Positions 1-64,000 of a DNA stretch of 64,000 bases are shown piece after piece (within the stretch, counting starts at the first letter, position 1; each line of letters begins with the position of its first letter). The position numbers and the translations under genes were made by a program. The DNA comes from Streptomyces spectabilis (GTDB lineage: Bacteria > Actinomycetota > Actinomycetes > Streptomycetales > Streptomycetaceae): positions 9,186,501-9,250,500 of the forward strand of contig NZ_CP023690.1 of NCBI RefSeq assembly GCF_008704795.1, written 5' to 3'. A model generated the notes under the pieces. It made no database searches, had not been told where the DNA came from, and saw nothing but the letters and a program-made list of their open reading frames with translations.

Positions 1-1
1 C

Positions 2-1510
2 CCCCGCGAGGTCACGATCCACATGGCCGACTACCCGGCCGCCTGCGTCGACGGCTCGATCGTCATCGGCGGCCGCCGACTCAGTACCTGGCTGGACGCC
101 GACTCGTTCGAGGGCGGAGCCGCGAAGGGACGCTGGGAGCTGATCGACCTCCACGCCAAGATCCCGACGGACATGACTGGCCGCAGGGACGTGGGCCTGA
201 AGTGCACGGGCCGGGACTGGGAGAAGGCAGGCGAGATCACCCTTCCGGCGCGGGACCAGCTGACGCTCTTCCAGCTACCCCTAGGGTCCACCCGGCATCC
301 AGAAGGGGAGAAGGGCCCGATCACACCGTCCCCCTCGCCGGACAAGACGCATGGGAAGAACGGCGGCTCGCACCAGCGGGGCGGAGACAAGGACGATCCG
401 GACAAGAACGATGACGGCGCGAGTACCCGGCCGAACGACAAAAAGGGGAAGGACGGCGACGACCCGCAAGGCTCGACCCCTGACGATCCGGACCTCGGCC
501 TCGTCGGTGCCCTGCGCACCCCGGCCGATGTCTCCTGGGCGCTGAAGGACCTGGCCGGATCGGTCGGCATGGCCGCCTGGTTCCTGATCCTGGTCCTCCT
601 GTTGGAGAGGGCCTTCCCGTCACAGCTCGCCGACAACGCGCTGGGCCGCTGGTGGCTCCGCCGTCAGCAGCAGAGGCGGTCCCGGCCGCCGAGGCTGCCC
701 GGGTGGGCCAGGGTGTGCGGTTTCGCGCTCCTGGGCGGCTCCTTGGCTGTCTGGGCCGACGCCACGACGGGCCTGAGCTCGACGACCGCGATCAAGACCG
801 CGGGCGCGGCCGGGGGGATGCTCGTCATCCTGGTCGCCTACGAGAAGACCAAGGACTCCTTGCTGAGCCCTCGGCGGAACGGATTCCGCTCCGAGCTGCG
901 CGTGGTCCCCGCGGGACTGCTGCTCGCGGGCCTGATGACGGCGATGTCCCGGTTCCTGGAGTTCCCGGTCCCGTACGTCTACGGCCTGGTCGCCGTGTAC
1001 ATGGTGCTCAGCTCGCCCCGCCGCGGCTCCGGTGACCCGGACGACGGCCTGCCCAAGGGCCAGGCGGTCCTGATCGGCGGGATCTGCGTACTGGCCGCAG
1101 TGGTCCTCCTGTGGGTGCTGGGCGCGCCCTTGCTCGAAGCCGTCCAGGCGGAGCACGCGCGGCCCGAAAGCCTCCGGTACGCCCTTGCCTACGCCGTGGG
1201 CCTCACGGTCGTCGCCGGCGTCGAGGTGGTGGTGTTCGGCCTGCTCCCGCTGTCCGGCATGGACGGCCACAGCCTGAAGGACTGGAACAAGCCCGCCTGG
1301 TACGCCCTCTACCTCATCGGTCTGACCTTCTTCTTCCACGTCCTGCTGCACAGCCTCCACCCGGGTGTGGGCAGCGACCTGGTGGTCGACGGGGACCTGC
1401 GCTGGTGGACGCTCGGCATAGCCACCGGCCTGTTCGTGGTGTTCGGGGCCGTCTCCCTGGCTCTGCGGTGGTACGTGGGGCGTTACGAGCGGCGGCCTCA
1501 GACGGCCTGA
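2..1510 (+). CDS. Polytopic membrane protein, 5' end probably outside the window
   Basis: The frame is open from base 2 through an ATG at 23, so the true N-terminus may lie upstream; the ATG at 23 has only a modest GAGGT-like upstream sequence. From that ATG, about 90 residues look like the end of a soluble beta-rich domain. A charged low-complexity linker of Gly, Lys, Asp and Pro runs to about residue 165, and about eight or nine hydrophobic segments lie between residues 180 and 487. A conserved-looking stretch near residue 410 reads LLPLSGMDG, which superficially resembles the second motif of site-2 proteases, but no HExxH is present. I do not recognise the family. It is likely a membrane-anchored sensor or scaffold; function unknown. 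Confidence 0.7.
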   Translation, partial: PREVTIHMADYPAACVDGSIVIGGRRLSTWLDADSFEGGAAKGRWELIDLHAKIPTDMTGRRDVGLKCTGRDWEKAGEITLPARDQLTLFQLPLGSTRHPEGEKGPITPSPSPDKTHGKNGGSHQRGGDKDDPDKNDDGASTRPNDKKGKDGDDPQGSTPDDPDLGLVGALRTPADVSWALKDLAGSVGMAAWFLILVLLLERAFPSQLADNALGRWWLRRQQQRRSRPPRLPGWARVCGFALLGGSLAVWADATTGLSSTTAIKTAGAAGGMLVILVAYEKTKDSLLSPRRNGFRSELRVVPAGLLLAGLMTAMSRFLEFPVPYVYGLVAVYMVLSSPRRGSGDPDDGLPKGQAVLIGGICVLAAVVLLWVLGAPLLEAVQAEHARPESLRYALAYAVGLTVVAGVEVVVFGLLPLSGMDGHSLKDWNKPAWYALYLIGLTFFFHVLLHSLHPGVGSDLVVDGDLRWWTLGIATGLFVVFGAVSLALRWYVGRYERRPQTA

Positions 1511-1513
1511 CGC

Positions 1514-1569
1514 CGGTGCCCGGTGCCCGGTGCCCGGTGCCCGGTGGCCGGTGCCGGGAGCCCGGAGCC
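1514..1569. repeat. Tandem heptamer CGGTGCC, about 8 copies
   Basis: Directly after the preceding stop codon, the unit CGGTGCC recurs at 1514, 1521, 1528, 1535 and 1549. Variants CGGTGGC (1542), GGGAGCC (1556) and CGGAGCC (1563) complete the run. It is intergenic, so copy-number changes would not shift a coding frame, but they would alter the spacing to the next gene. Confidence 0.85.
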
Positions 1570-1593
1570 GGGATGGGGAGGGCGTGATCGCCC

Positions 1594-2172
1594 GTGCGAT
1601 CATGGCGTGTCATGACCACACACGGGGACCTCGCCAAGGGTGAGCACGGGGGTGAGCACGGGGCGGACGGCTGGCCGGACATACCCGGTGACACCGCGCT
1701 CACCCTCAGGATTCCCGAGGCGGATCCGCTGGTACGGGCCGGGTTTCCCGCCCATGTGACCGTGCTCTACCCGTTCCTGCACGAGAGCCGCATCGACGCG
1801 CGGCTCGACGGCGAGCTCTCCGCACTCTTCGCCGGGCACGACGCGTTCACCCTGACGTTCGCCGCGTTCGGCCGCTACCCGGGGGTGCTCTACCTCGATC
1901 CATGGCCGCGCGACCTGGTTCAGGTGCTCACCAAGGAGCTCACCCAGCGGTGGCCGGAAGCGGTGCCTTACCGAGGGATCTTCGGCGCCGGGCTCGACCC
2001 GCACCTGACGGTCGCGAACAGCGAGGGCCCCGCCACGCAAGAGGCCGCGTACGACCGGCTGGAGAGCGACATCGCGACCGCGCTGCCGCTGGTCTGCCGC
2101 GTGCGGACGGTCGATCTGATCGTGTGGGACGGCTCCCGTTGGCAGAGCCGCACCGAGTACGCGCTCGGATGA
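1594..2172 (+). CDS. 2'-5' RNA ligase-like 2H phosphoesterase
   Basis: The protein carries the two H-x-T/S-x motifs of the 2H phosphoesterase superfamily: HVTVLYPF near the N-terminal third and HLTVAN near residue 150, spaced as in bacterial 2'-5' RNA ligase/cyclic phosphodiesterase-like proteins. These enzymes act on cyclic phosphate or 2'-5' linked RNA ends in the cytoplasm; the substrate here cannot be told. A GGGGAGGG at 1575-1582 is 11 nt before GTG 1594, so that start is preferred, but ATG 1612 is an alternative. It converges on the topoisomerase gene with a gap of only 4 bp. Confidence 0.8.
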   Translation: MRSWRVMTTHGDLAKGEHGGEHGADGWPDIPGDTALTLRIPEADPLVRAGFPAHVTVLYPFLHESRIDARLDGELSALFAGHDAFTLTFAAFGRYPGVLYLDPWPRDLVQVLTKELTQRWPEAVPYRGIFGAGLDPHLTVANSEGPATQEAAYDRLESDIATALPLVCRVRTVDLIVWDGSRWQSRTEYALG

Positions 2173-2176
2173 CAGC

Positions 2177-3211
2177 TCACTTCGCCCCGGGCGCCCGCCC
2201 GGTGCGGAGCATGCGCAGCACGGCCCGCTCGGCGGGCCCTTGCGTCGCCGGGGTCCCGTGGGTGCCCGTGGTTCCGAGGAGCGGCAGGACGGCGGCCACG
2301 GTGACGCCTTCCTCGTACAACTCGATGACCCTGGGGTTGATGTAGGACGCGCGGCAGACGGCGGGAGTGTTGCCGAGGTACGTGGCGACCTCCCGGACGG
2401 ACCTGCCGATGGCGCGCCGCCGGGCGGCCTCGCTGTGCGCGGCGCCCTGCGAGACGGCGAGAGCCACGGCGGCCATGACGGTGGCGTGCCAGGTCCTGAA
2501 GTCCTTGGCGGTGACCTCCAGACCGGCCAACTCCTTGAGATAGGCGTTGACTTCCGCGGCGCTGATCTCGTGCCAGTCGGGGCGCTCCCAGTAGACGAAC
2601 AGCCGCTCGCCGCCGTGGCGGCGGCGGGCGAGCGCGACGATGCTGCGGCACGCGGAGGGGTCGGTGACCGCGTGGACCTGCTCCTTGCCCTGCTTGGAGG
2701 GGTAGGTGAACACCACCTCGCCGCGTCGGCAGCGGGTGTGTTCGCGCAACAGGGTGGTGAGGCCGTAGGTGTCGTTCAGATCGGCGTAGCGGTCGCTGCC
2801 GACCCGGAAGAACCCCAGGTCGAGGAGGCGTACGGCGGTGGCGAGGACTCTCAGTCTGGTGAGTCCGCGGTCACCGAGGTGTGCTTCCACGGCCTCCCGC
2901 ACCTTCGGCAGGCGGTCCGCGACGTCGAGGACGTGCTCGTGCTTGGCCTGCTCCTGTTCGGCACGGAACTGGGGGTGGTACAGGTACTGCCGTCGCCCGG
3001 CGGCGTCGGTGCCGACGGCCTGCAGATGACCGTTGGCCTTGGCGCAGATCCAGACGTCGCGCCACGCGGGCGGGATCACGAGCGTTTTGATGCGGTCCAG
3101 CTCGGCGGCGTCGCGCAAGGGCCGTCCGTGCGGATCGAGGTAGCGGAAGCCCCGCCCGTGCCGTTTGCGGGCGTAGCCCGGATCGGTGGGGCGGCAGTGG
3201 CAGAGGCGCAC
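2177..3211 (-). CDS. DNA topoisomerase IB (poxvirus/Deinococcus type)
   Basis: This 344-residue protein has the size and motif order of compact bacterial type IB topoisomerases, which relax supercoils by nicking one strand through a 3'-phosphotyrosine. Likely catalytic residues are Arg136 (FFRVGSDRYA), Lys173 in PSKQGK, Arg239 with His242 in KDFRTWHAT, Asn281, and the nucleophile Tyr290 in CRASYINPR. All align by position with the known Deinococcus enzyme. The N-terminal domain (residues 20-100) has the usual IPPAW and QYLYHP motifs. It lies 42 bp upstream of nothing co-directional except the SRPBCC gene before it, from which it may be co-transcribed. Confidence 0.93.
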   Translation of the reverse strand: MRLCHCRPTDPGYARKRHGRGFRYLDPHGRPLRDAAELDRIKTLVIPPAWRDVWICAKANGHLQAVGTDAAGRRQYLYHPQFRAEQEQAKHEHVLDVADRLPKVREAVEAHLGDRGLTRLRVLATAVRLLDLGFFRVGSDRYADLNDTYGLTTLLREHTRCRRGEVVFTYPSKQGKEQVHAVTDPSACRSIVALARRRHGGERLFVYWERPDWHEISAAEVNAYLKELAGLEVTAKDFRTWHATVMAAVALAVSQGAAHSEAARRRAIGRSVREVATYLGNTPAVCRASYINPRVIELYEEGVTVAAVLPLLGTTGTHGTPATQGPAERAVLRMLRTGRAPGAK

Positions 3212-3253
3212 ACGAACCTCCTGGACCTCGCGGCGGATCGCTGTCGGCGCTTG

Positions 3254-3667
3254 TCAGCCCGCCGCGTTGTCGACGCGCAGCCGCACCTGTTCCTCCAGGC
3301 GCCGGAGGCTGCTGTCCAACGCGGCGTCGACGGCCTCCTTGCCCGGGTCGTGGCTCTCGTCGGAGAAGGTGAGGTGCACGGTCGCCTCGCTGGAGCCGCC
3401 GTCGACCTCGGTGACCTGGAGCCAGCCGGTGTAGCTTCCCTGGTCGCGGGTGCCCCATTCGAGCCGCATCCGCTCGCGCAGGGTGCGCAGTTCGGCGGCG
3501 GTGTCCTCGTCGGTGCGGTCCTCGTGCACGCTGACCTCGGGGAGGTGCTCGGCCCGCACATGGAGGGCGTCCGGCAGCCAGCTGTCGAGTTGGTCGACCT
3601 GGGCGGCCTGGTCGAAGACGTGCTCGGGCTGCGCGGGCATCGTGCGTGAACGCTCGTACTCGGTCAT
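3254..3667 (-). CDS. SRPBCC-family (polyketide cyclase/START-like) protein
   Basis: The 137-residue product begins MTEYERSRTMPAQPEHVFDQAAQ and keeps the pattern of SRPBCC proteins: an N-terminal strand, a helix with VFDxxAQ, a central beta-sheet (GWLQVTEVDGGSSEATVHL) and a long C-terminal helix that begins about residue 110. These proteins bind hydrophobic ligands. The in-frame GTG 39 bp upstream is a weaker start, because the family N-terminus begins at this ATG. It lies 42 bp upstream of the topoisomerase gene on the same strand. No specific ligand can be assigned. Confidence 0.75.
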   Translation of the reverse strand: MTEYERSRTMPAQPEHVFDQAAQVDQLDSWLPDALHVRAEHLPEVSVHEDRTDEDTAAELRTLRERMRLEWGTRDQGSYTGWLQVTEVDGGSSEATVHLTFSDESHDPGKEAVDAALDSSLRRLEEQVRLRVDNAAG

Positions 3668-3747
3668 GGCGGTCCCGTCCTCGGGCGGCGGCCATACGGC
3701 AGACACCAGTACCCGCCGTACGCGAACGTGAGCCCCCTGCGGAGACT

Positions 3748-4074
3748 TCAGTGGCCGAGCGCCCGCTTCAGTTCCTTCTTGTTCATCGACGAGCGGCCCT
3801 CGATGTTCTTCTTCTTGGCCTCCTCGTACAGCTGGTCACGGGTGGGGCCCTCGGAGCCGCTGTGCGAGCGTTCGCCGCCGCGCTGGTACGCGGACTTCTT
3901 GTCGCGCGTCGAGGTCTTGCTCGCGGTCTTGGACTCGCCGGAACGCGCCCGCTCCTTGTTGACCGTGCGGGCTGCGATCTCCTTCGCGCGCTTGGTGGAC
4001 TCCCCGCGCTTCTCCGCGCTCTCCTTGATGTGCTCGTACTGGCGCTCACGCTTCTTGCTGGATCCAGCGGGCAT
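3748..4074 (-). CDS. Small basic protein with C-terminal Rho-N-like helix motif
   Basis: A 108-residue, very Lys/Arg/Glu-rich protein starts MPAGSSKKRERQYEHIKES behind a strong GAGGAGAGG ribosome site. The C-terminal 45 residues (TRDQLYEEAKKKNIEGRSSMNKKELKRAL) match the helix-extended-loop-helix of Rho termination factor N-terminal-like domains, often annotated in streptomycetes as plasmid stabilization protein. These domains bind nucleic acid. The middle (residues 1-60) is disordered and highly charged. The same-frame codons upstream to 4488 lack family similarity and are not included. Confidence 0.8.
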   Translation of the reverse strand: MPAGSSKKRERQYEHIKESAEKRGESTKRAKEIAARTVNKERARSGESKTASKTSTRDKKSAYQRGGERSHSGSEGPTRDQLYEEAKKKNIEGRSSMNKKELKRALGH

Positions 4075-4186
4075 GGGACAACCTCTCCTCGGTGCTCTCG
4101 AAGGCGCCGCGCTCGGGTTCGGCCTACGCGTGCCCTTCCTCTCTCGGGGCAAACGGGCGGGGCCGCTTCTCCAGGGGCCGACCCGG

Positions 4187-4588
4187 CTATCCGAGACCGC
4201 CTCCACCGAAGCTGCTGCCGCGCCCCTTCCGGTGGTCCTTCGGGTCCTGGGAGTCGCTGGGGTGCGTGCTCGACTGGCCGTAGCCCTCTTTGAGCTCGTG
4301 CGGGGTGAGCCAGCCGCCGTCGTGAGGCACTTCGTCGGGGTCCCGGTACTCCCGGACTTCCCTGACGGGGCCGTCCTCGGGGAGGTGCGGCTGTTCGTCC
4401 GGACGCGGCCGCCTGGCCTCCCGCGACTGCACGCGGCGGCCCCAGACGAAGGCCGCGAGGAGAACGCCGACCACGGCAATACCGGCAATCCACATCAGCA
4501 ACGCCGTGCCGGAGGAGGCAGCAAGTTCCCACTCCATGGTCTTCATATCAGTGTTGTACCCGTCTCCACTCGAAAAATAGCCAGTCAT
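4187..4588 (-). CDS. DUF6479 single-pass membrane protein
   Basis: The 133-residue protein has a short N-terminus, one transmembrane helix at about residues 28-50 (ALLMWIAGIAVVGVLLAAFVWG), a cluster of Arg, and a hydrophilic C-terminal tail with P-D-E-V-P-H-D-G-G-W-L-T-P-H-E-L. This layout is characteristic of the streptomycete DUF6479 family, whose function is unknown. The start at 4588 is supported by GGGAGGCG just upstream; internal ATGs at about residues 15 and 18 are alternatives. The C-terminus ends in a Gly-rich stretch. Confidence 0.75.
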   Translation of the reverse strand: MTGYFSSGDGYNTDMKTMEWELAASSGTALLMWIAGIAVVGVLLAAFVWGRRVQSREARRPRPDEQPHLPEDGPVREVREYRDPDEVPHDGGWLTPHELKEGYGQSSTHPSDSQDPKDHRKGRGSSFGGGGLG

Positions 4589-4972
4589 TGACGCCTCCCG
4601 TATGACCAGGGGGAATCCCGCTGTGACGTACTATGTGAATTCGGAATAGGTATTCGCCTACCTGCGGCAGTGGGCTCGGACTGCTGGCCTCAGGGGCGTA
4701 CCGCATGCGCGTGGCGGTATGGAATTGCGGCCGCCCTCGCTCTCGTTCTCTTCTCGGCAGCTCTGTGCCCGGTGTCGGGGAGAGCAGGGAAGGAATTCCC
4801 CGGCAGTGTTTTCCCGGTGGTCGATCCGAGCATGACGGCCATACTCGGCGCCTTATGAATGCGGCGCTTCCGGCCTTCGGTGACGGACGTGAACGTGAAA
4901 TGCTTGACCCCGACCGGCCGGAGCCATGCCGTGCGCGATCGCGGCGCACCGCCATCGCCGACGCCCGTTGGG
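4589..4972. other. Intergenic region, no confident gene
   Basis: No coding sequence is supported in these 384 bases. Bases 4610-4655 are noticeably more A/T-rich than the surroundings and probably hold the promoter of the leftward DUF6479 gene. A rightward open frame of 62 codons at 4670 has a hydrophobic stretch but no ribosome site and atypical codon use. Confidence 0.5.
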
Positions 4973-5167
4973 TCAGCCGAGTGATTCCTCCGGGTGGGCC
5001 TGCGTCTGAAGCCGCCAGTACTCGCCCGAGCAGCCCGCCGGAAGCGGTGGAAACCGGTGGGACTTCACATCGGTGCTCCAGTGATGCTCGCCGCCGCAGT
5101 CGCATTCGTAGATCCCGCTGGAGGGCACGACCTCGCCGGGATGCCATGTCGTCTTTTCCTCGTCCAT
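4973..5167 (-). CDS. Small zinc-ribbon-like protein
   Basis: This 64-residue protein starts MDEEKTTWHPGEVVPSSGIYECDCGGEHHW and contains CDC plus a later Cys in PPLPAGCSGEYWRL. The pattern W-x-P-G-E-x-V-P-x-S-G-x-Y-x-C-x-C-G with a later F-P-P-x-P-x-x-C is seen in small YjzC-like and zinc-ribbon proteins of bacilli and streptomycetes. The function is not established. It is encoded 64 bp downstream of the ArsR-type regulator on the same strand and may share its transcript. Confidence 0.65.
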   Translation of the reverse strand: MDEEKTTWHPGEVVPSSGIYECDCGGEHHWSTDVKSHRFPPLPAGCSGEYWRLQTQAHPEESLG

Positions 5168-5231
5168 GACTCCAGGTCTACGTCGGCCTCCACCGCCCCG
5201 CGACCGGGAAGCCGCCGACCGCGCGGCGTAC

Positions 5232-6317
5232 TCAGCGCAGCACGGCGGCCAGCAGATCCGTGCCCAGTGCCGACAGGTCCGGCACCTTGAGGGCGTGGTG
5301 GACGTAGCGGCCGTGCCGCCGGGAGGTGAGCAGGCCCGCGCGGCGGAGGACGGCGAGGTGGCGGGAGACCTCCGGACGGGAGAGTTCCCAGGCATGGGCC
5401 AGCTCGCCGGTGGTGTGGGGGCCGCGGGCCAGGGTGCGCAGGAGGCGTAGCCGCAGCGGGTGGGCGAGGGCATCGAGGCGCAGGGTGACCGTTTCCAGGG
5501 ACACGGGCTCCGCCGGGCCGGGCTCGGCCACGGGGTACTGCACCACCGGCTGCCATCCGGGCGCGTGGACCACGACCAGGTGCGGGCTGCCGAAGACACT
5601 GGGGATGAAGGTGACCCCGGTGCCGTGGGCGGAGGTCGCCTTGTCCTGGAGCTTGTCCACGACGATGCAGTCGCCGTCCGGTGCCAGGGCGACCGCGCGG
5701 GAGGCCGACGCGAGTGCCGCCCCGACGCCCTGACGCCTCAGCAGGTCGTGCTTGAGGCGCAGATCGGTGGCCAGCCGCACGGCCACACCCGTCCAGGCGG
5801 CATCGAAGAACGCGTCGGCGCACTGTTCGAGGGTCTGGCGCACCCGCGCCCGCACGGCCGCCGGGTCCGCGAGCAGCCGCTCCGCGAAGGCCTCCTGCCG
5901 GGCGCCGCGGGCCTGGGCCAGATCCAGGGCCCGCTCGCGCGCGGTCGCGTCGGTGAGGGGCGACGGCGCGGCGGAGCGGAGCCGGTTGCTGCCGCACGTG
6001 GTGACGAGCGCGGCGGTCACGTACGCCTCGTCAGCGATCCGGTCCACGTCGTCCAGCTCCTCGGCGAGGGTCGGCCGGGGCCGGGCGGGCAGCAGGAAGT
6101 CCGCTTGTGAGGAACGCCAGAGGAACTCCGCCTCCCGCAACCGCTCGGCCAGCTCCGGCCGCAGCCCCGCCCAGACGTCCCCGGCCCACCCGGCGAACTG
6201 CGGATGATGCCCCGGTTCGGCCAGCACGTGCAGCATCGCGGTCAGTTCGGCCAGCGGGGAAGCGGCGAACCGCAGCCGCTCGGACGGCAGACCGCTGATG
6301 TCGATCCTCAGCGTCAT
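5232..6317 (-). CDS. ArsR-type HTH regulator with N-terminal DUF5937 domain
   Basis: A protein of about 361 residues has a long N-terminal DUF5937-like region (SGLPSERLRFAASPLAELTAMLHVL) and a C-terminal ArsR-type winged helix. The latter reads LDALAHPLRLRLLRTLARGPHTTGELAHAWELSRPEVSRHLAVLRRAGLLTSRRHGRYVHH. The architecture is common in streptomycetes, where such regulators sit divergent from exporter genes. The ATG at 6317 and a GTG two codons upstream are both possible starts; neither has a clear ribosome site. It diverges from an MFS gene across a 29-bp perfect dyad, so autoregulation and control of the exporter are the likely roles. Confidence 0.85.
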   Translation of the reverse strand: MTLRIDISGLPSERLRFAASPLAELTAMLHVLAEPGHHPQFAGWAGDVWAGLRPELAERLREAEFLWRSSQADFLLPARPRPTLAEELDDVDRIADEAYVTAALVTTCGSNRLRSAAPSPLTDATARERALDLAQARGARQEAFAERLLADPAAVRARVRQTLEQCADAFFDAAWTGVAVRLATDLRLKHDLLRRQGVGAALASASRAVALAPDGDCIVVDKLQDKATSAHGTGVTFIPSVFGSPHLVVVHAPGWQPVVQYPVAEPGPAEPVSLETVTLRLDALAHPLRLRLLRTLARGPHTTGELAHAWELSRPEVSRHLAVLRRAGLLTSRRHGRYVHHALKVPDLSALGTDLLAAVLR

Positions 6318-6352
6318 CCGCACATCATCACCGACCGGCCGACGGACCTCGG

Positions 6353-6381
6353 CGTCGGTTGACGGGGTCCGTCAACCGACG
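6353..6381. promoter_or_regulatory. Perfect 13-bp inverted repeat operator
   Basis: The arm CGTCGGTTGACGG (6353-6365) is followed by a 3-nt spacer and its exact reverse complement at 6369-6381. It lies 35 bp before the MFS start and 35 bp before the regulator start, so it is well placed to bind the divergent ArsR-type protein and control both genes. Confidence 0.8.
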
Positions 6382-6416
6382 AGGTCAGCCGGGCCGCCGT
6401 CCGCACCGTTGGCGCC

Positions 6417-7634
6417 ATGGCAACCACCACCAAGATGCGGCCCCGCGCCCTCGTCCGCGCTTCCGGAGGCCCCCGCTACGCCGTCGCCCTGGCCGTGGAC
6501 GCGCTCGGCACCGGCCTGTTGCGGCCCTTCCTCCTGCTCTACGGCGTGACGGTGCTGAGGCTCTCCGCACCGGCCACCGGCATCGCCATGACGGTCGGCG
6601 TCGTCGTGGGTCTGGTGTGCATGCCCGCGGTGGGCCGCTGGCTCGACCGGGGCGCACGCAGCACGGTCGTAGCGGCGTCGATGCTGGTACGGGTGGTGGG
6701 GGTGGCGCTGCTCCTGGCCACCCCGGCGGGGCACGTGGGTCTTTTCGCGACGGCGGCGCTGGTCCTCGGCGTCGGCAACCAGGCCTGGCCCGCCGCCCAC
6801 GCGGCGCTCGTGGCCACGGTCGCCCACGGCCGGGAACGCGACGCCGCTCTCGCCGCGGGGCGCGCCCTGCGCAACGCCGCCCTGGGCGTGGGCGCGCTCA
6901 TCGCCACCGTCTGCCTCGCGGGCGGCACCACCGCGCTGCGGGCCCTTGCCGTCGTCACCGGCCTCGCCTACCTCGTCGCCGCGGGCCTGGCGTGGTCGGT
7001 CCACCTGTACGCGCAGCCGGCGGCTGCCTCGCCGCAGAGCGGGGACGCCGAGCCCGCGCCCCGCATGCGCGCGCTCCTCGCCGCCAACGTGATCTACGTC
7101 TTCTGCCTCAACGTCCCCGAAATCGCCCTCCCTCTGGTCCTGGTGACGCAGCTGCACGCGTCCCCGGTGTGGTCGGCGGCCGTCTTCGTGGCCAACACGG
7201 TCCTCGTGGTCACCCTCCAGGTGCCGCTCACCGTCCTGATGTCCCGCTTCTCGCGTCGGACCGTCCTGGCCCTCGCGGGCGTCGTACTCGCGGCCTCCTA
7301 TCTCGGGTTCCTCGCGGCCACGTCCCTGGGGCGCGGCTGGGGTGCTCCCGCCGTCGCCGTGGTCTCCGTGGTCTGCACGCTCGGCGAGATCATCTACGCG
7401 GGCAGCGCCACCGCCCTCGTCACCCATCTCGCCCCGCCGCACGCCCTGGGCCGCGCCCTCGCCCGCTTCGAACTCTCCACGGGCTTCGGCCTCGCCGTCT
7501 CGCCGATGGCCCTCACCGCGCTCGCCCCGCACGGACCGACGGCCCTCTGGGGCAGTCTCACCGCTGTCACCCTCGTCTCCGCCTCGGCCGTCGCCAAGGA
7601 GAGGGGCCAAGAGATGAGGCAGGGGGATTCCTGA
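6417..7634 (+). CDS. MFS transporter
   Basis: The 405-residue protein has about twelve hydrophobic segments in two halves, with an intracellular loop carrying the degenerate MFS motif PAVGRWLDRGARS near residue 70. The N-terminus is cytoplasmic. This matches drug- or small-molecule exporters of the major facilitator superfamily. The gene is divergent from the DUF5937/ArsR regulator and shares its dyad operator, so it is probably the regulated target. The substrate cannot be inferred. The ATG is 35 bp after the operator and just behind a GTTGGCGCC sequence with no strong ribosome site. Confidence 0.88.
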   Translation: MATTTKMRPRALVRASGGPRYAVALAVDALGTGLLRPFLLLYGVTVLRLSAPATGIAMTVGVVVGLVCMPAVGRWLDRGARSTVVAASMLVRVVGVALLLATPAGHVGLFATAALVLGVGNQAWPAAHAALVATVAHGRERDAALAAGRALRNAALGVGALIATVCLAGGTTALRALAVVTGLAYLVAAGLAWSVHLYAQPAAASPQSGDAEPAPRMRALLAANVIYVFCLNVPEIALPLVLVTQLHASPVWSAAVFVANTVLVVTLQVPLTVLMSRFSRRTVLALAGVVLAASYLGFLAATSLGRGWGAPAVAVVSVVCTLGEIIYAGSATALVTHLAPPHALGRALARFELSTGFGLAVSPMALTALAPHGPTALWGSLTAVTLVSASAVAKERGQEMRQGDS

Positions 7635-7642
7635 CGCCGGAG

Positions 7643-7661
7643 CGGGTGCCAGCGGCACCCG
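7643..7661 (+). terminator. Hairpin after the MFS gene
   Basis: CGGGTGCC (7643-7650) pairs with GGCACCCG (7654-7661) across a 3-nt loop, starting 9 bp after the MFS stop codon. There is no T-tract, which is usual for actinomycete terminators. Its role is inferred from position and stem quality. Confidence 0.5.
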
Positions 7662-7801
7662 GTTGGCACCAGCTGGCGCCATGGTCGAGTGCGCACCCGG
7701 TTCGAACTCCTCCGTTGCGGCTCCGGCGTGTGTCGTGTTCCGAGGCGTGCCGAACCGGCCATGACCCTCTGACCTGCGGATGCGTCACTCCGTCCACGCT
7801 C

Positions 7802-7874
7802 TGGCGCCACGCGTGATGCGCATGGCGCCACAAGTGGCTCGCCATGGCGCCATGGATGTGCCATGATGGCGACA
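7802..7874. promoter_or_regulatory. Array of TGGCGCCA boxes at 21-22 bp spacing
   Basis: The perfect palindrome TGGCGCCA occurs at 7802-7809, 7823-7830 and 7845-7852, with a one-mismatch copy TGGCGACA at 7867-7874. A fifth perfect copy is further upstream at 7674-7681. The 21, 22 and 22 bp spacings place the boxes on one face of the helix. The array ends about 70 bp before the GtrA-like gene, in an otherwise empty 309-bp intergenic region (7635-7943). A DNA-binding protein acting cooperatively on this gene is the likely explanation. Confidence 0.6.
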
Positions 7875-7943
7875 TGAGGGGGTGCTCCTCGGTCTCACAG
7901 GCCAGGAGCGCGCGTTTCGGAGAGTCATCGAAGGGGTCGGATC

Positions 7944-8465
7944 ATGGAGACAGCGCAGAGCCAGCAGCAGGTGGCGGCACCGGGCGCCTTCGTCGCCTTC
8001 GCCCGCTTCGTGCTCTGCGGCGGCGGTGTGGGCCTCGCCTCCAGCTTCGCCGTGGCGGGCCTCGCCTCCTGGATTCCCTGGGCCCTGGCCAACGCGCTGA
8101 TCACCGTGGTCTCCACGCTCCTCGCCACCGAGCTGCACGCCCGCTTCACCTTCGGCAAGGGCGGGCGCGCGACCTGGAGCCAGCACACGCAGTCGGCCGG
8201 GTCGGCGGCAGCGGCGTACGTGGTGACCTGTGGGGCGATGTTCGTCCTGCAGCAGCTGGTGGCCGCGCCCGGCGCGGTGCTCGAGCAGGTCGTCTATCTG
8301 TCCGCCTCCGCACTCGCCGGTGTCGCCCGGTTCGTGGTGCTGCGCCTCGTCGTCTTCGCGCGGAACCGCTCGCGGGCCGCGGTCGCCACCGCCGCTCCCG
8401 TGCGCACGACCGTGGCCCGCGCCGCGGCTCCGACCGGGCCCGCGGTGCTCTGCCGGGCCGCCTGA
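7944..8465 (+). CDS. GtrA-like four-helix membrane protein
   Basis: This 173-residue protein has four hydrophobic helices within residues 14-140. It also has the family pattern of a small residue-rich first helix, ANALITVVSTLLATELHARFTFGKG between helices 2 and 3, and RFVVLRLVVFARNR at the end of helix 4. GtrA-family proteins are thought to help flip polyprenyl-linked sugars or build surface glycans. The C-terminal 30 residues are Ala-rich and not conserved. The ATG has GAAGGGG upstream. It sits alone behind the TGGCGCCA array and converges on a DUF1232 gene. Confidence 0.75.
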   Translation: METAQSQQQVAAPGAFVAFARFVLCGGGVGLASSFAVAGLASWIPWALANALITVVSTLLATELHARFTFGKGGRATWSQHTQSAGSAAAAYVVTCGAMFVLQQLVAAPGAVLEQVVYLSASALAGVARFVVLRLVVFARNRSRAAVATAAPVRTTVARAAAPTGPAVLCRAA

Positions 8466-8475
8466 CCGTTCACCG

Positions 8476-8799
8476 TCACCCGGGCGGCGCCGCAGCTGCC
8501 GAAGAGGCCCGGTCGGTCCCGTCCGAGCGGAGCTTCGCGGTGCGCAGCGAGCGCAGGGCGAGCAGCAGGACGCCGATGTCGTCCAGGTAGACGGGGTCGG
8601 GGAGCAGATCCACCGGAGAGATCACGTAGATCAGAGCGCCCCAGAAGACCAGCTTGTTCTCCACCGGGATCCCCGCCTCGCGCAGCAGGCGCCGGGTGCG
8701 CAGGAGCCGCAGGAACAGCACGAGTGCGACACCTGCCGTGACCACGAGCGTCAGCGCCACGATCACGATCAGCGCCACTGGCCAGTTCTGCTCACTCAT
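8476..8799 (-). CDS. DUF1232 (YkvA-type) membrane protein
   Basis: The 107-residue product has one N-terminal transmembrane helix (WPVALIVIVALTLVVTAGVALVLFL) and the DUF1232 core ALIYVISPVDLLPDPVYLDDIGVLLLALRSL. The signature S-P-x-D-L-x-P-D plus D-D-x-G is clear. The start MSEQNW at 8799 has GGAGGCT close upstream. The function of DUF1232 proteins is not established. Its stop codon lies 10 bp from that of the converging GtrA-like gene. Confidence 0.85.
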   Translation of the reverse strand: MSEQNWPVALIVIVALTLVVTAGVALVLFLRLLRTRRLLREAGIPVENKLVFWGALIYVISPVDLLPDPVYLDDIGVLLLALRSLRTAKLRSDGTDRASSAAAAPPG

Positions 8800-9050
8800 G
8801 GGTAGCCTCCGGCTGTCCGGCCCGGGCGCGCGCCGTGACGCGGGGCCGCCCGCTGCGCGACGGTTACCCCGGTGCCCATGAAGCACGCCGAACCGCGCGC
8901 CGTGGTCCGGGACATACGGCGTCCGGAGTCCGGTCTCTCCGTCATGGGGCTCAGATTCCCTACGTCGGTCACGCACGGTGCTGCGGTTCGCCCGGCGCGG
9001 TGGGATCCTTCCTGCAGACAGCGTACGTACGGGCTGTCCAGGGGGGCTCG

Positions 9051-9557
9051 ATGCGGACAAGGCGGCGCGTCAGGGGCGCGGGCGCGGTGGGCCTCACAGT
9101 GGTCTTCTTGGCCTGCGGCGTGTCGGGGTGCGGGGGAGGCGCCCCCGGCGGAGGGGCCCCGACGGACCCGCGCGGCGGCTCCGGACTGCCGGCGTCCTCC
9201 TCGCTCACCTCCGCCCGGTCCGGTGATTCCGGCACGGACTCGTCCGGCGACCGCGGCGGCGGAGACAGCGGTGGGGGAGCCGAGGGCGGAGACGACATTC
9301 CGCCGGTCTCCGCGCCACCCGTCGCGCCGGGGAACACGGGCGGGGGCACCGGCGGCATCGGTGTGTACCCCAGCGGAGACACCGGCGGCACCGGAGGCGG
9401 GCACCAGACCGCTTCCGCCGGGCTTTCCGGGGGCGCCACCACCGACCCTCCGCCGCCGTGTGCCGATCCGGTCGCCACCGCCGACGCCTCCTGCCCGCCG
9501 CCGTCCACGCCCGGAGCTTCGGAGAACGTTCCGCCCACGGCGGACGACGGGTCCTGA
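9051..9557 (+). CDS. Gly/Ser/Pro-rich lipoprotein
   Basis: A 168-residue protein starts MRTRRRVRGAGAVGLTVVFLACGVSGCGGG: a basic n-region, a hydrophobic core and a lipobox (VSGC) that predicts lipidation at Cys23 and extracellular anchoring. The remainder is low-complexity Gly, Ser, Asp and Pro with four scattered Cys near the C-terminus and no recognised fold. The stop codon is 7 bp before the ATG of the next membrane protein gene, so the two form a pair. It may be a wall-spanning linker or partner of that protein; function unknown. Confidence 0.65.
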   Translation: MRTRRRVRGAGAVGLTVVFLACGVSGCGGGAPGGGAPTDPRGGSGLPASSSLTSARSGDSGTDSSGDRGGGDSGGGAEGGDDIPPVSAPPVAPGNTGGGTGGIGVYPSGDTGGTGGGHQTASAGLSGGATTDPPPPCADPVATADASCPPPSTPGASENVPPTADDGS

Positions 9558-9564
9558 GGCGCCG

Positions 9565-10569
9565 ATGCCGTCGCCGGACCCGCCACCGCGCACGCCTCGC
9601 CGTGGTGGGGCGCGCCCCCGTCCGGCGCCCCGGCGCCGGGTGCGCGGCCCGGCCCGCCCGGCACCGCGTCGGCCCCGGGCCAGGCAGTCACCGGACGCAC
9701 CACCGAACGCGCCCTCGGCGGCCGACACCGGCGGGCACCTGGAGTACGCCAACTCCTTGCTCGGCGCGGGCTCGTTCGTCGTGGCCCTGATGCTCTACGC
9801 GGGCTATCTCTACATCGAGGCCTTCTACAGCTACTTCCACCTCGGCACCTTCGCCGTCGGCTTCGACTCGCTGGAGTTCGCGCTGCGGAGTCTGCGACTC
9901 GTCACGCTGCCGGTGTTCGCCACCCTGGTGGTGCTCGTCCTCATCCCGTACACGCCGGAGCTGCTGGCCCTGCTCGGGGTGCCGGAGCGGCGCGTGCGAG
10001 CCGTCCGGGAGTACGGTCACACCCTCGCGCGGCTGCACCCCTTCCTCATCGTCGCCGGGGCCGTCCTCATGGCGTTGTGGCAACCACTGCGCGGCCTCAA
10101 CTGGCTCGCGCCCCTGTGCGTCGCCGTGGGGCTGCTGCTCGGGCAGACCTCGGCGGCGACCGCCCGCTCGCCCCGGCGGCGACGCGCGTGGGAGCGGGCG
10201 GTCTCCCTCGTGGTCGCCGGAGTGTTCCTGATGTGGGTCGTGGCCCTGGCGGCGGGCGACCTGGGCCGACGGGACGCCCGGCGCACCGCGCACCGCCTGG
10301 TGCACCGCGTGGCCGTCGTCGTCCTCAGCACCGAACGCCTCAGCCTGACGGGCCCCGGTGTCGTGGACGAGAACCTCGGCGAGGGCCTGCGCTACCGCTA
10401 CCGCTACAGCGGCCTGCGGCTCCTGGTGGAGCGCGACCACCGCTACTACGTCCTCCCGCTGGGCTGGCGGAAGGACCGGGACGCGACGTTCGTCATCGAG
10501 GACGACGACTCGGTCCGCGTCGAGCTGCGGCCCGGCGTCCGGCCGCATGGGGCGAGTACGCGGGGTTGA
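9565..10569 (+). CDS. Multi-pass membrane protein, unknown
   Basis: From ATG 9565, behind GAGGCG that overlaps the end of the lipoprotein gene, a 334-residue protein is read. It has about 60 Pro/Arg-rich residues, then transmembrane segments near residues 65-90, 112-132, 158-178, 182-200 and 210-232. A soluble C-terminal domain of about 100 residues ends VRVELRPGVRPHG. The soluble part (RYRYSGLRLLVERDHRYYVLPLGWRKDRDATFVIEDDDSVRVEL) looks beta-rich. I do not recognise the family. Translational coupling to the lipoprotein gene suggests a shared envelope function. Confidence 0.7.
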   Translation: MPSPDPPPRTPRRGGARPRPAPRRRVRGPARPAPRRPRARQSPDAPPNAPSAADTGGHLEYANSLLGAGSFVVALMLYAGYLYIEAFYSYFHLGTFAVGFDSLEFALRSLRLVTLPVFATLVVLVLIPYTPELLALLGVPERRVRAVREYGHTLARLHPFLIVAGAVLMALWQPLRGLNWLAPLCVAVGLLLGQTSAATARSPRRRRAWERAVSLVVAGVFLMWVVALAAGDLGRRDARRTAHRLVHRVAVVVLSTERLSLTGPGVVDENLGEGLRYRYRYSGLRLLVERDHRYYVLPLGWRKDRDATFVIEDDDSVRVELRPGVRPHGASTRG

Positions 10570-10716
10570 CGGACCGCACGACCTCGCGTGTCGCCCTCCC
10601 GTCCTACGCCTCCCTGTCCTCCCGCCACTGTCGTCAGTGGTGTGCATCCTTCGGCCTACTCGCAGGTCCGACCGGCGAACGATGACCAGGCCCCGGACGC
10701 GGGCGACGCTGAAGGC

Positions 10717-10920
10717 ATGAAAGACATCATCGCCATCGTCGGTTGGGTCGTCGGCATCCAGGGCGCCCTGGGAGTCCTGGGCCGGATCTTCGGAGGAGAC
10801 TCCTGGGGCCTCATCCAGAAGTGGTGGGACGTGCCCACGGCGGGATACGCCGCCCTGTTCGTGCTCGGGGCCGCCCTCGCGCTCTACGGAGAGTTCGGCA
10901 AGGCGCGAGCGCGCCGCTGA
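10717..10920 (+). CDS. Small two-helix membrane protein
   Basis: A 67-residue protein has two hydrophobic stretches, DIIAIVGWVVGIQGALGVLG and TAGYAALFVLGAALALYGEF, joined by a Trp-rich loop (SWGLIQKWWDVP). The ATG has GAAGG just upstream. Small proteins of this kind are common and uncharacterised in streptomycetes. Its last 37 bases overlap the end of the converging SARP gene. Confidence 0.65.
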   Translation: MKDIIAIVGWVVGIQGALGVLGRIFGGDSWGLIQKWWDVPTAGYAALFVLGAALALYGEFGKARARR

Positions 10921-13541
10921 TCCGAAGGGTCGGGATCCGGGCGTCGCAGCAGGGTGCCCAGGCGTTGCAGGCCCTCCGTGGTGGTGAGCGACTCGCCGGT
11001 GGCGTCGGCGGTGCGCATCACGGGGGTCATGACCGTGACGTCGGGCTGGCGGGAGCCGAGGGCGGTGTACAGGCGGGCGACGTACCGGGCGACGGACGCG
11101 GGGCTCGCCGGGTCCTGGAGGTCGCCCGCGAAGCGTGCCGCCTCGTGCATCGTGCGCTCGGCCTCCTCGGGCCGGTCCGTCGCCCAGAGCACCAGGGCCA
11201 GCAGGATGCCCGACATGTGGTGGCGCAGGGCGCTGCCGGTCTCGGCGGCACAGCGGAGCGCCGTGCGCAGATCGGCCTCCGCCGCCTCGTGCCGCGCGGC
11301 GAGGAAGGCGAGCCAGGCGCGGGTGTGCAGAGCGCGGGCACGGTACTCCGGGTCCTGCCGGGCCAGGGTGCGGTCGGCGGCGGCGCCCGCGATCCTGCTG
11401 ATCTCGAGATAGTGGGCCCGGCCCATGAAGTGCCCGCTGACGGCGACGACGCCGAGCAGCTCGATCGCGGTGCGCAGCGCGTGTGGGCCCCAGGGGAGGA
11501 GCTGGTTCACCGCGGCGGTGAGCAGCGCGTGCTCCGCGCCGAACCACTCCCGCACCTCCTCGGCCCCCGCGAAGGCCACACCCGAGTGCCGCACCGGTTG
11601 CAGCCAGGCGCGCGGAGGCTCCGCGGGGACGACGGCCCGCGCGGCCCGCAGCGCGGTGGCGATCAGCAGCTCCGCCACGCGCACGAGGGCCGCCTCGTGC
11701 TCCGCGGGAGGGTCCGTGTGGTCCGTGCCGTGGCGGGCGTACAGCCGCAGCAGGTCGTGGAAGCGGTAGCGGTCCGGCGTGTGGGATTCGAGCATGCCGG
11801 CGTCCACGAGCGTCTCGGCGAGGTGCTCGGCGGTGCGTTCGTCGGTGTCCAGGAGCGCGGCCGCCACCGGCAGCGGGATGTCCGGCGCGTCGGACAGGGC
11901 GAGCAGCCTGAACGCCCGAGCGGCGTCGGGCGGCAGCGCCCCGTAGCCGAGGCGGAAGGCCGACGCCACGGCCAGACCGCCGACGCGGAGTTCGTCGAGC
12001 CGGGCGCGCTCGTCCTGCAGCCGCTGTTCGAGCGAGGCGATGCTGCGGCCCGGGCGGCCGTCGAGCCGGGACGCCGCGATCCGCACGGCGAGCGGCAGCC
12101 GCCCGCAGGCCTCCACCAGGGCCCGCGCGGCCTCCGGTTCGGCGTTCACCCGCTCGGGGCCCACGATCGCGGCGAGCAGCGCGAGGGCCTCGGACCCGGG
12201 CGGCACGTCGAGATCGAAACGGTGCGCCCCGGGGAGCGCCAGGTCGCGGGAGCGGCAGGTCACCAGGACGGCGCAGCCCGCCGTGCCCGGCAGCAAGGGG
12301 CGGATCTGCTCGGCGTCCAGGGCGTTGTCGAGGACGAGCAGCACGCGCCGGTCGGCGAGGAGGGTGCGGTAGAGCGCGGCCCGCTGCTCCAGGCCCAGCG
12401 GGATCCGGTCGGACGGGGTGCCCAGGGCCGCCAGGAAGTCCGCGAGCACGCTGGCGGGGTCGGCGGGCGTGCTGCCCGCCCCCAGGTCCACGTGGAGCCG
12501 CCCGTCCGGGTACGCCTCGCCCAGGGCGTGCGCGACGTGCACGGCGACGGCGGTCTTGCCCACGCCCGCGGTGCCGCTGACCGTACAGACCGTGACCGCG
12601 TGCTTCTGCTCCTCACCGTCGCCGTCCAGGACGGCGAGGATCGCGTCGACCGCCGCGTCGCGGCCGGTGAAGTCGGCGATGTCGGAGGGCAGTTGCTGGG
12701 GGAGCGGTCGTACCGACGGGGCGGGCGCGGCAGGACGGGCCGCCCGGCCACCGGCCCCGGACTGCTCCCCGGACGCCATGAGGCCCGGATCGGCGGTGAG
12801 GATCCGCCGCTGCACCTCCGTGAGCGAAGCGGAGGGGGCGATCCCCAGCTCGGTACGCAGTGCCTCCCGCGCGGCCCGGTGGACCGCGAGCGCCTCGGCC
12901 TGGCGCCCGCAGCGGTAGAGGGCGAGCATGAGCAGCTCGCTCAGGCGCTCGCGCAGCGGGAACTCCGCGACCATGGCCTGGAGTTCCGGCACGACCTGGG
13001 CGTGCCTCCCCAGATCGAGGGCGTGGCCGAAGAGCGCCTCGCGCGCCGTGGACCGCAGCTCCTCGAGACGGTCCCGCTCGCGCTGCGCCCAGGGCCCCGG
13101 AACACCGGCGAGCGCGGCCCCGCGCCAGCGGCCCAACGCCCCGTCCAGCCGGTCGTGCACGGCGCGGACGCCACCGCGCCGGTCGGTCGCCTCCCGCTCG
13201 AACCGTACGGAGTCGACCTCGATGCCCTCGGCCCGCAGCGCGTATCCGCCGGGTACGGACACCAGCACGCCACCGCTCTCTCCGGCGCGCCGACCGGGTT
13301 CCAGGACGGTCCGCAGCCGCGAGACGTAGGTGAGGACCGTGCGGTGCGCGGTGCGCGGCGGCTCCTCGCCCCACAGGCCGTCGACCAGCTCCGCCATCGA
13401 GACGGCCCGGCCCTCGCGCAGCAACAGCATCGCGAGGACGGCTTGCTGCTGGGGGGATCCCACGGCGAGCGGCTCGTCGCCCGCCCGGCCGCCCACGGGC
13501 CCGAGCAGCCGAAAGGAGAGCCCGCTCTGCCGACCGTGCAC
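10884..13541 (-). CDS. AfsR/SARP-family regulator with NB-ARC ATPase
   Basis: The 885-residue protein starts with an OmpR-like winged helix (residues 8-100: MAELVDGLWGEEPPRTAHRTVLTYVSRLR). A bacterial transcriptional activator domain follows (about 105-250, ending LRTELGIAPSASL). An NB-ARC-type NTPase comes next, with P-loop GTAGVGKTAVAVHV near residue 330 and LVTCRSRDLALPGA sensor-like motif. The helical C-terminal half is probably TPR-like. This is the AfsR layout of large SARP regulators, which activate secondary-metabolite or stress genes when the NTPase is engaged. No biosynthetic cluster is adjacent, so the target is unknown. The MerR gene lies 71 bp upstream on the same strand. Confidence 0.9.
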   Translation of the reverse strand: MHGRQSGLSFRLLGPVGGRAGDEPLAVGSPQQQAVLAMLLLREGRAVSMAELVDGLWGEEPPRTAHRTVLTYVSRLRTVLEPGRRAGESGGVLVSVPGGYALRAEGIEVDSVRFEREATDRRGGVRAVHDRLDGALGRWRGAALAGVPGPWAQRERDRLEELRSTAREALFGHALDLGRHAQVVPELQAMVAEFPLRERLSELLMLALYRCGRQAEALAVHRAAREALRTELGIAPSASLTEVQRRILTADPGLMASGEQSGAGGRAARPAAPAPSVRPLPQQLPSDIADFTGRDAAVDAILAVLDGDGEEQKHAVTVCTVSGTAGVGKTAVAVHVAHALGEAYPDGRLHVDLGAGSTPADPASVLADFLAALGTPSDRIPLGLEQRAALYRTLLADRRVLLVLDNALDAEQIRPLLPGTAGCAVLVTCRSRDLALPGAHRFDLDVPPGSEALALLAAIVGPERVNAEPEAARALVEACGRLPLAVRIAASRLDGRPGRSIASLEQRLQDERARLDELRVGGLAVASAFRLGYGALPPDAARAFRLLALSDAPDIPLPVAAALLDTDERTAEHLAETLVDAGMLESHTPDRYRFHDLLRLYARHGTDHTDPPAEHEAALVRVAELLIATALRAARAVVPAEPPRAWLQPVRHSGVAFAGAEEVREWFGAEHALLTAAVNQLLPWGPHALRTAIELLGVVAVSGHFMGRAHYLEISRIAGAAADRTLARQDPEYRARALHTRAWLAFLAARHEAAEADLRTALRCAAETGSALRHHMSGILLALVLWATDRPEEAERTMHEAARFAGDLQDPASPASVARYVARLYTALGSRQPDVTVMTPVMRTADATGESLTTTEGLQRLGTLLRRPDPDPSDQRRARALPNSP

Positions 13542-13612
13542 CTGACGTTCCTCGCCGTGCTGTTCCCGCGCCCCGCTCGGTCGTGAGTGGGGCTCCCTGC
13601 GTTGACTTTAGG

Positions 13613-14590
13613 TCATGAGGGGGCTTTCGCCGACACGGGCCCGCCCCCGCCCGCCCTCTCGGACGGGCGTGCGTCCCTCGCCCGTACGCAGCGCTCCAGG
13701 GAGTCCGTCAGCCACAGGTGCGACGCGCCGAGGGTGAGGGGGTCGCCGCTGGCCTCGGCGACCAGGTGCCAGTAGCGGCGCATGCCGCGGTCGTGGTCCG
13801 CGGCCACGTCCGCCAGGAGGCGGCGGCGGAACCGCGGTGTGTCGGTGGTGCCGCGCACCGAGGCGTGCACGGCGACGAAGCGGTCGAGTTCGGGACCCCG
13901 GCGGGGCGCCTCGCACGCCTGCACGCGGGGCCTGGCGAGGGCGCACGCCTCACGGATGCCGCTGATCAACTCTGCCTCGTCGGCGATCAGTTCGGCGTTG
14001 GCCCGCGCCATGGCCAGCAGGCCGCGCGTGAGCACCCGGTCGCCGGTCAGGGCGACCAGCTCGGCGAAGGCGACGACCTGCGGCGGAGTCGGGTCCGCGG
14101 GCGGCTCCGGCACCGCCATGGTCACGAACGCGGAGAGCATCGCCTCGGACGCCGGGGCGACCATGGTGCGCCGCCAGAAGTCGATCAGCGCGTCGCGGGC
14201 CGCGCCCCCGCCCTCCACGGCGGCGAGCAGTTCGAGGCGGGCCGCACGGTCGGCCGGTTCGGCCTCCTCGACCGCGCGCAGCGAGGCCCGCCGCCAGGCC
14301 ATGTCCGCGAGCTGCACGTCGAGCGCGGCCCGCTCGGCGGCGACGACCTCCGCCACGGAGCGCTCGCCGATGAGCACGTTCCTGATGGACGCGAGGCCGA
14401 GGCCGAGGCCGCGCAGCCGTCGGACCAGACGGAGCCGCTCGACCGCCGTCGGGTCGAACCTGCGGTGGCCGCCCGTGCTGCGCACCGAGTCGACGATGCC
14501 CTCGTCGCAGTAGAAGCGAACGGTCCGCACCGGCACGCCGGTCAGTCGTGCCAGGTCGCCGATGCCGAGCGTGCCATCGAGTAAAGGCAC
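13613..14590 (-). CDS. MerR-family transcriptional regulator with long effector domain
   Basis: The GTG start at 14590 is directly behind a GGAGGT ribosome site. The 325-residue product has an N-terminal MerR winged helix (IGDLARLTGVPVRTVRFYCDEGIVDSVRSTGGHRRFD). A dimerisation helix spans residues 75-120, and a C-terminal alpha-helical effector region of about 200 residues follows, unlike the short TipA or SoxR types. It diverges from a mycothiol-dependent isomerase gene across a promoter with the overlong spacer typical of MerR control, so it probably senses a toxic or redox ligand handled by that enzyme. Confidence 0.9.
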   Translation of the reverse strand: MPLLDGTLGIGDLARLTGVPVRTVRFYCDEGIVDSVRSTGGHRRFDPTAVERLRLVRRLRGLGLGLASIRNVLIGERSVAEVVAAERAALDVQLADMAWRRASLRAVEEAEPADRAARLELLAAVEGGGAARDALIDFWRRTMVAPASEAMLSAFVTMAVPEPPADPTPPQVVAFAELVALTGDRVLTRGLLAMARANAELIADEAELISGIREACALARPRVQACEAPRRGPELDRFVAVHASVRGTTDTPRFRRRLLADVAADHDRGMRRYWHLVAEASGDPLTLGASHLWLTDSLERCVRARDARPSERAGGGGPVSAKAPS

Positions 14591-14622
14591 TTGAACCTCC
14601 ACTGGACTGGAGCTCCTACCGT
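14591..14622 (+). promoter_or_regulatory. MerR-type divergent promoter with 20-bp spacer and dyad
   Basis: A -35 like TTGAAC (14591-14596) and a -10 like TACCGT (14617-14622) are 20 bp apart, the stretched spacing that MerR proteins correct by DNA distortion. The spacer holds the dyad CTCCA-CTGGAC-TGGAG (14598-14613). It sits between the MerR GTG and the divergent isomerase start. Confidence 0.65.
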
Positions 14623-14654
14623 ACCGGCGTAGCCCCATGGGAGGAGATTTCGTG

Positions 14655-15416
14655 ATGTCGTCGACGCTGCGCACCGCGCGGCTCGTGGAGGGCCTTCGGG
14701 AGCAGACCGGAGGGTTCATCCGCGCGGTCGCCGGAAAACCGCAGGACACCCGGGTGCCCACCTGCCCGGAGTGGCCGCTGCGCACCCTCGTCGGACACGT
14801 CGGCCAGGAACACCGCTGGGCGGCCGAACTGGTGCGCAAGGGTGAGCAGTTGCCCGTTCCCGATCCGTGGGACGCCGATCCCGGCGCCCCCGAGGACTGG
14901 GCCCGGTGGCTGCGCGAGGGCGCCGACGACGTGATCCACGCGATCGAGGAGGTCGGCGCGGACACCGAGGTGCCGACGTTCCTGGGCCCGCGGCCCGCGG
15001 TCTCCTGGCTGCGCAGGATGCTCAGTGACACCTGCGTCCACCACTACGACGCGGCCCACGCGACGGACACCGCGTTCCAGGTCGCCGACGACCTCGCGGC
15101 CGACGTGATCAGCGAGCACCTGGAGCTGCTCGCCGCGCAGGGCTGGGAGACACTCAGGCCCGCGGCGGCCGAACTGCGCGGCCACGGCGAACGGATCGGG
15201 TTCCGGCTCCCCTCAGGATCGGGCTGGGTGGCCACCCGAACCCCCGAGGGAGTGCGGTGGGAACACGGCCCCGTCCACGCCGACGCGGTGGTGACGGGCC
15301 CCGCACCGGACCTCCTCCTCGTGGCCTACCGCCGCGTCCCACCGGAGGCCGACGGCCTGACGGTGACGGGTACCCGCCCACTCCTGGACCACTGGCTGGC
15401 CCACGCGGCACTGTGA
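14655..15416 (+). CDS. Mycothiol-dependent maleylpyruvate isomerase-family protein
   Basis: The 253-residue protein has the DinB-like four-helix N-terminal domain of the mycothiol-dependent maleylpyruvate isomerase family. It shows TCPEWPLRTLVGHVGQEHRWA with metal-ligand His48 and the later SDTCVHHYDAAHATD helix; the C-terminal domain (about 160-253) is MDMPI_C-like. Such enzymes use mycothiol for isomerisation or detoxification. ATG 14655 has GGAGGAG at 14640-14646; GTG 14652 is also possible. The divergent MerR gene is the likely regulator. The substrate is unknown, and only a general thiol-dependent role is supported. Confidence 0.82.
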   Translation: MSSTLRTARLVEGLREQTGGFIRAVAGKPQDTRVPTCPEWPLRTLVGHVGQEHRWAAELVRKGEQLPVPDPWDADPGAPEDWARWLREGADDVIHAIEEVGADTEVPTFLGPRPAVSWLRRMLSDTCVHHYDAAHATDTAFQVADDLAADVISEHLELLAAQGWETLRPAAAELRGHGERIGFRLPSGSGWVATRTPEGVRWEHGPVHADAVVTGPAPDLLLVAYRRVPPEADGLTVTGTRPLLDHWLAHAAL

Positions 15417-15626
15417 GCCCGCACCGCACCGGGCCGTGCGGAGGTGGAACGGCGGTAGATGGAGGGGGCCTTAGTCTACACCAACCACGGCTATCCCAGT
15501 ACGCTCATCCGTGGCCAGTAGCACACCATCCCCCCACCCAGGTTGCGTGCTGGCACGGGCGATGCCCCCTGGAACTGCCCCAGCAGCCGGGTGACCTCCC
15601 CCTTCGCCGCCTCCAGGAGGATCACG

Positions 15627-16769
15627 GTGAACGTGAACGTACGCACCAGAAGCTCGGCGATCGTCGGCACCCTCTGCCTCGTCGCATCGCTCGCCCTGAC
15701 CACGGCGTCCGCCGACGAACGTGCCGCGCCGCGGCAGCCCGCGAAGGTCGCGCTCACGAAGGTGGCCACGGCCCAGAACCCGATCGCCGGTACGGCCGGG
15801 CCCGGTGGCACGGTGTGGATGGCCGAACGCGCGGGCACCGTGCGGGTCCTGGACGCCAAGGGACTCGGGACGCCCGTCCTCGACATCTCGAAGGAGACCA
15901 CCACCGACGGCGAGCGCGGCCTCCTCGGCATCGCGTTCGACAGGAAGTTCGCGCACTTCTACATCTCGTTCACGAACCTCGAAGGCACCAGCGTCGTGGA
16001 CGAGTTCGCCGTACGGCACGGCAAGATCCGGCCGCACACGCGGCGCACCGTCCTCACCCAGACGCAGCCGTACGCGAACCACAACGGCGGCGACATCAAG
16101 TTCGGCCCGGACGGTTACCTCTACATCGCGTTCGGCGACGGCGGCGCGGGCGGCGACCCGCACGGCAACGGGCAGAACCTGGACACGCTGCTCGGCAAGC
16201 TGCTGCGGATCGACCCGAGGGGCGGCAAGCCGTACGCGATCCCGAAGGACAACCCGTTCGTGAACGACCCGAAGGCCAGGGACGAGATCTGGTCGTACGG
16301 GCTCCGCAACCCGTGGCGGTTCTCCTTCGACGCGGGCACGGGCGACGTGCTGATCGGTGACGTCGGCCAGAGTGCCTGGGAGGAGATCGACTGGGCCCCG
16401 GCCAGGAGCAAGGGCGGCGAGAACTACGGCTGGTCCCAGATGGAGGGCACCCATCCGTTCCGCGGCGGCACGGAGCCCGCGAACCACGTGCCGCCGGTCC
16501 ACGAGTACGACCGCAACGGCCTCGGCTGCTCGGTGACCGGCGGCTTCGTCTACCGGGGCCGGGCCATCCCGGCGCTCAGGGGACAGTACGTCTACAGCGA
16601 CTACTGCGACGGCACCCTGCGCACTCTGAAGATCGAGAACGGCAAGGTGACCGGCACCGGCGACCTCGGGGTCAACGGCGGCGAGGTCGTCTCGTTCGTG
16701 CAGGGCGGCAGGGGCGAGCTGTACGCGCTGGACATCGGCGGCAGCATCCACCGCGTCGATCCAGCGTGA
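15627..16769 (+). CDS. Secreted PQQ-type aldose/sorbosone dehydrogenase
   Basis: GTG 15627 follows CAGGAGG. The 380-residue product has a signal peptide (RTRSSAIVGTLCLVASLALTTASA), then the six-bladed propeller of soluble glucose/sorbosone dehydrogenases. Motifs seen are GERGLLGIAFD, NHNGGDIKFGPDGYLYIAFGDGG, EIWSYGLRNPWRFSFD and DVGQSAWEEID. The family oxidises sugars with PQQ and Ca2+ outside the cell. Whether this protein binds PQQ is not shown by the sequence alone, since some actinobacterial homologues are uncharacterised. It stands alone and ends at a bidirectional terminator shared with the MarR gene. Confidence 0.87.
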   Translation: MNVNVRTRSSAIVGTLCLVASLALTTASADERAAPRQPAKVALTKVATAQNPIAGTAGPGGTVWMAERAGTVRVLDAKGLGTPVLDISKETTTDGERGLLGIAFDRKFAHFYISFTNLEGTSVVDEFAVRHGKIRPHTRRTVLTQTQPYANHNGGDIKFGPDGYLYIAFGDGGAGGDPHGNGQNLDTLLGKLLRIDPRGGKPYAIPKDNPFVNDPKARDEIWSYGLRNPWRFSFDAGTGDVLIGDVGQSAWEEIDWAPARSKGGENYGWSQMEGTHPFRGGTEPANHVPPVHEYDRNGLGCSVTGGFVYRGRAIPALRGQYVYSDYCDGTLRTLKIENGKVTGTGDLGVNGGEVVSFVQGGRGELYALDIGGSIHRVDPA

Positions 16770-16773
16770 CGCC

Positions 16774-16794
16774 CACCCCCTGCCGCAGGGGGTG
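16774..16794. terminator. Bidirectional hairpin between convergent genes
   Basis: CACCCCCTG (16774-16782) and CAGGGGGTG (16786-16794) form a perfect 9-bp stem with a 3-nt loop. It lies between the stop codons of the sugar dehydrogenase and the converging MarR gene. Confidence 0.75.
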
Positions 16795-16810
16795 AGCACG
16801 CGGCCGACGG

Positions 16811-18512
<1,702 letters not shown>

Positions 18513-18561
18513 CGCCGAGGCCCGTGCCGTCGCCGGTCGGTGGGTCCGCCACAATGCCCCC

Positions 18562-19110
18562 ATGGCTGACAACACGCTCTGGGTCGGGGTCCTGACCGCC
18601 GGAACCGCCGTGGTCGCGAGTTGGGTGACCAGCCGGGGCACGGCCAGGGCCGCGCGCATCCAGGCGGAGGCCGCGGCGGAGAGCCAGCACGTGGACCGGT
18701 TGCGCGCGGCACGGCGCAGCGCGTACGTCGGCGTCATCGAACAGGCGCAGCGCATGGGGGACATGTACTGGAAGGTCACCGACGTCGCCGGTGACCCCGA
18801 CGCCGCCGACCGGCGCGGCGCGCTCACGGATCTGCGGCTGCGGCTGCGCGACGAGTACGCCGTACTGCGCCACCGCGTGTGGGTGGTGGACCTGGAGGGC
18901 CCCGCCGAGGTGGCGGAGGCGGCGAACCGGCTGCGCCGGTCCACCTCCGACAACTACCGCGCCCTGAACGCGATGATCGGGGACGAGGCGGGCGCGGAGG
19001 AGCGCTTCAACGCCTGCTACGCGCCGTTCTGGCAGGCGGTCCTCGCCTTCGTGGCGATCGCGCGCGAAGCGCTGCGCGGGACGGCGGCCGTGTCGCCGCG
19101 CGGCCGGTAG
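18562..19110 (+). CDS. Membrane-anchored helical protein, unknown
   Basis: The 182-residue protein has one N-terminal hydrophobic segment (LWVGVLTAGTAVVASWVTS), followed by a long helical region rich in Ala, Arg and Glu (ARAARIQAEAAAESQHVDRLRAARRSAYVGVIEQAQ). Short membrane-anchored helical proteins of this form are common in streptomycetes and uncharacterised. It starts at ATG 18562, 49 bp after the GAPDH stop, on the same strand, so read-through is possible. No functional motif was seen. Confidence 0.7.
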   Translation: MADNTLWVGVLTAGTAVVASWVTSRGTARAARIQAEAAAESQHVDRLRAARRSAYVGVIEQAQRMGDMYWKVTDVAGDPDAADRRGALTDLRLRLRDEYAVLRHRVWVVDLEGPAEVAEAANRLRRSTSDNYRALNAMIGDEAGAEERFNACYAPFWQAVLAFVAIAREALRGTAAVSPRGR

Positions 19111-19138
19111 CCGTCCGGCGTGCGCAGGCCCGGCACGC

Positions 19139-19501
19139 TCAACGCGCCATGTACCGGTCGAGCTCGCGGACCCGCTCCCGCAGTCGCGCCGCCCCGTCCT
19201 CGTCGTCGAACTCCGCCGCGACCCCGGCCCGTTCGGCCAGGGCGAGGACCGTGGCGAGGAAGCCGTCCGTCAGGGCGAGCACGACGGCGTGATGGGTTCT
19301 GCGGTGGTGGGCCACCAAGGCGTTCACGAAGTCGCCGAACACATCGGGGTCGATGTGTGACTCGTCGTTCTCCATCGGGCCGACGCCGGAGGGCACACCG
19401 AGTTCCGCCTCGAAGACCTCCACCTGGCGCAGGAAGAGCCGCGCCGCACCGCCGGAGGGATTCCACAGCGTCTCGTCGCCCATCTCGAAGTACTGGCTCA
19501 C
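19139..19501 (-). CDS. Hypothetical protein
   Basis: From GTG 19501 a 120-residue acidic protein is read (SQYFEMGDETLWNPSGGAARLFLRQVEVFEAELGV...). It appears mostly helical, with a conserved-looking ESHIDPDVFGDFVNALVAHHRRTHH segment. An AAAGG sequence lies 8 nt before the GTG. Codons upstream of that GTG in the same frame look non-coding. No family recognised. Confidence 0.6.
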   Translation of the reverse strand: MSQYFEMGDETLWNPSGGAARLFLRQVEVFEAELGVPSGVGPMENDESHIDPDVFGDFVNALVAHHRRTHHAVVLALTDGFLATVLALAERAGVAAEFDDEDGAARLRERVRELDRYMAR

Positions 19502-19756
19502 ACGGCGCCTTTCGGGTCTGATGGCAGGCAGTGGGAACAACGGCCAAGATCGTACGACGCGCCGCGACCGAGCGTGATCGAACCGGGGAACTTCCCCCCA
19601 CGAAGGCCAAATTCTCCCCATCAACCCATCACTGTCAGTAACCTCTGGTCGCTGATGCGGTTGTCCGGAATGCGCGGGTGCCTTCGGCGCGCCTCAGTAG
19701 CATTTCCCGGTATCCGCAGGGGGACGCACCGTTACCGGGCACGGGGGGCTGGACTG

Positions 19757-20743
19757 GTGGACGCGCGGGACAGACAACGGGACCGGTCGGCCGATGTCAT
19801 CGCGGCGGGGAACGAGCGCGGGGGAGCGGCGCACTCGGCGCGTCAGCTGCGGGCCACCGGCATCGGCGGGGTGGCCGTCCTGCTGTGGGCGTCCCTCGCT
19901 CTGGTCACCACCCTGACCGGGCGGATTCCGCCGTTCCAGCTCACCGCGATGGCGTTCGCGGTCGGCGGGATCATCGGCCTTCCCCGGGCCGTGCGCGGCG
20001 GCGGGGCGATGGCCCGCGGGCTGCCCGCCGGCGCCTGGGCGCTCGGCATCGGCGGCTTGTTCGGCTACCACTTCTTCTACTTCCTGGCCCTGCGCAACGC
20101 CCCCGCGGTCGACGCCGGGCTCATCGCCTACCTGTGGCCGCTGCTGATCGTCGTGTTCTCCGCGGCCCTGCCCGGCGAACGGCTGCGCTGGTGGCACACG
20201 GCGGGCGCGGTGCTCGGACTCGGCGGCACCTTCCTCCTGGTCACCGGCGGCCAGGGGGTGCAGCTGCGGGGCGAGTACCTGCTCGGGTACACCGCGGCCG
20301 CCGTCTGCGCGGTGGTGTGGTCGGCGTACTCGGTGGCCAACCGCAGGTACCCACAGGTGCCCACGGACATGGTCGCCTTCTTCTGCCTGGCCACGGCGGC
20401 GCTCGCGGCCGTCTGCCACCTGGTGTTCGAGGACACGGTCCGGCCCGACGGCTGGCAGTGGCTCGCCGTGCTCGCCCTGGGCCTCGGCCCGGTCGGCGGG
20501 GCCTTCTACGTCTGGGACCACGGCACCAAACACGGCGACATCCAACTCCTGGGCACGTTCTCGTACTTCGCCCCGCTGCTGTCCACTGCGCTGCTCGTCG
20601 CGACCGGGCGGGCGGACGCGAGCTGGCCCGTCGCCGCCGCCAGCGTGCTGATCGCCGGCGGTGCCACGCTGGCCTCGGCGGACGCCGTGCGAGCGGCGCG
20701 CCGGCGAGGCCGTGCCGGGCCCGGCCACCCGCGAAGGGGCTGA
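19757..20743 (+). CDS. EamA/DMT-family exporter, YddG-like
   Basis: A 328-residue protein has ten hydrophobic segments in two EamA repeats. The first repeat has GLFGYHFFYFLALRNAPAVDAGLIAYLWPLLIVVFSAALPGERLRWWHTAGAVLGLGGTFLLV, which is close to the pattern of the aromatic amino-acid exporter YddG. The GTG start at 19757 has GGGGGG about 7 nt upstream; the frame is open further upstream, but there the codons are not typical. The 255 bases before it (19502-19756) hold no gene. The substrate is inferred only by family. Confidence 0.82.
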   Translation: MDARDRQRDRSADVIAAGNERGGAAHSARQLRATGIGGVAVLLWASLALVTTLTGRIPPFQLTAMAFAVGGIIGLPRAVRGGGAMARGLPAGAWALGIGGLFGYHFFYFLALRNAPAVDAGLIAYLWPLLIVVFSAALPGERLRWWHTAGAVLGLGGTFLLVTGGQGVQLRGEYLLGYTAAAVCAVVWSAYSVANRRYPQVPTDMVAFFCLATAALAAVCHLVFEDTVRPDGWQWLAVLALGLGPVGGAFYVWDHGTKHGDIQLLGTFSYFAPLLSTALLVATGRADASWPVAAASVLIAGGATLASADAVRAARRRGRAGPGHPRRG

Positions 20744-20754
20744 GCCCGGCCGGA

Positions 20755-22560
20755 TCAGGCGTCCACCGGCCAGGTGCCCCGGCGGACCATCTCCACCACC
20801 TTGTCGGCGCCGTTGGCCCGCACGAGGAGTTCGAGCCGCGCGCGCTCGATGTCCTCCGCGCTCCACCGGTCGGTGGCCATGGTCCCCTTCTCGTGCGACC
20901 AGCCGTTGTCGTAGTGGCGTACGACGTAGTCCTTCTGGAAGTCCCACATCTTCGTGCCCGGCAGCGGCGTGACGATGAACGGGTTGGCGTACGCCATGCC
21001 GTGGCCCATGAGCGTGACCGCGTAGTCGATGGTCTTCTCGATCTGCTCCAAGGACTCGATGTACGGCTCGCCGCCCGGCTGCTCGGGCGGGTTGACGAAG
21101 CCGAGCATGAAGCCGCCGGTGACCTGGATGCCGTACTCGGTGAACATCTCCACGATGTCACCCGTCGCCTTCTGGAAGGAGTTGAGGCGGGGCTTGCCCG
21201 ACTCGACGAGGCTGTCCTCGTTGGCGCTCTCCACCGCGAGGTAGACGCTGTAGCAGCCGCCGTCCGCCATGGCCTTGATCAGGTCCCGGCAGGTGAGCCC
21301 GGCCCGCATCGCCGCGAGCACGTTGCGGAAGTTGGGGTTGCGCCGTTCGGCCTCGTCCATGCTGTCCGCGAACTCGGACCCCAGGTGCAACAGGACGAGG
21401 TTGAACAGGCTCAGACCGCCCTCCTCGACCCACGGCAGGTCGTGCTTGCGCAGCAGCTTGCAGATCTCCATCGCGTACAGCGGGTCGTGCAGCAAGTGGT
21501 CGTCCTCGATGAGGACTTCGGTCACGCCGTGCTTGCGGATCTCGCCGAGGTGCAGATCGAACCAGTCGGTGCCGAGCGCCCGCCACGGTCCGTTCACCAT
21601 CGGGATGTAGCAGAAGTCGCAGCCGACGTTGCAGCCGATCGTGGAGAAGATCTGCGCCCAGGAGCCGTGGTCGCGCACCCGCTTGCCCGAGGAGTGGTAG
21701 CCCTGCTCGTACTGGCGCATGTCCAGCATGCCGAAGTCGGGCAGCGGCATCATGCCGAGCCGCTGGTCGAGCCCCTGCCGCTTGGGCAGGATCCGCATGT
21801 ACGGCGACATGGCCGTTGTCCGGACGACGGCCCCGTCGGCACGCCGGTAGGCGATGCCGGGCACGGCGTCGATGTCCCCGTCCGCCTCGGTCAGCGCGTG
21901 GAGCAGCGCGGTGAAGGTCTGGTCCGCCTCGTTGATGACCACGTAGTCGAAGGGCGAGTCCGGCACGGCGTACTGCCAGTCGCCGCTGGGGTGGGCACCG
22001 CCGGTGACGGTCACGATCTCGGGGTCGATGTCCTTGACCAGATCGGCGAGGGCCCGTGCGTTGCCCCACTGGACGGTGTAGATGCACTGGACGCCGACGA
22101 CATCGGGGTCGAACTCCTCGATGAGGGCCCGCAGTTGGGCGTCGTCGAGGCCGTAGCGCACCAGGCTGCTGCCGCTCCCGAGGTCGACGTGCCGGCGCTC
22201 CTGCTCCCAGCCGGCGAAGGGCGAGTCGACGATGCGGACTTCGAAGCCGGAGAGACGGGCGTTCGCCGCGATGCGCAGCAGGCCGATCGGGGTGCCCGCC
22301 CGCTTCATGACCTCGAAGGTGTCCAGACCGAGCGCCCGGAAGCTGCTCCGTTGCGGGGAGGGCTCGACGACTCGGGTGTACGAGGGCACGAGGAGCAGCA
22401 CGCGCGGCGACTCCCCGTGGGCGCGCCGCCGGGTGCCGGACGACGACGTGCGCAAGGAGGGGTTGCCCAGGTGGCGCAGGGAAGGGCGCTGCGGGGCACT
22501 GGAGAATTTGACGGACGGTCTTTCGATGAGCACGGGCGCATGGGAAGCGGTTCGTGTCAT
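20755..22560 (-). CDS. B12-binding domain radical SAM protein
   Basis: The 601-residue protein has about 45 variable N-terminal residues, then a cobalamin-binding-like Rossmann domain (VLLLVPSYTR... to VTVTGGAHPSG, about 52-200). A radical SAM barrel follows with the CX3CX2C cluster motif CNVGCDFC at Cys310, Cys314 and Cys317, a GxIxGxxE-like ESANED and a C-terminal helical region. Class B cobalamin-dependent radical SAM enzymes perform methylations and ring or carbon-skeleton rearrangements in natural-product, hopanoid and related pathways. The start has GGAGCGCTC upstream. The gene is not in a recognisable cluster; it converges on the DMT exporter 11 bp away. Confidence 0.85.
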   Translation of the reverse strand: MTRTASHAPVLIERPSVKFSSAPQRPSLRHLGNPSLRTSSSGTRRRAHGESPRVLLLVPSYTRVVEPSPQRSSFRALGLDTFEVMKRAGTPIGLLRIAANARLSGFEVRIVDSPFAGWEQERRHVDLGSGSSLVRYGLDDAQLRALIEEFDPDVVGVQCIYTVQWGNARALADLVKDIDPEIVTVTGGAHPSGDWQYAVPDSPFDYVVINEADQTFTALLHALTEADGDIDAVPGIAYRRADGAVVRTTAMSPYMRILPKRQGLDQRLGMMPLPDFGMLDMRQYEQGYHSSGKRVRDHGSWAQIFSTIGCNVGCDFCYIPMVNGPWRALGTDWFDLHLGEIRKHGVTEVLIEDDHLLHDPLYAMEICKLLRKHDLPWVEEGGLSLFNLVLLHLGSEFADSMDEAERRNPNFRNVLAAMRAGLTCRDLIKAMADGGCYSVYLAVESANEDSLVESGKPRLNSFQKATGDIVEMFTEYGIQVTGGFMLGFVNPPEQPGGEPYIESLEQIEKTIDYAVTLMGHGMAYANPFIVTPLPGTKMWDFQKDYVVRHYDNGWSHEKGTMATDRWSAEDIERARLELLVRANGADKVVEMVRRGTWPVDA

Positions 22561-22861
22561 GAGCGCTCCATCTGTCCGACTGGGATCCGTCCGACTGAGA
22601 TCTGCGGGGTGAGATCTGTCCTGTTCGAACGGAGAATTCGTTCAGATCGTGACCGTCTTCACACAGTGAGGACAGGGTTCCGCGGCGAATGGCCTGAACC
22701 AGCGCATGGGGCCCCTATGGAGCCGGGCACGCCGTCGTCGACGGGTGGCGCGCGGTGGCTCGACCGGCGCTGTCGGTGCGCTGCGGTGCGCCCCCTCCGC
22801 CGGGCCCCGGGCGCTTTCCAGCTCTGCCGGTCCGCGCGATGGTGAGGGAGGGGAAGACTGT
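22561..22861. other. Divergent intergenic region with short repeats
   Basis: No gene is supported. Near the radical SAM start, GTCCGACTGGGATC and GTCCGACTGAGATC occur in tandem (22574-22604), and a dyad GAACG-N7-CGTTC lies at 22627-22643 in an A/T-richer patch. These are candidate control sites for the leftward or rightward gene; nothing ties them to a known regulator. Confidence 0.4.
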
Positions 22862-24031
22862 GTGTGCAAGGGGGGCACCTTGAAGCTTTCCACGCGACGG
22901 CGCGCCGTCGCGACGCTGGTCGCGGTCCTGCTGATCGTCGGCGTCACCACCGCGTGCGGGGGCGACGAGGACCCGAAGGAAGAGGTCATCCCGGTGGCCG
23001 CGGGTGAGCTGGGACCGGATCCGTTCTTCGCGGAGGCCTTGGGGCGCGACCGGGAGGGTCTGACACCCCGGTCCGGCGGCGGCGTACGCCCCGGGAGCAC
23101 CCCGGGGCTCTACGGCGGGACGCTGAACAAGAGCAGTTGCGACAAGGCCGCACTGGCCGACTTCCTGACCGACAGGCGCAACGCGAAGAAGGCGACGGCC
23201 TGGTCGCGGGTGCGCGGCATCGACATCAAGAACGTCCGGCGCTACATCCGGGGCCTGACACCCGTCCTGCTGCGCACCGACACACTCGTCCGGAACCATG
23301 GCTTCCGCAACGGCGTGGCCACGATCTTCGAGTCCCTCCTCGAAGCGGGCATCGCGGTGCTCGTCGACCGGATCGGCCAGCCGGTGGTCAAGTGCAACTG
23401 CGGCAACCCGCTCGCGGCGCCCTCGGTGAGCCCCGGTGACGTCGACACGGGCAGCATCCCGGACGCGGAATGGCGCGACCGGTACGACCGGGACAGGACC
23501 ACGACCGTCAAGCCCGGCAAGAAGCCCAAGCGCATCGGTAGGTTCCGGCTCCTCGACCTCGACAGCGGCAAGGGCATCGGGCGCACGGCGGGCACCGACG
23601 CGGCGCGGGACGTCCGGCTGCCCGCACCACCCCCACTGCCCCCGGCAGGCGCGGGGACCGGCGGCCCGGAGCCGTCGGACGCCGCACCGTCCAGTGCCGG
23701 ACCGACGCGCTCCGAGATCGTCGGCACCTGGGAGTCCGCCGGTGAGCGGGTGCGCGTCGAGGAGCGCGGCCCGGACACGTTCACCGGCCGCACCGCTTCC
23801 GACAACGAAGTGGCCGACGGCTGCGTGGTCGAGGCGGGCCGTGAGATCTGGACCGTGAACGGGAGCGGACCGCGCTACACGGGCACCGTGGTCTCAGTCG
23901 ACCCGCAGACCTGCCAGGACGTGGAACGCTTCGACGCCACCTGGGAACTGACCGGCACGGAAACGCTCAAGGTGTGTGCCACTGTCGCGCAGCAGCAAGG
24001 GTGCAACTCCCTGACGCGGGTGACCGAATAG
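22862..24031 (+). CDS. DUF6777-domain lipoprotein
   Basis: GTG 22862 lies behind GGGAGGGGA and gives a 389-residue product; TTG 22880 is an alternative. A lipoprotein signal ends in the lipobox TTAC at about residue 31. The DUF6777 domain follows (about 75-200). It has LYGGTLNKSSCDKAALADFL, RGLTPVLLRTDTLVRNHGF, AGIAVLVDRIGQPVVKCNCGNPL and conserved Cys. A Pro-rich linker leads to a beta-rich C-terminal domain with four Cys (residues 300-389). DUF6777 proteins are streptomycete exported proteins of unknown role. The neighbour downstream is a secreted chorismate mutase on the same strand. Confidence 0.82.
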   Translation: MCKGGTLKLSTRRRAVATLVAVLLIVGVTTACGGDEDPKEEVIPVAAGELGPDPFFAEALGRDREGLTPRSGGGVRPGSTPGLYGGTLNKSSCDKAALADFLTDRRNAKKATAWSRVRGIDIKNVRRYIRGLTPVLLRTDTLVRNHGFRNGVATIFESLLEAGIAVLVDRIGQPVVKCNCGNPLAAPSVSPGDVDTGSIPDAEWRDRYDRDRTTTVKPGKKPKRIGRFRLLDLDSGKGIGRTAGTDAARDVRLPAPPPLPPAGAGTGGPEPSDAAPSSAGPTRSEIVGTWESAGERVRVEERGPDTFTGRTASDNEVADGCVVEAGREIWTVNGSGPRYTGTVVSVDPQTCQDVERFDATWELTGTETLKVCATVAQQQGCNSLTRVTE

Positions 24032-24127
24032 GCCCCGAGGCGCGCCGGGCCGTGCGGCGGTCGGCCGTAAGGTGCTCCTGTGCAGCGTCCACGCCCAGGT
24101 CCGCCGAAGCACTTTCAGGAGGCTCCC

Positions 24128-24760
24128 GTGCATCGCACCACCTCCACCGCCGCTCGCCTCGGACGTGCGCTCGCCGTCGGCGTGACAGCCGCCGTGCTCG
24201 TCCTCGGCGGGAGCGGCGCCGTCGCCGCGCCCGCGGTACGGACGGCACCCGCCGTCGGAGCGGCCTCGCACGCCGGTCCGTACGGTCAACTCCGCACCCT
24301 CGCCGCGCTCTCCGCCGACCGCCTGGCCACCGCCGATCTCGTCGCCGCCGCCAAGTACGGCACGGGGAGCCCCATCGACGACCCCGCGCGCGAGCAACAG
24401 GTGCTGGACGCCGTGTCGCGCCAGGCGGTGGAGGCGGGCGGGGACCCGGAGTCGACCGTGCGCGTCTTCCGCGACCAGATCGAGGCGAACAAACTCGTCC
24501 AGCGCGCCCTGCACAGGCAGTGGGACGCCGACCCGTCGTCGGCCCCCACCGAGCGGCCCGACCTCGGCAAGGTCCGCGAGGAGATCAACCGCGTCAACGG
24601 CGAACTCGTCCGCGCCCTCGCCGCATCCGCGCCCACGCGCACTGCGCCGTACTGCGACGGCCTGCTGACAGCGGCCACCGCGCACGTACGACACGCGCGA
24701 GGCCTTGACACATTGCACGCGACAGCGTTGCGCAGAGCCTTGCCGTCCGTGTGCGGATAA
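24128..24760 (+). CDS. Secreted AroQ-gamma chorismate mutase
   Basis: The GTG start sits behind AGGAGG. The 210-residue product has a cleavable signal peptide ending near AVAAPA. It then carries the exported AroQ-gamma chorismate mutase pattern RLATADLVAAAKYGTGSPIDDPAREQQVLDAV, RVFRDQIEANKLVQRALHRQW and two Cys at the C-terminus (APYC and SVC) that would form the disulfide known from the mycobacterial exported enzyme. The enzyme converts chorismate to prephenate. Why it is exported is unresolved in the family. It lies 96 bp downstream of the DUF6777 gene. Confidence 0.85.
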   Translation: MHRTTSTAARLGRALAVGVTAAVLVLGGSGAVAAPAVRTAPAVGAASHAGPYGQLRTLAALSADRLATADLVAAAKYGTGSPIDDPAREQQVLDAVSRQAVEAGGDPESTVRVFRDQIEANKLVQRALHRQWDADPSSAPTERPDLGKVREEINRVNGELVRALAASAPTRTAPYCDGLLTAATAHVRHARGLDTLHATALRRALPSVCG

Positions 24761-24892
24761 GCAAGCGATGGCGGGAAGTCACCCCTGAATGGATGCACGT
24801 CGGCATACACCTCCCCCAGCCCGTACGGAAGATGCGACCCTGAGGTACCAGCCGGTCACAGGGCCGGTGTGAGCGAGCACGGGGGAGTGTGC

Positions 24893-25255
24893 ATGGGCGA
24901 AGTCTGGATCGACGCGGGAGATGCCGCGGGGGCTGGTGCGCTCGCCGGATGGCTGCGGCGCGACCCCGGGATGGCACGGTCGGGCGTCGAGATCGAGGCC
25001 GCGGGCCCCACCCCTTCGGCGTCGCCCGAAGCGGGCGGCGCGATGGGCGCCGTGGAGACGGTCACCGCCGTCGTCAACAGCACGGTCGGCATCTTCTCGC
25101 TGCTCATCGCCGTCGCCGCCTGGCGCCGCCCGCGCGGCGTCAAACCACCCCTGGTGCGGGTGATCGAGGACGACGGGACAGTGGTGGAGGGAACCGCCAA
25201 GGAAGTGCTCGACACCGTACGGGCACGCCGCGAGCGGGAGCGGCCCGAAGCATGA
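24893..25255 (+). CDS. Effector-associated constant component EACC1
   Basis: The 120-residue protein starts MGEVWIDAGDAAGAGALAGWLRRDPG behind GGGGGAG; GTG 24869 is an alternative. An N-terminal ALxxWLRxDP helix, a MGAVETVTAVVNSTVGIFSLLIAVAAWRRP membrane or hydrophobic helix, and a short beta-rich end (VRVIEDDGTVVEG) match the EACC1 family. These small adaptors co-occur with caspase, trypsin and NTPase effectors in bacterial conflict systems. Its stop overlaps the start of the caspase gene (ATGA), which fits that role. The adaptor probably links or restrains the effector at the membrane. Confidence 0.8.
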   Translation: MGEVWIDAGDAAGAGALAGWLRRDPGMARSGVEIEAAGPTPSASPEAGGAMGAVETVTAVVNSTVGIFSLLIAVAAWRRPRGVKPPLVRVIEDDGTVVEGTAKEVLDTVRARRERERPEA

Positions 25256-27852
25256 CCGTGCGCCTGTCAGCCCGCACGTCCTCCCGAGCGGTCCTGATCG
25301 GGGTGCACGCCTACGCCGAGCAGGCCGGGCTCTCCCCCTTACCCGCGGTGCGGCGGAACATCAGCGCGTTGCGGGAGGTCCTGTGCGACGAGGTCGGCTG
25401 GGGCCTGTCGTCCGCCAGCTGCCGCGTGCTGGGCCCCGAGGCCACCGGCGGTGACGTCATGCGGGCCATCGACGAGGCGGTGCACGCGGCGAGCGACACC
25501 CTGTTCGTCTACTACGCCGGGCACGGACTGCTGCACCCCGACCGGCCCACCGAACTCCACCTCGCCCTGCACGACTCGAACGAGCAGCAGATGTGGCGGG
25601 CGCTCCCGTACGCCTACATCCGTGACGAGGTGCGCGCGGCCCACCGGCAGCGACAGCTGAAGTGCGCCGTGGTGCTCGACTGCTGCTTCAGCGGCGCGGC
25701 CGTCGAGGGCGGCATGAGCCACCCCGAGGCGCTCCTGAAGCAGGCCGCCGACATCGACGGGGTCTGCGTGCTGACCTCCAGCGCGGCCACCGAACTCGCC
25801 TACGCGCCGCCCGGCGAAGAGCTGACCGCCTTCACCGGCGCCCTCGTCGACCTGGTGCGGACGGGAGTGCCCGAGGCCGGCCCCGTGCTCGACTTCGGCA
25901 CGCTGCACGCCCGCCTGCACCAGCGCCTGAGCGCCCGGCAGCACCCCCAGCACCCGCAGCTCGGCACCCACAACTCCGGTGAGCGGATCGCCGTCTTCCG
26001 CAATCGTGCCTACGTCGAGCACGCGCGGGCCGAGGAGCACGGGAACGCGGCGGCACCGCAACCGCCGCCCGCAGAGCGGCTGTTCGGCCGCGACCGCGAG
26101 CTGCGGGAGCTGGCCGAGGACGCGGCCAGGGGACCCGGGCTCCTCGTCATCCACGGCCCGCCCGGCGTGGGCAAGTCGGCCCTGGCCGCCGAGCTCCACC
26201 AGCGGCTCACCGGCCGCCGCCCGGGTCACCCCGAGGCCGCGTTCCCCGTCGTCCTCCTGGACGAGGTCACGGACGTCGCCGAGGTGGCCAGGGCCGCCGG
26301 GGCCGCGCCCGACGCGCTCGTCGTGGTCACCAGCCGCGCCTCGCTCACCGAGGCCGGGCCCGACGCCCGCCGCTACCCGCTCGCTCCCCTCGCCCTGGAG
26401 GACGCGGTGGAGATGATGCGGTATCTGAGCGGGCTCACCGGACACGACGCCGAGCTCACCGCGATGGCGCGGATGCTGAGCTGCTTCCCGCTCGCCCTGT
26501 ACCCCGTCGCCGCCCGCCTGCGCCGTACGCCGCCCGACCTCATGCTGGACGCCATGCGCGAGTCGGACCGGCCGCTGCAGCACCTGCGCTGGGACGACGA
26601 CCGCGTGCGGGCCGCGTACACCATGTCCTACGAAGCGCTCGACGAGCGGCAGCGGCACGTCCTGCACGCCTGCGTCAGCCACCCCGGACCGGACTTCGAC
26701 CGGCACTCGGCGGCGGCCCTGAGCCGGATGCCGCCCGGCATCTGCGGGCTGATGCTGGAGGAACTCGTCGACGCGGGGCTGCTCCAGCGGAGCGACGGCC
26801 GGTACGCCTTCCACGCCCTCTACCGCAGCTACTCGCAGACCAGCGCCCAGGAGCAGGCCCTGTGCCGCACTTGGCTGTATCTGCACCTGAGGCGGCGCCT
26901 GAAGGCCACGCGGGAGGGCGGCGCCGACCGGGTCTGGCGGGTGGCGGCCCTGCCCGAGCTGCGCGCGGCCGCGCGTGCGGCGCGCCAGGACCGGTGGACC
27001 GTGGCGACCGAGCTGAGCTGCGAGGTGGCCGACGCGCTGCGCGAGGAGCGGTGCCTCGACGAGGCCAGGGAGGAAGCCGAAGCCGCCTACCGGTACGCGG
27101 CGGGCCGCGCCGACGGCCGGGGCATCGCCCGCGCCCGGGGCTGCCTCGCCCTCCTGGGCGGCGAACTCGGCCCCGGCGACCAGCGGCAGCGCACCCGCGA
27201 ACTCGCCGGCGTACGGCAGGAGGTGACGGCCGAACTCCGCCGCGCCGCCCGGACGGCACGGCAGGGCACAAAGGACCCGGCCGACCCGGTCGACCTGGGC
27301 CATCGGCTCATGAACCTCGCCGAGCGGGCCCTGATCGCCGGTCTCGTCGAGGACGCCATGCGCTTCCAGGCCGAGGCGCACACCTGCTTCGAGGACGCGG
27401 GGGACGAGAAGCTCCTGGCCGAGTGCCTCGTCGGGCAGGCCGCGCTGCACACCTTCGCCGGGCGGTTCCCGGCCGCCGCGACCCTGGCCGACCAGGCCGC
27501 CGAGCTGCTCACCGCCCACAGCGACAAGGAGGGCGCCGCGCACGCGCACGCCTCGGCGGCGGAGGCCCTGCGCAAGGCGGGCGACCTCCCGGCGGCCGCC
27601 CGGCACGCCCACCGCGCGGTCGCCCTCTTCGAGGCGGCCGGTGACTCCGCCAGCCTCAACTACGCCTATCGCCTGGCCGCGAAGGTCGAGTGGGCGCGGC
27701 AGAACCACCCACTGGCCCGGCAGCTCCTCGACAAGGCCCGCGCGCTGCCCCGCGACGCGGGCGCCGCCGAGGAGGGCCCGTCCACGCAGGCCATCGCCCA
27801 CCCCTCGCGGGCGCTCCGAGCCAGCCAACGGACACCTGCGGAAGCTCCCTGA
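25252..27852 (+). CDS. Caspase-NTPase-TPR conflict-system effector
   Basis: The 866-residue protein begins with a caspase/metacaspase-like domain (about 1-250), with catalytic His91 in YYAGHG and Cys145 in VLDCCFSG. An AP/STAND-type ATPase follows with P-loop GPPGVGKSALAAEL near residue 305 and a VVVTSRASLTEAGP sensor region. About 330 helical TPR-like residues (570-860) end the protein. The layout is that of STAND-type bacterial effectors in which ligand sensing by repeats opens the NTPase and triggers protease activity, possibly causing cell death. It is coupled by a 4-bp overlap to EACC1. Both catalytic caspase residues are intact. Confidence 0.88.
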   Translation: MTVRLSARTSSRAVLIGVHAYAEQAGLSPLPAVRRNISALREVLCDEVGWGLSSASCRVLGPEATGGDVMRAIDEAVHAASDTLFVYYAGHGLLHPDRPTELHLALHDSNEQQMWRALPYAYIRDEVRAAHRQRQLKCAVVLDCCFSGAAVEGGMSHPEALLKQAADIDGVCVLTSSAATELAYAPPGEELTAFTGALVDLVRTGVPEAGPVLDFGTLHARLHQRLSARQHPQHPQLGTHNSGERIAVFRNRAYVEHARAEEHGNAAAPQPPPAERLFGRDRELRELAEDAARGPGLLVIHGPPGVGKSALAAELHQRLTGRRPGHPEAAFPVVLLDEVTDVAEVARAAGAAPDALVVVTSRASLTEAGPDARRYPLAPLALEDAVEMMRYLSGLTGHDAELTAMARMLSCFPLALYPVAARLRRTPPDLMLDAMRESDRPLQHLRWDDDRVRAAYTMSYEALDERQRHVLHACVSHPGPDFDRHSAAALSRMPPGICGLMLEELVDAGLLQRSDGRYAFHALYRSYSQTSAQEQALCRTWLYLHLRRRLKATREGGADRVWRVAALPELRAAARAARQDRWTVATELSCEVADALREERCLDEAREEAEAAYRYAAGRADGRGIARARGCLALLGGELGPGDQRQRTRELAGVRQEVTAELRRAARTARQGTKDPADPVDLGHRLMNLAERALIAGLVEDAMRFQAEAHTCFEDAGDEKLLAECLVGQAALHTFAGRFPAAATLADQAAELLTAHSDKEGAAHAHASAAEALRKAGDLPAAARHAHRAVALFEAAGDSASLNYAYRLAAKVEWARQNHPLARQLLDKARALPRDAGAAEEGPSTQAIAHPSRALRASQRTPAEAP

Positions 27853-27902
27853 AGCGCCACCTTCCCCTTCTCAATGACACGCAATGGCAAAGGACGGACC
27901 CC

Positions 27903-28511
27903 ATGACCAACAACACTGCCCTTCTCGTGATGGACGTACAGCGAGACGTCGTGGACGTCGCGCATGGCAGAGGCGCGCTTGCCGGAGCCGCGCCCGGGGT
28001 GGAGGCGGGTGACAGCTCGGCGTACCTCGCCCGTCTGGGCAAGGCCATCGACGGTGCCCGGGCGGCGGGCATGCCCGTCATCTACGTCGTGATGGGCCTG
28101 CGCGCGGACAAGACGGAGGTGAGCCCGCGCAACAAGATAGTCACCAACGTCGTGCGGATAGGCCTCTTCACCGAAGGCAACCCCGGCAACGAGATCCACC
28201 CGGACATCGCGCCCCAGGAGGGCGACATCGTGGTCACGAAGAGGCGGGGGAGCGCGTTCTCCGGCAGCGACCTCGACCTGGTGCTCCGGGCCCGGGACAT
28301 CAACGGCCTCGTCCTCACCGGCATCGCCACCAGCGGCGTCGTGCTCCACACCGTCTGCGCGGGCAACGACCTGGACCTCGACCTCACCGTCCTGGGCGAC
28401 GCCTGCCTCGACCTCGACCCCGAGGTGCACCGCTTCCTGACCGAGAAGCTGTTCCCGCAGTGGTTCGACGTACTCACCGTGGACGAGTGGGTCACCACCC
28501 TCACGCGGTGA
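27903..28511 (+). CDS. Isochorismatase-family cysteine hydrolase, catalytic Cys replaced
   Basis: The 202-residue protein has the family fold: ALLVMDVQRDVVD with the first acid, VVTKRRGSAFSGSDLD with the Lys, and LTGIATSGVVLHTV. In canonical isochorismatases the last motif carries the nucleophile (GxxTxxCV); here the position is Gly-Val, and it is also Gly-Val in a large subfamily. The active chemistry is therefore uncertain. Substrates in the superfamily include isochorismate, nicotinamide and carbamoyl amides. ATG 27903 has a modest purine-rich upstream and follows the caspase stop by 50 bp, so read-through is possible but unproven. Confidence 0.8.
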   Translation: MTNNTALLVMDVQRDVVDVAHGRGALAGAAPGVEAGDSSAYLARLGKAIDGARAAGMPVIYVVMGLRADKTEVSPRNKIVTNVVRIGLFTEGNPGNEIHPDIAPQEGDIVVTKRRGSAFSGSDLDLVLRARDINGLVLTGIATSGVVLHTVCAGNDLDLDLTVLGDACLDLDPEVHRFLTEKLFPQWFDVLTVDEWVTTLTR

Positions 28512-28533
28512 CGACGCCGTCCACGGTGCTCCT

Positions 28534-29073
28534 GTGAACGGTTCCACGCGGCCTCTGCTCTTCCTCGACGTTGACGGTCCCCTCATCCCCTTCGGCGCGA
28601 CGCGCGCGCAACTGCCGAACGGATACCCGACCTACGACACCGCGCATGAGCCGCGTGGAGCCACGGAGAATCCGCTGATCACCCGCATCGATCCGGCGCA
28701 CGGACCGCGGCTGCTGGCCCTGCCGTGCGACCTGGTCTGGGCCACGACATGGAGGGCCGACGCGAACGACTGCGTCGCGCCGTGGCTGGGGCTGCCGGAG
28801 CTGCCCTGGGTCGAGTGGCCAAAGGCGTCCGAGAGGGACGGTCCGCGCGGCCTGCACTGGAAGACTCCCGCTCTCGTGGAGTGGGCGGACGGACGCCCCT
28901 TCGCCTGGGTGGACGACGAGATCTCCGGTCTGGACCGGTCCTGGGTGGCGGGCTGCCACCCGGGGCGGGCCCTCCTCCATCGCGTCGACCCCCGGATCGG
29001 CCTGCTCGACGAGGACTTCGTCACGCTCGATGAGTGGCTGCGGTCCGGGGGCGGCGGGTCCGGGCGTACGTAG
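28534..29073 (+). CDS. HAD-like hydrolase
   Basis: The 179-residue protein starts NGSTRPLLFLDVDGPLIPFG, the first HAD motif DxDG, and continues with LVWATTWRADANDCVAPWLGLPELPWVEW and FAWVDDEISGLDRSW, where DDE supplies the fourth motif. It belongs to a small streptomycete HAD group that lacks a large cap and has no assigned substrate. The GTG at 28534 has no clear ribosome site; the true start may differ by a few codons. It follows the isochorismatase-like gene by 22 bp on the same strand. Confidence 0.75.
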   Translation: MNGSTRPLLFLDVDGPLIPFGATRAQLPNGYPTYDTAHEPRGATENPLITRIDPAHGPRLLALPCDLVWATTWRADANDCVAPWLGLPELPWVEWPKASERDGPRGLHWKTPALVEWADGRPFAWVDDEISGLDRSWVAGCHPGRALLHRVDPRIGLLDEDFVTLDEWLRSGGGGSGRT

Positions 29074-29121
29074 GCCGGGTTGGCGGACGTGGCCGGCGCG
29101 GGCGGACGTAGCATGCGGCGC

Positions 29122-30369
29122 ATGACGACGATCTCTGCCTCCGCCGCCTCCTCCTCAGACGACGAGGCGGTGCGTCCGTTCCGTGTCGACGTGCCGCAGA
29201 GTGACCTCGATGATCTGCACGCGCGGCTCGATCGCACCCGGTGGCCGGACGAGCTGCCGGGCGTTGGGTGGGCCTACGGCACGCCGCGCGGCTACCTTCA
29301 GGAGCTGGTGGGCTACTGGCGCCACACGTACGACTGGCGGGCCGCCGAGGAAGAGTTGAACCAGTGGCCGCAGTTCACCACCACGATCGACGGCGCGAAC
29401 GTCCACTTCGCGCACATCCGGTCGCCCGAACCGGATGCGACGCCGCTGCTCATGACCCACGGCTGGCCCGGCTCGATCGTCGAGTTCGCCGACGTCATCG
29501 GCCCGCTCACCCACCCCCGGGCGCACGGCGCCGCCGGTGCGGAGGCCTTCCACCTGGTGCTGCCCAGCATCCCCGGTTTCGGCTTCTCCGGCCCCACGGT
29601 CCAGACGGGCTGGGAGTTCAAGCGCGTGGCCGCCGCGTTCACCGTACTGATGGAGCGCCTCGGCTACGCGCGCTACGGGGTGCAGGGCGGCGACTGGGGC
29701 GCGGCCGTCTCCAGGGAGCTCGGCCGCGCCTGGCCCTCGCGGGTCACCGGCGTTCACCTCAACCTCCTGCCGAACGCGTTCCAGGCCGAGGCGCCGAGCC
29801 TGCAGGAGCTGGCCGCGCTCGACCTGCGGGAACGGGAGCGCGCCTCGGCCTCTTGGGCGAGCTTCCAGGCGTGGAGCCGCGACCGCCAGGGCTACGCCGA
29901 CATCCAGGCCACCCGGCCGCAGACCCTGGCGTACGCGCTGACCGACTCCCCGGTCGGGCAACTGGCCTGGATCGTGGAGAAGTTCAAGGAGTGGACCGAC
30001 TCCGAGAGCCGTCCCGAGGAAGCGGTCGACCGCGACCGGCTGCTCACCAACGTGATGCTGTACTGGCTCACCGGCACGGCGGGTTCGTCCGCCCGCCTCT
30101 ACTACGAGCGCGCCCACGCGGACTACTGGGGCACCCCACCCGAGCCGTCGACCACTCCGACCGCCCTGGCCGTCTTCCCGCACGACAACTTCATCCCCCT
30201 GCGGCACATCGCCGACCGCACGAACAACATCGTGCAGTGGACGGAGCACGACCGAGGCGGCCACTTCCCGGCCCTGGAACAGCCGGCACTCCTCGTCGAC
30301 GACATCCGGAGGTTCTTCCGGAGCGTACGTCCGCCGACTACGGCTGCCCCTTCCCGGTGCGCTTCATGA
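29122..30369 (+). CDS. Epoxide hydrolase family protein
   Basis: The 415-residue protein has the N-terminal EHN domain (VRPFRVDVPQSDLDDLHARLDRTRWPDELPGVGWAYGTPRGYLQELVGYWR) and an alpha/beta hydrolase core. The nucleophile Asp191 is in GGDWGAAVS, HGWPGS supplies the oxyanion/acid strand, and HDRGGHFPALEQP holds the catalytic His. This resembles microsomal-type epoxide hydrolases, which open epoxides to diols. ATG 29122 is preferred over 29113. Its C-terminal codons overlap the end of the converging small membrane protein gene by 32 bp. Confidence 0.88.
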   Translation: MTTISASAASSSDDEAVRPFRVDVPQSDLDDLHARLDRTRWPDELPGVGWAYGTPRGYLQELVGYWRHTYDWRAAEEELNQWPQFTTTIDGANVHFAHIRSPEPDATPLLMTHGWPGSIVEFADVIGPLTHPRAHGAAGAEAFHLVLPSIPGFGFSGPTVQTGWEFKRVAAAFTVLMERLGYARYGVQGGDWGAAVSRELGRAWPSRVTGVHLNLLPNAFQAEAPSLQELAALDLRERERASASWASFQAWSRDRQGYADIQATRPQTLAYALTDSPVGQLAWIVEKFKEWTDSESRPEEAVDRDRLLTNVMLYWLTGTAGSSARLYYERAHADYWGTPPEPSTTPTALAVFPHDNFIPLRHIADRTNNIVQWTEHDRGGHFPALEQPALLVDDIRRFFRSVRPPTTAAPSRCAS

Positions 30370-30556
30370 AAAGGGTGAAGCATGCCCAGAAGAGGGCGAC
30401 GGCGCCGATGACCACCCATAGCCGGTGTCGTCCCGTGGCGATCGCCAGGGTCGAGAAGAGGACGACGAATACCAGGGTGAGGATGTTCGTGATCCTGGTG
30501 TAGAAGCGGATCCCCGCTTGCTGTTCCCTCGTCCAACCTGGACGGCCCATATCCAT
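30338..30556 (-). CDS. Small two-helix membrane protein
   Basis: The 72-residue protein has two transmembrane helices (ILTLVFVVLFSTLAIATG and LWVVIGAVALFWACFTLFM) and a basic C-terminus. The start MDMGRPGWTREQQAGIRFYTRITN has GGAAGG-type purines upstream. This type is widespread in streptomycetes with no known role. It converges on and overlaps the epoxide hydrolase gene. Confidence 0.75.
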   Translation of the reverse strand: MDMGRPGWTREQQAGIRFYTRITNILTLVFVVLFSTLAIATGRHRLWVVIGAVALFWACFTLFMKRTGKGQP

Positions 30557-30618
30557 TCACCTTCCGAGTAGCGGACAGACATGCTGGGGTGGCACCGTTG
30601 CCGGTTCCACCCCAGCGG

Positions 30619-31259
30619 GTCAAGTGTCAGCCGAGGCCCCATTCGACGAGACCGGAGGCGGCTTCACCAGCCGCCCAGGAACCGGCGAAGCAGACTGCCT
30701 GACCGCCCACGGCCGAGGCGCCGCCGGTCGCCGGAGGCGTACAGGTACGGATTGGTCTCCAGGCCGGACGGGTCGGGCTGGGTGAAGCGGCCCGTGCGGG
30801 GGTCCAGGTACCGGGCTTCGTTGTGGTAGAGGCCTGTCGGGTCCTGGTAGCCGCCCGCGAAGCGGTGGGGCTGGGGATTTCTTCTCGGTCATGGCGCGGG
30901 TGACGCCGCGCGGGCTGTAGTCGTAGGCGTTGACCTTTTCGCCCTGGTCGTCGACGACGGCCCGCGTGGTGCCGATGGCGTCCGTGAGGTAGTAGTACGT
31001 GCTCTTCGTCCGTGCGGGAGCCTCGGTGCGGAAGGAGTTGAGGTTTCCGCTGGGCTCGCGGGTGAGGTTCATGTCCACCCCGCCCGTGGTCTGCGCGGAG
31101 AGGCCGACGGGGCCGTTGTGGAAGGTGGTGTCACCGAACTGGGTACGTTCGGACTGGTCGGTGGAGGCGTACCGCCCTTGGAACTCCCGGCCGCCCTGGG
31201 TGAGGGAGGTGAGCTGGGAGGCGTCGTTGTAGGTGTAGGCGTCGTCGCCGAAAGTGGTT
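30619..31259 (-). pseudogene. Decayed RHS-repeat protein fragment, frameshifted and truncated at both ends
   Basis: Reading leftward from 31259, the frame gives FGDDAYTYNDASQLTSL, QFGDTTFHNGPVGLSAQTTGG, then YYYLTDAIGTTRAVVDDQGEK and YDYSPRGV, all RHS/YD-repeat sequence. After about 30880 the frame shifts by one base to RFAGGYQDPTGLYHNEARYLDPRTGRFTQPDPSGLETNPYLYASGD, the RHS core end. A second shift near 30740 leads to a short tail ending EWGLG at 30631. The 5' end is cut exactly where the ECF sigma gene stops (31262). It is a remnant of a polymorphic-toxin-type protein, now without the N-terminal part. Confidence 0.85.
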
Positions 31260-31261
31260 GC

Positions 31262-32128
31262 CTACCTCGCGAGTTCGGCCAGATCGTCCAGGCGTGTCAG
31301 CTTTCGTGGGTTGCGGACCACATAGATCCGGGTGACTCGGCCGTGCTCGACCGTGAGGCTCACCGCTGCCGGTTCGCCGTCGAAGGTCACGCGGCCCGCG
31401 GGGGAGCCGTTGAGCCACACCGGCCTCGTGTCGAGCGCGGTCGCCGACAGATGGGCGCGGGCGAGGATGGTGCCCACCGTGCCGGCCCCGTGGATCGGGG
31501 CGAGCGCGGCGCTGACCAGGCCGCCGCCGTCGGCGATCATGACGACGTCCGGGGCCATGACCTCCATCAGCTCCTGGAGGTGCCCGGTGCGCAGGGCGGC
31601 CAGGAAGCGGTCCACCACGGCCTGCTGCTCCGACCGGCTCACCTGGACGCGCGGGCGCCGCGCCGCCACGTGGTCGCGGGCCCGCCGCGCGATCTGCCGT
31701 ACCGCGGCCGCGGACTTCCCGACGGCCTCGGCGATCTCGCCGTACGGCACCTCGAAGACCTCGCGGAGCACGAAGACCGCGCGCTCGGTGGGCGCGAGCG
31801 TCTCCAGGACGGTCAGCATCGCGATCGAGACGCTGTCGGCGAGCTCGACGTCCTCGGCCACATCGGGGCTCGTGAGGAGCGGCTCCGGCAGCCACTCGCC
31901 CACGTAGTCCTCGCGGCTGCGCGACAGAGTGCGCAGCCGGTTGAGGGCCTGGCGCGTGACGAGCCGGACGAGGTACGCCCGTGGGTCACGCACCTGTGCA
32001 CGGTCGACGTCGGCCCACCGCAGCCAGGACTCCTGCAAGACGTCCTCGCTGTCGGCCGCCGAGCCGAGCATCTCGTAGACGACGGTGAACAGCAGGCTGC
32101 GGTGGGTGACGAAAGGGTCCTCGGTCAT
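31262..32128 (-). CDS. sigJ: ECF41-family RNA polymerase sigma factor (SigJ-like)
   Basis: The 288-residue protein has sigma-70 regions 2 and 4 (SEDVLQESWLRWADV and LRE-VFEVPYGEIAEAVGKSAAAVRQIARRARDHV), followed by a SnoaL-like C-terminal domain (about 180-288). The C-terminal domain is typical of ECF41 factors, in which it regulates activity without an anti-sigma factor. The ATG overlaps the stop of the carboxymuconolactone decarboxylase gene (ATGA), the standard ECF41 partner arrangement. The stop lies 3 bp from the RHS remnant. Confidence 0.9.
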   Translation of the reverse strand: MTEDPFVTHRSLLFTVVYEMLGSAADSEDVLQESWLRWADVDRAQVRDPRAYLVRLVTRQALNRLRTLSRSREDYVGEWLPEPLLTSPDVAEDVELADSVSIAMLTVLETLAPTERAVFVLREVFEVPYGEIAEAVGKSAAAVRQIARRARDHVAARRPRVQVSRSEQQAVVDRFLAALRTGHLQELMEVMAPDVVMIADGGGLVSAALAPIHGAGTVGTILARAHLSATALDTRPVWLNGSPAGRVTFDGEPAAVSLTVEHGRVTRIYVVRNPRKLTRLDDLAELAR

Positions 32129-32703
32129 GAGGCGGACGCTACGCCGGAGCTCTCCGGGCGCGTCGCCAGGGGGATCTCGCAGGCGGACGAGAAGCCCTGC
32201 GACGAGACCCCGCTCGCCACGTTGGTCCGGGTCGCCAGGTTGATGAAGGCGACGAACGCGGTGAGTTCGACCATCGCCGCCGGTCCGAGCCGTTCGAGGA
32301 GGCTCGCGTAGAGCGCGTCCGTGACGGTGGGCGGCGTGGCCGTCATGGCCTCGGCGTACTCCATGACGTCCCGCTCGAGGGGTGTGAACACCTCCGACTC
32401 GCGCCAGCGCGGCACCTGGCTCGCCTTGGTCAGGTCCAGCTCGGCGTTCCGCGCCTGGAAGTAGCCGACGTCGAGGCACCAGCCGCAGCCGACCTGCGCC
32501 GCGACGGCCATGTGCGCGAACGACTTGAGGCTCTCGTCGGCCGCGTCCCACGCGCCCACCTTGGCGCCGAACTCCAGGTTGTCCTGGGCGACCTGAGGGC
32601 TGTGCCAGACGACCTCGACGTTCTCGGGCACGGCACCGAGCTGCTTGATCATGTCTTCCTTGAGCTGGGCGGGGAGCTCGGCCTTGTGGATGCGTAGCGC
32701 CAT
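32125..32703 (-). CDS. Carboxymuconolactone decarboxylase/AhpD-like protein
   Basis: The 192-residue protein starts MALRIHKAELPAQLKEDMIKQLG behind AAGGAG. It has the peroxidase-type helix motif with CGWC (AAQVGCGWCLDVGYFQARN), giving Cys-x-x-Cys near residue 85. Partners of ECF41 sigma factors are usually such alkylhydroperoxidase-like enzymes. The reaction is unassigned; a redox or peroxide function is plausible. It is the first gene of a two-gene operon with the sigma factor and has an ECF41-type promoter upstream. Confidence 0.85.
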   Translation of the reverse strand: MALRIHKAELPAQLKEDMIKQLGAVPENVEVVWHSPQVAQDNLEFGAKVGAWDAADESLKSFAHMAVAAQVGCGWCLDVGYFQARNAELDLTKASQVPRWRESEVFTPLERDVMEYAEAMTATPPTVTDALYASLLERLGPAAMVELTAFVAFINLATRTNVASGVSSQGFSSACEIPLATRPESSGVASAS

Positions 32704-32748
32704 TGCGGTTCTCCTTGTACGAGTGCCTGATCGGCTGTTCGTCATGAA

Positions 32749-32775
32749 GACACCGCCGGGCTCGCGGATGTGACA
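32749..32775 (-). promoter_or_regulatory. ECF41-type promoter, TGTCACA-N16-TGTC
   Basis: On the minus strand the -35 element TGTCACA occupies 32775-32769 and TGTC occupies 32752-32749, 16 bp apart. The known ECF41 promoter is TGTCACA-N16-CGTC. It lies 46 bp before the start codon of the carboxymuconolactone decarboxylase gene, so the sigma factor likely transcribes its own operon. Confidence 0.75.
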
Positions 32776-32782
32776 CCCCGCC

Positions 32783-34387
32783 TCAGGCCTCGGCCGCCAC
32801 CTTCCGGGCCCAGCGGTAGTCCGCCTTGCCGCTCGGGGAGCGCTGGATGTGGTCCGTGAACACCGCGGAGCGCGGGATCTTGTAGCCGGCGAGACGGGTG
32901 CGGCAGTGGGCCTTGAGGGCCGGGAGGTCCAGGGGAGGGGCGTCGGGGCGGAGCTGGACGACGGCCGCGACGCGGGTGCCCCAGCGCTCGTCCGGGACCC
33001 CGGCGACCAGCGCGTCGTAGATGTCGGGATGGGATTTGAGGGCCTGCTCGACCTCTTCGGGGTAGACCTTCTCGCCGCCCGTGTTGATGCACTGCGAACC
33101 GCGGCCGAGGACCGTCACGATGCCCTCGGCGTCGACCGTGGCCATGTCGCCCAGGAGGACCCAGCGCTCGTCGCCGCGCCGGAAGAACGTCTCGGCGGTC
33201 TTCTCCGGGTCGTTGTAGTAGCCGAGCGGGACGTGGCCGCGCTGGGCGATGCGCCCCGGCTCGCCGACGGCCACCGGTTCGTGGGTGACCAGGTCCACCA
33301 CCTGCGTACGGGAGTTGACCTGGATGCGGAAGCCGCGCTCCGGGCCCGAGTCGTCCGTGGCGGTGCCGTTGAAGCCGGACTCGGACGAGCCGAAGTTGTT
33401 GAGGAGCATGACGTTCGGCGCGAGCGCCCTGAACTGGGCGCGGACCGTGTCCGACATGATCGCGCCGGAGGAGGAGACGCTGAAGAGGGAGGACAGGTCC
33501 GTGCCCGCACAGGGGCCGTTCAGCGCGTCGATGAGCGGGCGCAGCATCGCGTCGCCCACCAGCGAGACGCTGGTGACCCGCTCGCGCTCGATGGTGCGCA
33601 GCACTTCTTCGGGGGCGAACTTGCGGTGGATGACCAGGCGCTGGCCGAAGTGGAAGCAGATGAAGGCGGTCAGCGTCGAGGTGCCGTGCATCAGCGGAGG
33701 CGTCGGGAAGAACGTGATGCCGTCGCCGCCGGCCGCCACCCGCTCGGCGACCTCCTCGGGCCGGGTGACCGGCTCGCCCGTCGGCGCGCCACCGCCGAGC
33801 CCGGAGAAGAACAGGTCCTCCTGGCGCCACATGACGCCCTTGGGCATGCCGGTCGTGCCGCCGGTGTAGATGATGAAGAGGTCGTCCGCCGAGCGCGGCG
33901 AGAAGCCGCGCGCGGGGGAGCCGGACGCCGCTGCCTCGGCGAAGGGCACGGCGTGCGGCGCCCCGGCGCCCTCGCCGACCCGGATCAGGTGCCGCAGCCC
34001 GGGCGCCCGGGGGAGCGCGGCGGCCACCCGGTCGGTGAACTCGCCGTCGAAGACGAGCGCCGCCAGGTCCGCGTCCCGGTAGAGGTAGGCCAACTCCTCC
34101 TCGACGTAGCGGTAGTTGACGTTCACCGGGACCAGGCGGGCCTTGAGGCAGCCGAGGACCGTCTGGAGGTACTCGACGCCGTTGTACAGGTGCAGGCCCA
34201 GGTGCTCGCCGGGCTTGAGGCCGCTGTCGATCAGATGGTGGGCGACACGGTTCGCTGCCGCGTCGAGTTCCGCGTACGTGAGGCGGCGCTCGGCCCCGGT
34301 GCCGGGGTGGTCCAGATGCACGAGCGCCTCGCGGTCCGGCACCGCGTCGACGACCGACTCGAACAGGTCGGCAAGGTTGTACTCCAC
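32783..34387 (-). CDS. Acyl-CoA synthetase (FadD-type)
   Basis: The 534-residue enzyme is an ANL-superfamily adenylate-forming ligase. The AMP-binding motif TGGTTGMPKGVMW near residue 180 and the C-terminal YPEEVEQ/ RPGYKIPRSAVFTD with KAD.. core support it. It activates a fatty or steroid-derived acid to its CoA thioester. A GTG at 34387 with AGGAGG upstream matches the family N-terminus (MEYNLADLFESVVDAVPDREALVH); ATG 34432 would add 15 unconserved residues. It is divergent from the crotonase/thiolase operon, and both sides likely belong to one catabolic pathway. Confidence 0.88.
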   Translation of the reverse strand: MEYNLADLFESVVDAVPDREALVHLDHPGTGAERRLTYAELDAAANRVAHHLIDSGLKPGEHLGLHLYNGVEYLQTVLGCLKARLVPVNVNYRYVEEELAYLYRDADLAALVFDGEFTDRVAAALPRAPGLRHLIRVGEGAGAPHAVPFAEAAASGSPARGFSPRSADDLFIIYTGGTTGMPKGVMWRQEDLFFSGLGGGAPTGEPVTRPEEVAERVAAGGDGITFFPTPPLMHGTSTLTAFICFHFGQRLVIHRKFAPEEVLRTIERERVTSVSLVGDAMLRPLIDALNGPCAGTDLSSLFSVSSSGAIMSDTVRAQFRALAPNVMLLNNFGSSESGFNGTATDDSGPERGFRIQVNSRTQVVDLVTHEPVAVGEPGRIAQRGHVPLGYYNDPEKTAETFFRRGDERWVLLGDMATVDAEGIVTVLGRGSQCINTGGEKVYPEEVEQALKSHPDIYDALVAGVPDERWGTRVAAVVQLRPDAPPLDLPALKAHCRTRLAGYKIPRSAVFTDHIQRSPSGKADYRWARKVAAEA

Positions 34388-34478
34388 CGCTCCTCCTGAC
34401 CCCGACGCCGTGACGTGCCGTGTGGCGGTCATCAGAGCAGAGGCGCACGGAAGGCGGAAGGGGCCGCGCGGAAGAAAT

Positions 34479-34493
34479 CTGACTGAGTGTCAG
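34479..34493. promoter_or_regulatory. Dyad CTGAC-N5-GTCAG in divergent promoter
   Basis: The arms CTGAC (34479-34483) and GTCAG (34489-34493) form a small dyad in an A/T-richer stretch between the acyl-CoA synthetase and the crotonase genes. It is a candidate operator for a TetR-family catabolic repressor; the regulator gene is not adjacent. Confidence 0.5.
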
Positions 34494-34558
34494 CAATCTA
34501 TTGAACTGGCACCTCGCCTCCTGCAACCTGTTCCAGGTCTGAAGACGGGAGGACGGCC

Positions 34559-35368
34559 ATGGGTGACACGGAACATCTCTCCGTGCGGCGCGAAGGCGCC
34601 ACACTGGTGCTCACGCTGAACCGGCCCGAAGCCAGGAACGCGCTCTCACTGCCGATGCTCGTGGGCCTCTACGACGGCTGGCTGGCCGCCGACGCCGATG
34701 ACAGCGTGCGGTCGGTCGTCCTCACCGGGGCGGGCGGGGCGTTCTGCGCGGGCATGGACCTGAAGGCGCTGGCGGGCAAGGGAATGCGGGGCGCCGACGA
34801 CGCGCGCTGGCGCGAGCGCCTCGCGGCGGACCCCGATCTGCACTGGAAGGCGATGCTGCGCCACCACCGGCCGCGCAAACCCGTCGTCGCCGCCGTCGAG
34901 GGGCCCTGCGTGGCGGGCGGCACCGAGATCCTCCAGGGCACCGACATCCGCGTCGCGGGCGAGTCCGCGACCTTCGGGCTCTTCGAGGTCAAGCGCGGCC
35001 TGTTCCCCATCGGCGGCTCCACGGTGCGCCTGCAACGCCAGATACCGCGCACGCACGCCCTGGAGATGCTGCTGACCGGCCGCCCGTACACCGCGCGGGA
35101 AGCCGCAGACGTCGGGCTCATCGGCCACGTCGTACCGGACGGCACCGCCCTGGAGCGGGCGCTCGCCATCGCCGAGCAGGTGAACGCCTGCGGGCCGCTG
35201 GCCGTCGAGGCCGTCAAGGCTTCCGTGTACGAGACCGCCGACCTGAGCGAGGCCGAGGGGCTCGCCGCCGAGTTGAAGCGCGGCTGGCCCGTCTTCGACA
35301 CCGCAGACGCCAAGGAAGGCGCCCGTGCCTTCGCCGAGAAGCGCCCGCCCGTCTACCGGCGGGCCTGA
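34559..35368 (+). CDS. Enoyl-CoA hydratase/crotonase family protein
   Basis: The 269-residue protein has the crotonase fold: ALVLTLNRPEARNALSLPMLVG, the oxyanion-hole SGxGGAFCAGMDLKAL and KPVVAAVEGPCVAGGTEILQGTDIRVAGESATFGLFEVKRGLFPIGGST. A conserved Glu in FEVKRGLFP is the usual catalytic acid. It hydrates an enoyl-CoA in beta-oxidation; the nature of the acyl chain is unknown. It opens a five-gene rightward run with the OB-fold and two thiolase-like genes, all coupled closely, so one operon is likely. Confidence 0.9.
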   Translation: MGDTEHLSVRREGATLVLTLNRPEARNALSLPMLVGLYDGWLAADADDSVRSVVLTGAGGAFCAGMDLKALAGKGMRGADDARWRERLAADPDLHWKAMLRHHRPRKPVVAAVEGPCVAGGTEILQGTDIRVAGESATFGLFEVKRGLFPIGGSTVRLQRQIPRTHALEMLLTGRPYTAREAADVGLIGHVVPDGTALERALAIAEQVNACGPLAVEAVKASVYETADLSEAEGLAAELKRGWPVFDTADAKEGARAFAEKRPPVYRRA

Positions 35369-35386
35369 CCCCGAGGAGCCGACGAC

Positions 35387-36352
35387 ATGTCCGACGTGCT
35401 CAGCGCACCCATGGTCGTGGAGTTCCCCTTCACCCGCTCCCTCGGCCCCGTCCAGTCCGCCTTCCTGACCGGCCTGCGCGCACGCACCGTGCTCGGCGTG
35501 CGCACCACCGCGGGCACGGTGCTCGTCCCGCCCGTCGAGTACGACCCCGAGACCGCGGCGGAGCTACGGGACCTGGTCGAGGTCGCGGCGACCGGCACCG
35601 TCACCACCTGGGCCTGGAACCCCGCGCCCCGGCGCGGCCAGCCCCTGGACACCCCCTTCGCCTGGGTCCTCGTCCGCCTCGACGGCGCCGACACCGCGCT
35701 GCTGCACGCCCTGGACGCGCCGGGGCCCGACGCCGTCCGCACCGGACTGCGCGTCCGCGTCCGCTGGGCCGCCGAGCGCACCGGCGCCATCACGGACATC
35801 GCCTGCTTCGAGGCGTACGAGGGCGAGCCGTACGGGGGCGAGCCGACGTACCGTCAGGCAGTGCCGCACAGCGGGGAGTTCACGGGCGACGCGGTGACCG
35901 GTGTCGTCGCCCCCGCCCGTCTCGACTACACCTACACCCCGGGCCGGGCCCAGACCGCATACCTGGCGGCCCTGGCCGAGCGCCGCGCCGTCGGCGAGCG
36001 CTGCCCGCGCTGCCGCAAGGTCTACGTGCCCCCGCGCGGCGCCTGCCCCACCTGCGGGGTCGCCACCACCGAGCAGGTGGAGGTCGGCCCGCGCGGGACG
36101 GTCACCACCTTCTGCGTGGTCAACATCAAAGCGAAGAACCTCGACATCGAGGTGCCCTACGTGTACGCGCACATCGCCCTGGACGGCGCCGACCTCGCCC
36201 TGCACGGACGCATCGGCGGCATCCCGTACGACCAGGTCCGCATGGGTCTTCGCGTCGAACCGGTGTGGACCGAGGACGGGCGCCACCCCGACCACTACCG
36301 GCCGACCGGCGAGCCCGACGCCGACTACGACACGTACAAGGAGCTGCTGTGA
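35387..36352 (+). CDS. DUF35 OB-fold and zinc-ribbon protein, two-domain
   Basis: The 321-residue protein has two DUF35/OB-fold-like halves. The first (1-165) lacks the zinc-ribbon cysteines. The second (about 185-321) has RCPRCRKVYVPPRGACPTCG with four Cys for zinc and an OB fold. DUF35 proteins partner with thiolase-fold or MaoC hydratase enzymes of the Ltp2 and ChsH types. The gene overlaps the following thiolase-fold gene by GTGA, so the two products probably form one complex. The tandem duplication is unusual. Confidence 0.83.
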   Translation: MSDVLSAPMVVEFPFTRSLGPVQSAFLTGLRARTVLGVRTTAGTVLVPPVEYDPETAAELRDLVEVAATGTVTTWAWNPAPRRGQPLDTPFAWVLVRLDGADTALLHALDAPGPDAVRTGLRVRVRWAAERTGAITDIACFEAYEGEPYGGEPTYRQAVPHSGEFTGDAVTGVVAPARLDYTYTPGRAQTAYLAALAERRAVGERCPRCRKVYVPPRGACPTCGVATTEQVEVGPRGTVTTFCVVNIKAKNLDIEVPYVYAHIALDGADLALHGRIGGIPYDQVRMGLRVEPVWTEDGRHPDHYRPTGEPDADYDTYKELL

Positions 36353-37422
36353 CAGGGGAGTTCACCGGCGCGCCCAGGGACGTGGCGATCGTCGCCTGCG
36401 CGCAGAGCGACCACCGGCGCCGCACCGACGAGCTGTCCGAGGTGGAGATGCTGATGCCGGTCCTGCACGAGGTCCTGGAGCGGACCGGTCTGACCACCGC
36501 CGACATCGGCTTCACCTGCTCCGGATCGAGCGACTACCTCGCGGGCCGGGCCTTCTCCTTCACCCTGGCGCTCGACGGCGTGGGCGCCTGGCCGCCCATC
36601 TCTGAGTCGCACGTGGAGATGGACGGCGCCTGGGCGCTGTACGAGGCCTGGATCAAGCTCCTGACCGGGGAGGCGGACACCGCGCTCGTCTACGCCTACG
36701 GCAAGTCCTCGCCCGGATCCGTACGGGACGTGCTCACCCGGCAGCTCGACCCCTACTACGCGGCCCCGCTGTGGCCCGACTCCGTCGCCCTCGCCGCCCT
36801 CCAGGCGCAGGCCCTCCTCGACGCGGGCCACGCCGACGAACCCGCGCTCGCGGCCGTCGCCGCCCGCAGCAGGGACGCGGCGGCCGACAACGCCCACGCG
36901 CAACTGCGGGGCGCGCGCCCGCAGGGGGAGTACGTCGTCCGGCCGCTGCGCACCGGGGACTGCCCGCCCGTCGGCGACGGCGCCGTCGCCGTGGTCCTCT
37001 CGGCCGGGGACCGGGCCCGCGCGCTGTGCGCCCGGCCCGCCTGGATCCGCGGCATGGACCATCGCGTCGAGGCCCACTCCCTCGGCGTCCGTGACCTCAC
37101 CGACTCGCCCTCCACGCGCCTGGCCGCCGAGCGCGCCGGAGCCTTCGTCCGCCCCGTGGACACCGCCGAGCTGCACGCGCCCTTCACCTCCCAGGAAGTC
37201 GTGCTGCGCAGGGCGCTCCGGCTTGACGACGGCGTTCTCGTCAACCCCTCGGGCGGCGCGCTCGCCGCCAACCCCGTCATGGCCGCCGGACTCATCCGCG
37301 TCGCCGAGGCCGCCGGCCGCGTCCACCGCGGCGCCAGTGACCGGGCGCTCGCCCACGCCACCTCCGGCCCCTGCCTCCAGCAGAACCTGGTCGCCGTCCT
37401 GGAAGGGGAGTCCCGTGTCTGA
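36349..37422 (+). CDS. Thiolase-fold lipid-transfer-protein-like enzyme, subunit 1
   Basis: The 357-residue protein is thiolase-superfamily in overall pattern (VAIVACAQSD at the N-terminus, GDGAVAVVLSAG, and NPSGGALAANPVMAAGLIRVAEA near the C-terminus). The usual nucleophilic Cys position before the SG helix reads HVEMDGAW, so no Cys is present. Proteins of this Ltp2-like group act as aldolases or thiolase-like partners in steroid side-chain catabolism, using Tyr instead of Cys. The GTG start overlaps the DUF35 stop. It overlaps the second thiolase gene by 8 bp. Confidence 0.8.
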   Translation: MTGEFTGAPRDVAIVACAQSDHRRRTDELSEVEMLMPVLHEVLERTGLTTADIGFTCSGSSDYLAGRAFSFTLALDGVGAWPPISESHVEMDGAWALYEAWIKLLTGEADTALVYAYGKSSPGSVRDVLTRQLDPYYAAPLWPDSVALAALQAQALLDAGHADEPALAAVAARSRDAAADNAHAQLRGARPQGEYVVRPLRTGDCPPVGDGAVAVVLSAGDRARALCARPAWIRGMDHRVEAHSLGVRDLTDSPSTRLAAERAGAFVRPVDTAELHAPFTSQEVVLRRALRLDDGVLVNPSGGALAANPVMAAGLIRVAEAAGRVHRGASDRALAHATSGPCLQQNLVAVLEGESRV

Positions 37423-38596
37423 AGCCGCCACGGCGAAGGAGTGCGTCGCGGTCGTCGGGATCGGCCAGACCAAGCACGTCGCCGCCCGCCGTGACGTGTC
37501 GATCGCCGGGCTCGTCCGCGAGGCCGCGCGGCGCGCGCTCGACGACGCCGAGCTGACCTGGGCCGACGTCGACGCCGTCGTCATCGGCAAGGCCCCCGAC
37601 TTCTTCGAGGGCGTCATGATGCCCGAGCTGTACCTCGCCGACGCGCTCGGCGCGGTCGGCAAACCGCTGCTGCGCGTGCACACCGCGGGCTCCGTCGGCG
37701 GCTCCACCGCGCTCGTCGCCGCCAACCTCGTCGCGAGCCGCGTCCAGCGCACCGTGCTCACCGTGGCTTTCGAGAAGCAGTCCGAGTCGAACGCCATGTG
37801 GGGGCTCTCCCTGCCCATCCCGTTCCAGCAGCCCCTGCTCGCGGGCGCGGGCGGGTTCTTCGCCCCGCACATCCGGGCGTACATGCGGCGCAGCGGCGCC
37901 CCCGACTCCGTCGGCTCCCTGGTGGCGTACAAGGACCGCCGCAACGCCCTGAAGAACCCCTACGCGCACCTGCACGAACACGACATCACCCTGGAGAAGG
38001 TCCAGTCCTCGCCGATGCTGTGGGACCCCGTGCGCTACTCCGAGACCTGTCCGTCGTCCGACGGCGCCTGCGCCATGGTGCTCACCGACCGCGCCGGTGC
38101 CGCCCGCGCGCCGCGGCCGCCCGCCTGGGTGCACGGCGGCGCGATGCGCAGCGAACCCACGATGTTCGCGGGCAAGGACTTCGTGTCGCCGCGCGCCGGG
38201 AAGGACTGCGCGGCCGACGTCTACCGGCAGGCGGGCATCGGCGATCCGCGCCGCCAGATCGACGCCGTCGAGATGTACGTGCCGTTCTCCTGGTACGAGC
38301 CGATGTGGCTGGAGAACCTCGGCTTCGCTCCGGAGGGCGAGGGCTGGAAGCTCACCGAGTCCGGCGTGACAGAACTGGACGGTGACCTTCCGGTGAATAT
38401 GTCGGGCGGTGTCCTGTCGACCAACCCCATCGGCGCGTCCGGCATGATCCGCTTCGCGGAGGCCGCGCTCCAGGTGCGCGGCCTCGCCGGGGAGCACCAA
38501 GTCGACGGTGCGCGCAGGGCACTTGGGCACGCCTACGGCGGTGGCTCGCAGTTCTTCGCGATGTGGCTCGTCGGGGCCGAACCTCCCACGACCTGA
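37415..38596 (+). CDS. Thiolase-fold lipid-transfer-protein-like enzyme, subunit 2
   Basis: The 393-residue protein resembles thiolase/Ltp2 enzymes: VAVVGIGQTKH, RRALDDAELTWADVDAVVIGKAPDFFEG, GAGGFFAPHIRAYM and GGVLSTNPIGASGMIRFAEAALQVRG. The Cys position before the nucleophile helix reads LLRVHTAGSVGGSTA, again without Cys, and a conserved Tyr-rich C-terminal half is present (EMYVPFSWYEP). The GTG start lies within the preceding gene. With the DUF35 protein it likely forms a complex for cleaving or thiolysing a steroid- or acyl-CoA intermediate. Confidence 0.82.
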   Translation: MSEAATAKECVAVVGIGQTKHVAARRDVSIAGLVREAARRALDDAELTWADVDAVVIGKAPDFFEGVMMPELYLADALGAVGKPLLRVHTAGSVGGSTALVAANLVASRVQRTVLTVAFEKQSESNAMWGLSLPIPFQQPLLAGAGGFFAPHIRAYMRRSGAPDSVGSLVAYKDRRNALKNPYAHLHEHDITLEKVQSSPMLWDPVRYSETCPSSDGACAMVLTDRAGAARAPRPPAWVHGGAMRSEPTMFAGKDFVSPRAGKDCAADVYRQAGIGDPRRQIDAVEMYVPFSWYEPMWLENLGFAPEGEGWKLTESGVTELDGDLPVNMSGGVLSTNPIGASGMIRFAEAALQVRGLAGEHQVDGARRALGHAYGGGSQFFAMWLVGAEPPTT

Positions 38597-38699
38597 CGCG
38601 CCCCGTCGTACCCGGGCGCCGTCCTGATGCCGCGGCCTGTCCGGCACCGGGGCGGAAAGCTAGGCTGGCGGCGGACGACGCACTGGGAGGAGCACGGAC

Positions 38700-38945
38700 G
38701 TGGCCGACAGCACCACCACTCAGCAGCATCCGCTCGCGGGCTGGGAGAAGCCGGACCTGGACCTCAGCGTGGCCGATTGGCGGTCGAGCAGCGACGGCCG
38801 CGGGGACGTGCAGATCGCCTTCGTCGAGGGCTTCATCGCGATGCGCAACAGCGGGCGCCCGGAGAGCCCTTCGCTGATCTTCACGCCCGCGGAGTGGGGC
38901 GCGTTCGTGCACGGGGCCCGCGAGGGCCGCTTCGACCTGACGTGA
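38700..38945 (+). CDS. DUF397 domain protein
   Basis: The 81-residue protein has the DUF397 pattern: DWRSSSDGRGDVQIAFVEGFIAMRNSGRPESPSLIFTPAEWGAFVHGAREGRFDLT, with the ending FTPAEWxAFVxGAxxGEFD. DUF397 proteins usually lie next to a XRE-type HTH gene as possible toxin-antitoxin-like pairs or SARP-linked regulators. No HTH partner is adjacent here. GTG 38700 has GGGAGGAGC upstream. A strong hairpin follows its stop codon. Confidence 0.85.
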   Translation: MADSTTTQQHPLAGWEKPDLDLSVADWRSSSDGRGDVQIAFVEGFIAMRNSGRPESPSLIFTPAEWGAFVHGAREGRFDLT

Positions 38946-38970
38946 CGCCGGGGGCCGACGGCCCCCGGCG
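38946..38970 (+). terminator. Perfect 11-bp hairpin after DUF397
   Basis: CGCCGGGGGCC (38946-38956) and GGCCCCCGGCG (38960-38970) pair exactly across a GAC loop, starting one base after the stop codon. It is convincing as a terminator although no T-tract follows. Confidence 0.8.
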
Positions 38971-39032
38971 CCACGTGTCAGCCGCCGACGCGGTTCGGTC
39001 CTGCGTCCCGTCCGGGCCGCAGGATCGACCCG

Positions 39033-40331
39033 TCAGCCCGCGATGTCACGCACCACGCGCAGCGCGGCGTCGACGTCCCGTGCGGAGTTCATGACGCCGG
39101 TGCCGATCCGCGCGTACCCGAGACTGTCGTGGTACAGCGACGAAAGCCGGATGCCGCGCTCGGCGGCCATGTCGACCACGGCGGACCCGGCGTGGCCCCG
39201 CACGCTGAAGCAGGTGATGCCCGCGGACATCTCCGGTGCCGCGGGCGTGTGCACCGTCACGCCCGGGATGCGGGCGAGCCCCTGCTTGGCCCGCGTGGAC
39301 AGCTCCGCGATCCGTCCCGCGACCCGGGAGCGGCCCAGGGTCTGGTGGAACGCGACGGACACCGGCAGGGCGAAGGCGTGCTCGTAGGCGAGGAAGCCTC
39401 CCGGTGACAGCGCGGCGGCTCCTTCCTCCCCCATGAAGCTCGCGAACGTCGGACGCACCTGGGCCAGCGCGTGCGGAGCCAGCCACACCAGACCGGTGCC
39501 GCGCGGCCCGAACAGCCACTTGTGCGTCCCCGCGACCACGACGTCGGCCCCGAGCCGCGCGACGTCCGCGTCCACGGCGGCGAGGCCGTGCACGCCGTCG
39601 ACCACCAGCAGACAGCGATCGGACTCCGAGCGCCCCCGGTTGGCCTCGCGCACCACCTTCGCGATGGCCTCGACCGGCATCCGCACCCCGGTCCTCGACT
39701 GCACCCAGGTGATGCCGAGCACGCGGGTCGTGGGCCGGATCCGGCTGCGGACCGCGCTCACCACCTCCTCGGTGGTGGCCCGCGCGGAGTCGGCGAACCA
39801 CGAGGCGAGGCGCACCCGGGCCCCGTGCTTGTCCGCCGCGAGCCGGGCGGCGGCCTGGTGCACCGGGTGGTCGTCCTCGCTGAGCAGGAAGTCCTGGCCG
39901 GGGCGGACGCGCACGCCGTTGTACACGACCCCAAGGCCGATGGTGGTGCTCGCGGTGAGCGCGATGTGGTCGGCCTCGCCGCCCGCGTACGCGGCCAGGG
40001 AGCCTCGTACGCGGTCCCAGCCCGTCGGGCCGTCGGGCAGGGAAAGCCGTGTCGGCACCAGCATGGGGTCGGCGTCGAGCTGCCGGGCCAGGTGGTCCAC
40101 GGCCGCCCGTACCGCGCGCGGCTGGGACGCCAGATAGAACGTGGCCAGGTGGACCCAGTCCGGATCGAGGCGGAACTGCGCCCGCACCGCACCCCAGTCC
40201 GGCCGCCCGTCCGCCCCAAGGAGCCGCCGGGTGTCCGCCGCGGCGGTCTCGGCCGCCTCCGCGATCCCGCCGCCCCACGCCGCCACCGCCGCGGATCCGA
40301 CCGCGCCCGCCAGCATGCTCCGTCTGTCCAT
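39033..40331 (-). CDS. TAT-exported class V aminotransferase family protein
   Basis: A 432-residue protein starts MDRRSMLAGAVGSAAVAAWGGG, a twin-arginine signal, behind GGAGGT. The body is fold-type I PLP (class V), with GTHKWLFGPRGTGLVWL holding the PLP-Lys and LGVVYNGVRVRPGQDFLLSEDDHP near the N-terminal part of the mature protein. Isopenicillin N epimerase and cysteine desulfurase belong to the same class. The export signal of a PLP enzyme is uncommon but seen in some streptomycete homologues. The substrate is unknown. Confidence 0.85.
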   Translation of the reverse strand: MDRRSMLAGAVGSAAVAAWGGGIAEAAETAAADTRRLLGADGRPDWGAVRAQFRLDPDWVHLATFYLASQPRAVRAAVDHLARQLDADPMLVPTRLSLPDGPTGWDRVRGSLAAYAGGEADHIALTASTTIGLGVVYNGVRVRPGQDFLLSEDDHPVHQAAARLAADKHGARVRLASWFADSARATTEEVVSAVRSRIRPTTRVLGITWVQSRTGVRMPVEAIAKVVREANRGRSESDRCLLVVDGVHGLAAVDADVARLGADVVVAGTHKWLFGPRGTGLVWLAPHALAQVRPTFASFMGEEGAAALSPGGFLAYEHAFALPVSVAFHQTLGRSRVAGRIAELSTRAKQGLARIPGVTVHTPAAPEMSAGITCFSVRGHAGSAVVDMAAERGIRLSSLYHDSLGYARIGTGVMNSARDVDAALRVVRDIAG

Positions 40332-40470
40332 CCTGATACCTCCGGAAATCGCCCGACCGACGGTATGCACTCGAACGGAACGCGGGCGGCGAGTCAAGGG
40401 GGCGAAACGGTTGCCCGCGACCTTACGGAATCGTCAACTCCCCTATCTGAAGGGAGACTTGATCTGCACA

Positions 40471-40872
40471 ATGCTTCCTGTGCCGCATTACGACTACCTG
40501 GAGTTCACCCTTGACGACGGAGTACGCGTCCGTCTGGAGCTGGCCCCCGCGGGGGAGGCTCCCGCCGCCGCGCCCGACGGGACGGAGGCCGACCTGCCGG
40601 GCGGCATCTCCGGCGTGACGCCCGTGGGGCGCGGGGTGCGCGTGGGCACGCTCGCCACGGACGCGCTGCGCACCGTGCTGAGCCCGCTGGGGCCCGTCCT
40701 GCAACAGGTGCACGACGCCGTGCGCGGCATCCCCGACCCGCCCCGGGAACTCTCCGTCGACTTCGGCGTCCAGATCGGCCAGGACCTGCGCCTCGGCATC
40801 GTCGGCGCGGGCGGCCAGGCGAGCATGACCGTATCGGCGACCTGGCAGCTGTCCCCGCGGACCGAGAGATGA
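40471..40872 (+). CDS. Trypsin-co-occurring domain 1 protein (Trypco1, CU044_2847 type)
   Basis: A 133-residue protein starts LPVPHYDYLEFTLDDGVRVRLELAP and ends ELSVDFGVQIGQDLRLGIVGAGGQASMTVSATWQL. This is the pattern of CU044_2847/Trypco1 proteins: an N-terminal beta-strand pair, a middle helical stretch and a C-terminal VxFGVxI..G....V strand set. They occur next to trypsin or caspase effectors and probably act as regulatory partners. GGGAG is about 15 nt before the ATG, so the start may be slightly different. Its stop overlaps the trypsin-VMAP gene by ATGA. Confidence 0.75.
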   Translation: MLPVPHYDYLEFTLDDGVRVRLELAPAGEAPAAAPDGTEADLPGGISGVTPVGRGVRVGTLATDALRTVLSPLGPVLQQVHDAVRGIPDPPRELSVDFGVQIGQDLRLGIVGAGGQASMTVSATWQLSPRTER

Positions 40873-43130
40873 GCTGGTTCACGGCGACCGACGGCGACCG
40901 GTACGCGGACGCCCGTGGAGCCCTGGTGCGGGTCCTGAGCGCGGACCGGGCGCGCACCGCGGGCGCGGGCGTCTACCTCTGCGGGCGCACCCTTCTGACC
41001 TGCGCGCACGTGGTCAACGCGGCCCTGGGGCACCGCATGCTCAGTGCACGGGACCCCGGCGGCGTCACGCTGGACGTGTCCTTCCCCGTGCTCTCCGCCG
41101 CCGCGCCGCGCCCCGCCCGCCTGGTGGCGTGGATACCACCCCGCGCGCACCACCTCGGCCCGGTCCCCGACGGCTCCCTGGAGTGGGCGGGCGACCTGGC
41201 CGTCCTGGAGCTGGGGGAGGAGCCCCCGCCGCCCGTCGGCCCCGTCCGCTGGCTGGAGATGGCGCGGGGGCAGGACGTCAGGGCCTGGTACGGCGGCGGG
41301 CAGCCGTTCTCCTACGCCGACGTGCGCGTGGCCGCGTACGACGACGGCATCGGCTACCTCGACGGACAGCTGTCGGGCGCCGCCGTCGACGAGGGCTACA
41401 GCGGCGGGCCCCTGTGGTGCGTCGCCGACGGCGCGGCCGTGGGCCTGGTCATGGGCCGCATCACCGCCCCGGACGCCGCCCTGTCCGCCCAGCACACGGT
41501 CCGGCGCAGCTGGGGCCTCGGCTGGCAGTCCGTGCTGCTCGAACTGCGCCGCGCCGGGGCCCTGCCCGAGGCGTACCTGTCCGGCCTCGCGCGCTCCCCG
41601 GCGCCGGTGCCCGGTGCCGACCCCGACTCCTCCGAGACGGTACGGGACATGATGGTCGGCCCGCTGCACCTGCTGCTCGGCGACCCCGCGGCCCGCACCG
41701 CCCACGCCACCGCGCTCGCGGGCGAACTCGGCCTGCGCGCCCCCGCCGACGGCACCGCTCCCGCCGTCGCCGACCTCGCCCAGCTGCTCACCCGCACCGA
41801 GCGGGCACTGCCCACCCTGGCCGAGTCCCTCGCCCCCACCGTGGCCGACGACCCGCGCGGCCGCGGCGAACTCGACCGGCTGCTCGCCCTGGGGCGCCTG
41901 ACCGGCGCGGCCCGGCTGCTCTCGGTGGCCGAACACCGGCTGCTGCGCGCCAAGTTCGAGCACCTGTGCCGGCACGACCCCGGCCTGCTGCACCGGGCCG
42001 CCACCGCCGCCCTGCCCTACCTGGACCTGCCGCACTCCCTGCACGCGGCCCGGCTCGCGCCCGCCGCCGTCGACGGAGTGCTGCGCGAGCTGGAGACCTG
42101 GCCGGGCGACAGCTCCCCGGTGCCCGAAGAGACGCCGCGCCTTCCCGCCCTTCTGCGCGTCGTCGAGTACGTGGCGGCCGAGACCGGCGGCCTGGCCTGC
42201 CGGGCCCTGCAGGAGTGGAGCGGCCGGGTCGCCGCGCGCCTCGGCATCCACGCCTCGGCGCTGCGCGAGCGCCGCGCCGACGCCGAACGCTGGTCGCAGC
42301 GGTCCGCCGCGGCCGGTGCCCGCATCCTGGTGGAGCTCGACCGGCACGCCAAGGACCCCGCCGACCACTACCGCTGCGCGGTCTGGCGACTGCGCGCCGA
42401 CGGCACCGCGGCCCGCGCCGTCACCGGCACCGAACGGCCCCGCGCCGGACGCGAGATCGCCCGGCTGATCCGGGAGATCGCGGGCGGCACCGAGGGCGCC
42501 GAGCGGGGAGTGGCCCTGGTCGCGGTCTCCGTACCGCCGGACGCGCTGGAGCTGGCCGTGGACGAGTGGGACGGGGCGGGCGTCGACGAATACATCCCCG
42601 CGCCGCTCGGCGAGGACTTCCACCTCATCCTGCGCTGCCCGCGGCTGCGGCGGCGCTCCCGCACCGGCGCCGTCGACCTCACCCGGCGCTGGAACGCCCG
42701 CCACCGCGGTGACCCGCTGCGCGCCGACCGCAGCGTCGGCGGCCGGGCGGGACTCATCGGCCTGCTCAAGACGGTCCACCGGGACACCGCCCGCGTCCTG
42801 GTCCAGGGCACGGCGGCCCAGCGCGGTGAACTGCTCCCCGTCTGCCTGGTGATGGGCGTGCCCATCGTGCTGTGGGACCGCGGTCCCCGCGCCCCGGGGG
42901 AGGGCGCGGACCTCGGCATGCTCACGCCCGACGGGCCCGTCGACCAACTCCCCGAACGGGTCCGGCACTTCCGCGTCCGCGCGTACGCCGACGCGCTGAC
43001 CGGCAGCCGCCCCGCGCTGGTGTGGGAGGACATCGAGCTGCCGCTGCCCGACGAACTGCAGCTCGCCGACCCCGCGGAGGGGCTGACAGGACCCGCGGAC
43101 CCGGCCGAGGGAACGGAGCAGGCGACATGA
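40869..43130 (+). CDS. Trypsin-like protease fused to VMAP domain
   Basis: The 753-residue protein has an N-terminal chymotrypsin fold (1-215), with triad His47 in LTCAHVV, Asp109 in AGDLAVLEL and Ser178 in YSGGPLWC. The remaining 540 residues are helical and include RARRLL.. and FHLILRCPRLRRRSRTGAVDLTRRW, fitting the VMAP middle and C-terminal regions of vWA-MoxR-associated proteins. In such ternary systems a protease effector is coupled to MoxR and vWA partners. All triad residues are intact. It overlaps its neighbours on both sides by ATGA. Confidence 0.85.
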   Translation: MSWFTATDGDRYADARGALVRVLSADRARTAGAGVYLCGRTLLTCAHVVNAALGHRMLSARDPGGVTLDVSFPVLSAAAPRPARLVAWIPPRAHHLGPVPDGSLEWAGDLAVLELGEEPPPPVGPVRWLEMARGQDVRAWYGGGQPFSYADVRVAAYDDGIGYLDGQLSGAAVDEGYSGGPLWCVADGAAVGLVMGRITAPDAALSAQHTVRRSWGLGWQSVLLELRRAGALPEAYLSGLARSPAPVPGADPDSSETVRDMMVGPLHLLLGDPAARTAHATALAGELGLRAPADGTAPAVADLAQLLTRTERALPTLAESLAPTVADDPRGRGELDRLLALGRLTGAARLLSVAEHRLLRAKFEHLCRHDPGLLHRAATAALPYLDLPHSLHAARLAPAAVDGVLRELETWPGDSSPVPEETPRLPALLRVVEYVAAETGGLACRALQEWSGRVAARLGIHASALRERRADAERWSQRSAAAGARILVELDRHAKDPADHYRCAVWRLRADGTAARAVTGTERPRAGREIARLIREIAGGTEGAERGVALVAVSVPPDALELAVDEWDGAGVDEYIPAPLGEDFHLILRCPRLRRRSRTGAVDLTRRWNARHRGDPLRADRSVGGRAGLIGLLKTVHRDTARVLVQGTAAQRGELLPVCLVMGVPIVLWDRGPRAPGEGADLGMLTPDGPVDQLPERVRHFRVRAYADALTGSRPALVWEDIELPLPDELQLADPAEGLTGPADPAEGTEQAT

Positions 43131-44077
43131 ACGAGCGCGACGGATGGCGGCTGTTCCGCGGCGACCGGGTGGCCCGGCGGGTGGAGCTGCCCGAGGCCCC
43201 GCCCTGGCGCCGGTTCCCCGACGGCTCCGGGGCCCGCCCCCGGCCCCGCCCCTACCTCATCGGACGCGCCGAGGCGGATGTCGTGAGCGCCGCCCTTCAC
43301 CTGCGCCGCCCCCTGCTCGTCACCGGTCACCCCGGCACCGGCAAGTCGTCGCTCGCGCACGCCGTCGCCCACGAACTCACCCTCGGGCCGGTGCTCCAGT
43401 GGGCCGTCAACAGCCGTTCGGCCCTCAAGGAGGCCCTGTACGGCTACGACGCCATCGGCCGGCTGCGCGAGACCCATCTGCGCCAGGAGCGCGGCGCGGC
43501 GGAGCCGGGCATCGGCACCTTCGTCCGCCTCGGCCCGCTCGGCACGGCCCTGGTGCCCCGCGACCGCCCCCGCGTCCTGCTCGTCGACGAGCTCGACAAG
43601 GGCGACGTGGACCTGCCCAACGACCTCCTGACGGTGTTCGAGGAGGGCGAGTTCGAGATCCCGGAGCTGTCCCGGCTCCCCGACGACCAGTCCGAGGTGT
43701 CGGTCCTCACCCACGGCACGGACGGCGAATGGGTCACGGTCACCCGCGGCCGGGTGCGCTGCCGCGAGTTCCCCGTGGTGGTGATCACCAGCAACGGCGA
43801 GCGCGACTTCCCGCCCGCCTTCATGCGCCGCTGCGTACGCCTGGCCCTGCCGGACCCCGACGAGGCCCGGCTGCGCGAGATCGTGTCGGCACACCTAGGT
43901 GAGGAGGCGCTGGCCGGGATGGACGACCTCCTCCACGCCTTCCTCAACCGCCGCGCCCCCGGTGAACTGGCCACGGACCAGCTGCTCAACGCCGTGTTCC
44001 TGCGCAAGGGCGGCGTCGACCTGGACGCCGAGGGGCTCCTGGACGCGGTGCTGCACCGCCTCGGCGGAGCGCTGTAG
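43127..44077 (+). CDS. MoxR-type AAA+ ATPase
   Basis: The 316-residue ATPase has Walker A GHPGTGKSSLAHA near residue 70, Walker B RVLLVDELDKGD near 155 and sensor 1 FPVVVITSNGER, followed by arginine-finger FPPAFMRRC and a lid domain. This matches MoxR-family AAA+ proteins that act as chaperone-like switches with vWA partners. It begins in the ATGA of the VMAP gene. Its stop TAG abuts the ATG of the giant fourth gene (TAGATG), so all four are one operon. Confidence 0.92.
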   Translation: MNERDGWRLFRGDRVARRVELPEAPPWRRFPDGSGARPRPRPYLIGRAEADVVSAALHLRRPLLVTGHPGTGKSSLAHAVAHELTLGPVLQWAVNSRSALKEALYGYDAIGRLRETHLRQERGAAEPGIGTFVRLGPLGTALVPRDRPRVLLVDELDKGDVDLPNDLLTVFEEGEFEIPELSRLPDDQSEVSVLTHGTDGEWVTVTRGRVRCREFPVVVITSNGERDFPPAFMRRCVRLALPDPDEARLREIVSAHLGEEALAGMDDLLHAFLNRRAPGELATDQLLNAVFLRKGGVDLDAEGLLDAVLHRLGGAL

Positions 44078-47000
44078 ATGCCACCCGGCCACGGGGACCC
44101 TTCGGCCGGGCGCCCGCGCGGGGTGCCGCCGCCCCGGCCACCTGGCGGCGAGCCGTCCGGCGGGGCCGCGCCGTCCGGCGGGGGTGTGCCGCCTGGTGGG
44201 GGTGAGTGGTCGCGTGGGGGTGTGTCGTCCGGTGGGGCTGTGCCTTCCGGGGGCGGTGAGTCGTCCGGCGGTGGTGTGCTGTCCGGCGGTGGTGTGTCGT
44301 CTGGTGGGGGTGAGTGGTCTGGTGGGGGTGTGTCGCTGGGTGGGGCTGCGCCGTCCGGCGGGGGTGTGACGCCCGGCGGTGGTGAATCGTCCTGTGGGGG
44401 TGAGTTGTCTGGTGAGGGTGTGCCGTCCGGCGGCGGTGAGCCGTCCACTGGGGGTGTGTCGCCCGGTGGGGCTGCGCCGAGCGGCGGTGGTGTGCTGTCC
44501 GGCGGTGGTGAATCGTCCTGTGGGGGTGAGTTGTCTGGTGAGGGTGTGTCGCCCGGTGAGGGTGTGCCGTCCGGCGGCGGTGAGCCGTCCACTGGGGGTG
44601 TGTCGCCGGGTGGGGATGCGTCGACCGGCGGTGGTGTGTCGTCCGGCGGTGGTGAATCGTCCCGTGGGGGTGAGCCGTTCGGCGGGGCTGCGCCGTTCGG
44701 CGGGGGTGTGCCGCCTAGTGGGGGTGAGTGGTCCTGTGGGGGTGATTCGCCCGGCGGGGATGTGTCGCCCGGTGAGGGTGTGCCGTCCGGCGGTGGTGAG
44801 TGGTCCTGTGGGGGTGATTCGCCCGGCGGGGATGTGTCGCCCGGTGAGGGTGGGCCGTCCAGCGGTGGTGAATCGTCCCGTGGGGGTGATTCGCCCGGTG
44901 AGGGTGTGCCGTTCGGCGGTGGTGAGTCGTCCCGCGGGGCTGCGCCGTCTGGCGGAGGGGTGTCGTCCCGCGGGGGTGTGGCGGCCGGCGGGGGCGTGGT
45001 GGACCGTGGCCGTGAGTCGTCTCCCGTGCTGCTCGGCCTGCTCGGTCGTCTTACCGGGCACGAGCTGTCCATCCACGAACTGCTCGACGCCGTCTGGCTC
45101 GCGGGACGCCTGCCCGCCGACGGGGACGCGCCCCTCGCCCGGGCGCTGTCCGGCACCGCCCTGCCCGCGCAGGGCCCCGGCCCTGCGGCGGAGCCCGCGC
45201 CCCCGGCCGACGCCCGCCCCGGGGACGGCGAACCCGCCGACGGCGGCAAGGCGCCGGGCACCCCGGCGCCACCCCCGCCACCGGCCCAGCTGCTCGGTGC
45301 CCTGCACGCGGCCGCGGCGGCCCGCAGCGCCCCCGAGTTCGCCCGGCTCGGAGCGGACGACCGGCTCCGGCCGGACGACGGCGCGCTCCCGGTGCGGGTG
45401 CCCGAGGAGAAGGCGCTGGGCGACGAGGAGCTGCGCTTCGGCCGGGCGCTGCGGCTCCTGAAGCAGCCCCAGCCGCACCCGCACCGGCGCGAGTTCGATG
45501 AGGCGGCCACGGCGGCGGCTCTCGCCGAGACCGGCCTGCCCGACGTGGTGACCCGGCCCGCGCGGCAGCGCTGGCTCGACCTGGTGCTGCTCATCGACGA
45601 CGGCATCTCGATGCTCCTGTGGCGGCGCCTCGCGACCGAGCTGCGCGCCCTCCTGGAGCGCCTCGGCGCGTTCCGCGGCATCCGGGTGCTCGGCCTGGAC
45701 ACACGCACCCGGCGGGCACCGCTGCTGCGCGCCCGCCCCTTCGACGCCAACTCCGCGCTGCTGTCCCCGGCGTCGGCCGTCGACCCCTCCGGCGGCACCC
45801 TCGTCCTGGTCATCAGCGACGGCGTCGGCGCCTGCTGGCGCGACGGGCGCATGCGCGGGGCGCTCGGCCGCTGGGCACGCCAGGGCCCGACCGCCATCCT
45901 GCACGCCCTGCCCGCCCATCTGTGGGGCGCCTCCGGCATCCGCTCCGAGCCCTGGCTGGTGACCACCCGGCGCCGGGGCGCCGCCAACGACACCTGGTAC
46001 GTGTCCGACCCGCTGCTGCCCTCCGGGCTCGGCGAGGACTTCACGGACATCCCCGTACCGGTTCTCGAACCGTACCCACCGGCCGTCGCCGCCTGGGCGC
46101 GGCTCGTGGCCTCGCCCGGCGCGAGCACGGAGCTGCCCCTGCTGGTCCCGTCGCACGCGCCGACGCCGCGCGGCCGGGCCGACACGCGGGGCTCCGACGC
46201 GGCCACCGCCGTCCTGCGGTTCCGGGACGCCGCGTCGCCGGAGGCCTTCCGGCTCGCCGCGCACCTCGCCGCCGTGTCACCCCTGACCGTGCCCGTGATG
46301 CGGCTGGTCCAGGCCGCGGTCCCCTGGCGGACGGACACCGCGCACCTCGCCGAGGTGTTCCTCGGCGGGCTCATGCAGCAGGTCGAACCGGCCGACGCGC
46401 GGCTGCCCGCGCCGCACCGCAGGTTCGGATTCGCCCGCGACGCCCAGGACATCCTCCTCGACACGGCGTCCCCGATCGACCTGCTGCGCACGACCAGGAC
46501 CGTCACCGAGCGCCTGCGCGCGCTCGTCGGCCGCTCACCGGACTTCCCCGCCTGGCTCGCGCACCCCTCCGGCACCAGCGAACTCCTGCCCGGCACCCGG
46601 CCGTTCGCCTGGCTCGAGGACCGGCTCCTGACCCACATCGGCGCCCGCCCCATGGCGGCGCCCGCCCCGAACGGGGCCGCGGCGCAGGAGGAGGTCCTGC
46701 TGCCCTCGGGGCTTGAGGCCGCCCCGTCCTGGCTGCCCCTGCGCCTTCAGGACCTGCACGCCCTGGGCCCCTACACGCTGCTGCGCCGGGACGGCGCCGG
46801 CGGCACGCCCACCGCGTACATCGGCGAGGACGAGGACGGACTGCAGGTCCTGCTGCGCGTCTCCTCCTCGTCCGCCTCGCCGGTGGCGCGCGAACTGCTC
46901 GACAACGAGCGGGCCGCGCTGCGCCGCATGGACGGCGCGTACGCCCCCGCCGTCGTGGCCAGCGACCTGCGCGACGTGCCCGTGCCCTGGCTGGCGCTTC

Positions 47001-48412
47001 GCCTGGACACCCTCGGCGACGGGCGGCCCGCGCCGACGCTGCGCGCGGTCCTCGACGCGGCCGGACCGCTGGCGGGCACCCCGCTGTTCCTGTGGCTCGG
47101 CTGGCACCTGACGCGGGCGGTGAGCCGCAGCCACCGCCGGGGCATCGTGCACGGCTCGCTGACGCCGGGCGCGGTCCTGGTGACCGAGTCGACCCTGCAC
47201 GTCATCAGCTGGACGTCGGCGCGCATCGACGGCGCCTGGAGCGCCTCGGTCTCGGCGATGCCGCCCGCATCGCCCTACCGGGCGCCCGAGGTGACGTACT
47301 GGGGCGAGTCCCGCATCACGGCCGGGGACGTGTACTCCCTGGGGGCCGTCCTGCTGCACGCCGCGACCGGCCGCGCGTGGCAGGGCTACGAGCACGACGC
47401 CCTGCGGCGCGACCCGTGGTTCGGGGACCTCGACGGGGAACTCGCCGACCTCCTCCTGCGCTGCGTCACCGCCGAACCGGAGAGCAGACCCACGGTGCGG
47501 GAGGTGGCGGACGCCCTCAGCGCCCGGCTGCCCGGCGCACAGCCGTGGGAGGAGGCCGACGACGCGCTCGCCCCCGAGACGCCGCAGGAGCGGCAGAGCG
47601 CGGACGAGCCGGAGGACGACGACAGCGAGACCTGGACGCGCACCATCCGGGCGCCCCTGAACAAGCCGCTGCGGATCGTCCTCGTCGGCGTCAAGGACGG
47701 CGCGGGCTGCACCACGACGACCATGATGCTGGGCGCCGTCCTCGCCGACCAGCGCCAGGAGCGGGTCCTCGCGATCGACGCCGACAAGCACGCGGGACGG
47801 CACGTGCGCATCGGCGGCCGCGTCTTCCGCGGCACGTTCGCGGGCCTGACCGATCTGGCGGCCTCCCTGCCGGAGGTGCGCCGCTTCGAGGACCTCAGCC
47901 TGTTCCTTTCGCCGCACCGCTCAGGACTGACGGTCCTCGCGAACGACTCGGTGTCGCGTCCTTCGGCGGGCGGCCAGTACACGGACCAGGACTTCCGCGA
48001 GGTGCTGTGGGCGACGCGCCCGTACTTCCGCCTCACCCTGATCGACTCCGACAAGCCCGTGTCACTGGTCCTGGAGCACGCCGACCGCGTCGTCATCGTC
48101 TCGCGCGCCGACCCCGCGGGCCTGACCCAGGCCCAGCAGACCATGGACCGTCTCGTCACCCTGAACCGCCCCGACCTGGTGGAGGAGGCCGTCGTGGTCC
48201 TCAACCACAGCCGCCCCGCCGCCGGTTGGACCCTCGACTCGGCCAGTGTGCGCGCCCTGCGCTCGCGCTGCCGCGGCCTGGTGACCGTCCCGCGCGACGG
48301 CCACCTCGCCATGGCCAGCACCGTCGAACTGTCCTGGCTTACCCCCGTCGCCTACAAGGCCTACCTGCGCCTCGCGGCGCTGCTCCTGGGGCGGCGGCCG
48401 ATGTTCCCCTGA
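44078..48412 (+). CDS. Giant SAV_2336/vWA, pseudokinase and MinD-like fusion protein with Gly-rich repeat
   Basis: The 1,444-residue protein has, in order: a Pro-rich start; a long Gly-rich hexapeptide repeat (about residues 20-310); and a SAV_2336 N-terminal-like segment (LLGRLTGHELSIHELLDAVW). A vWA-like domain with LVLLIDDGISM near residue 505, a helical region to about 860, and a protein-kinase-like domain (about 885-1150) follow. HGSLTP at His1025 lacks the HRD Asp, and no DFG is seen, so it is probably a pseudokinase. The C-terminal SIMIBI/MinD-like domain has KDGAGCTTTT at 1206-1215, with Cys1211 where a Walker A Lys normally sits. It likely forms the regulatory vWA partner of MoxR. 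Confidence 0.83.
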   Translation: MPPGHGDPSAGRPRGVPPPRPPGGEPSGGAAPSGGGVPPGGGEWSRGGVSSGGAVPSGGGESSGGGVLSGGGVSSGGGEWSGGGVSLGGAAPSGGGVTPGGGESSCGGELSGEGVPSGGGEPSTGGVSPGGAAPSGGGVLSGGGESSCGGELSGEGVSPGEGVPSGGGEPSTGGVSPGGDASTGGGVSSGGGESSRGGEPFGGAAPFGGGVPPSGGEWSCGGDSPGGDVSPGEGVPSGGGEWSCGGDSPGGDVSPGEGGPSSGGESSRGGDSPGEGVPFGGGESSRGAAPSGGGVSSRGGVAAGGGVVDRGRESSPVLLGLLGRLTGHELSIHELLDAVWLAGRLPADGDAPLARALSGTALPAQGPGPAAEPAPPADARPGDGEPADGGKAPGTPAPPPPPAQLLGALHAAAAARSAPEFARLGADDRLRPDDGALPVRVPEEKALGDEELRFGRALRLLKQPQPHPHRREFDEAATAAALAETGLPDVVTRPARQRWLDLVLLIDDGISMLLWRRLATELRALLERLGAFRGIRVLGLDTRTRRAPLLRARPFDANSALLSPASAVDPSGGTLVLVISDGVGACWRDGRMRGALGRWARQGPTAILHALPAHLWGASGIRSEPWLVTTRRRGAANDTWYVSDPLLPSGLGEDFTDIPVPVLEPYPPAVAAWARLVASPGASTELPLLVPSHAPTPRGRADTRGSDAATAVLRFRDAASPEAFRLAAHLAAVSPLTVPVMRLVQAAVPWRTDTAHLAEVFLGGLMQQVEPADARLPAPHRRFGFARDAQDILLDTASPIDLLRTTRTVTERLRALVGRSPDFPAWLAHPSGTSELLPGTRPFAWLEDRLLTHIGARPMAAPAPNGAAAQEEVLLPSGLEAAPSWLPLRLQDLHALGPYTLLRRDGAGGTPTAYIGEDEDGLQVLLRVSSSSASPVARELLDNERAALRRMDGAYAPAVVASDLRDVPVPWLALRLDTLGDGRPAPTLRAVLDAAGPLAGTPLFLWLGWHLTRAVSRSHRRGIVHGSLTPGAVLVTESTLHVISWTSARIDGAWSASVSAMPPASPYRAPEVTYWGESRITAGDVYSLGAVLLHAATGRAWQGYEHDALRRDPWFGDLDGELADLLLRCVTAEPESRPTVREVADALSARLPGAQPWEEADDALAPETPQERQSADEPEDDDSETWTRTIRAPLNKPLRIVLVGVKDGAGCTTTTMMLGAVLADQRQERVLAIDADKHAGRHVRIGGRVFRGTFAGLTDLAASLPEVRRFEDLSLFLSPHRSGLTVLANDSVSRPSAGGQYTDQDFREVLWATRPYFRLTLIDSDKPVSLVLEHADRVVIVSRADPAGLTQAQQTMDRLVTLNRPDLVEEAVVVLNHSRPAAGWTLDSASVRALRSRCRGLVTVPRDGHLAMASTVELSWLTPVAYKAYLRLAALLLGRRPMFP
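44141..45010 (+). repeat. 18-bp tandem repeat encoding Gly-rich hexapeptides
   Basis: About 48 units of 18 bp encode variants of Gly-Gly-Gly-[Val/Glu]-x-Ser, for example TCCGGCGGTGGTGTGCTG. Runs of three to five G on the coding strand are dense, while stop codons are absent in every frame, so long spurious frames appear on both strands. The repeat is inside the giant conflict-system gene and may vary in length between strains. Confidence 0.85.
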
Positions 48413-48432
48413 CGTGCGCGCCGCGGACGCGG

Positions 48433-48468
48433 GCGTGCCCGCCTCCGGATCCGAGGAGGCGGGCACGC
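48433..48468. terminator. Perfect 14-bp bidirectional hairpin
   Basis: GCGTGCCCGCCTCC (48433-48446) pairs exactly with GGAGGCGGGCACGC (48455-48468) across an 8-nt loop. It lies between the stop of the giant gene and that of the converging MMPL gene. Confidence 0.85.
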
Positions 48469-48482
48469 GGGGGGAGAGGGGG

Positions 48483-50714
48483 TCAGGGCACCGGCGTGGT
48501 CTCCACCCGCGGTGACTCCGCCGCCGGTACGGGCGCCGGGGCGGGACCGCGCTCACTGAGGCCGAAGCGGGTGTGGAAGGCGCGCAGGAAGCCGGGCGCG
48601 TACCAGGCCGAACCGCCGAGCAGACGCATCGCGGCGGGGACGAGCACGCCGCGGACGGCGATGGCGTCGATGAGGATGGCGAGCCCGCTGCCCAGGCCGA
48701 AGAGCTGCATGAAGCTGATCTCGGCCGTGCCGAAGGCGAAGAAGCTCACCGCGAGCAGGACGGCCGCCGCGCTGACGATGCGGCCGGTGTGCCCGAGGCC
48801 GTCGGCCACGGCGGACTCGTTGTCCTCGCCGAGGTCGTGGAGTTCCTTGATCCGGCTGGTGACGAACACCTCGTAGTCCATGGAGAGACCGAAGGCGACG
48901 CAGAACATCAGCACGGTCATCGACGTCTCCATCGGCTGCGGCGTGAAGCCGAGCAGGCCCGAGAGATGGCCGTCCTGGAAGATCCAGGTCATGACGCCGA
49001 TGGTCGCGCCCAGGCTGACCATGTTGAGGACCAGCGCCCGCAGCGGCTGCACGACGCTGCCGGTGAACAGGAACAGGAGCAGGAACGTGGTGACCGCGAT
49101 GAGGCCGATGGCGAGCGGGAGCCTGCCGCCGATGGAGTCGTTGGAGTCGACCAGTTCGGCGTCGGCCCCGCCCACCAGCGGGGCGGTCCCGGAGGGCGCG
49201 GCGGCCGTCCTGACCCCCTCGACCAGGTCCTTGGCCTCGTCCGACTTCGGCGTCAGGGAGGTCACCACGTTGAGCTGCTGCGCGGCGGGGCGGCCGAGCG
49301 CCGGATTGCCGGGGCCGGTCGCCTCGGACCGCCCGTCGGCGTACACCCCGGTGCTGGTCTCGACGCGGGCGACGCCTTCGAGGGCGGACAGCTTGACCGC
49401 GTAGGACGCCAACGGGTCCTGGTCCACGGGCTTGTTGATCACGACGTGCAGCGCGGCGGCGTCATTGCCGTCGAAGTTCTCCCGCAGGGCCGTCGAGACC
49501 TGGCGGCTCTGGGCGTCCTCGGGCAGAACGCGTTCGTCCGCCGTGCCGAAGGTGATGCCGAGCAGCGGCCTCGCCGCCGCGAGCAGCACCGCGAGCACGG
49601 GCAGGGCGGTCAGCGCGGGCCGCCGCATGACGGTACGGGCGAGACGCCCCCACACGGACGTCCCGGTTCCGGCGCGCCCCGGCTTGGCCCACGGCATCCG
49701 GCCGCGGTTGACCCGGTGCCCCAGGACGTTGAGCAGCGCCGGCATCACGAACAGCGTGGCGAGGGCCGCGATGAGGACGACCCCGACGCCGGAGTAGCCG
49801 AACGAGCGGAGGAAGTACTGCGGGAACACCATGAGCGCCGCCAGGGCGGCCGCCACCGTCGCGGCGGAGAACGCGACCGTACGGCCCGCGGTGCTCATCG
49901 TCTTGCGGACGGCGTCCTCCACGCTCGCCCCCGCCGCGAGCTGCTCACGGAACCGGCTGATCATCAACAGGGCGTAGTCGACGCCGAGTCCGAGGCCGAG
50001 CGCCGTCGTGAGGTTGATCGCGAAGACGGACACATCGGTGACGCTGCCGACGACGTACAGCTCCGCGAACACCCCCACGATGGCGATGAGCGCGATGACC
50101 AGCGGAAGGAGGGCGGAGACCACCGTCCCGAAGACGACGAGGAGCAGCAGGAGGATCAGCGGCACCGCGATGGTCTCCGCGAGGACGAGGTCCTCCTCGG
50201 TCTGCGGCCCCATCTCGTAGCTGACGCCCGCGCTGCCTCCGGCCTTGACCGTGAGCGTGTCCTCGTACGTGCCCGCGTACGCGTCGATGACGCCCTTGGC
50301 GTTGTCCTGCTGCTCCGCGTCGTGGCCCTTCACCCGGGCCAGCACGATGGCCTCGCGGCCGTCATCGGAGCGCAGGTCGGGGCTTTCGGCGTCCCAGTAC
50401 GAGACCACGTTGGTGAGGTCCCGCTCCTCCTTGAGGTCGGCCACCAGGGCCCGGCCGCTGCGCTCGGCGGCCGCGGAGTCGACGCGGCCGTCGGCGGCGC
50501 GGACCAGGAACACCAGGTTGGTCTCGCCGCCGAACTTCTCGTCGATGACGTCCCTGGCCCGGGAGGACTGGGAGGCCGGGTCGTCGAAGCCGCCGCCCAG
50601 CAGCTTCCCGAACGCACCCGCGCCGAGGGCGCCCATGAGGGCCACCACCAGGGTGGCGACGATGAGGACGAGCCGGGACCTGCGGATCGCCAGCTCGGCT
50701 ATGCGTTCGAACAC
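48483..50714 (-). CDS. MMPL-family RND transporter
   Basis: The 743-residue protein has the MMPL layout: one N-terminal helix, a periplasmic-like loop (about 45-165), a block of five or six helices (170-340), a further helix near 370, a large second loop and a second helix block (530-700). It includes FGLSMDYEVFVTSRI and GLGVDYALLMISRFREQL, with conserved Asp in the transmembrane helices for proton coupling. MMPL proteins export lipids or hydrophobic drugs. The GTG start has AAAGGAGAG upstream. It is divergent from a TetR gene that is its likely repressor. Confidence 0.9.
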   Translation of the reverse strand: MFERIAELAIRRSRLVLIVATLVVALMGALGAGAFGKLLGGGFDDPASQSSRARDVIDEKFGGETNLVFLVRAADGRVDSAAAERSGRALVADLKEERDLTNVVSYWDAESPDLRSDDGREAIVLARVKGHDAEQQDNAKGVIDAYAGTYEDTLTVKAGGSAGVSYEMGPQTEEDLVLAETIAVPLILLLLLVVFGTVVSALLPLVIALIAIVGVFAELYVVGSVTDVSVFAINLTTALGLGLGVDYALLMISRFREQLAAGASVEDAVRKTMSTAGRTVAFSAATVAAALAALMVFPQYFLRSFGYSGVGVVLIAALATLFVMPALLNVLGHRVNRGRMPWAKPGRAGTGTSVWGRLARTVMRRPALTALPVLAVLLAAARPLLGITFGTADERVLPEDAQSRQVSTALRENFDGNDAAALHVVINKPVDQDPLASYAVKLSALEGVARVETSTGVYADGRSEATGPGNPALGRPAAQQLNVVTSLTPKSDEAKDLVEGVRTAAAPSGTAPLVGGADAELVDSNDSIGGRLPLAIGLIAVTTFLLLFLFTGSVVQPLRALVLNMVSLGATIGVMTWIFQDGHLSGLLGFTPQPMETSMTVLMFCVAFGLSMDYEVFVTSRIKELHDLGEDNESAVADGLGHTGRIVSAAAVLLAVSFFAFGTAEISFMQLFGLGSGLAILIDAIAVRGVLVPAAMRLLGGSAWYAPGFLRAFHTRFGLSERGPAPAPVPAAESPRVETTPVP

Positions 50715-50876
50715 GCGCTCTCTCCTTTGCGTTTCTGCGGAGCGGGTGCGGTGTCGCACTCTTCGTCGCCGCAGGACGAAGGTATTGACCGGGAAGAAGA
50801 TTTGGCAGTGTTAGATTTTCCTCACAGCTCGAAGAACTTCCTTACGCTGTCGAGGACTTCGGCGTACGGTCGCCGC

Positions 50877-51626
50877 ATGACCGCTACGGACCCACTCGCC
50901 CCGGCCCGGCCCACCTTGCGCGAGCGGCGCCGGGCCGCGGCCACCCAGGAGATCCTGGAGGCCGCCGAGGCGCAGCTGAGCGAACACGGCCCCGCGGCCC
51001 TGTCCCTGCGAGCCGTCGCCCGGAGCCTCGGCATGACGGTGCAGGCGCTCTACCACTACTTCCCGAGCCGGGACGACCTCGTCACCGCCCTCATCGCCAA
51101 GGCGTACGACGACCTGGCCGCGGCCCTGCAGACCAGCCTCGACACGACCGCGGACGAGCCGGGCGCGCCGCCTCTGGTGGCCGTGGCCGGGGCCTACCGG
51201 CAGTGGGCCATCGACCACCCCGAGCGGTTCCAGCTCCTGTACGGCACGCCCCTGCGGTACTACGCGGCGCCTCCGGAGGGCCCCACCACCCAGGCCGTGC
51301 GCCGCATGGGCGCGATCTTCGAACGCGAGCTGTTCGGCGGTTTCACCACGGAGCAACTCGCCGCGGCCGACGTACCGGAGCTCTCGCCCGCGCTGCGGGA
51401 GGACCTGGAGCGGCTGCCCGCGGACGGTCTGGGGTCACTGCCGCCGCCCGCGGTCGCCCTCCTGATGAGCGCGTGGGGACAACTGCACGGCCTGGTCGTC
51501 CTGGAGGTGTTCGGGCACACCTCCTTCATCGGCGACCACCAGGCCGAGATCTTCCGCCTGGCGATGCGGAACCTGATCGAGGACCTGCGCCGCCGGATCC
51601 CGTCCCCGGCCGCGGACGTCAGGTGA
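50877..51626 (+). CDS. TetR/AcrR-family transcriptional regulator
   Basis: The 249-residue protein has an N-terminal TetR HTH (RRAAATQEILEAAEAQLSEHGPAALSLRAVARSLGMTVQALYHYFPSRDDLVTALIAKAYDDL) and a C-terminal WHG-type ligand domain. It is divergent from the MMPL exporter across 162 bp containing an A/T-rich stretch with TTGACC (50785-50790), so control of that exporter is the likely role. The ligand is unknown. The end overlaps the M4 protease gene by 8 bp. Confidence 0.9.
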   Translation: MTATDPLAPARPTLRERRRAAATQEILEAAEAQLSEHGPAALSLRAVARSLGMTVQALYHYFPSRDDLVTALIAKAYDDLAAALQTSLDTTADEPGAPPLVAVAGAYRQWAIDHPERFQLLYGTPLRYYAAPPEGPTTQAVRRMGAIFERELFGGFTTEQLAAADVPELSPALREDLERLPADGLGSLPPPAVALLMSAWGQLHGLVVLEVFGHTSFIGDHQAEIFRLAMRNLIEDLRRRIPSPAADVR

Positions 51627-52740
51627 CGTTGACGGCCGCCCAGGCGGCACCCACCGCGCGGTGCTCGGCGCTGTCCGTGCCGTACAGGGCGGCGGCCGCC
51701 GCGAGGGTCGCGGTGCGCGCGGAGCGGTAGGCGGTGGTGGACGTCATGTACAGGGTGAGCGCGCGGTACCAGATCCGCTCCGCGGCGGCCCGGCCGACGC
51801 CGCTGACGGGCTTGCCGTCGTACGTCGGGCTGTCATAGGAGACGCCGCCCACGACCTTCGGGCCGCTGCCCTCGGCGAGCAGGTAGAAGAAATGGTCGGC
51901 GGGGCCTGCGGAGTGGGCGGGCGGGAGCTGGCCGATGCCCGCGTACCAGTAGTCCTTGGACTGGCCGTCCCGTGAGGGGCGGTCCATGTGGCGCAGCGCG
52001 GTCCCGCCGGTGGTGTCGAGGCGCTCCCCGAAGAGGTAGTCGCCGGGGTCGGCGGGGTTGGCCGCGCGGAACTCCGCGGCGGCCGCGAAGACATCGCTCG
52101 TCGCCTCGTTGAGGCCGCCCGGCTCCCCGGAGAAGCCGAGCCCCGCGGTGGCCGCGGTGACGCCGTGGGTCAGCTCGTGCACGCCGACCTCGATGCGGAT
52201 CAGGGGCCGCGCGGGATTCGACGCGCCGTCGCCGTAGGTCACGCAGTTGGAGGCGGACTCGTAGAAGGCGTTGACGTAGTCGCGGCCGTAGTGCACGCGG
52301 CTGCACCCGCCCTTGCCGTCGCCGCGCACGCCCTTGCGGCCGTGGACGCCGAGGAAGTAGTCCCAGAACACCGCGTGGATGTAGTGCGCCGCGACGGCGT
52401 CGGACTGGCGGCCGCCCTCGCACCAGTCGTTGTCGTCGTCGGTCACCACGGTGCCGGACCCGCCGGTCCCGTTCTGCATGTCGTACGTCTTGTGGTTGCC
52501 GCGCTTCGGGTCGTTGAGCTCGTAGCGTCCGGTGGCCGGGTTGTACGTGGTGTCGAGCGGCACGCGCCCCACGTTCGTGCCGCAGCCGACCCCGGCCGCC
52601 GCGCGCGCCGCCGCCGGGCTCGCGCCGGCCAGGCCGCCCTGGACGACCGAGGCCGCGACGACGGCCGTGGCGAGCAGGAGCCGTGCTCCGGTGCGACGGG
52701 TGCGACGGGTGCGACGGCGGGAGGTGCGGGGCGGGGCCAT
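51619..52740 (-). CDS. M4-family metalloprotease without propeptide
   Basis: The 373-residue protein has a twin-arginine-rich, hydrophobic N-terminal signal. It then runs directly into a thermolysin-like domain: HELTH (His188, Glu189, His192) and the third ligand Glu in GGLNEATSD. A substrate-strand region DDNDWCEGGRQSDAVAAHYIHAVFWDYFLGVHGRKG precedes it. The usual long FTP/PepSY propeptide is missing, because the catalytic part starts within about 75 residues of the N-terminus. The AAGGAG ribosome site supports ATG 52740. It would be a secreted protease. Confidence 0.88.
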   Translation of the reverse strand: MAPPRTSRRRTRRTRRTGARLLLATAVVAASVVQGGLAGASPAAARAAAGVGCGTNVGRVPLDTTYNPATGRYELNDPKRGNHKTYDMQNGTGGSGTVVTDDDNDWCEGGRQSDAVAAHYIHAVFWDYFLGVHGRKGVRGDGKGGCSRVHYGRDYVNAFYESASNCVTYGDGASNPARPLIRIEVGVHELTHGVTAATAGLGFSGEPGGLNEATSDVFAAAAEFRAANPADPGDYLFGERLDTTGGTALRHMDRPSRDGQSKDYWYAGIGQLPPAHSAGPADHFFYLLAEGSGPKVVGGVSYDSPTYDGKPVSGVGRAAAERIWYRALTLYMTSTTAYRSARTATLAAAAALYGTDSAEHRAVGAAWAAVNVT

Positions 52741-52900
52741 GTCGGCTCCTTCCGGCGGCTGGTGCGCGGGGCGGGTGGGGGAGTGCGCCGGGACGAGCCT
52801 GCCAGGACGGCGGCGGATTGTCAGGAGCGCGACAAGCCATCGCCGTGCGATATGCCGCGCGCGATGCCGCCCCGGCGGCCGGACCACCGGCCCCCTTCGG

Positions 52901-54478
52901 TCAGGCGGCCACGCCGTCCAGGCTCTCCTCACCCTCGACGAACGTGCGCACCACCTCGATGTCCCCGATGCGCCCCGGGTCCACCTTCCTCGGGTCGTCG
53001 CCGAGGACCACGAGGTCGGCGCGCTTGCCGGGGGAGATGCTGCCCGCGTCGCCCTCCCAGCGGCAGGCGTACGCGGCGTCGGCCGTGTACGCGCGCAGCG
53101 CCTCATCCACGCTCATCGCCTCCTTGGGGCCGATGAGCCGGCCCGAGGCCGAGGCCCGCTCGACCATGAACTGGACGGCCCGCAGCGGCGAGCCGTCGGC
53201 GACGGGCCGGTCCGAGCTGCCCGCGAGGCGCACGCCGTGGTCCAGGAAGCCCTGCCCCCGGTACATCCACGGCGCCCGCTCGGGCCCCATGATCGTGGCG
53301 TAGTCGTCGCCGAAGTACCGCAGGAAGCTGGGCTGGACGACGGCGATCGCCCCGAGCTCGGCGAAGCGGGCGAGCTGGTCCGGGCGGACGAGCCCGGCGT
53401 GCTCGACGCGGTGGCGGGCGTCGGCGCGCGGCTTGGCGCGGCGGGCCGCGGCCAGGGCGTCCAGGGCGAGGTCGACGGCGCGGTCGCCGATCGCGTGCAC
53501 CGCGAGCTGCCAGCCGGCCCGGTGGCCCTCGACGATGGTCTCCGTGAGCAGCTCGGGGTCGGCCTGGAGCTGCCCCCTTGACGTGCTGCCCGCGTACGGC
53601 TCGGTGAGCGCGGCCGTGCGCGCCATCATGCCGCCGTCGGTGAACACCTTCAGGGCGCCGAGCGAGAGGCGGCCGTCACCGAAGCCCGTGCGCAGACCGA
53701 GGCCGAAGGAGCGCGTGGTGGTGTCCTCGGGCGCGGCCTCGACCGGACGCAGGGCGTCCGCCGCCACCATGAGCTGGACGCGCAGCGGCAGCCGCCCTGT
53801 CTCGTGGGCGAGCTGGAAGGCCGCGCCCTCAAGGGGGCTGTGCGCGAACAGCTCGCTGCCGATGCCCGCCTCGGCGCAGGCCGTGACGCCCTGGGAGCGG
53901 CAGACGCGGCCGGACTCCGCGACGGCGTCGGCCAGTTCGGCCAGCGTGTGCGGCGGGCGCAGGGCGAGGGCCGCCCCCATGGCGTCCTCCGCGAGGAAGC
54001 CGTCCGGGCTCGCGACGTGCGGCGGCAGCTCTCCGAGAACGGCCGAGTTCACCAGGCACGCGTGCCCGGAGATGTGCCCCAGGTACACCTTGCGGCCCGC
54101 GCTCACCGCGTCCAGGTCGGCGGCGGTCAGCGGCCGGTCGAGCGTGCGCTGGTCGTATCCACCCAAGCTCACCCAGCCGCCATCGGGCGCGGCCGTCACG
54201 GCGTCGGCCACGGCCCTGAGGATCGCGTCGACCCGCTTGCTGGGCGCGACGCTCGGCGCGCGTGCCTTGAGCCCGGCCCAGATGAGATGCACGTGGCTGT
54301 CGATGAAGCCGGGCAGGACCGTCGCGCCGTCGAGGTCCAGGACGCGCCGCGCCGGGAGCCCCGCGATGTCGGAGTCGAGCCCCACGACGCGGCCGCGCCA
54401 GATGCCGAGTTCCCGGGCGGTGGGGCGGGCCGGATCCATCGTGAGGATGGTGGCGTTGGTGATCCTGGAGCAAAGCAC
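52901..54478 (-). CDS. YtcJ-like metal-dependent amidohydrolase
   Basis: The 525-residue protein has the amidohydrolase_3 pattern: DGATVLPGFIDSHVHL with metal ligands near residue 60, HISGHACLVNSAVL, AVHAIGDRAVDLALDAL, RHRVEHAGLV and a C-terminal beta-sandwich with GSISPGKRADLVVLGDDP. Substrates are formyl or carbamoyl groups in related enzymes. The GTG start has AAGGGAT upstream. It is divergent from the tandem-HTH gene, and an iron box lies 48 bp before its start, so iron control is possible but not certain. Confidence 0.87.
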   Translation of the reverse strand: MLCSRITNATILTMDPARPTARELGIWRGRVVGLDSDIAGLPARRVLDLDGATVLPGFIDSHVHLIWAGLKARAPSVAPSKRVDAILRAVADAVTAAPDGGWVSLGGYDQRTLDRPLTAADLDAVSAGRKVYLGHISGHACLVNSAVLGELPPHVASPDGFLAEDAMGAALALRPPHTLAELADAVAESGRVCRSQGVTACAEAGIGSELFAHSPLEGAAFQLAHETGRLPLRVQLMVAADALRPVEAAPEDTTTRSFGLGLRTGFGDGRLSLGALKVFTDGGMMARTAALTEPYAGSTSRGQLQADPELLTETIVEGHRAGWQLAVHAIGDRAVDLALDALAAARRAKPRADARHRVEHAGLVRPDQLARFAELGAIAVVQPSFLRYFGDDYATIMGPERAPWMYRGQGFLDHGVRLAGSSDRPVADGSPLRAVQFMVERASASGRLIGPKEAMSVDEALRAYTADAAYACRWEGDAGSISPGKRADLVVLGDDPRKVDPGRIGDIEVVRTFVEGEESLDGVAA

Positions 54479-54526
54479 GAACAGATCCCTTCGGGGGAGT
54501 GAATCTTCGTCCTGCGCGAGCTATTG

Positions 54527-54545
54527 TTAGGTGAGGCTAGCCTAA
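54527..54545. promoter_or_regulatory. DmdR/IdeR iron box between amidohydrolase and HTH gene
   Basis: TTAGGTGAGGCTAGCCTAA matches 17 of 19 positions of the actinomycete iron-box consensus TTAGGTTAGGCTAACCTAA. It lies 10 bp before the HTH gene start and 48 bp before the amidohydrolase start. Confidence 0.85.
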
Positions 54546-54554
54546 GTTCTAACG

Positions 54555-55274
54555 GTGGTGGGTGGGGTGGACGAGAGACGGGTGGAACGTCGGCGCGCGG
54601 CTTGTGCGCACCGGCTCGAGGCCTGGGCCGATGGTGTGGTCGCGGGCCTCGACGCGCAAGAAGACGTCGAGCGGTCCTTATCGCATGCCCTGCGGGGCGA
54701 CCCGAGCCTGCGCGAGGAGACCGCCGTGCGCCGCGCCGACGCGCTGCGCGCCGCCGCGCTCGGCCTCGGCCCCGCCGGGTGCGCCGTGGCGGCGGGCGTG
54801 TCCCCTCGGATGCTCGGCAACTGGCAGGAGCAGGACCCCGCCTTCGCGGCGGCCATGACGGCCGCGGCGGAGCTTGCGGAGCGGGAGCGCGAGCGGGCCG
54901 CCCGGGCGGAGGTCGCGGTTTCCGGGCTCAGTCCGGCCGCGCTGCGCGTGGTCCTCAAGGCCATAAGGGAGGGGTCCGTCCAGTCGGCGGCGGCCGCCCT
55001 CGGCGGCTGGTCCGAACAATCCTTTCTGCGGCTGCGCCGCAAGAGCCCGGAGGTCGCCGCCCTCCTCGCCGCCGCGCGCCGGGCGCGCACCAAGAAGGCG
55101 GACCGCCGCGGCCGCCCGCGGTTCGAGCGGGGATATCGCCTAGTGCGCGTAGATGAGGGCGATATGGGCGGTGATGCGGGCGCGAGGCGGGTCAACGGTG
55201 ACGGCGCCGACGGCGGGGGCGCCCCGGGCGGCCCCGGCTCCACCGGCGGCACGGCCGCCACCTCTGGGGCGTAA
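54555..55274 (+). CDS. Tandem helix-turn-helix protein, putative iron-controlled regulator
   Basis: A 239-residue protein has two similar HTH-like segments, RADALRAAALGLGPAGCAVAAGVSPRMLGNWQEQDPAFAAAMTAA and VVLKAIREGSVQSAAAALGGWSEQSFLRLRRKSPEVAALLAAARR. Both resemble terminase small subunit or phage-type HTH folds, and a Gly-rich C-terminal tail follows. GTG 54555 or 54567 are possible starts, and the iron box is only about 10 bp upstream, so the message may have little leader. The cluster does not usually include such a gene. A DNA-binding role in the coelichelin locus is an inference. Confidence 0.65.
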   Translation: MVGGVDERRVERRRAACAHRLEAWADGVVAGLDAQEDVERSLSHALRGDPSLREETAVRRADALRAAALGLGPAGCAVAAGVSPRMLGNWQEQDPAFAAAMTAAAELAERERERAARAEVAVSGLSPAALRVVLKAIREGSVQSAAAALGGWSEQSFLRLRRKSPEVAALLAAARRARTKKADRRGRPRFERGYRLVRVDEGDMGGDAGARRVNGDGADGGGAPGGPGSTGGTAATSGA

Positions 55275-55347
55275 CGGCCTGGAGGCGGCGGAGCCGCTGG
55301 TTCACCCCTTTCACCCGTATATAGAGGGCTATGTGCACGCATGACAG

Positions 55348-55381
55348 CGCCGCCGCGCGGACCGGGATCCGCGCGGCGGCG
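55348..55381. terminator. Perfect 13-bp bidirectional hairpin
   Basis: CGCCGCCGCGCGG (55348-55360) and CCGCGCGGCGGCG (55369-55381) pair exactly across an 8-nt loop between the HTH gene and the converging cchA. Confidence 0.8.
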
Positions 55382-55429
55382 TGTTCGGCCGGTCCCTGGC
55401 ACCGAGGAGGCGGGATCGGCGCGTCGGGG

Positions 55430-56377
55430 TCAGGGGCGCTGGGTGAGGTACCCGCCCATGGCGGTGAAGTACTCGGCCGCGGACAGCTCGCGGCCGTCCT
55501 CGGTCCGTACGCGCGTGATGGCCAGGCCGTGGTTGCGGCCGGTGCGGGCGTCGGCCCCGGCGACGATCACCACGCCCTCGCCCTCGCGGTAGAAGATACG
55601 GCCGGGCGTGCCGCCGTAGCGGCCCTCCGAGACGACCGCGGCCACGACCTCCAGGCGCTTGCCCTTGTGGTAGGTGAAGGCGCTGGGGTACGGCTCCGAC
55701 TGGGCGCGGACGAGGCGCTCCAGGTCCTGCGCCGGCCAGGTCCAGTCGATGCGGATGTCCTCGGTGGCGCGCTTGTGGAAGAAGGTCGCCTGGGAGCGGT
55801 CCTGCTTGGTGAACTCCGTCTCGCCGGAGGCGATCAGGTCGAGCGCGCCGGTGGTGACCGGGGCGATGAGGTCGACCGTCTTGTGGAAGAGGTCGGTCGC
55901 CGTGTCCTTCGGGCCGACCGCCACGGCCTCCTGCCGGACGATGTCACCGGCGTCGAGCTCGTCGTTCATCATGTGCGCGGTGACGCCGACCTCGGTCTCG
56001 CCGTTGATCAGGGCCCAGATCAGCGGCGAGAAGCCCGCGTACTTCGGCAGCAGCGAGTCGTGGACGTTCAGCGTGCCGTGGCGCGGCAGGCCGAAGATGC
56101 GCGGGGGGATCCAGGTCCGCCAGTTGTTGGCCACGATGATGTCCGGGTCGGCCTCCTTGAGGCGCTCGAACAGCTCGTCGTCGTCGGGACGGTTGCGGAT
56201 GAGGACCGGCACGTCGTGCGCCTCGGCGAGATCGGCGACGGAGTCGCTCCAGATCTTCTCGTAGGCGTGCTCGCTCTTGGGGTGCGTCACGACGAGGACC
56301 ACGTCGTGCTCGGAGTCCAGGAGGGCTTGCAGGGTGCGGTGCCCCCAGGTCTGGTAACCGAACATGACGACCCGCAT
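55430..56377 (-). CDS. cchA: Formyltransferase CchA-like (N5-hydroxyornithine formylation)
   Basis: The 315-residue protein starts RVVMFGYQTWGHRTLQALLDSEHDVVLVVTHPKS and has NVHDSLLPKYAGFSPLIWALINGE and AHMMNDELDAGDIV, giving the Asn-His-Asp of 10-formyl-THF formyltransferases. A C-terminal FMT-like domain ends the protein. In coelichelin clusters this enzyme formylates hydroxyornithine. It faces away from the transport genes, with iron boxes in the divergent region. The ornithine hydroxylase that usually follows it is absent from this side. Confidence 0.87.
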   Translation of the reverse strand: MRVVMFGYQTWGHRTLQALLDSEHDVVLVVTHPKSEHAYEKIWSDSVADLAEAHDVPVLIRNRPDDDELFERLKEADPDIIVANNWRTWIPPRIFGLPRHGTLNVHDSLLPKYAGFSPLIWALINGETEVGVTAHMMNDELDAGDIVRQEAVAVGPKDTATDLFHKTVDLIAPVTTGALDLIASGETEFTKQDRSQATFFHKRATEDIRIDWTWPAQDLERLVRAQSEPYPSAFTYHKGKRLEVVAAVVSEGRYGGTPGRIFYREGEGVVIVAGADARTGRNHGLAITRVRTEDGRELSAAEYFTAMGGYLTQRP

Positions 56378-56415
56378 GGGGTTCCTCCTCAGAGCAGGGA
56401 TTGACCGGCGGCAAG

Positions 56416-56434
56416 TAAAGCAAGGCTTACCTTG
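56416..56434. promoter_or_regulatory. Weak iron box near cchA
   Basis: TAAAGCAAGGCTTACCTTG keeps the AGGCTTACCT core and matches 12 of 19 consensus positions. It lies 38 bp before the cchA start on its coding side. Confidence 0.5.
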
Positions 56435-56518
56435 GTGTGCAATGGCCGCACGGGGTGCCGAAGTTGTCCGGTGCCGGTGCTCGCGCACGGCGACCGCCCC
56501 CTCGACCCGCGTACGAGT

Positions 56519-56537
56519 TTAGCTTAGGCTAGCCTAA
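56519..56537. promoter_or_regulatory. Iron box in cchA-cchC divergent region
   Basis: TTAGCTTAGGCTAGCCTAA matches 17 of 19 consensus positions, in the 349-bp region (56378-56726) between cchA and cchC, which holds no gene. The cchC start is 190 bp further on, so the leader is long. Confidence 0.85.
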
Positions 56538-56726
56538 GTGAAATGAGGAGGGGTCGGTCCGGGTGCCGACCGGTCGGGAGCCGCCGCCAGCTAGGGTGGC
56601 GGGCGCGCCGCAGCGCTCTGCCAGGGGACCAGGGCGGGGGCGGAGTCGTGGGTGCGTCCCTTGCCGGGCGCGAGGTGCCCCACAGGCCGTGCGTCCCCGC
56701 CCGAGCAAAGGGATAACGTACGTCGC

Positions 56727-57785
56727 ATGGGCATAACTGCAGTTGAGCGCCTTGCGCCCACGGGTTCATCAGGTGCCCGCCGACGGCGGGTCGTGGGTCT
56801 GGGCGTGCTGGCGGCGGTCCTCGTGATCGCGGCGGCCGCGTCCCTCGCCGTCGGTGCGCGCGCGTTGAGCCCCACCGAGGTGTGGCACGGCCTCTTCGCC
56901 TCGCCGGACGCCGATCAGCGGCTCAATGAGATCAGGCTCATCGTGCAGACCGTACGGGTGCCCCGGACGGTGCTCGCGATCGTCGCGGGCATCGCGCTCG
57001 GCGTCGGCGGGGCGCTGATCCAGGGGTACACGCGCAACCCGATCGCCGACACGGGCCTGCTCGGCGTGAACGCCGGCGCTTCCTTCGCCGTGGTGTCGGC
57101 GATCGCCGTGTTCGGGTTCTCCAACCCCTTCCAGTACGTCTGGTTCGCCTTCCTGGGGGCGGCCGTCGCCGGGGTCGTCGTGTTCGGGCTCGCGAGCATC
57201 GGCAGGGGAGCGGGCAACCCGCTGACCCTCGCCCTCGCAGGGCAGGGCATCACGGTGTTCCTCACGGCCATGACCACCGCCATCGCCCTGTCGGACCAGA
57301 AGTCCCTGAACGCGCTGCGGTTCTGGAACTCGGGCTCGGTGTCCGGGGTCAAGTTCGAGGTCATCTGGCCCATCGCCGGATTCGTGGCGGTCGGCCTCAC
57401 TCTCGCGGCGATCACGCTGCCCGCGCTCAACCTGCTCAACCTGGGCGACGACGTGGCGCGCGGCCTCGGCGTGAACATCGCGCTGAGCCGGACGATCGGC
57501 ATCGCCGCCATCACCCTGCTCGCGGGCGCGGCGACCGCGGCGTGCGGTCCCATCGCCTTCCTCGGGCTCATGGTGGCCCACATCGCCCGCTACGTGACCG
57601 GCCCCGACTACCGCTGGCTGGTGCCGTACGCCGGTCTGCTCGGCGCCGTCGTGCTGCTGGTCTGCGACATCGTGGGGCGCGTCGTGGTGCGGCCGGGCGA
57701 GCTGGACGCGGGGGTCGTCGTCTCCCTGCTCGGCGCCCCGTTCTTCGCGGTGCTGGTGTGGCGTGGAAAGTTCAAGAGCGCGTGA
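56727..57785 (+). CDS. cchC: Ferric-siderophore FecCD permease CchC-like
   Basis: The 352-residue protein is a FecCD/BtuC permease, with about ten hydrophobic helices, the VPRTVLAIVAGIALGVGGALIQGYTRNPIADTGLLGVNAGA signature and the C-terminal GPIAFLGLMVAHIARYVTGPDYRWLVPYAGLLGAVVLLVCDIVGR. It would form the membrane channel for ferric siderophore uptake with the next two genes. The ATG is 190 bp from the divergent iron box. Its end overlaps cchD by GTGA. Confidence 0.88.
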   Translation: MGITAVERLAPTGSSGARRRRVVGLGVLAAVLVIAAAASLAVGARALSPTEVWHGLFASPDADQRLNEIRLIVQTVRVPRTVLAIVAGIALGVGGALIQGYTRNPIADTGLLGVNAGASFAVVSAIAVFGFSNPFQYVWFAFLGAAVAGVVVFGLASIGRGAGNPLTLALAGQGITVFLTAMTTAIALSDQKSLNALRFWNSGSVSGVKFEVIWPIAGFVAVGLTLAAITLPALNLLNLGDDVARGLGVNIALSRTIGIAAITLLAGAATAACGPIAFLGLMVAHIARYVTGPDYRWLVPYAGLLGAVVLLVCDIVGRVVVRPGELDAGVVVSLLGAPFFAVLVWRGKFKSA

Positions 57786-58861
57786 ACGGGGCGGACGTCG
57801 TGAACGGGACAGATGTGAAGTCGTCGGTGGCGCCGGGCATACGGATCGGCCAGGTGTCGTTCGTGTGGCGGCCGTGGGTCGCGTTCGTCACGCTGGTCCT
57901 CACGGTGGCGACCTTCGTGGTGTTCTGCCTGTCCATCAGCATCGGGGACTTCCCCGTCGACCTGTCCCGGGTGATCGCCACCATCTTCGGCCGGGGCGAA
58001 CAGGTCGACGAGTTCGTGATCATGGATCTGCGGATGCCGCGCGCCCTCGCCGGGCTCGTCGTCGGCATCGCGCTCGGGGTGTCCGGCGCGCTCACCCAGT
58101 CCATCGCCCGCAATCCGCTGGCAAGCCCGGACGTCCTCGGCATCACGCAGGGCGCGAGCGCGGTCTCGGTGTTCCTGCTCACGGTGTCGGGCGGGGCGTC
58201 GGCGGCGGTCGTCGGCTCCGTGGGCCTGTCCGCGGCCGCGCTCGGCGGCGGCCTCCTGACCGGCCTGCTGGTGTACTTCATGGCCTGGCGGCGGGGGATC
58301 GACGGCTTCCGGCTCATCCTCATCGGCATCTCGGTGAGCGCGGTGATGGAGGCGATCACGACCTGGCTCCTGGTCAAGGCCGACATCAAGGACGTGGTCC
58401 AGGCGCAGTCCTGGCTCGTCGGCTCCCTGGACAACCGGTCGTGGGACGAGGTCTGGGTGGCGTTCTGGTGCACCCTCGCGCTCCTGGCCGTCGTCGCCTG
58501 CGTCGCCTTCCAGTTCAAACCCCTGCAGTTCGGCGACGACGTCGCCGCGGGCCTCGGCGTCCGCTTCCAGGCCGTGCGGGCGATCCTGCTCCTGTGTGCG
58601 GTCCTGCTGGCCGCCGTCGCGGTGAGCGCCGCGGGCCCGGTCCCCTTCGTGGCCCTGGTCGCGCCGCAGGTGGCGATGCGCCTCGCGCGCTGCCCCACGC
58701 CGCCCCTCGTGGCCTCCGGCATGGTGGGGGCGCTGCTCCTGATCGGCGCGGACCTGGTCGCGCGCGAGGCCCTGCCGATCACACTCCCGGTCGGCGTGGT
58801 CACCGCGGCGGTGGGCGGCCCCTTCCTCATCTACCTCCTGGTGCGGGCGAACCTCAAATAG
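57782..58861 (+). CDS. cchD: Ferric-siderophore FecCD permease CchD-like
   Basis: The 359-residue permease is the second FecCD subunit, with LRMPRALAGLVVGIALGVSGALTQSIARNPLASPDVLGITQGASA and the C-terminal GPVPFVALVAPQVAMRLARCPTPPLVASGMVGALLLIGADLVAR. Translation is coupled to cchC by the GTGA overlap. The N-terminal 30 residues are variable. It pairs with cchC as a heterodimeric channel in the cell membrane. Confidence 0.88.
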   Translation: MNGADVVNGTDVKSSVAPGIRIGQVSFVWRPWVAFVTLVLTVATFVVFCLSISIGDFPVDLSRVIATIFGRGEQVDEFVIMDLRMPRALAGLVVGIALGVSGALTQSIARNPLASPDVLGITQGASAVSVFLLTVSGGASAAVVGSVGLSAAALGGGLLTGLLVYFMAWRRGIDGFRLILIGISVSAVMEAITTWLLVKADIKDVVQAQSWLVGSLDNRSWDEVWVAFWCTLALLAVVACVAFQFKPLQFGDDVAAGLGVRFQAVRAILLLCAVLLAAVAVSAAGPVPFVALVAPQVAMRLARCPTPPLVASGMVGALLLIGADLVAREALPITLPVGVVTAAVGGPFLIYLLVRANLK

Positions 58862-58869
58862 CCTGATAC

Positions 58870-58888
58870 AAAGGTGAGGCATACCTAA
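58870..58888. promoter_or_regulatory. Iron box before cchE
   Basis: AAAGGTGAGGCATACCTAA matches 14 of 19 consensus positions and lies between the cchD stop and the cchE start, directly against an in-frame ATG at 58889. It suggests a separate iron-controlled promoter for cchE. Confidence 0.7.
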
Positions 58889-58906
58889 ATGCGCAGAGGG
58901 GGGCTT

Positions 58907-59746
58907 GTGGTCACTCAGTACATCACCGAGATCGAGTCCGACGTCGACGACGCCGCACGGCTCACGGCCAGGGGGGTCAGCGTCGGCTACGGCGCCAGGA
59001 CCGTCATCGACGATCTCGACGTGGCGATACCGCCCGGGGTGATCACGACGATCATCGGCCCCAACGGCTGCGGCAAGTCGACGCTGCTGCGGACCCTGTC
59101 GCGGCTGCTCAAGCCGACCAAGGGGTCCGTCGTCCTCGACGGCGAGGACATCGTCCGGCTCAAGACCAAGGACGTGGCGAAGAAGATGGGCCTGCTGCCG
59201 CAGGCGCCCGTCGCGCCGGAGGGCCTGACGGTGTCGGACCTGGTGGCCAGGGGCCGCCACCCGCATCAGAGTTGGCTGCGGCAGTGGTCGTCGGACGACG
59301 CCGACGTCGTGGCGCGCGCCCTCGCCATGACCGGCGTGTCCGATCTGGCCGACCGGCCCGTCGACTCGCTCTCCGGCGGGCAGCGCCAGCGCGTCTGGAT
59401 CTCGATGACCCTGGCCCAGGGCACCGACCTGCTCCTCCTCGACGAGCCGACGACGTATCTGGACCTGGCGCACGCGGTCGACGTGCTCGACCTCGTGGAC
59501 GACCTGCACGAGTCGGGGTGCGCCGTGGTCATGGTCCTGCACGACCTCAACCTGGCCACGCGCTACAGCGACAACCTCGTCGTGATGAAGGACGGGACGA
59601 TCCTGGCGCAGGGGCACCCGCGCGACGTCATCACCTCCGAGCTGCTGTACGAGGCGTTCGGGCTGCGCGCCAGGGTGATTGACGACCCGGTAGGGGACAG
59701 GCCCCTCATCGTGCCGATCGGCCGCACGCACGTGCAGCTGAACTGA
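58907..59746 (+). CDS. cchE: Ferric-siderophore ABC ATPase CchE-like
   Basis: The 279-residue ATPase has Walker A GPNGCGKSTLLR, the signature LSGGQRQRVWISM, Walker B LLLLDEPTTYLDLAHAVDV and the H-loop VLHDLN, which is a complete iron-siderophore importer ATPase of the FepC type. GTG 58907 has GAGGGGGG upstream; ATG 58889 sits within the iron box and is less likely. It energises the cchC-cchD permease. Confidence 0.9.
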   Translation: MVTQYITEIESDVDDAARLTARGVSVGYGARTVIDDLDVAIPPGVITTIIGPNGCGKSTLLRTLSRLLKPTKGSVVLDGEDIVRLKTKDVAKKMGLLPQAPVAPEGLTVSDLVARGRHPHQSWLRQWSSDDADVVARALAMTGVSDLADRPVDSLSGGQRQRVWISMTLAQGTDLLLLDEPTTYLDLAHAVDVLDLVDDLHESGCAVVMVLHDLNLATRYSDNLVVMKDGTILAQGHPRDVITSELLYEAFGLRARVIDDPVGDRPLIVPIGRTHVQLN

Positions 59747-59970
59747 ACCGAGCCGAGCCGCGCCCGTGCCGGGCGGTCGACGGGCCCCCGGGCCCCGGCG
59801 CGCGGAAGTCCTCCGTGCGCCGTGTGGCCGCGCCCCCTCCCGTGTGGCGCGCCCTCGCACCTGCGCGCCCCCGGAGTGCCTTCGTGCCGCTCCGACCCGG
59901 CCCGACCTGCGGCGGGACCGCGTCCGCGCACGAGCGGCCCGACGGGCCCCGCGCACAGACAAGTTGAAAG

Positions 59971-60019
59971 TTAGGCTAGGCTTACCTCACAACCGCAAGG
60001 TAAGGTTTGGCTGCCCTGA
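59971..60019. promoter_or_regulatory. Two tandem iron boxes before cchF
   Basis: TTAGGCTAGGCTTACCTCA (59971-59989, 16 of 19) and TAAGGTTTGGCTGCCCTGA (60001-60019, 14 of 19) are 30 bp apart in the 314-bp gap (59747-60060) between cchE and cchF, which has no gene. The pair suggests stronger repression of cchF. Confidence 0.75.
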
Positions 60020-60060
60020 GACAGGGGCGCACCGGACAGCGTGAAAGCAAGGGATCTCGG

Positions 60061-61113
60061 ATGCATCTCCATCGAACGACGACCATGAGGCCCTGGCGGC
60101 GGATGGCGGCCGTGGTGTCCGCCGCGGCCCTCGGCGTCGGACTCCTCGCGGGATGTGGCTCGGACAAGTCGGACAAGGACAGCAACGACGCCGCTCCGGC
60201 TGCCGCCGCCGGCAAGTTCCCGGTCACCGTGGAGCACGCGTTCGGATCCACGAAGATATCGAAGGCCCCCAAGCGGGTCGTCACCGTCGGCTACACCGAC
60301 GACCAGACCGTCCTCGCGTTCGGCACCAAGCCGGTCGGCATGACCGACCAGTACCCGAACCCGGCGGGCAAGTCCCCCGACATCAACACCCAGTGGCCCT
60401 GGGTGAAGGACAAGTGGGGCGACACCAAGCCCGAGGTCATCATGAAGAACGGTGACTCCGGCCCCAACTTCGAGAAGATCGCCTCGCTGCGGCCGGATCT
60501 GATCATCGCGGTGTACTCCGAGATCGACAAGGCCGCCTACGACAAGCTCTCCAAGATCGCCCCGACCGTGGGCCGCACCAAGGGCGAGAAGGAGCCGTTC
60601 AGCGCTCCGTGGCAGGACAACGCCCTGCACATCGCCAAGGCGCTCGGCCAGGCCGAGAAGGGCGAGAAGCTCGTCGACGGCATCCAGGGCAAGCTGGACG
60701 CCGCCAAGAAGGCGCACCCCGAGTTCGCCAAGAAGGACGCCGTCGCGCTGTCCTGGTACAAGAACTCCGTCGCGCCGTTCACCTCCACCGACGTGCGCGG
60801 CCGCCTGGTGACGGGCATCGGCTTCAAGTACCAGACCAAGATCGACAAGGTCGCGGACGGCAAGTTCTTCACCGTCCTGTCGCCCGAGCGCATCGACCTG
60901 GTCAACACCGACCGCATCTTCGTCATCAACGACAAGGCGGACATGAAGGCGCTCAAGAAGTCCGAGCTCTTCAGCAACCTGGACGCGGTGAAGAAGGGCA
61001 ACGTCTCCTACCTGCTGGACAGCGAGGGCCCCGCGGTCGGCGCCGCCATCTCCCAGGGCACCCTGCTCTCCATGCCCTACGCCATCGACGAACTCGTCAA
61101 GTCGGTCGGCTAG
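60061..61113 (+). CDS. cchF: Siderophore-binding lipoprotein CchF-like
   Basis: The 350-residue protein has a signal with lipobox LAGC at Cys32 (LLAGCGSDKSDKD). The body is a periplasmic-binding fold of the FepB/FhuD type, with FGSTKISKAPKRVVTVGYTDDQTVLAFGTKPVGMTDQYP and FEKIASLRPDLIIAVYSEI. It would capture ferric coelichelin outside the cell. AAGGGA precedes the ATG. A second transcript is expected from the tandem iron boxes upstream. Confidence 0.9.
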   Translation: MHLHRTTTMRPWRRMAAVVSAAALGVGLLAGCGSDKSDKDSNDAAPAAAAGKFPVTVEHAFGSTKISKAPKRVVTVGYTDDQTVLAFGTKPVGMTDQYPNPAGKSPDINTQWPWVKDKWGDTKPEVIMKNGDSGPNFEKIASLRPDLIIAVYSEIDKAAYDKLSKIAPTVGRTKGEKEPFSAPWQDNALHIAKALGQAEKGEKLVDGIQGKLDAAKKAHPEFAKKDAVALSWYKNSVAPFTSTDVRGRLVTGIGFKYQTKIDKVADGKFFTVLSPERIDLVNTDRIFVINDKADMKALKKSELFSNLDAVKKGNVSYLLDSEGPAVGAAISQGTLLSMPYAIDELVKSVG

Positions 61114-61115
61114 GT

Positions 61116-62903
61116 GTGAGCACTACCGCTACGAGGGTCGCCCCGGCGACCCTGCGCACGGCGACCGGCCGCGAGGCCACCCGATGGGTCACCGCGCACT
61201 GCCGTGAGATCCCTTGGCTGACGACGGCCACCGTGCTCACCACGGTGGTCGGAGCAGCCCTCCAGGTGCTCCCGGTACTGCTGCTCGGCCGCGTGGTCGA
61301 CGGGGTGGTCGAGGGCGAGTCGCGCTCGGTCCTGCTCACGGTCGGCGTGCTGATGGGGGCCGCCGCGCTGCTCGGCGCGGTGGCCACCGCGGTGTCGACG
61401 TACCTGATCGGGCGGCTCGGCGCGGATCTCCTCGCGCGGCTGCGCGAGGGCGCCGTCCGCGCGGTGCTCGGCATGCCGAGCGCACGGGTCGAACAGGTCG
61501 GCCGGGGAGACGTGTTGTCCCGGGTCGGTGACGACGTGGCCGTCCTCTCCAAGGGCATCCGCATGGCCATCCCCACGGTGTTCTCCGCGGGCGTCCTCGT
61601 CTTCATCGCCACCGTCGGCATGTTCGGCCTCGACTGGCGGCTCGGCCTGGCGGGCGCGGGCGCGCTGCCCGCCTACGCCCTCGCCCTGCGCTGGTACCTG
61701 CCCCGGTCCGCCCCGCTCTACAAGAAGCAGCGGGTGGCCCAGGCCGACCGCGCACAGGCGCTCATCAGCGGCCTGAACGGGATCGACACGGTCCGGGCGT
61801 ACCGCCTGGAGGACTCCGTCCGCGAGCAGGTCACCCACGAGTCGTGGCGCGTGCGCAACTACGGCATCGAGGTGTTCCGGTTCTTCGGCCGCTTCGTCGG
61901 CAGGGAGAACCGCGCCGAGTTCATCGGCCTCGTCCTGATCCTCGTGGTCGGGTACGCCCTCCTGGAGGCCGACGCCGCGAGCCTGGGCGAGGTGGCGGCG
62001 GCCCCGCTGATGTTCCACCGCCTCTTCACCCCGCTGGGCGCCATCATGTTCACCTTCGACGAGGCGCAGAAGTCGGGCGCGAGCCTGACCCGGCTCGTCG
62101 GTGTCCTCGGCGAGCCCGCGGAGGAGCGCCTCGTCGGCGACGCGGGCGTCACCCCGGCGGACACCACGCCGCACCCAGTGACGGTGCGAGGCCTCACGTT
62201 CAGCTACCCCGACACCGAGCAACCGGTCCTGAAGGACGTCGACCTGACGATCCCCGCCGGTGGTTCGCTCGCCCTCGTCGGCGCGACGGGCGCGGGCAAG
62301 TCGACCCTGGCCGCGCTGATCGCGGGCATCGGAACCCCCCAGGCCGGATCGGTGCGCATCGGCACCACCGACCTCGCCGGTCTGGACGAGGCCGGAGCGC
62401 GCGCGTTGGTGAGCATCCTGACGCAGGAGACCCATGTGTTCTCCGGCCCGCTCGCCGACGACCTGCGCCTGGCCGCGCCCGAGGCCACCGACGCCGAGCT
62501 GATGGACGCACTGCGCACGGTCGGCGCCGACGGCTGGGTCGAGGCCCTGCCCGAAGGCCTCGACACCTTGGTCGGCGAGGGCGGCGAGCGCCTGGACGTC
62601 ACCAAGGTCGCCCATATCGCCCTGGCCCGCCTGGTCCTCGGCCGCTCGCCGGTGGTCGTGCTCGACGAGTCGACCGCGGAGGCGGGCAGCGAGGGCGCCG
62701 CCGAGCTCGAGCGGGCCGTGCGCGCCGCGTGCGCGGGCCGGACCACGCTGTTCGTGGCGCACCGCCTGACGCAGGCCATGGCGGCCGACCGCATCGCCGT
62801 CCTCGACGCGGGCCGCGTCGTGGAGCTGGGCACCCACGACGAACTGGTGGCCCTGGGCGGCCGGTACGCGCGGCTGTGGCAGGCGTGGCGAGAAGGTAGT
62901 TAG
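61116..62903 (+). CDS. cchG: ABC exporter-like protein CchG-like with degenerate signature
   Basis: The 595-residue protein fuses a six-helix type I ABC exporter domain (residues 1-340) to a nucleotide-binding domain, with Walker A GATGAGKSTLAALIAG and Walker B VVVLDESTAEAG. The signature loop, normally LSGGQ, reads GERLDVTKVAH and is degenerate, as in related coelichelin exporters. It is likely part of siderophore export or intracellular trafficking. GTG 61116 is two bases after the cchF stop, with no clear ribosome site, so it is probably translationally coupled. Confidence 0.85.
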   Translation: MSTTATRVAPATLRTATGREATRWVTAHCREIPWLTTATVLTTVVGAALQVLPVLLLGRVVDGVVEGESRSVLLTVGVLMGAAALLGAVATAVSTYLIGRLGADLLARLREGAVRAVLGMPSARVEQVGRGDVLSRVGDDVAVLSKGIRMAIPTVFSAGVLVFIATVGMFGLDWRLGLAGAGALPAYALALRWYLPRSAPLYKKQRVAQADRAQALISGLNGIDTVRAYRLEDSVREQVTHESWRVRNYGIEVFRFFGRFVGRENRAEFIGLVLILVVGYALLEADAASLGEVAAAPLMFHRLFTPLGAIMFTFDEAQKSGASLTRLVGVLGEPAEERLVGDAGVTPADTTPHPVTVRGLTFSYPDTEQPVLKDVDLTIPAGGSLALVGATGAGKSTLAALIAGIGTPQAGSVRIGTTDLAGLDEAGARALVSILTQETHVFSGPLADDLRLAAPEATDAELMDALRTVGADGWVEALPEGLDTLVGEGGERLDVTKVAHIALARLVLGRSPVVVLDESTAEAGSEGAAELERAVRAACAGRTTLFVAHRLTQAMAADRIAVLDAGRVVELGTHDELVALGGRYARLWQAWREGS

Positions 62904-62913
62904 GCAACCCTCA

Positions 62914-62942
62914 CCGTGGTCAGGACACCCCTGACCACGGTC
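62914..62942 (+). terminator. Perfect 12-bp hairpin between cchG and cchH
   Basis: ACCGTGGTCAGG (62914-62925) and CCTGACCACGGT (62931-62942) pair exactly across a 5-nt loop, starting 11 bp after the cchG stop. With no T-tract, it could be a terminator, a processing site or an attenuator of cchH. Confidence 0.55.
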
Positions 62943-62968
62943 AGGTCACCGTTCGTTCCTTGGAAGGA

Positions 62969-63004
62969 AACGCTGAGTCTTCGATGAACGCTGAGTCTTC
63001 GACG
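62969..63004. repeat. 18-bp tandem duplication across the cchH start
   Basis: AACGCTGAGTCTTCGATG (62969-62986) is repeated immediately as AACGCTGAGTCTTCGACG (62987-63004), with one base difference. The last codon of copy 1 is the ATG start, in frame, and the second copy ends just before the second ATG at 63005. Confidence 0.8.
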
Positions 63005-64000
63005 ATGGAACCGGGCGCTCGTCGCGTACGGCTCTCTCCCGCGGCCCTGGCCGACGTACGCCGTCGAACGGGCGACCACTCCGACCGGACCATCGCCGAA
63101 GCGTGCGCCATCGGTCTCTCGTACTGGGCGACGGGCCAGGGCCCCGACGGCATCGACCTCACCGCGGGCACGCTCTTCGCCGACGTCCTCGCATGGGTCG
63201 ACAACGGCGGCCTCGCGCCGACCGGCTGGGAGGCCGCCGCGGACGGCCGGAGCATCGCCGTCCCCGAGGACGTCGCACTCGCCGACGCGCAGCTCGCGCT
63301 CGACGACCTGGCCGACTTCCCGGACCGGCCGCTCGGCTCCATCGGCCCGTCCAGCGTCACGGCCCGCCTCGAAGCGCTGGCCGAGTGGAACGACACCCGG
63401 GCCGACCGGGTCCGCCCGACCATCGTGGAGATGTTCCTCGAGCAGGCGCGGACCCGGCCGGACGCCGTCGCCATCGTCGATGAGCACCGCTCGCTGACCT
63501 ACGGCGAGGCGGCCGAGCTGTCCAGCCAGCTCGCCCACCACCTGATCGAGCGCGGCCTCGGCGCCGAACAGGTCGTCGGCATCTCGCTCGGCCGCTCCGC
63601 CGAGATGGTCATCGGGCTGCTCGGCGTGCTCCAGGCGGGCTGCGCGTTCGTCCCGCTCGACCCGCAGTGGCCCGCCGCGCGCCGCGCCGTCGTCATCGCC
63701 GACGCCCGCGTCGTGCTCCAGCTCAACGACTCCGGCGCGCACGACCCGAGCGAACCGGACGCCGTCGCCGTCGACCTCGGCGACTGGGCGTACGGCTCCT
63801 ACCCCGCGGGCGGCACCGGGATCACGGTCCTCGGCGACGCCCTGGCATACGTGATCTTCACGTCCGGCTCGACCGGACGGCCCAAGGGCGCGATGATCCG
63901 GCACGAGGCGATCAGCGAGCGCCTGCTCTGGCAGGTCGGTGAGATCCTGGGCTTCGGGCACGACGACGCGTCCCTCTTCAAGGCGCCGCTGTCCTTCGAC
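62984..64000 (+). CDS. cchH: Coelichelin-type NRPS CchH, 5' part
   Basis: The frame runs to the window end and holds an N-terminal stretch of about 145 residues followed by an NRPS adenylation domain: TIVEMFLEQARTRPDAVAIVDEHRSLTYGEAAELSSQLAHHL, LAYVIFTSGSTGRPKGAMIRHEAI (A3 core) and FKAPLSFD at the end. In the coelichelin pathway it loads ornithine derivatives and threonine. The upstream GGAAGGA is 15 nt from ATG 62984, and ATG 63005 is a possible alternative. The remaining modules are outside. Confidence 0.87.
   Translation, partial: MNAESSTMEPGARRVRLSPAALADVRRRTGDHSDRTIAEACAIGLSYWATGQGPDGIDLTAGTLFADVLAWVDNGGLAPTGWEAAADGRSIAVPEDVALADAQLALDDLADFPDRPLGSIGPSSVTARLEALAEWNDTRADRVRPTIVEMFLEQARTRPDAVAIVDEHRSLTYGEAAELSSQLAHHLIERGLGAEQVVGISLGRSAEMVIGLLGVLQAGCAFVPLDPQWPAARRAVVIADARVVLQLNDSGAHDPSEPDAVAVDLGDWAYGSYPAGGTGITVLGDALAYVIFTSGSTGRPKGAMIRHEAISERLLWQVGEILGFGHDDASLFKAPLSFD

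Follow-up and report, generated by a model that had tools for sequence, protein, structure and literature searches.

The four genes at positions 40,471 to 48,412 of the 64,000-nucleotide stretch of Streptomyces spectabilis DNA analysed here (the window) make up a predicted bacterial conflict operon of a kind already published, and an ordinary one for Streptomyces. Their sequence features make it very probable that they belong to the VMAP-type MoxR-vWA ternary conflict systems, and specifically to the Trypco1-trypsin kind. What is new is a long repeat tail, not part of the standard layout, in the N-terminal leader of the fourth protein. Tails with different repeat units recur at the same site in relatives, a pattern suggesting that minisatellites have grown several times independently in a predicted disordered tail.

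Organization of the operon and its first three products

All four genes lie on the forward strand, with the VMAP, MoxR and vWA genes in that order. They encode a Trypco1 (CU044_2847 family) protein of 133 residues (40471..40872), a VMAP protein of 753 residues with a trypsin-like domain, a middle region and VMAP-C (40869..43130), a MoxR-type AAA+ ATPase of 316 residues (43127..44077) and the SAV_2336/vWA component of 1,444 residues (44078..48412). The open reading frames bear out the genes and junctions proposed in the initial annotation, namely ATGA at 40869, ATGA at 43127 and TAGATG at 44075; the Trypco1 gene has an alternative start, an in-frame TTG at 40459, 12 bases or four codons upstream. 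A search for the same gene order in other genomes, suggested there as a check, recovered it in Streptomyces sp. NRRL B-1347 (locus L004), in locus L006 and in Streptomyces sp. WAC 01529 (locus L007); locus L005 is truncated by the end of its contig. The three junctions are the same in L004 and L007, and in L006 they read GTGA, ATGA and TAG-C-GTG.

The proposal that the first three genes represent a VMAP-type ternary system is supported by matches over the curated cut-offs for each product. The Trypco1 protein is recovered by PF19493 (68.6 bits, cut-off 24.6) and NF041216 (51.6 bits, over its cut-off). The VMAP protein matches Trypsin_2 (40 bits, cut-off 27.6; domain at about 40962-41447) and VMAP-C (PF20028; 113.4 bits, cut-off 27; about 42363-43031), with a VMAP-M0 match under the cut-off (18.6 against 25.9 bits). 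Trypco1 adjoins a VMAP protein with a trypsin domain, in keeping with the Trypco1 or Trypco2 neighbours of trypsin-bearing VMAP genes. His47, Asp109 and Ser178, the presumed catalytic triad of the VMAP trypsin, are kept in the window, L004, L006 and L007. None of the PADLOC families matched the Trypco1 or VMAP protein. The MoxR protein matches AAA_5 (30.6 bits, cut-off 22), has intact Walker A (GHPGTGKSS) and Walker B (LLVDE) motifs, and shows a weak sequence match to midasin (E 6e-4). Its N-terminal motifs fit, with WRLFRG in all four loci (the window, L004, L006 and L007) and PPWRRF in three of them (PPWRQF in L006), both motifs given for VMAP-type MoxR proteins, WxhapG and PsWRxa (Kaur et al. 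2020, PMC7159879).

Domain architecture of the vWA component

A domain search of the 1,444-residue protein, as the initial annotation had advised, returned SAV_2336_NTERM (NF041121) over its cut-off of 200, with Pkinase and CbiA below theirs. The 378-bit match, over residues 333-817, aligns the protein with the SAV_2336 proteins of that model. The annotation's vWA, kinase-like and MinD-like calls hold, the first two as folds in the predicted structure and the third, more tentatively, by matches under the Pfam cut-offs. Ahead of these domains is a conserved N-terminal helical extension (LTGHELSIHELLDAVWLA; 45023..45151, forward strand, as are all features below), with helices at model residues 2-44, which is kept in relatives. 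The motif printed for the N-terminal extension of the vWA protein, [D/E]xxx[D/E]xxxa (Kaur et al., PMC7159879), matches the fourth protein literally only within the repeat array; the conserved helix reads ELLDxxWLA. The vWA domain (45569..46120) was missed by Pfam and is visible in the predicted structure. Its metal-site residues are Asp507, Ser511 and Asp581, and the site is kept in 53 of 53 alignment rows. The helical domain that follows (46175..46612) takes the position of the vWA-L linker domain described in the available part of PMC8195603, which also adds relatives of the system. Sequence searches with this helical domain gave no match, and a STAND-like nature is a lead.

The effector end consists of two domains. 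In the first, the pseudokinase domain (46751..47542), the kinase fold is clear in the predicted structure, and the Pkinase match lies under its cut-off (26.1 against 31.7 bits). Arg927, Ser1027, Ala1032 and Ser1044 stand at what are presumably the positions of the beta-3 lysine, the catalytic-loop aspartate and asparagine, and the DFG aspartate, columns that we assigned by alignment with kinase motifs. The lysine, aspartate and asparagine occur together in 0 of 56 rows. Judged from these columns, the kinase domain has lost its catalytic residues. The C-terminal domain (47669..48388) is approached by CbiA (20.4 of 25.4 bits, E 5e-4) and AAA_31 (E 7e-4, also under cut-off), and some relatives are labelled PF01656 or PF13614. 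Its P-loop, KDGAGCTT, retains the first lysine (Lys1206) and has Cys1211 in place of the P-loop lysine, a column with lysine in 3 of 56 rows; because of this loss we name the domain MinD/ParA-like only. The structural matches listed for the effector end were filled by kinases.

The MoxR (43127-44077) and kinase (46751-47542) segments show a weak likeness to the MADS proteins MadB/MAD6, to MkoA and to PD-T4-6 kinase models. PADLOC models of defence ATPases and kinases match the MoxR and fourth proteins in generic domains only, the best being MkoA (E 1.6e-18, residues 897-1154), and the NCBIfam models MadB (59.4 of 475) and MAD6 (47.9 of 460) are far under cut-off.

The initial annotation had not met this fused layout as a standard one, yet it has been described. 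The coupling of a kinase to a C-terminal MinD/ParA domain in vWA effector ends is published (Kaur, Burroughs, Iyer, Aravind 2020, PMC7159879). It is also common: we found 344 relatives of the chain, and of the 120 listed the kinase segment is matched by 119, the MinD segment by 109, and the two together by 108. The idea of a novel fused regulator was therefore rejected. The operon resembles the published systems in its VMAP-MoxR-vWA order, the placement of Trypco1 beside the trypsin, the MoxR motifs, and a vWA domain followed by an effector end of inactive domains. It differs from them in the 47-unit in-frame array of its N-terminal leader; the main text of PMC7159879, searched for low complexity, glycine, disordered and tandem, has no passage on such arrays.

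An in-frame minisatellite in the N-terminal leader

The array (44150..44995) comprises 47 contiguous units of 18 bp that encode VPSGGG-like hexapeptides, in perfect register and with zero indels; 36 of the units are distinct. Upstream of it is a start that relatives share (TAG-ATG, MPP...), and downstream the conserved helix. Its TRF score is 704; an 800-kb sample of the genome contains one array that scores higher (794). In this protein 338 residues precede the [LIV]WLA motif. Among the listed SAV_2336 relatives, 116 of 120 have that motif, and the residues before it number at most 210, with a median of 33, although some annotated starts, such as that of P0006, may lie too far downstream. Much of the giant size of the fourth protein is accounted for by this tail. 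The initial annotation had counted the Gly-rich repeat as part of the fused layout; it is instead a lineage-specific minisatellite, absent or different in close relatives. Within the units, codons 1, 5 and 6 each have an invariant first base (47/47) and the other amino-acid-changing positions vary freely, so the array offers no argument for strong protein-level selection. Long arrays can be assembled wrongly, which a single-contig genome and mostly distinct units make less likely here.

We also considered whether the array came from elsewhere. A DNA search of the genome, in which 40 of 204 first-look candidates were scored, gave one further match only, of 59 bp at 78%, and the plasmid collection contained no match at near identity; a mobile repeat or second copy was rejected on that basis. 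A phage origin was likewise rejected, a pattern scan of viral contigs having shown no relative. With residues 1-345 as query, a protein-database search left no hit at E 0.001 in the 7,990 candidates retained, which we take to be uninformative because the query words are of low complexity.

Arrays in relatives and their descent

The leader varies sharply among close strains. In L004, whose protein is 96% identical, it is some 66 residues long and contains 5.4 imperfect copies of 18 bp (score 99). P0005 (Streptomyces sp. MNP-20, 94% identical) has a leader with no array. In L007 (85% identical) a different array occupies the same place: 17.8 copies of a 33-bp unit with no indels (6287-6925 of that locus), beginning 14 bases past the first base of the start codon ATG. 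The public protein of the latter strain, P0006, starts (MSIHELL) downstream of the array, and its gene model thereby hides it. Other arrays were found in SAV_2336 leaders L124 (36 bp), L095 (45/75 bp), L026 (24/48 bp) and L033 (15 bp), and P0087, P0092 and P0051 have short-unit repeat leaders as judged by eye. Recurrence of arrays at the same site with different units thus stands as an observation. In a FastTree tree the window protein pairs with L004 (0.99), then with P0005 and P0007, and then with L007 and P0006, so that shorter-leader lineages separate the window array from that of L007; two separate growth events are hence the simplest reading. As to the source of the units, the 18-bp consensus of the window matches the L004 leader, which has an 18-bp-period array of its own, at 14 of 18 positions; 25 of 200 codon shuffles attained as much, and descent of the unit from that leader is not demonstrated. 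For the 33-bp unit of L007, agreement with the beginning of the same leader extends to 25 of 33 positions, attained by 0 of 200 codon shuffles.

To gauge whether such arrays are in excess, we used 108 other SAV_2336 leaders, including 60 further loci drawn from an 81-genome set of the genus; L015, L031, L036, L050 (late profile match), the window, L004, L006 and L007 were left out. In-frame arrays were present in 2 leaders at scores of at least 300 (L124, L095), in 3 at 180 (adding L026) and in 5 at 100 (adding L033 and L059); L111 was not counted at the last threshold, its array lying about 700 bases upstream of the domain. The control was 800 kb of the S. spectabilis genome (2,500 N), in which arrays of in-frame length occurred inside 1, 2 and 12 of 611 genes called by GC3, giving one-sided Fisher p values of 0.061, 0.026 and 0.097 at scores of 300, 180 and 100. 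The GC3 rule can miss repeat-bearing genes, and of the 4 control arrays scoring at least 300, 3 fell outside the genes it called. When every array of in-frame length in the 800 kb was included (4, 8 and 17), p was 0.22 at all three thresholds. An excess in SAV_2336 leaders is therefore not established, given this stricter control, thresholds set after the data were seen and a single control genome.

Distribution and genomic surroundings

Within the genus, 72 of the 81 genomes sampled have SAV_2336 genes; in a wider set that includes S. spectabilis itself, 28 of 41 genomes do. The S. spectabilis genome encodes three VMAP systems that differ in their effector ends, and the other two also have trypsin: L042 (G000:C1:7641500-7653500) has an AAA_16-TPR end, and L043 (G000:C1:5511000-5524000) an NB-ARC-TPR end, with EAD2 present on its VMAP as well as on a separate trypsin gene. 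Different effector ends are what Kaur et al. (PMC7159879) describe for genomes with several VMAP systems. The operon of the window is located some 0.58 Mb (about 6%) from an end of its contig of 9.81 Mb, in agreement with the preference for chromosome arms given in the accessible part of the same paper.

Upstream are genes for an enoyl-CoA hydratase, a ChsH2-type OB protein, a thiolase and one DUF397 protein, with a class-V aminotransferase gene on the opposite strand; downstream, on the opposite strand, are an MMPL transporter, an M4 peptidase and an amidohydrolase. The Pfam matches of ten scanned neighbours (one had none) included no mobile-element family and no reverse transcriptase. In the same window, ARAGORN calls a tRNA-Ala (GGC) at 9101-9200; its 100 bases are longer than usual for tRNA-Ala. 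The DUF397 gene encodes 81 residues (38700-38945), and L004 has an upstream ORF of equal size (1347-1592); DUF397 genes are found near about 4% of VMAP systems (Kaur et al., PMC7159879). The gene of the window was not counted as part of the operon, the opposite-strand aminotransferase gene intervening.

A possible mechanism and its alternatives

The tight overlaps, the trypsin triad, the intact MoxR ATPase, the vWA metal site and the two effector-end domains without catalytic residues are together consistent with a restrained complex remodelled on ligand capture. We infer this from the MoxR-vWA literature as summarized by Kaur et al. and from the mixture of a live protease with dead effectors. 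The MoxR ring and the vWA protein would form a complex with the VMAP trypsin and keep it inactive, and Trypco1 would serve as adaptor or inhibitor. Capture of an invader-derived or damaged protein at the vWA site would lead MoxR to hydrolyse ATP and remodel the complex, which would free the peptidase and expose the pseudokinase/MinD-like arm. This arm might then bind and jam a partner, such as kinase- or ParA/MinD-dependent machinery, in a non-enzymatic, dominant-negative fashion, and the infected hyphal compartment would be killed or arrested. The Gly/Ser/Pro tail of about 285 residues would be a disordered leader that arose by in-frame growth of the 18-bp minisatellite, such growth altering its length and leaving the frame unchanged; most likely it is a tolerated or minor tuning feature, not a sensor. 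That one chain might unite sensing, restraint and switching, as the initial annotation proposed, is a hypothesis about a protein whose kinase and MinD-like domains both lack catalytic residues. The mechanism by itself is tentative, and we would sooner doubt than assert it; for family assignment and mechanism taken together we lean slightly in favour. The defence role is itself a prediction, as our searches of the open-access literature brought up no experimental work on VMAP systems.

A housekeeping role in protein quality control, or a developmental switch of hyphal bacteria, would agree with neighbours whose Pfam matches are mostly metabolic and with a frequency within the genus that is high for a defence gene. 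The varied effector ends within this one genome, the patchier presence beyond the genus and the fast-evolution argument of Kaur et al. (PMC7159879) speak against it, as do the VMAP-type genes near type III CRISPR loci reported in the available part of PMC10910872, and we regard it as doubtful, though the least so of the alternatives. A conflict system being preferred, its array might yet be an untranslated, intergenic minisatellite, with the fourth gene starting downstream, for instance at two GTG codons around 44996 or close to the LSIHELL helix. The start annotated for P0006 beyond the array of its strain would fit this, as would a GC content at third codon positions that drops to 0.67 within the array, the rest of the gene downstream having 0.94-0.96. 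We nevertheless consider it unlikely, because the TAG-ATG directly follows MoxR in the window, L004 and L007, MPP-type N-termini recur among relatives with and without arrays, a GGAG stands 8 bases before the ATG in the window and L004 (GGGG in L007), and units of 18 and 33 bp, both multiples of 3, run over 849 and 586 bp with no indels and an open frame.

If the array is translated, as we prefer, it could also be a selected and rapidly varying part, Streptomyces VMAP systems diversifying the vWA N-terminal tail by recurrent in-frame minisatellite growth that tunes the length or valency of this component, with strain-specific length and sequence. The different units at one place (18 bp x47 in the window, 33 bp x18 in L007, and those of L124, L095 and L026), the short-unit leaders and the separation of the window and L007 arrays on the tree favour such an idea. 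The small numbers of arrays among leaders and the result under the stricter control, which led us to lower this reading, count against it, as do the freely varying positions of the 18-bp unit; disordered linkers moreover accumulate such arrays anyway. We hold it to be distinctly unlikely. If true, it would provide a repeat-based route of diversification in actinobacteria, where Kaur et al. (PMC7159879) saw no mutator element, parallel to the retroelements of cyanobacteria and Thiohalocapsa. As far as the available part of PMC10907252 goes, the retroelement-diversified ternary systems are also VMAP-type and have their rapidly varying part on the vWA protein, but there a reverse transcriptase hypermutates C-type lectin domains, whereas in the window a tandem array varies the N-terminal tail; by its own statement that proposal is still to be tested. 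The tandem repeats of Borg elements, in the accessible part of PMC9879509, are similarly recent, independently arising arrays that make disordered regions, but they belong to archaeal extrachromosomal elements and unrelated proteins.

The operon is thus one more example of a widespread class, and the close strains, with their differing leaders, form a natural length series for asking whether the length of the tail matters.
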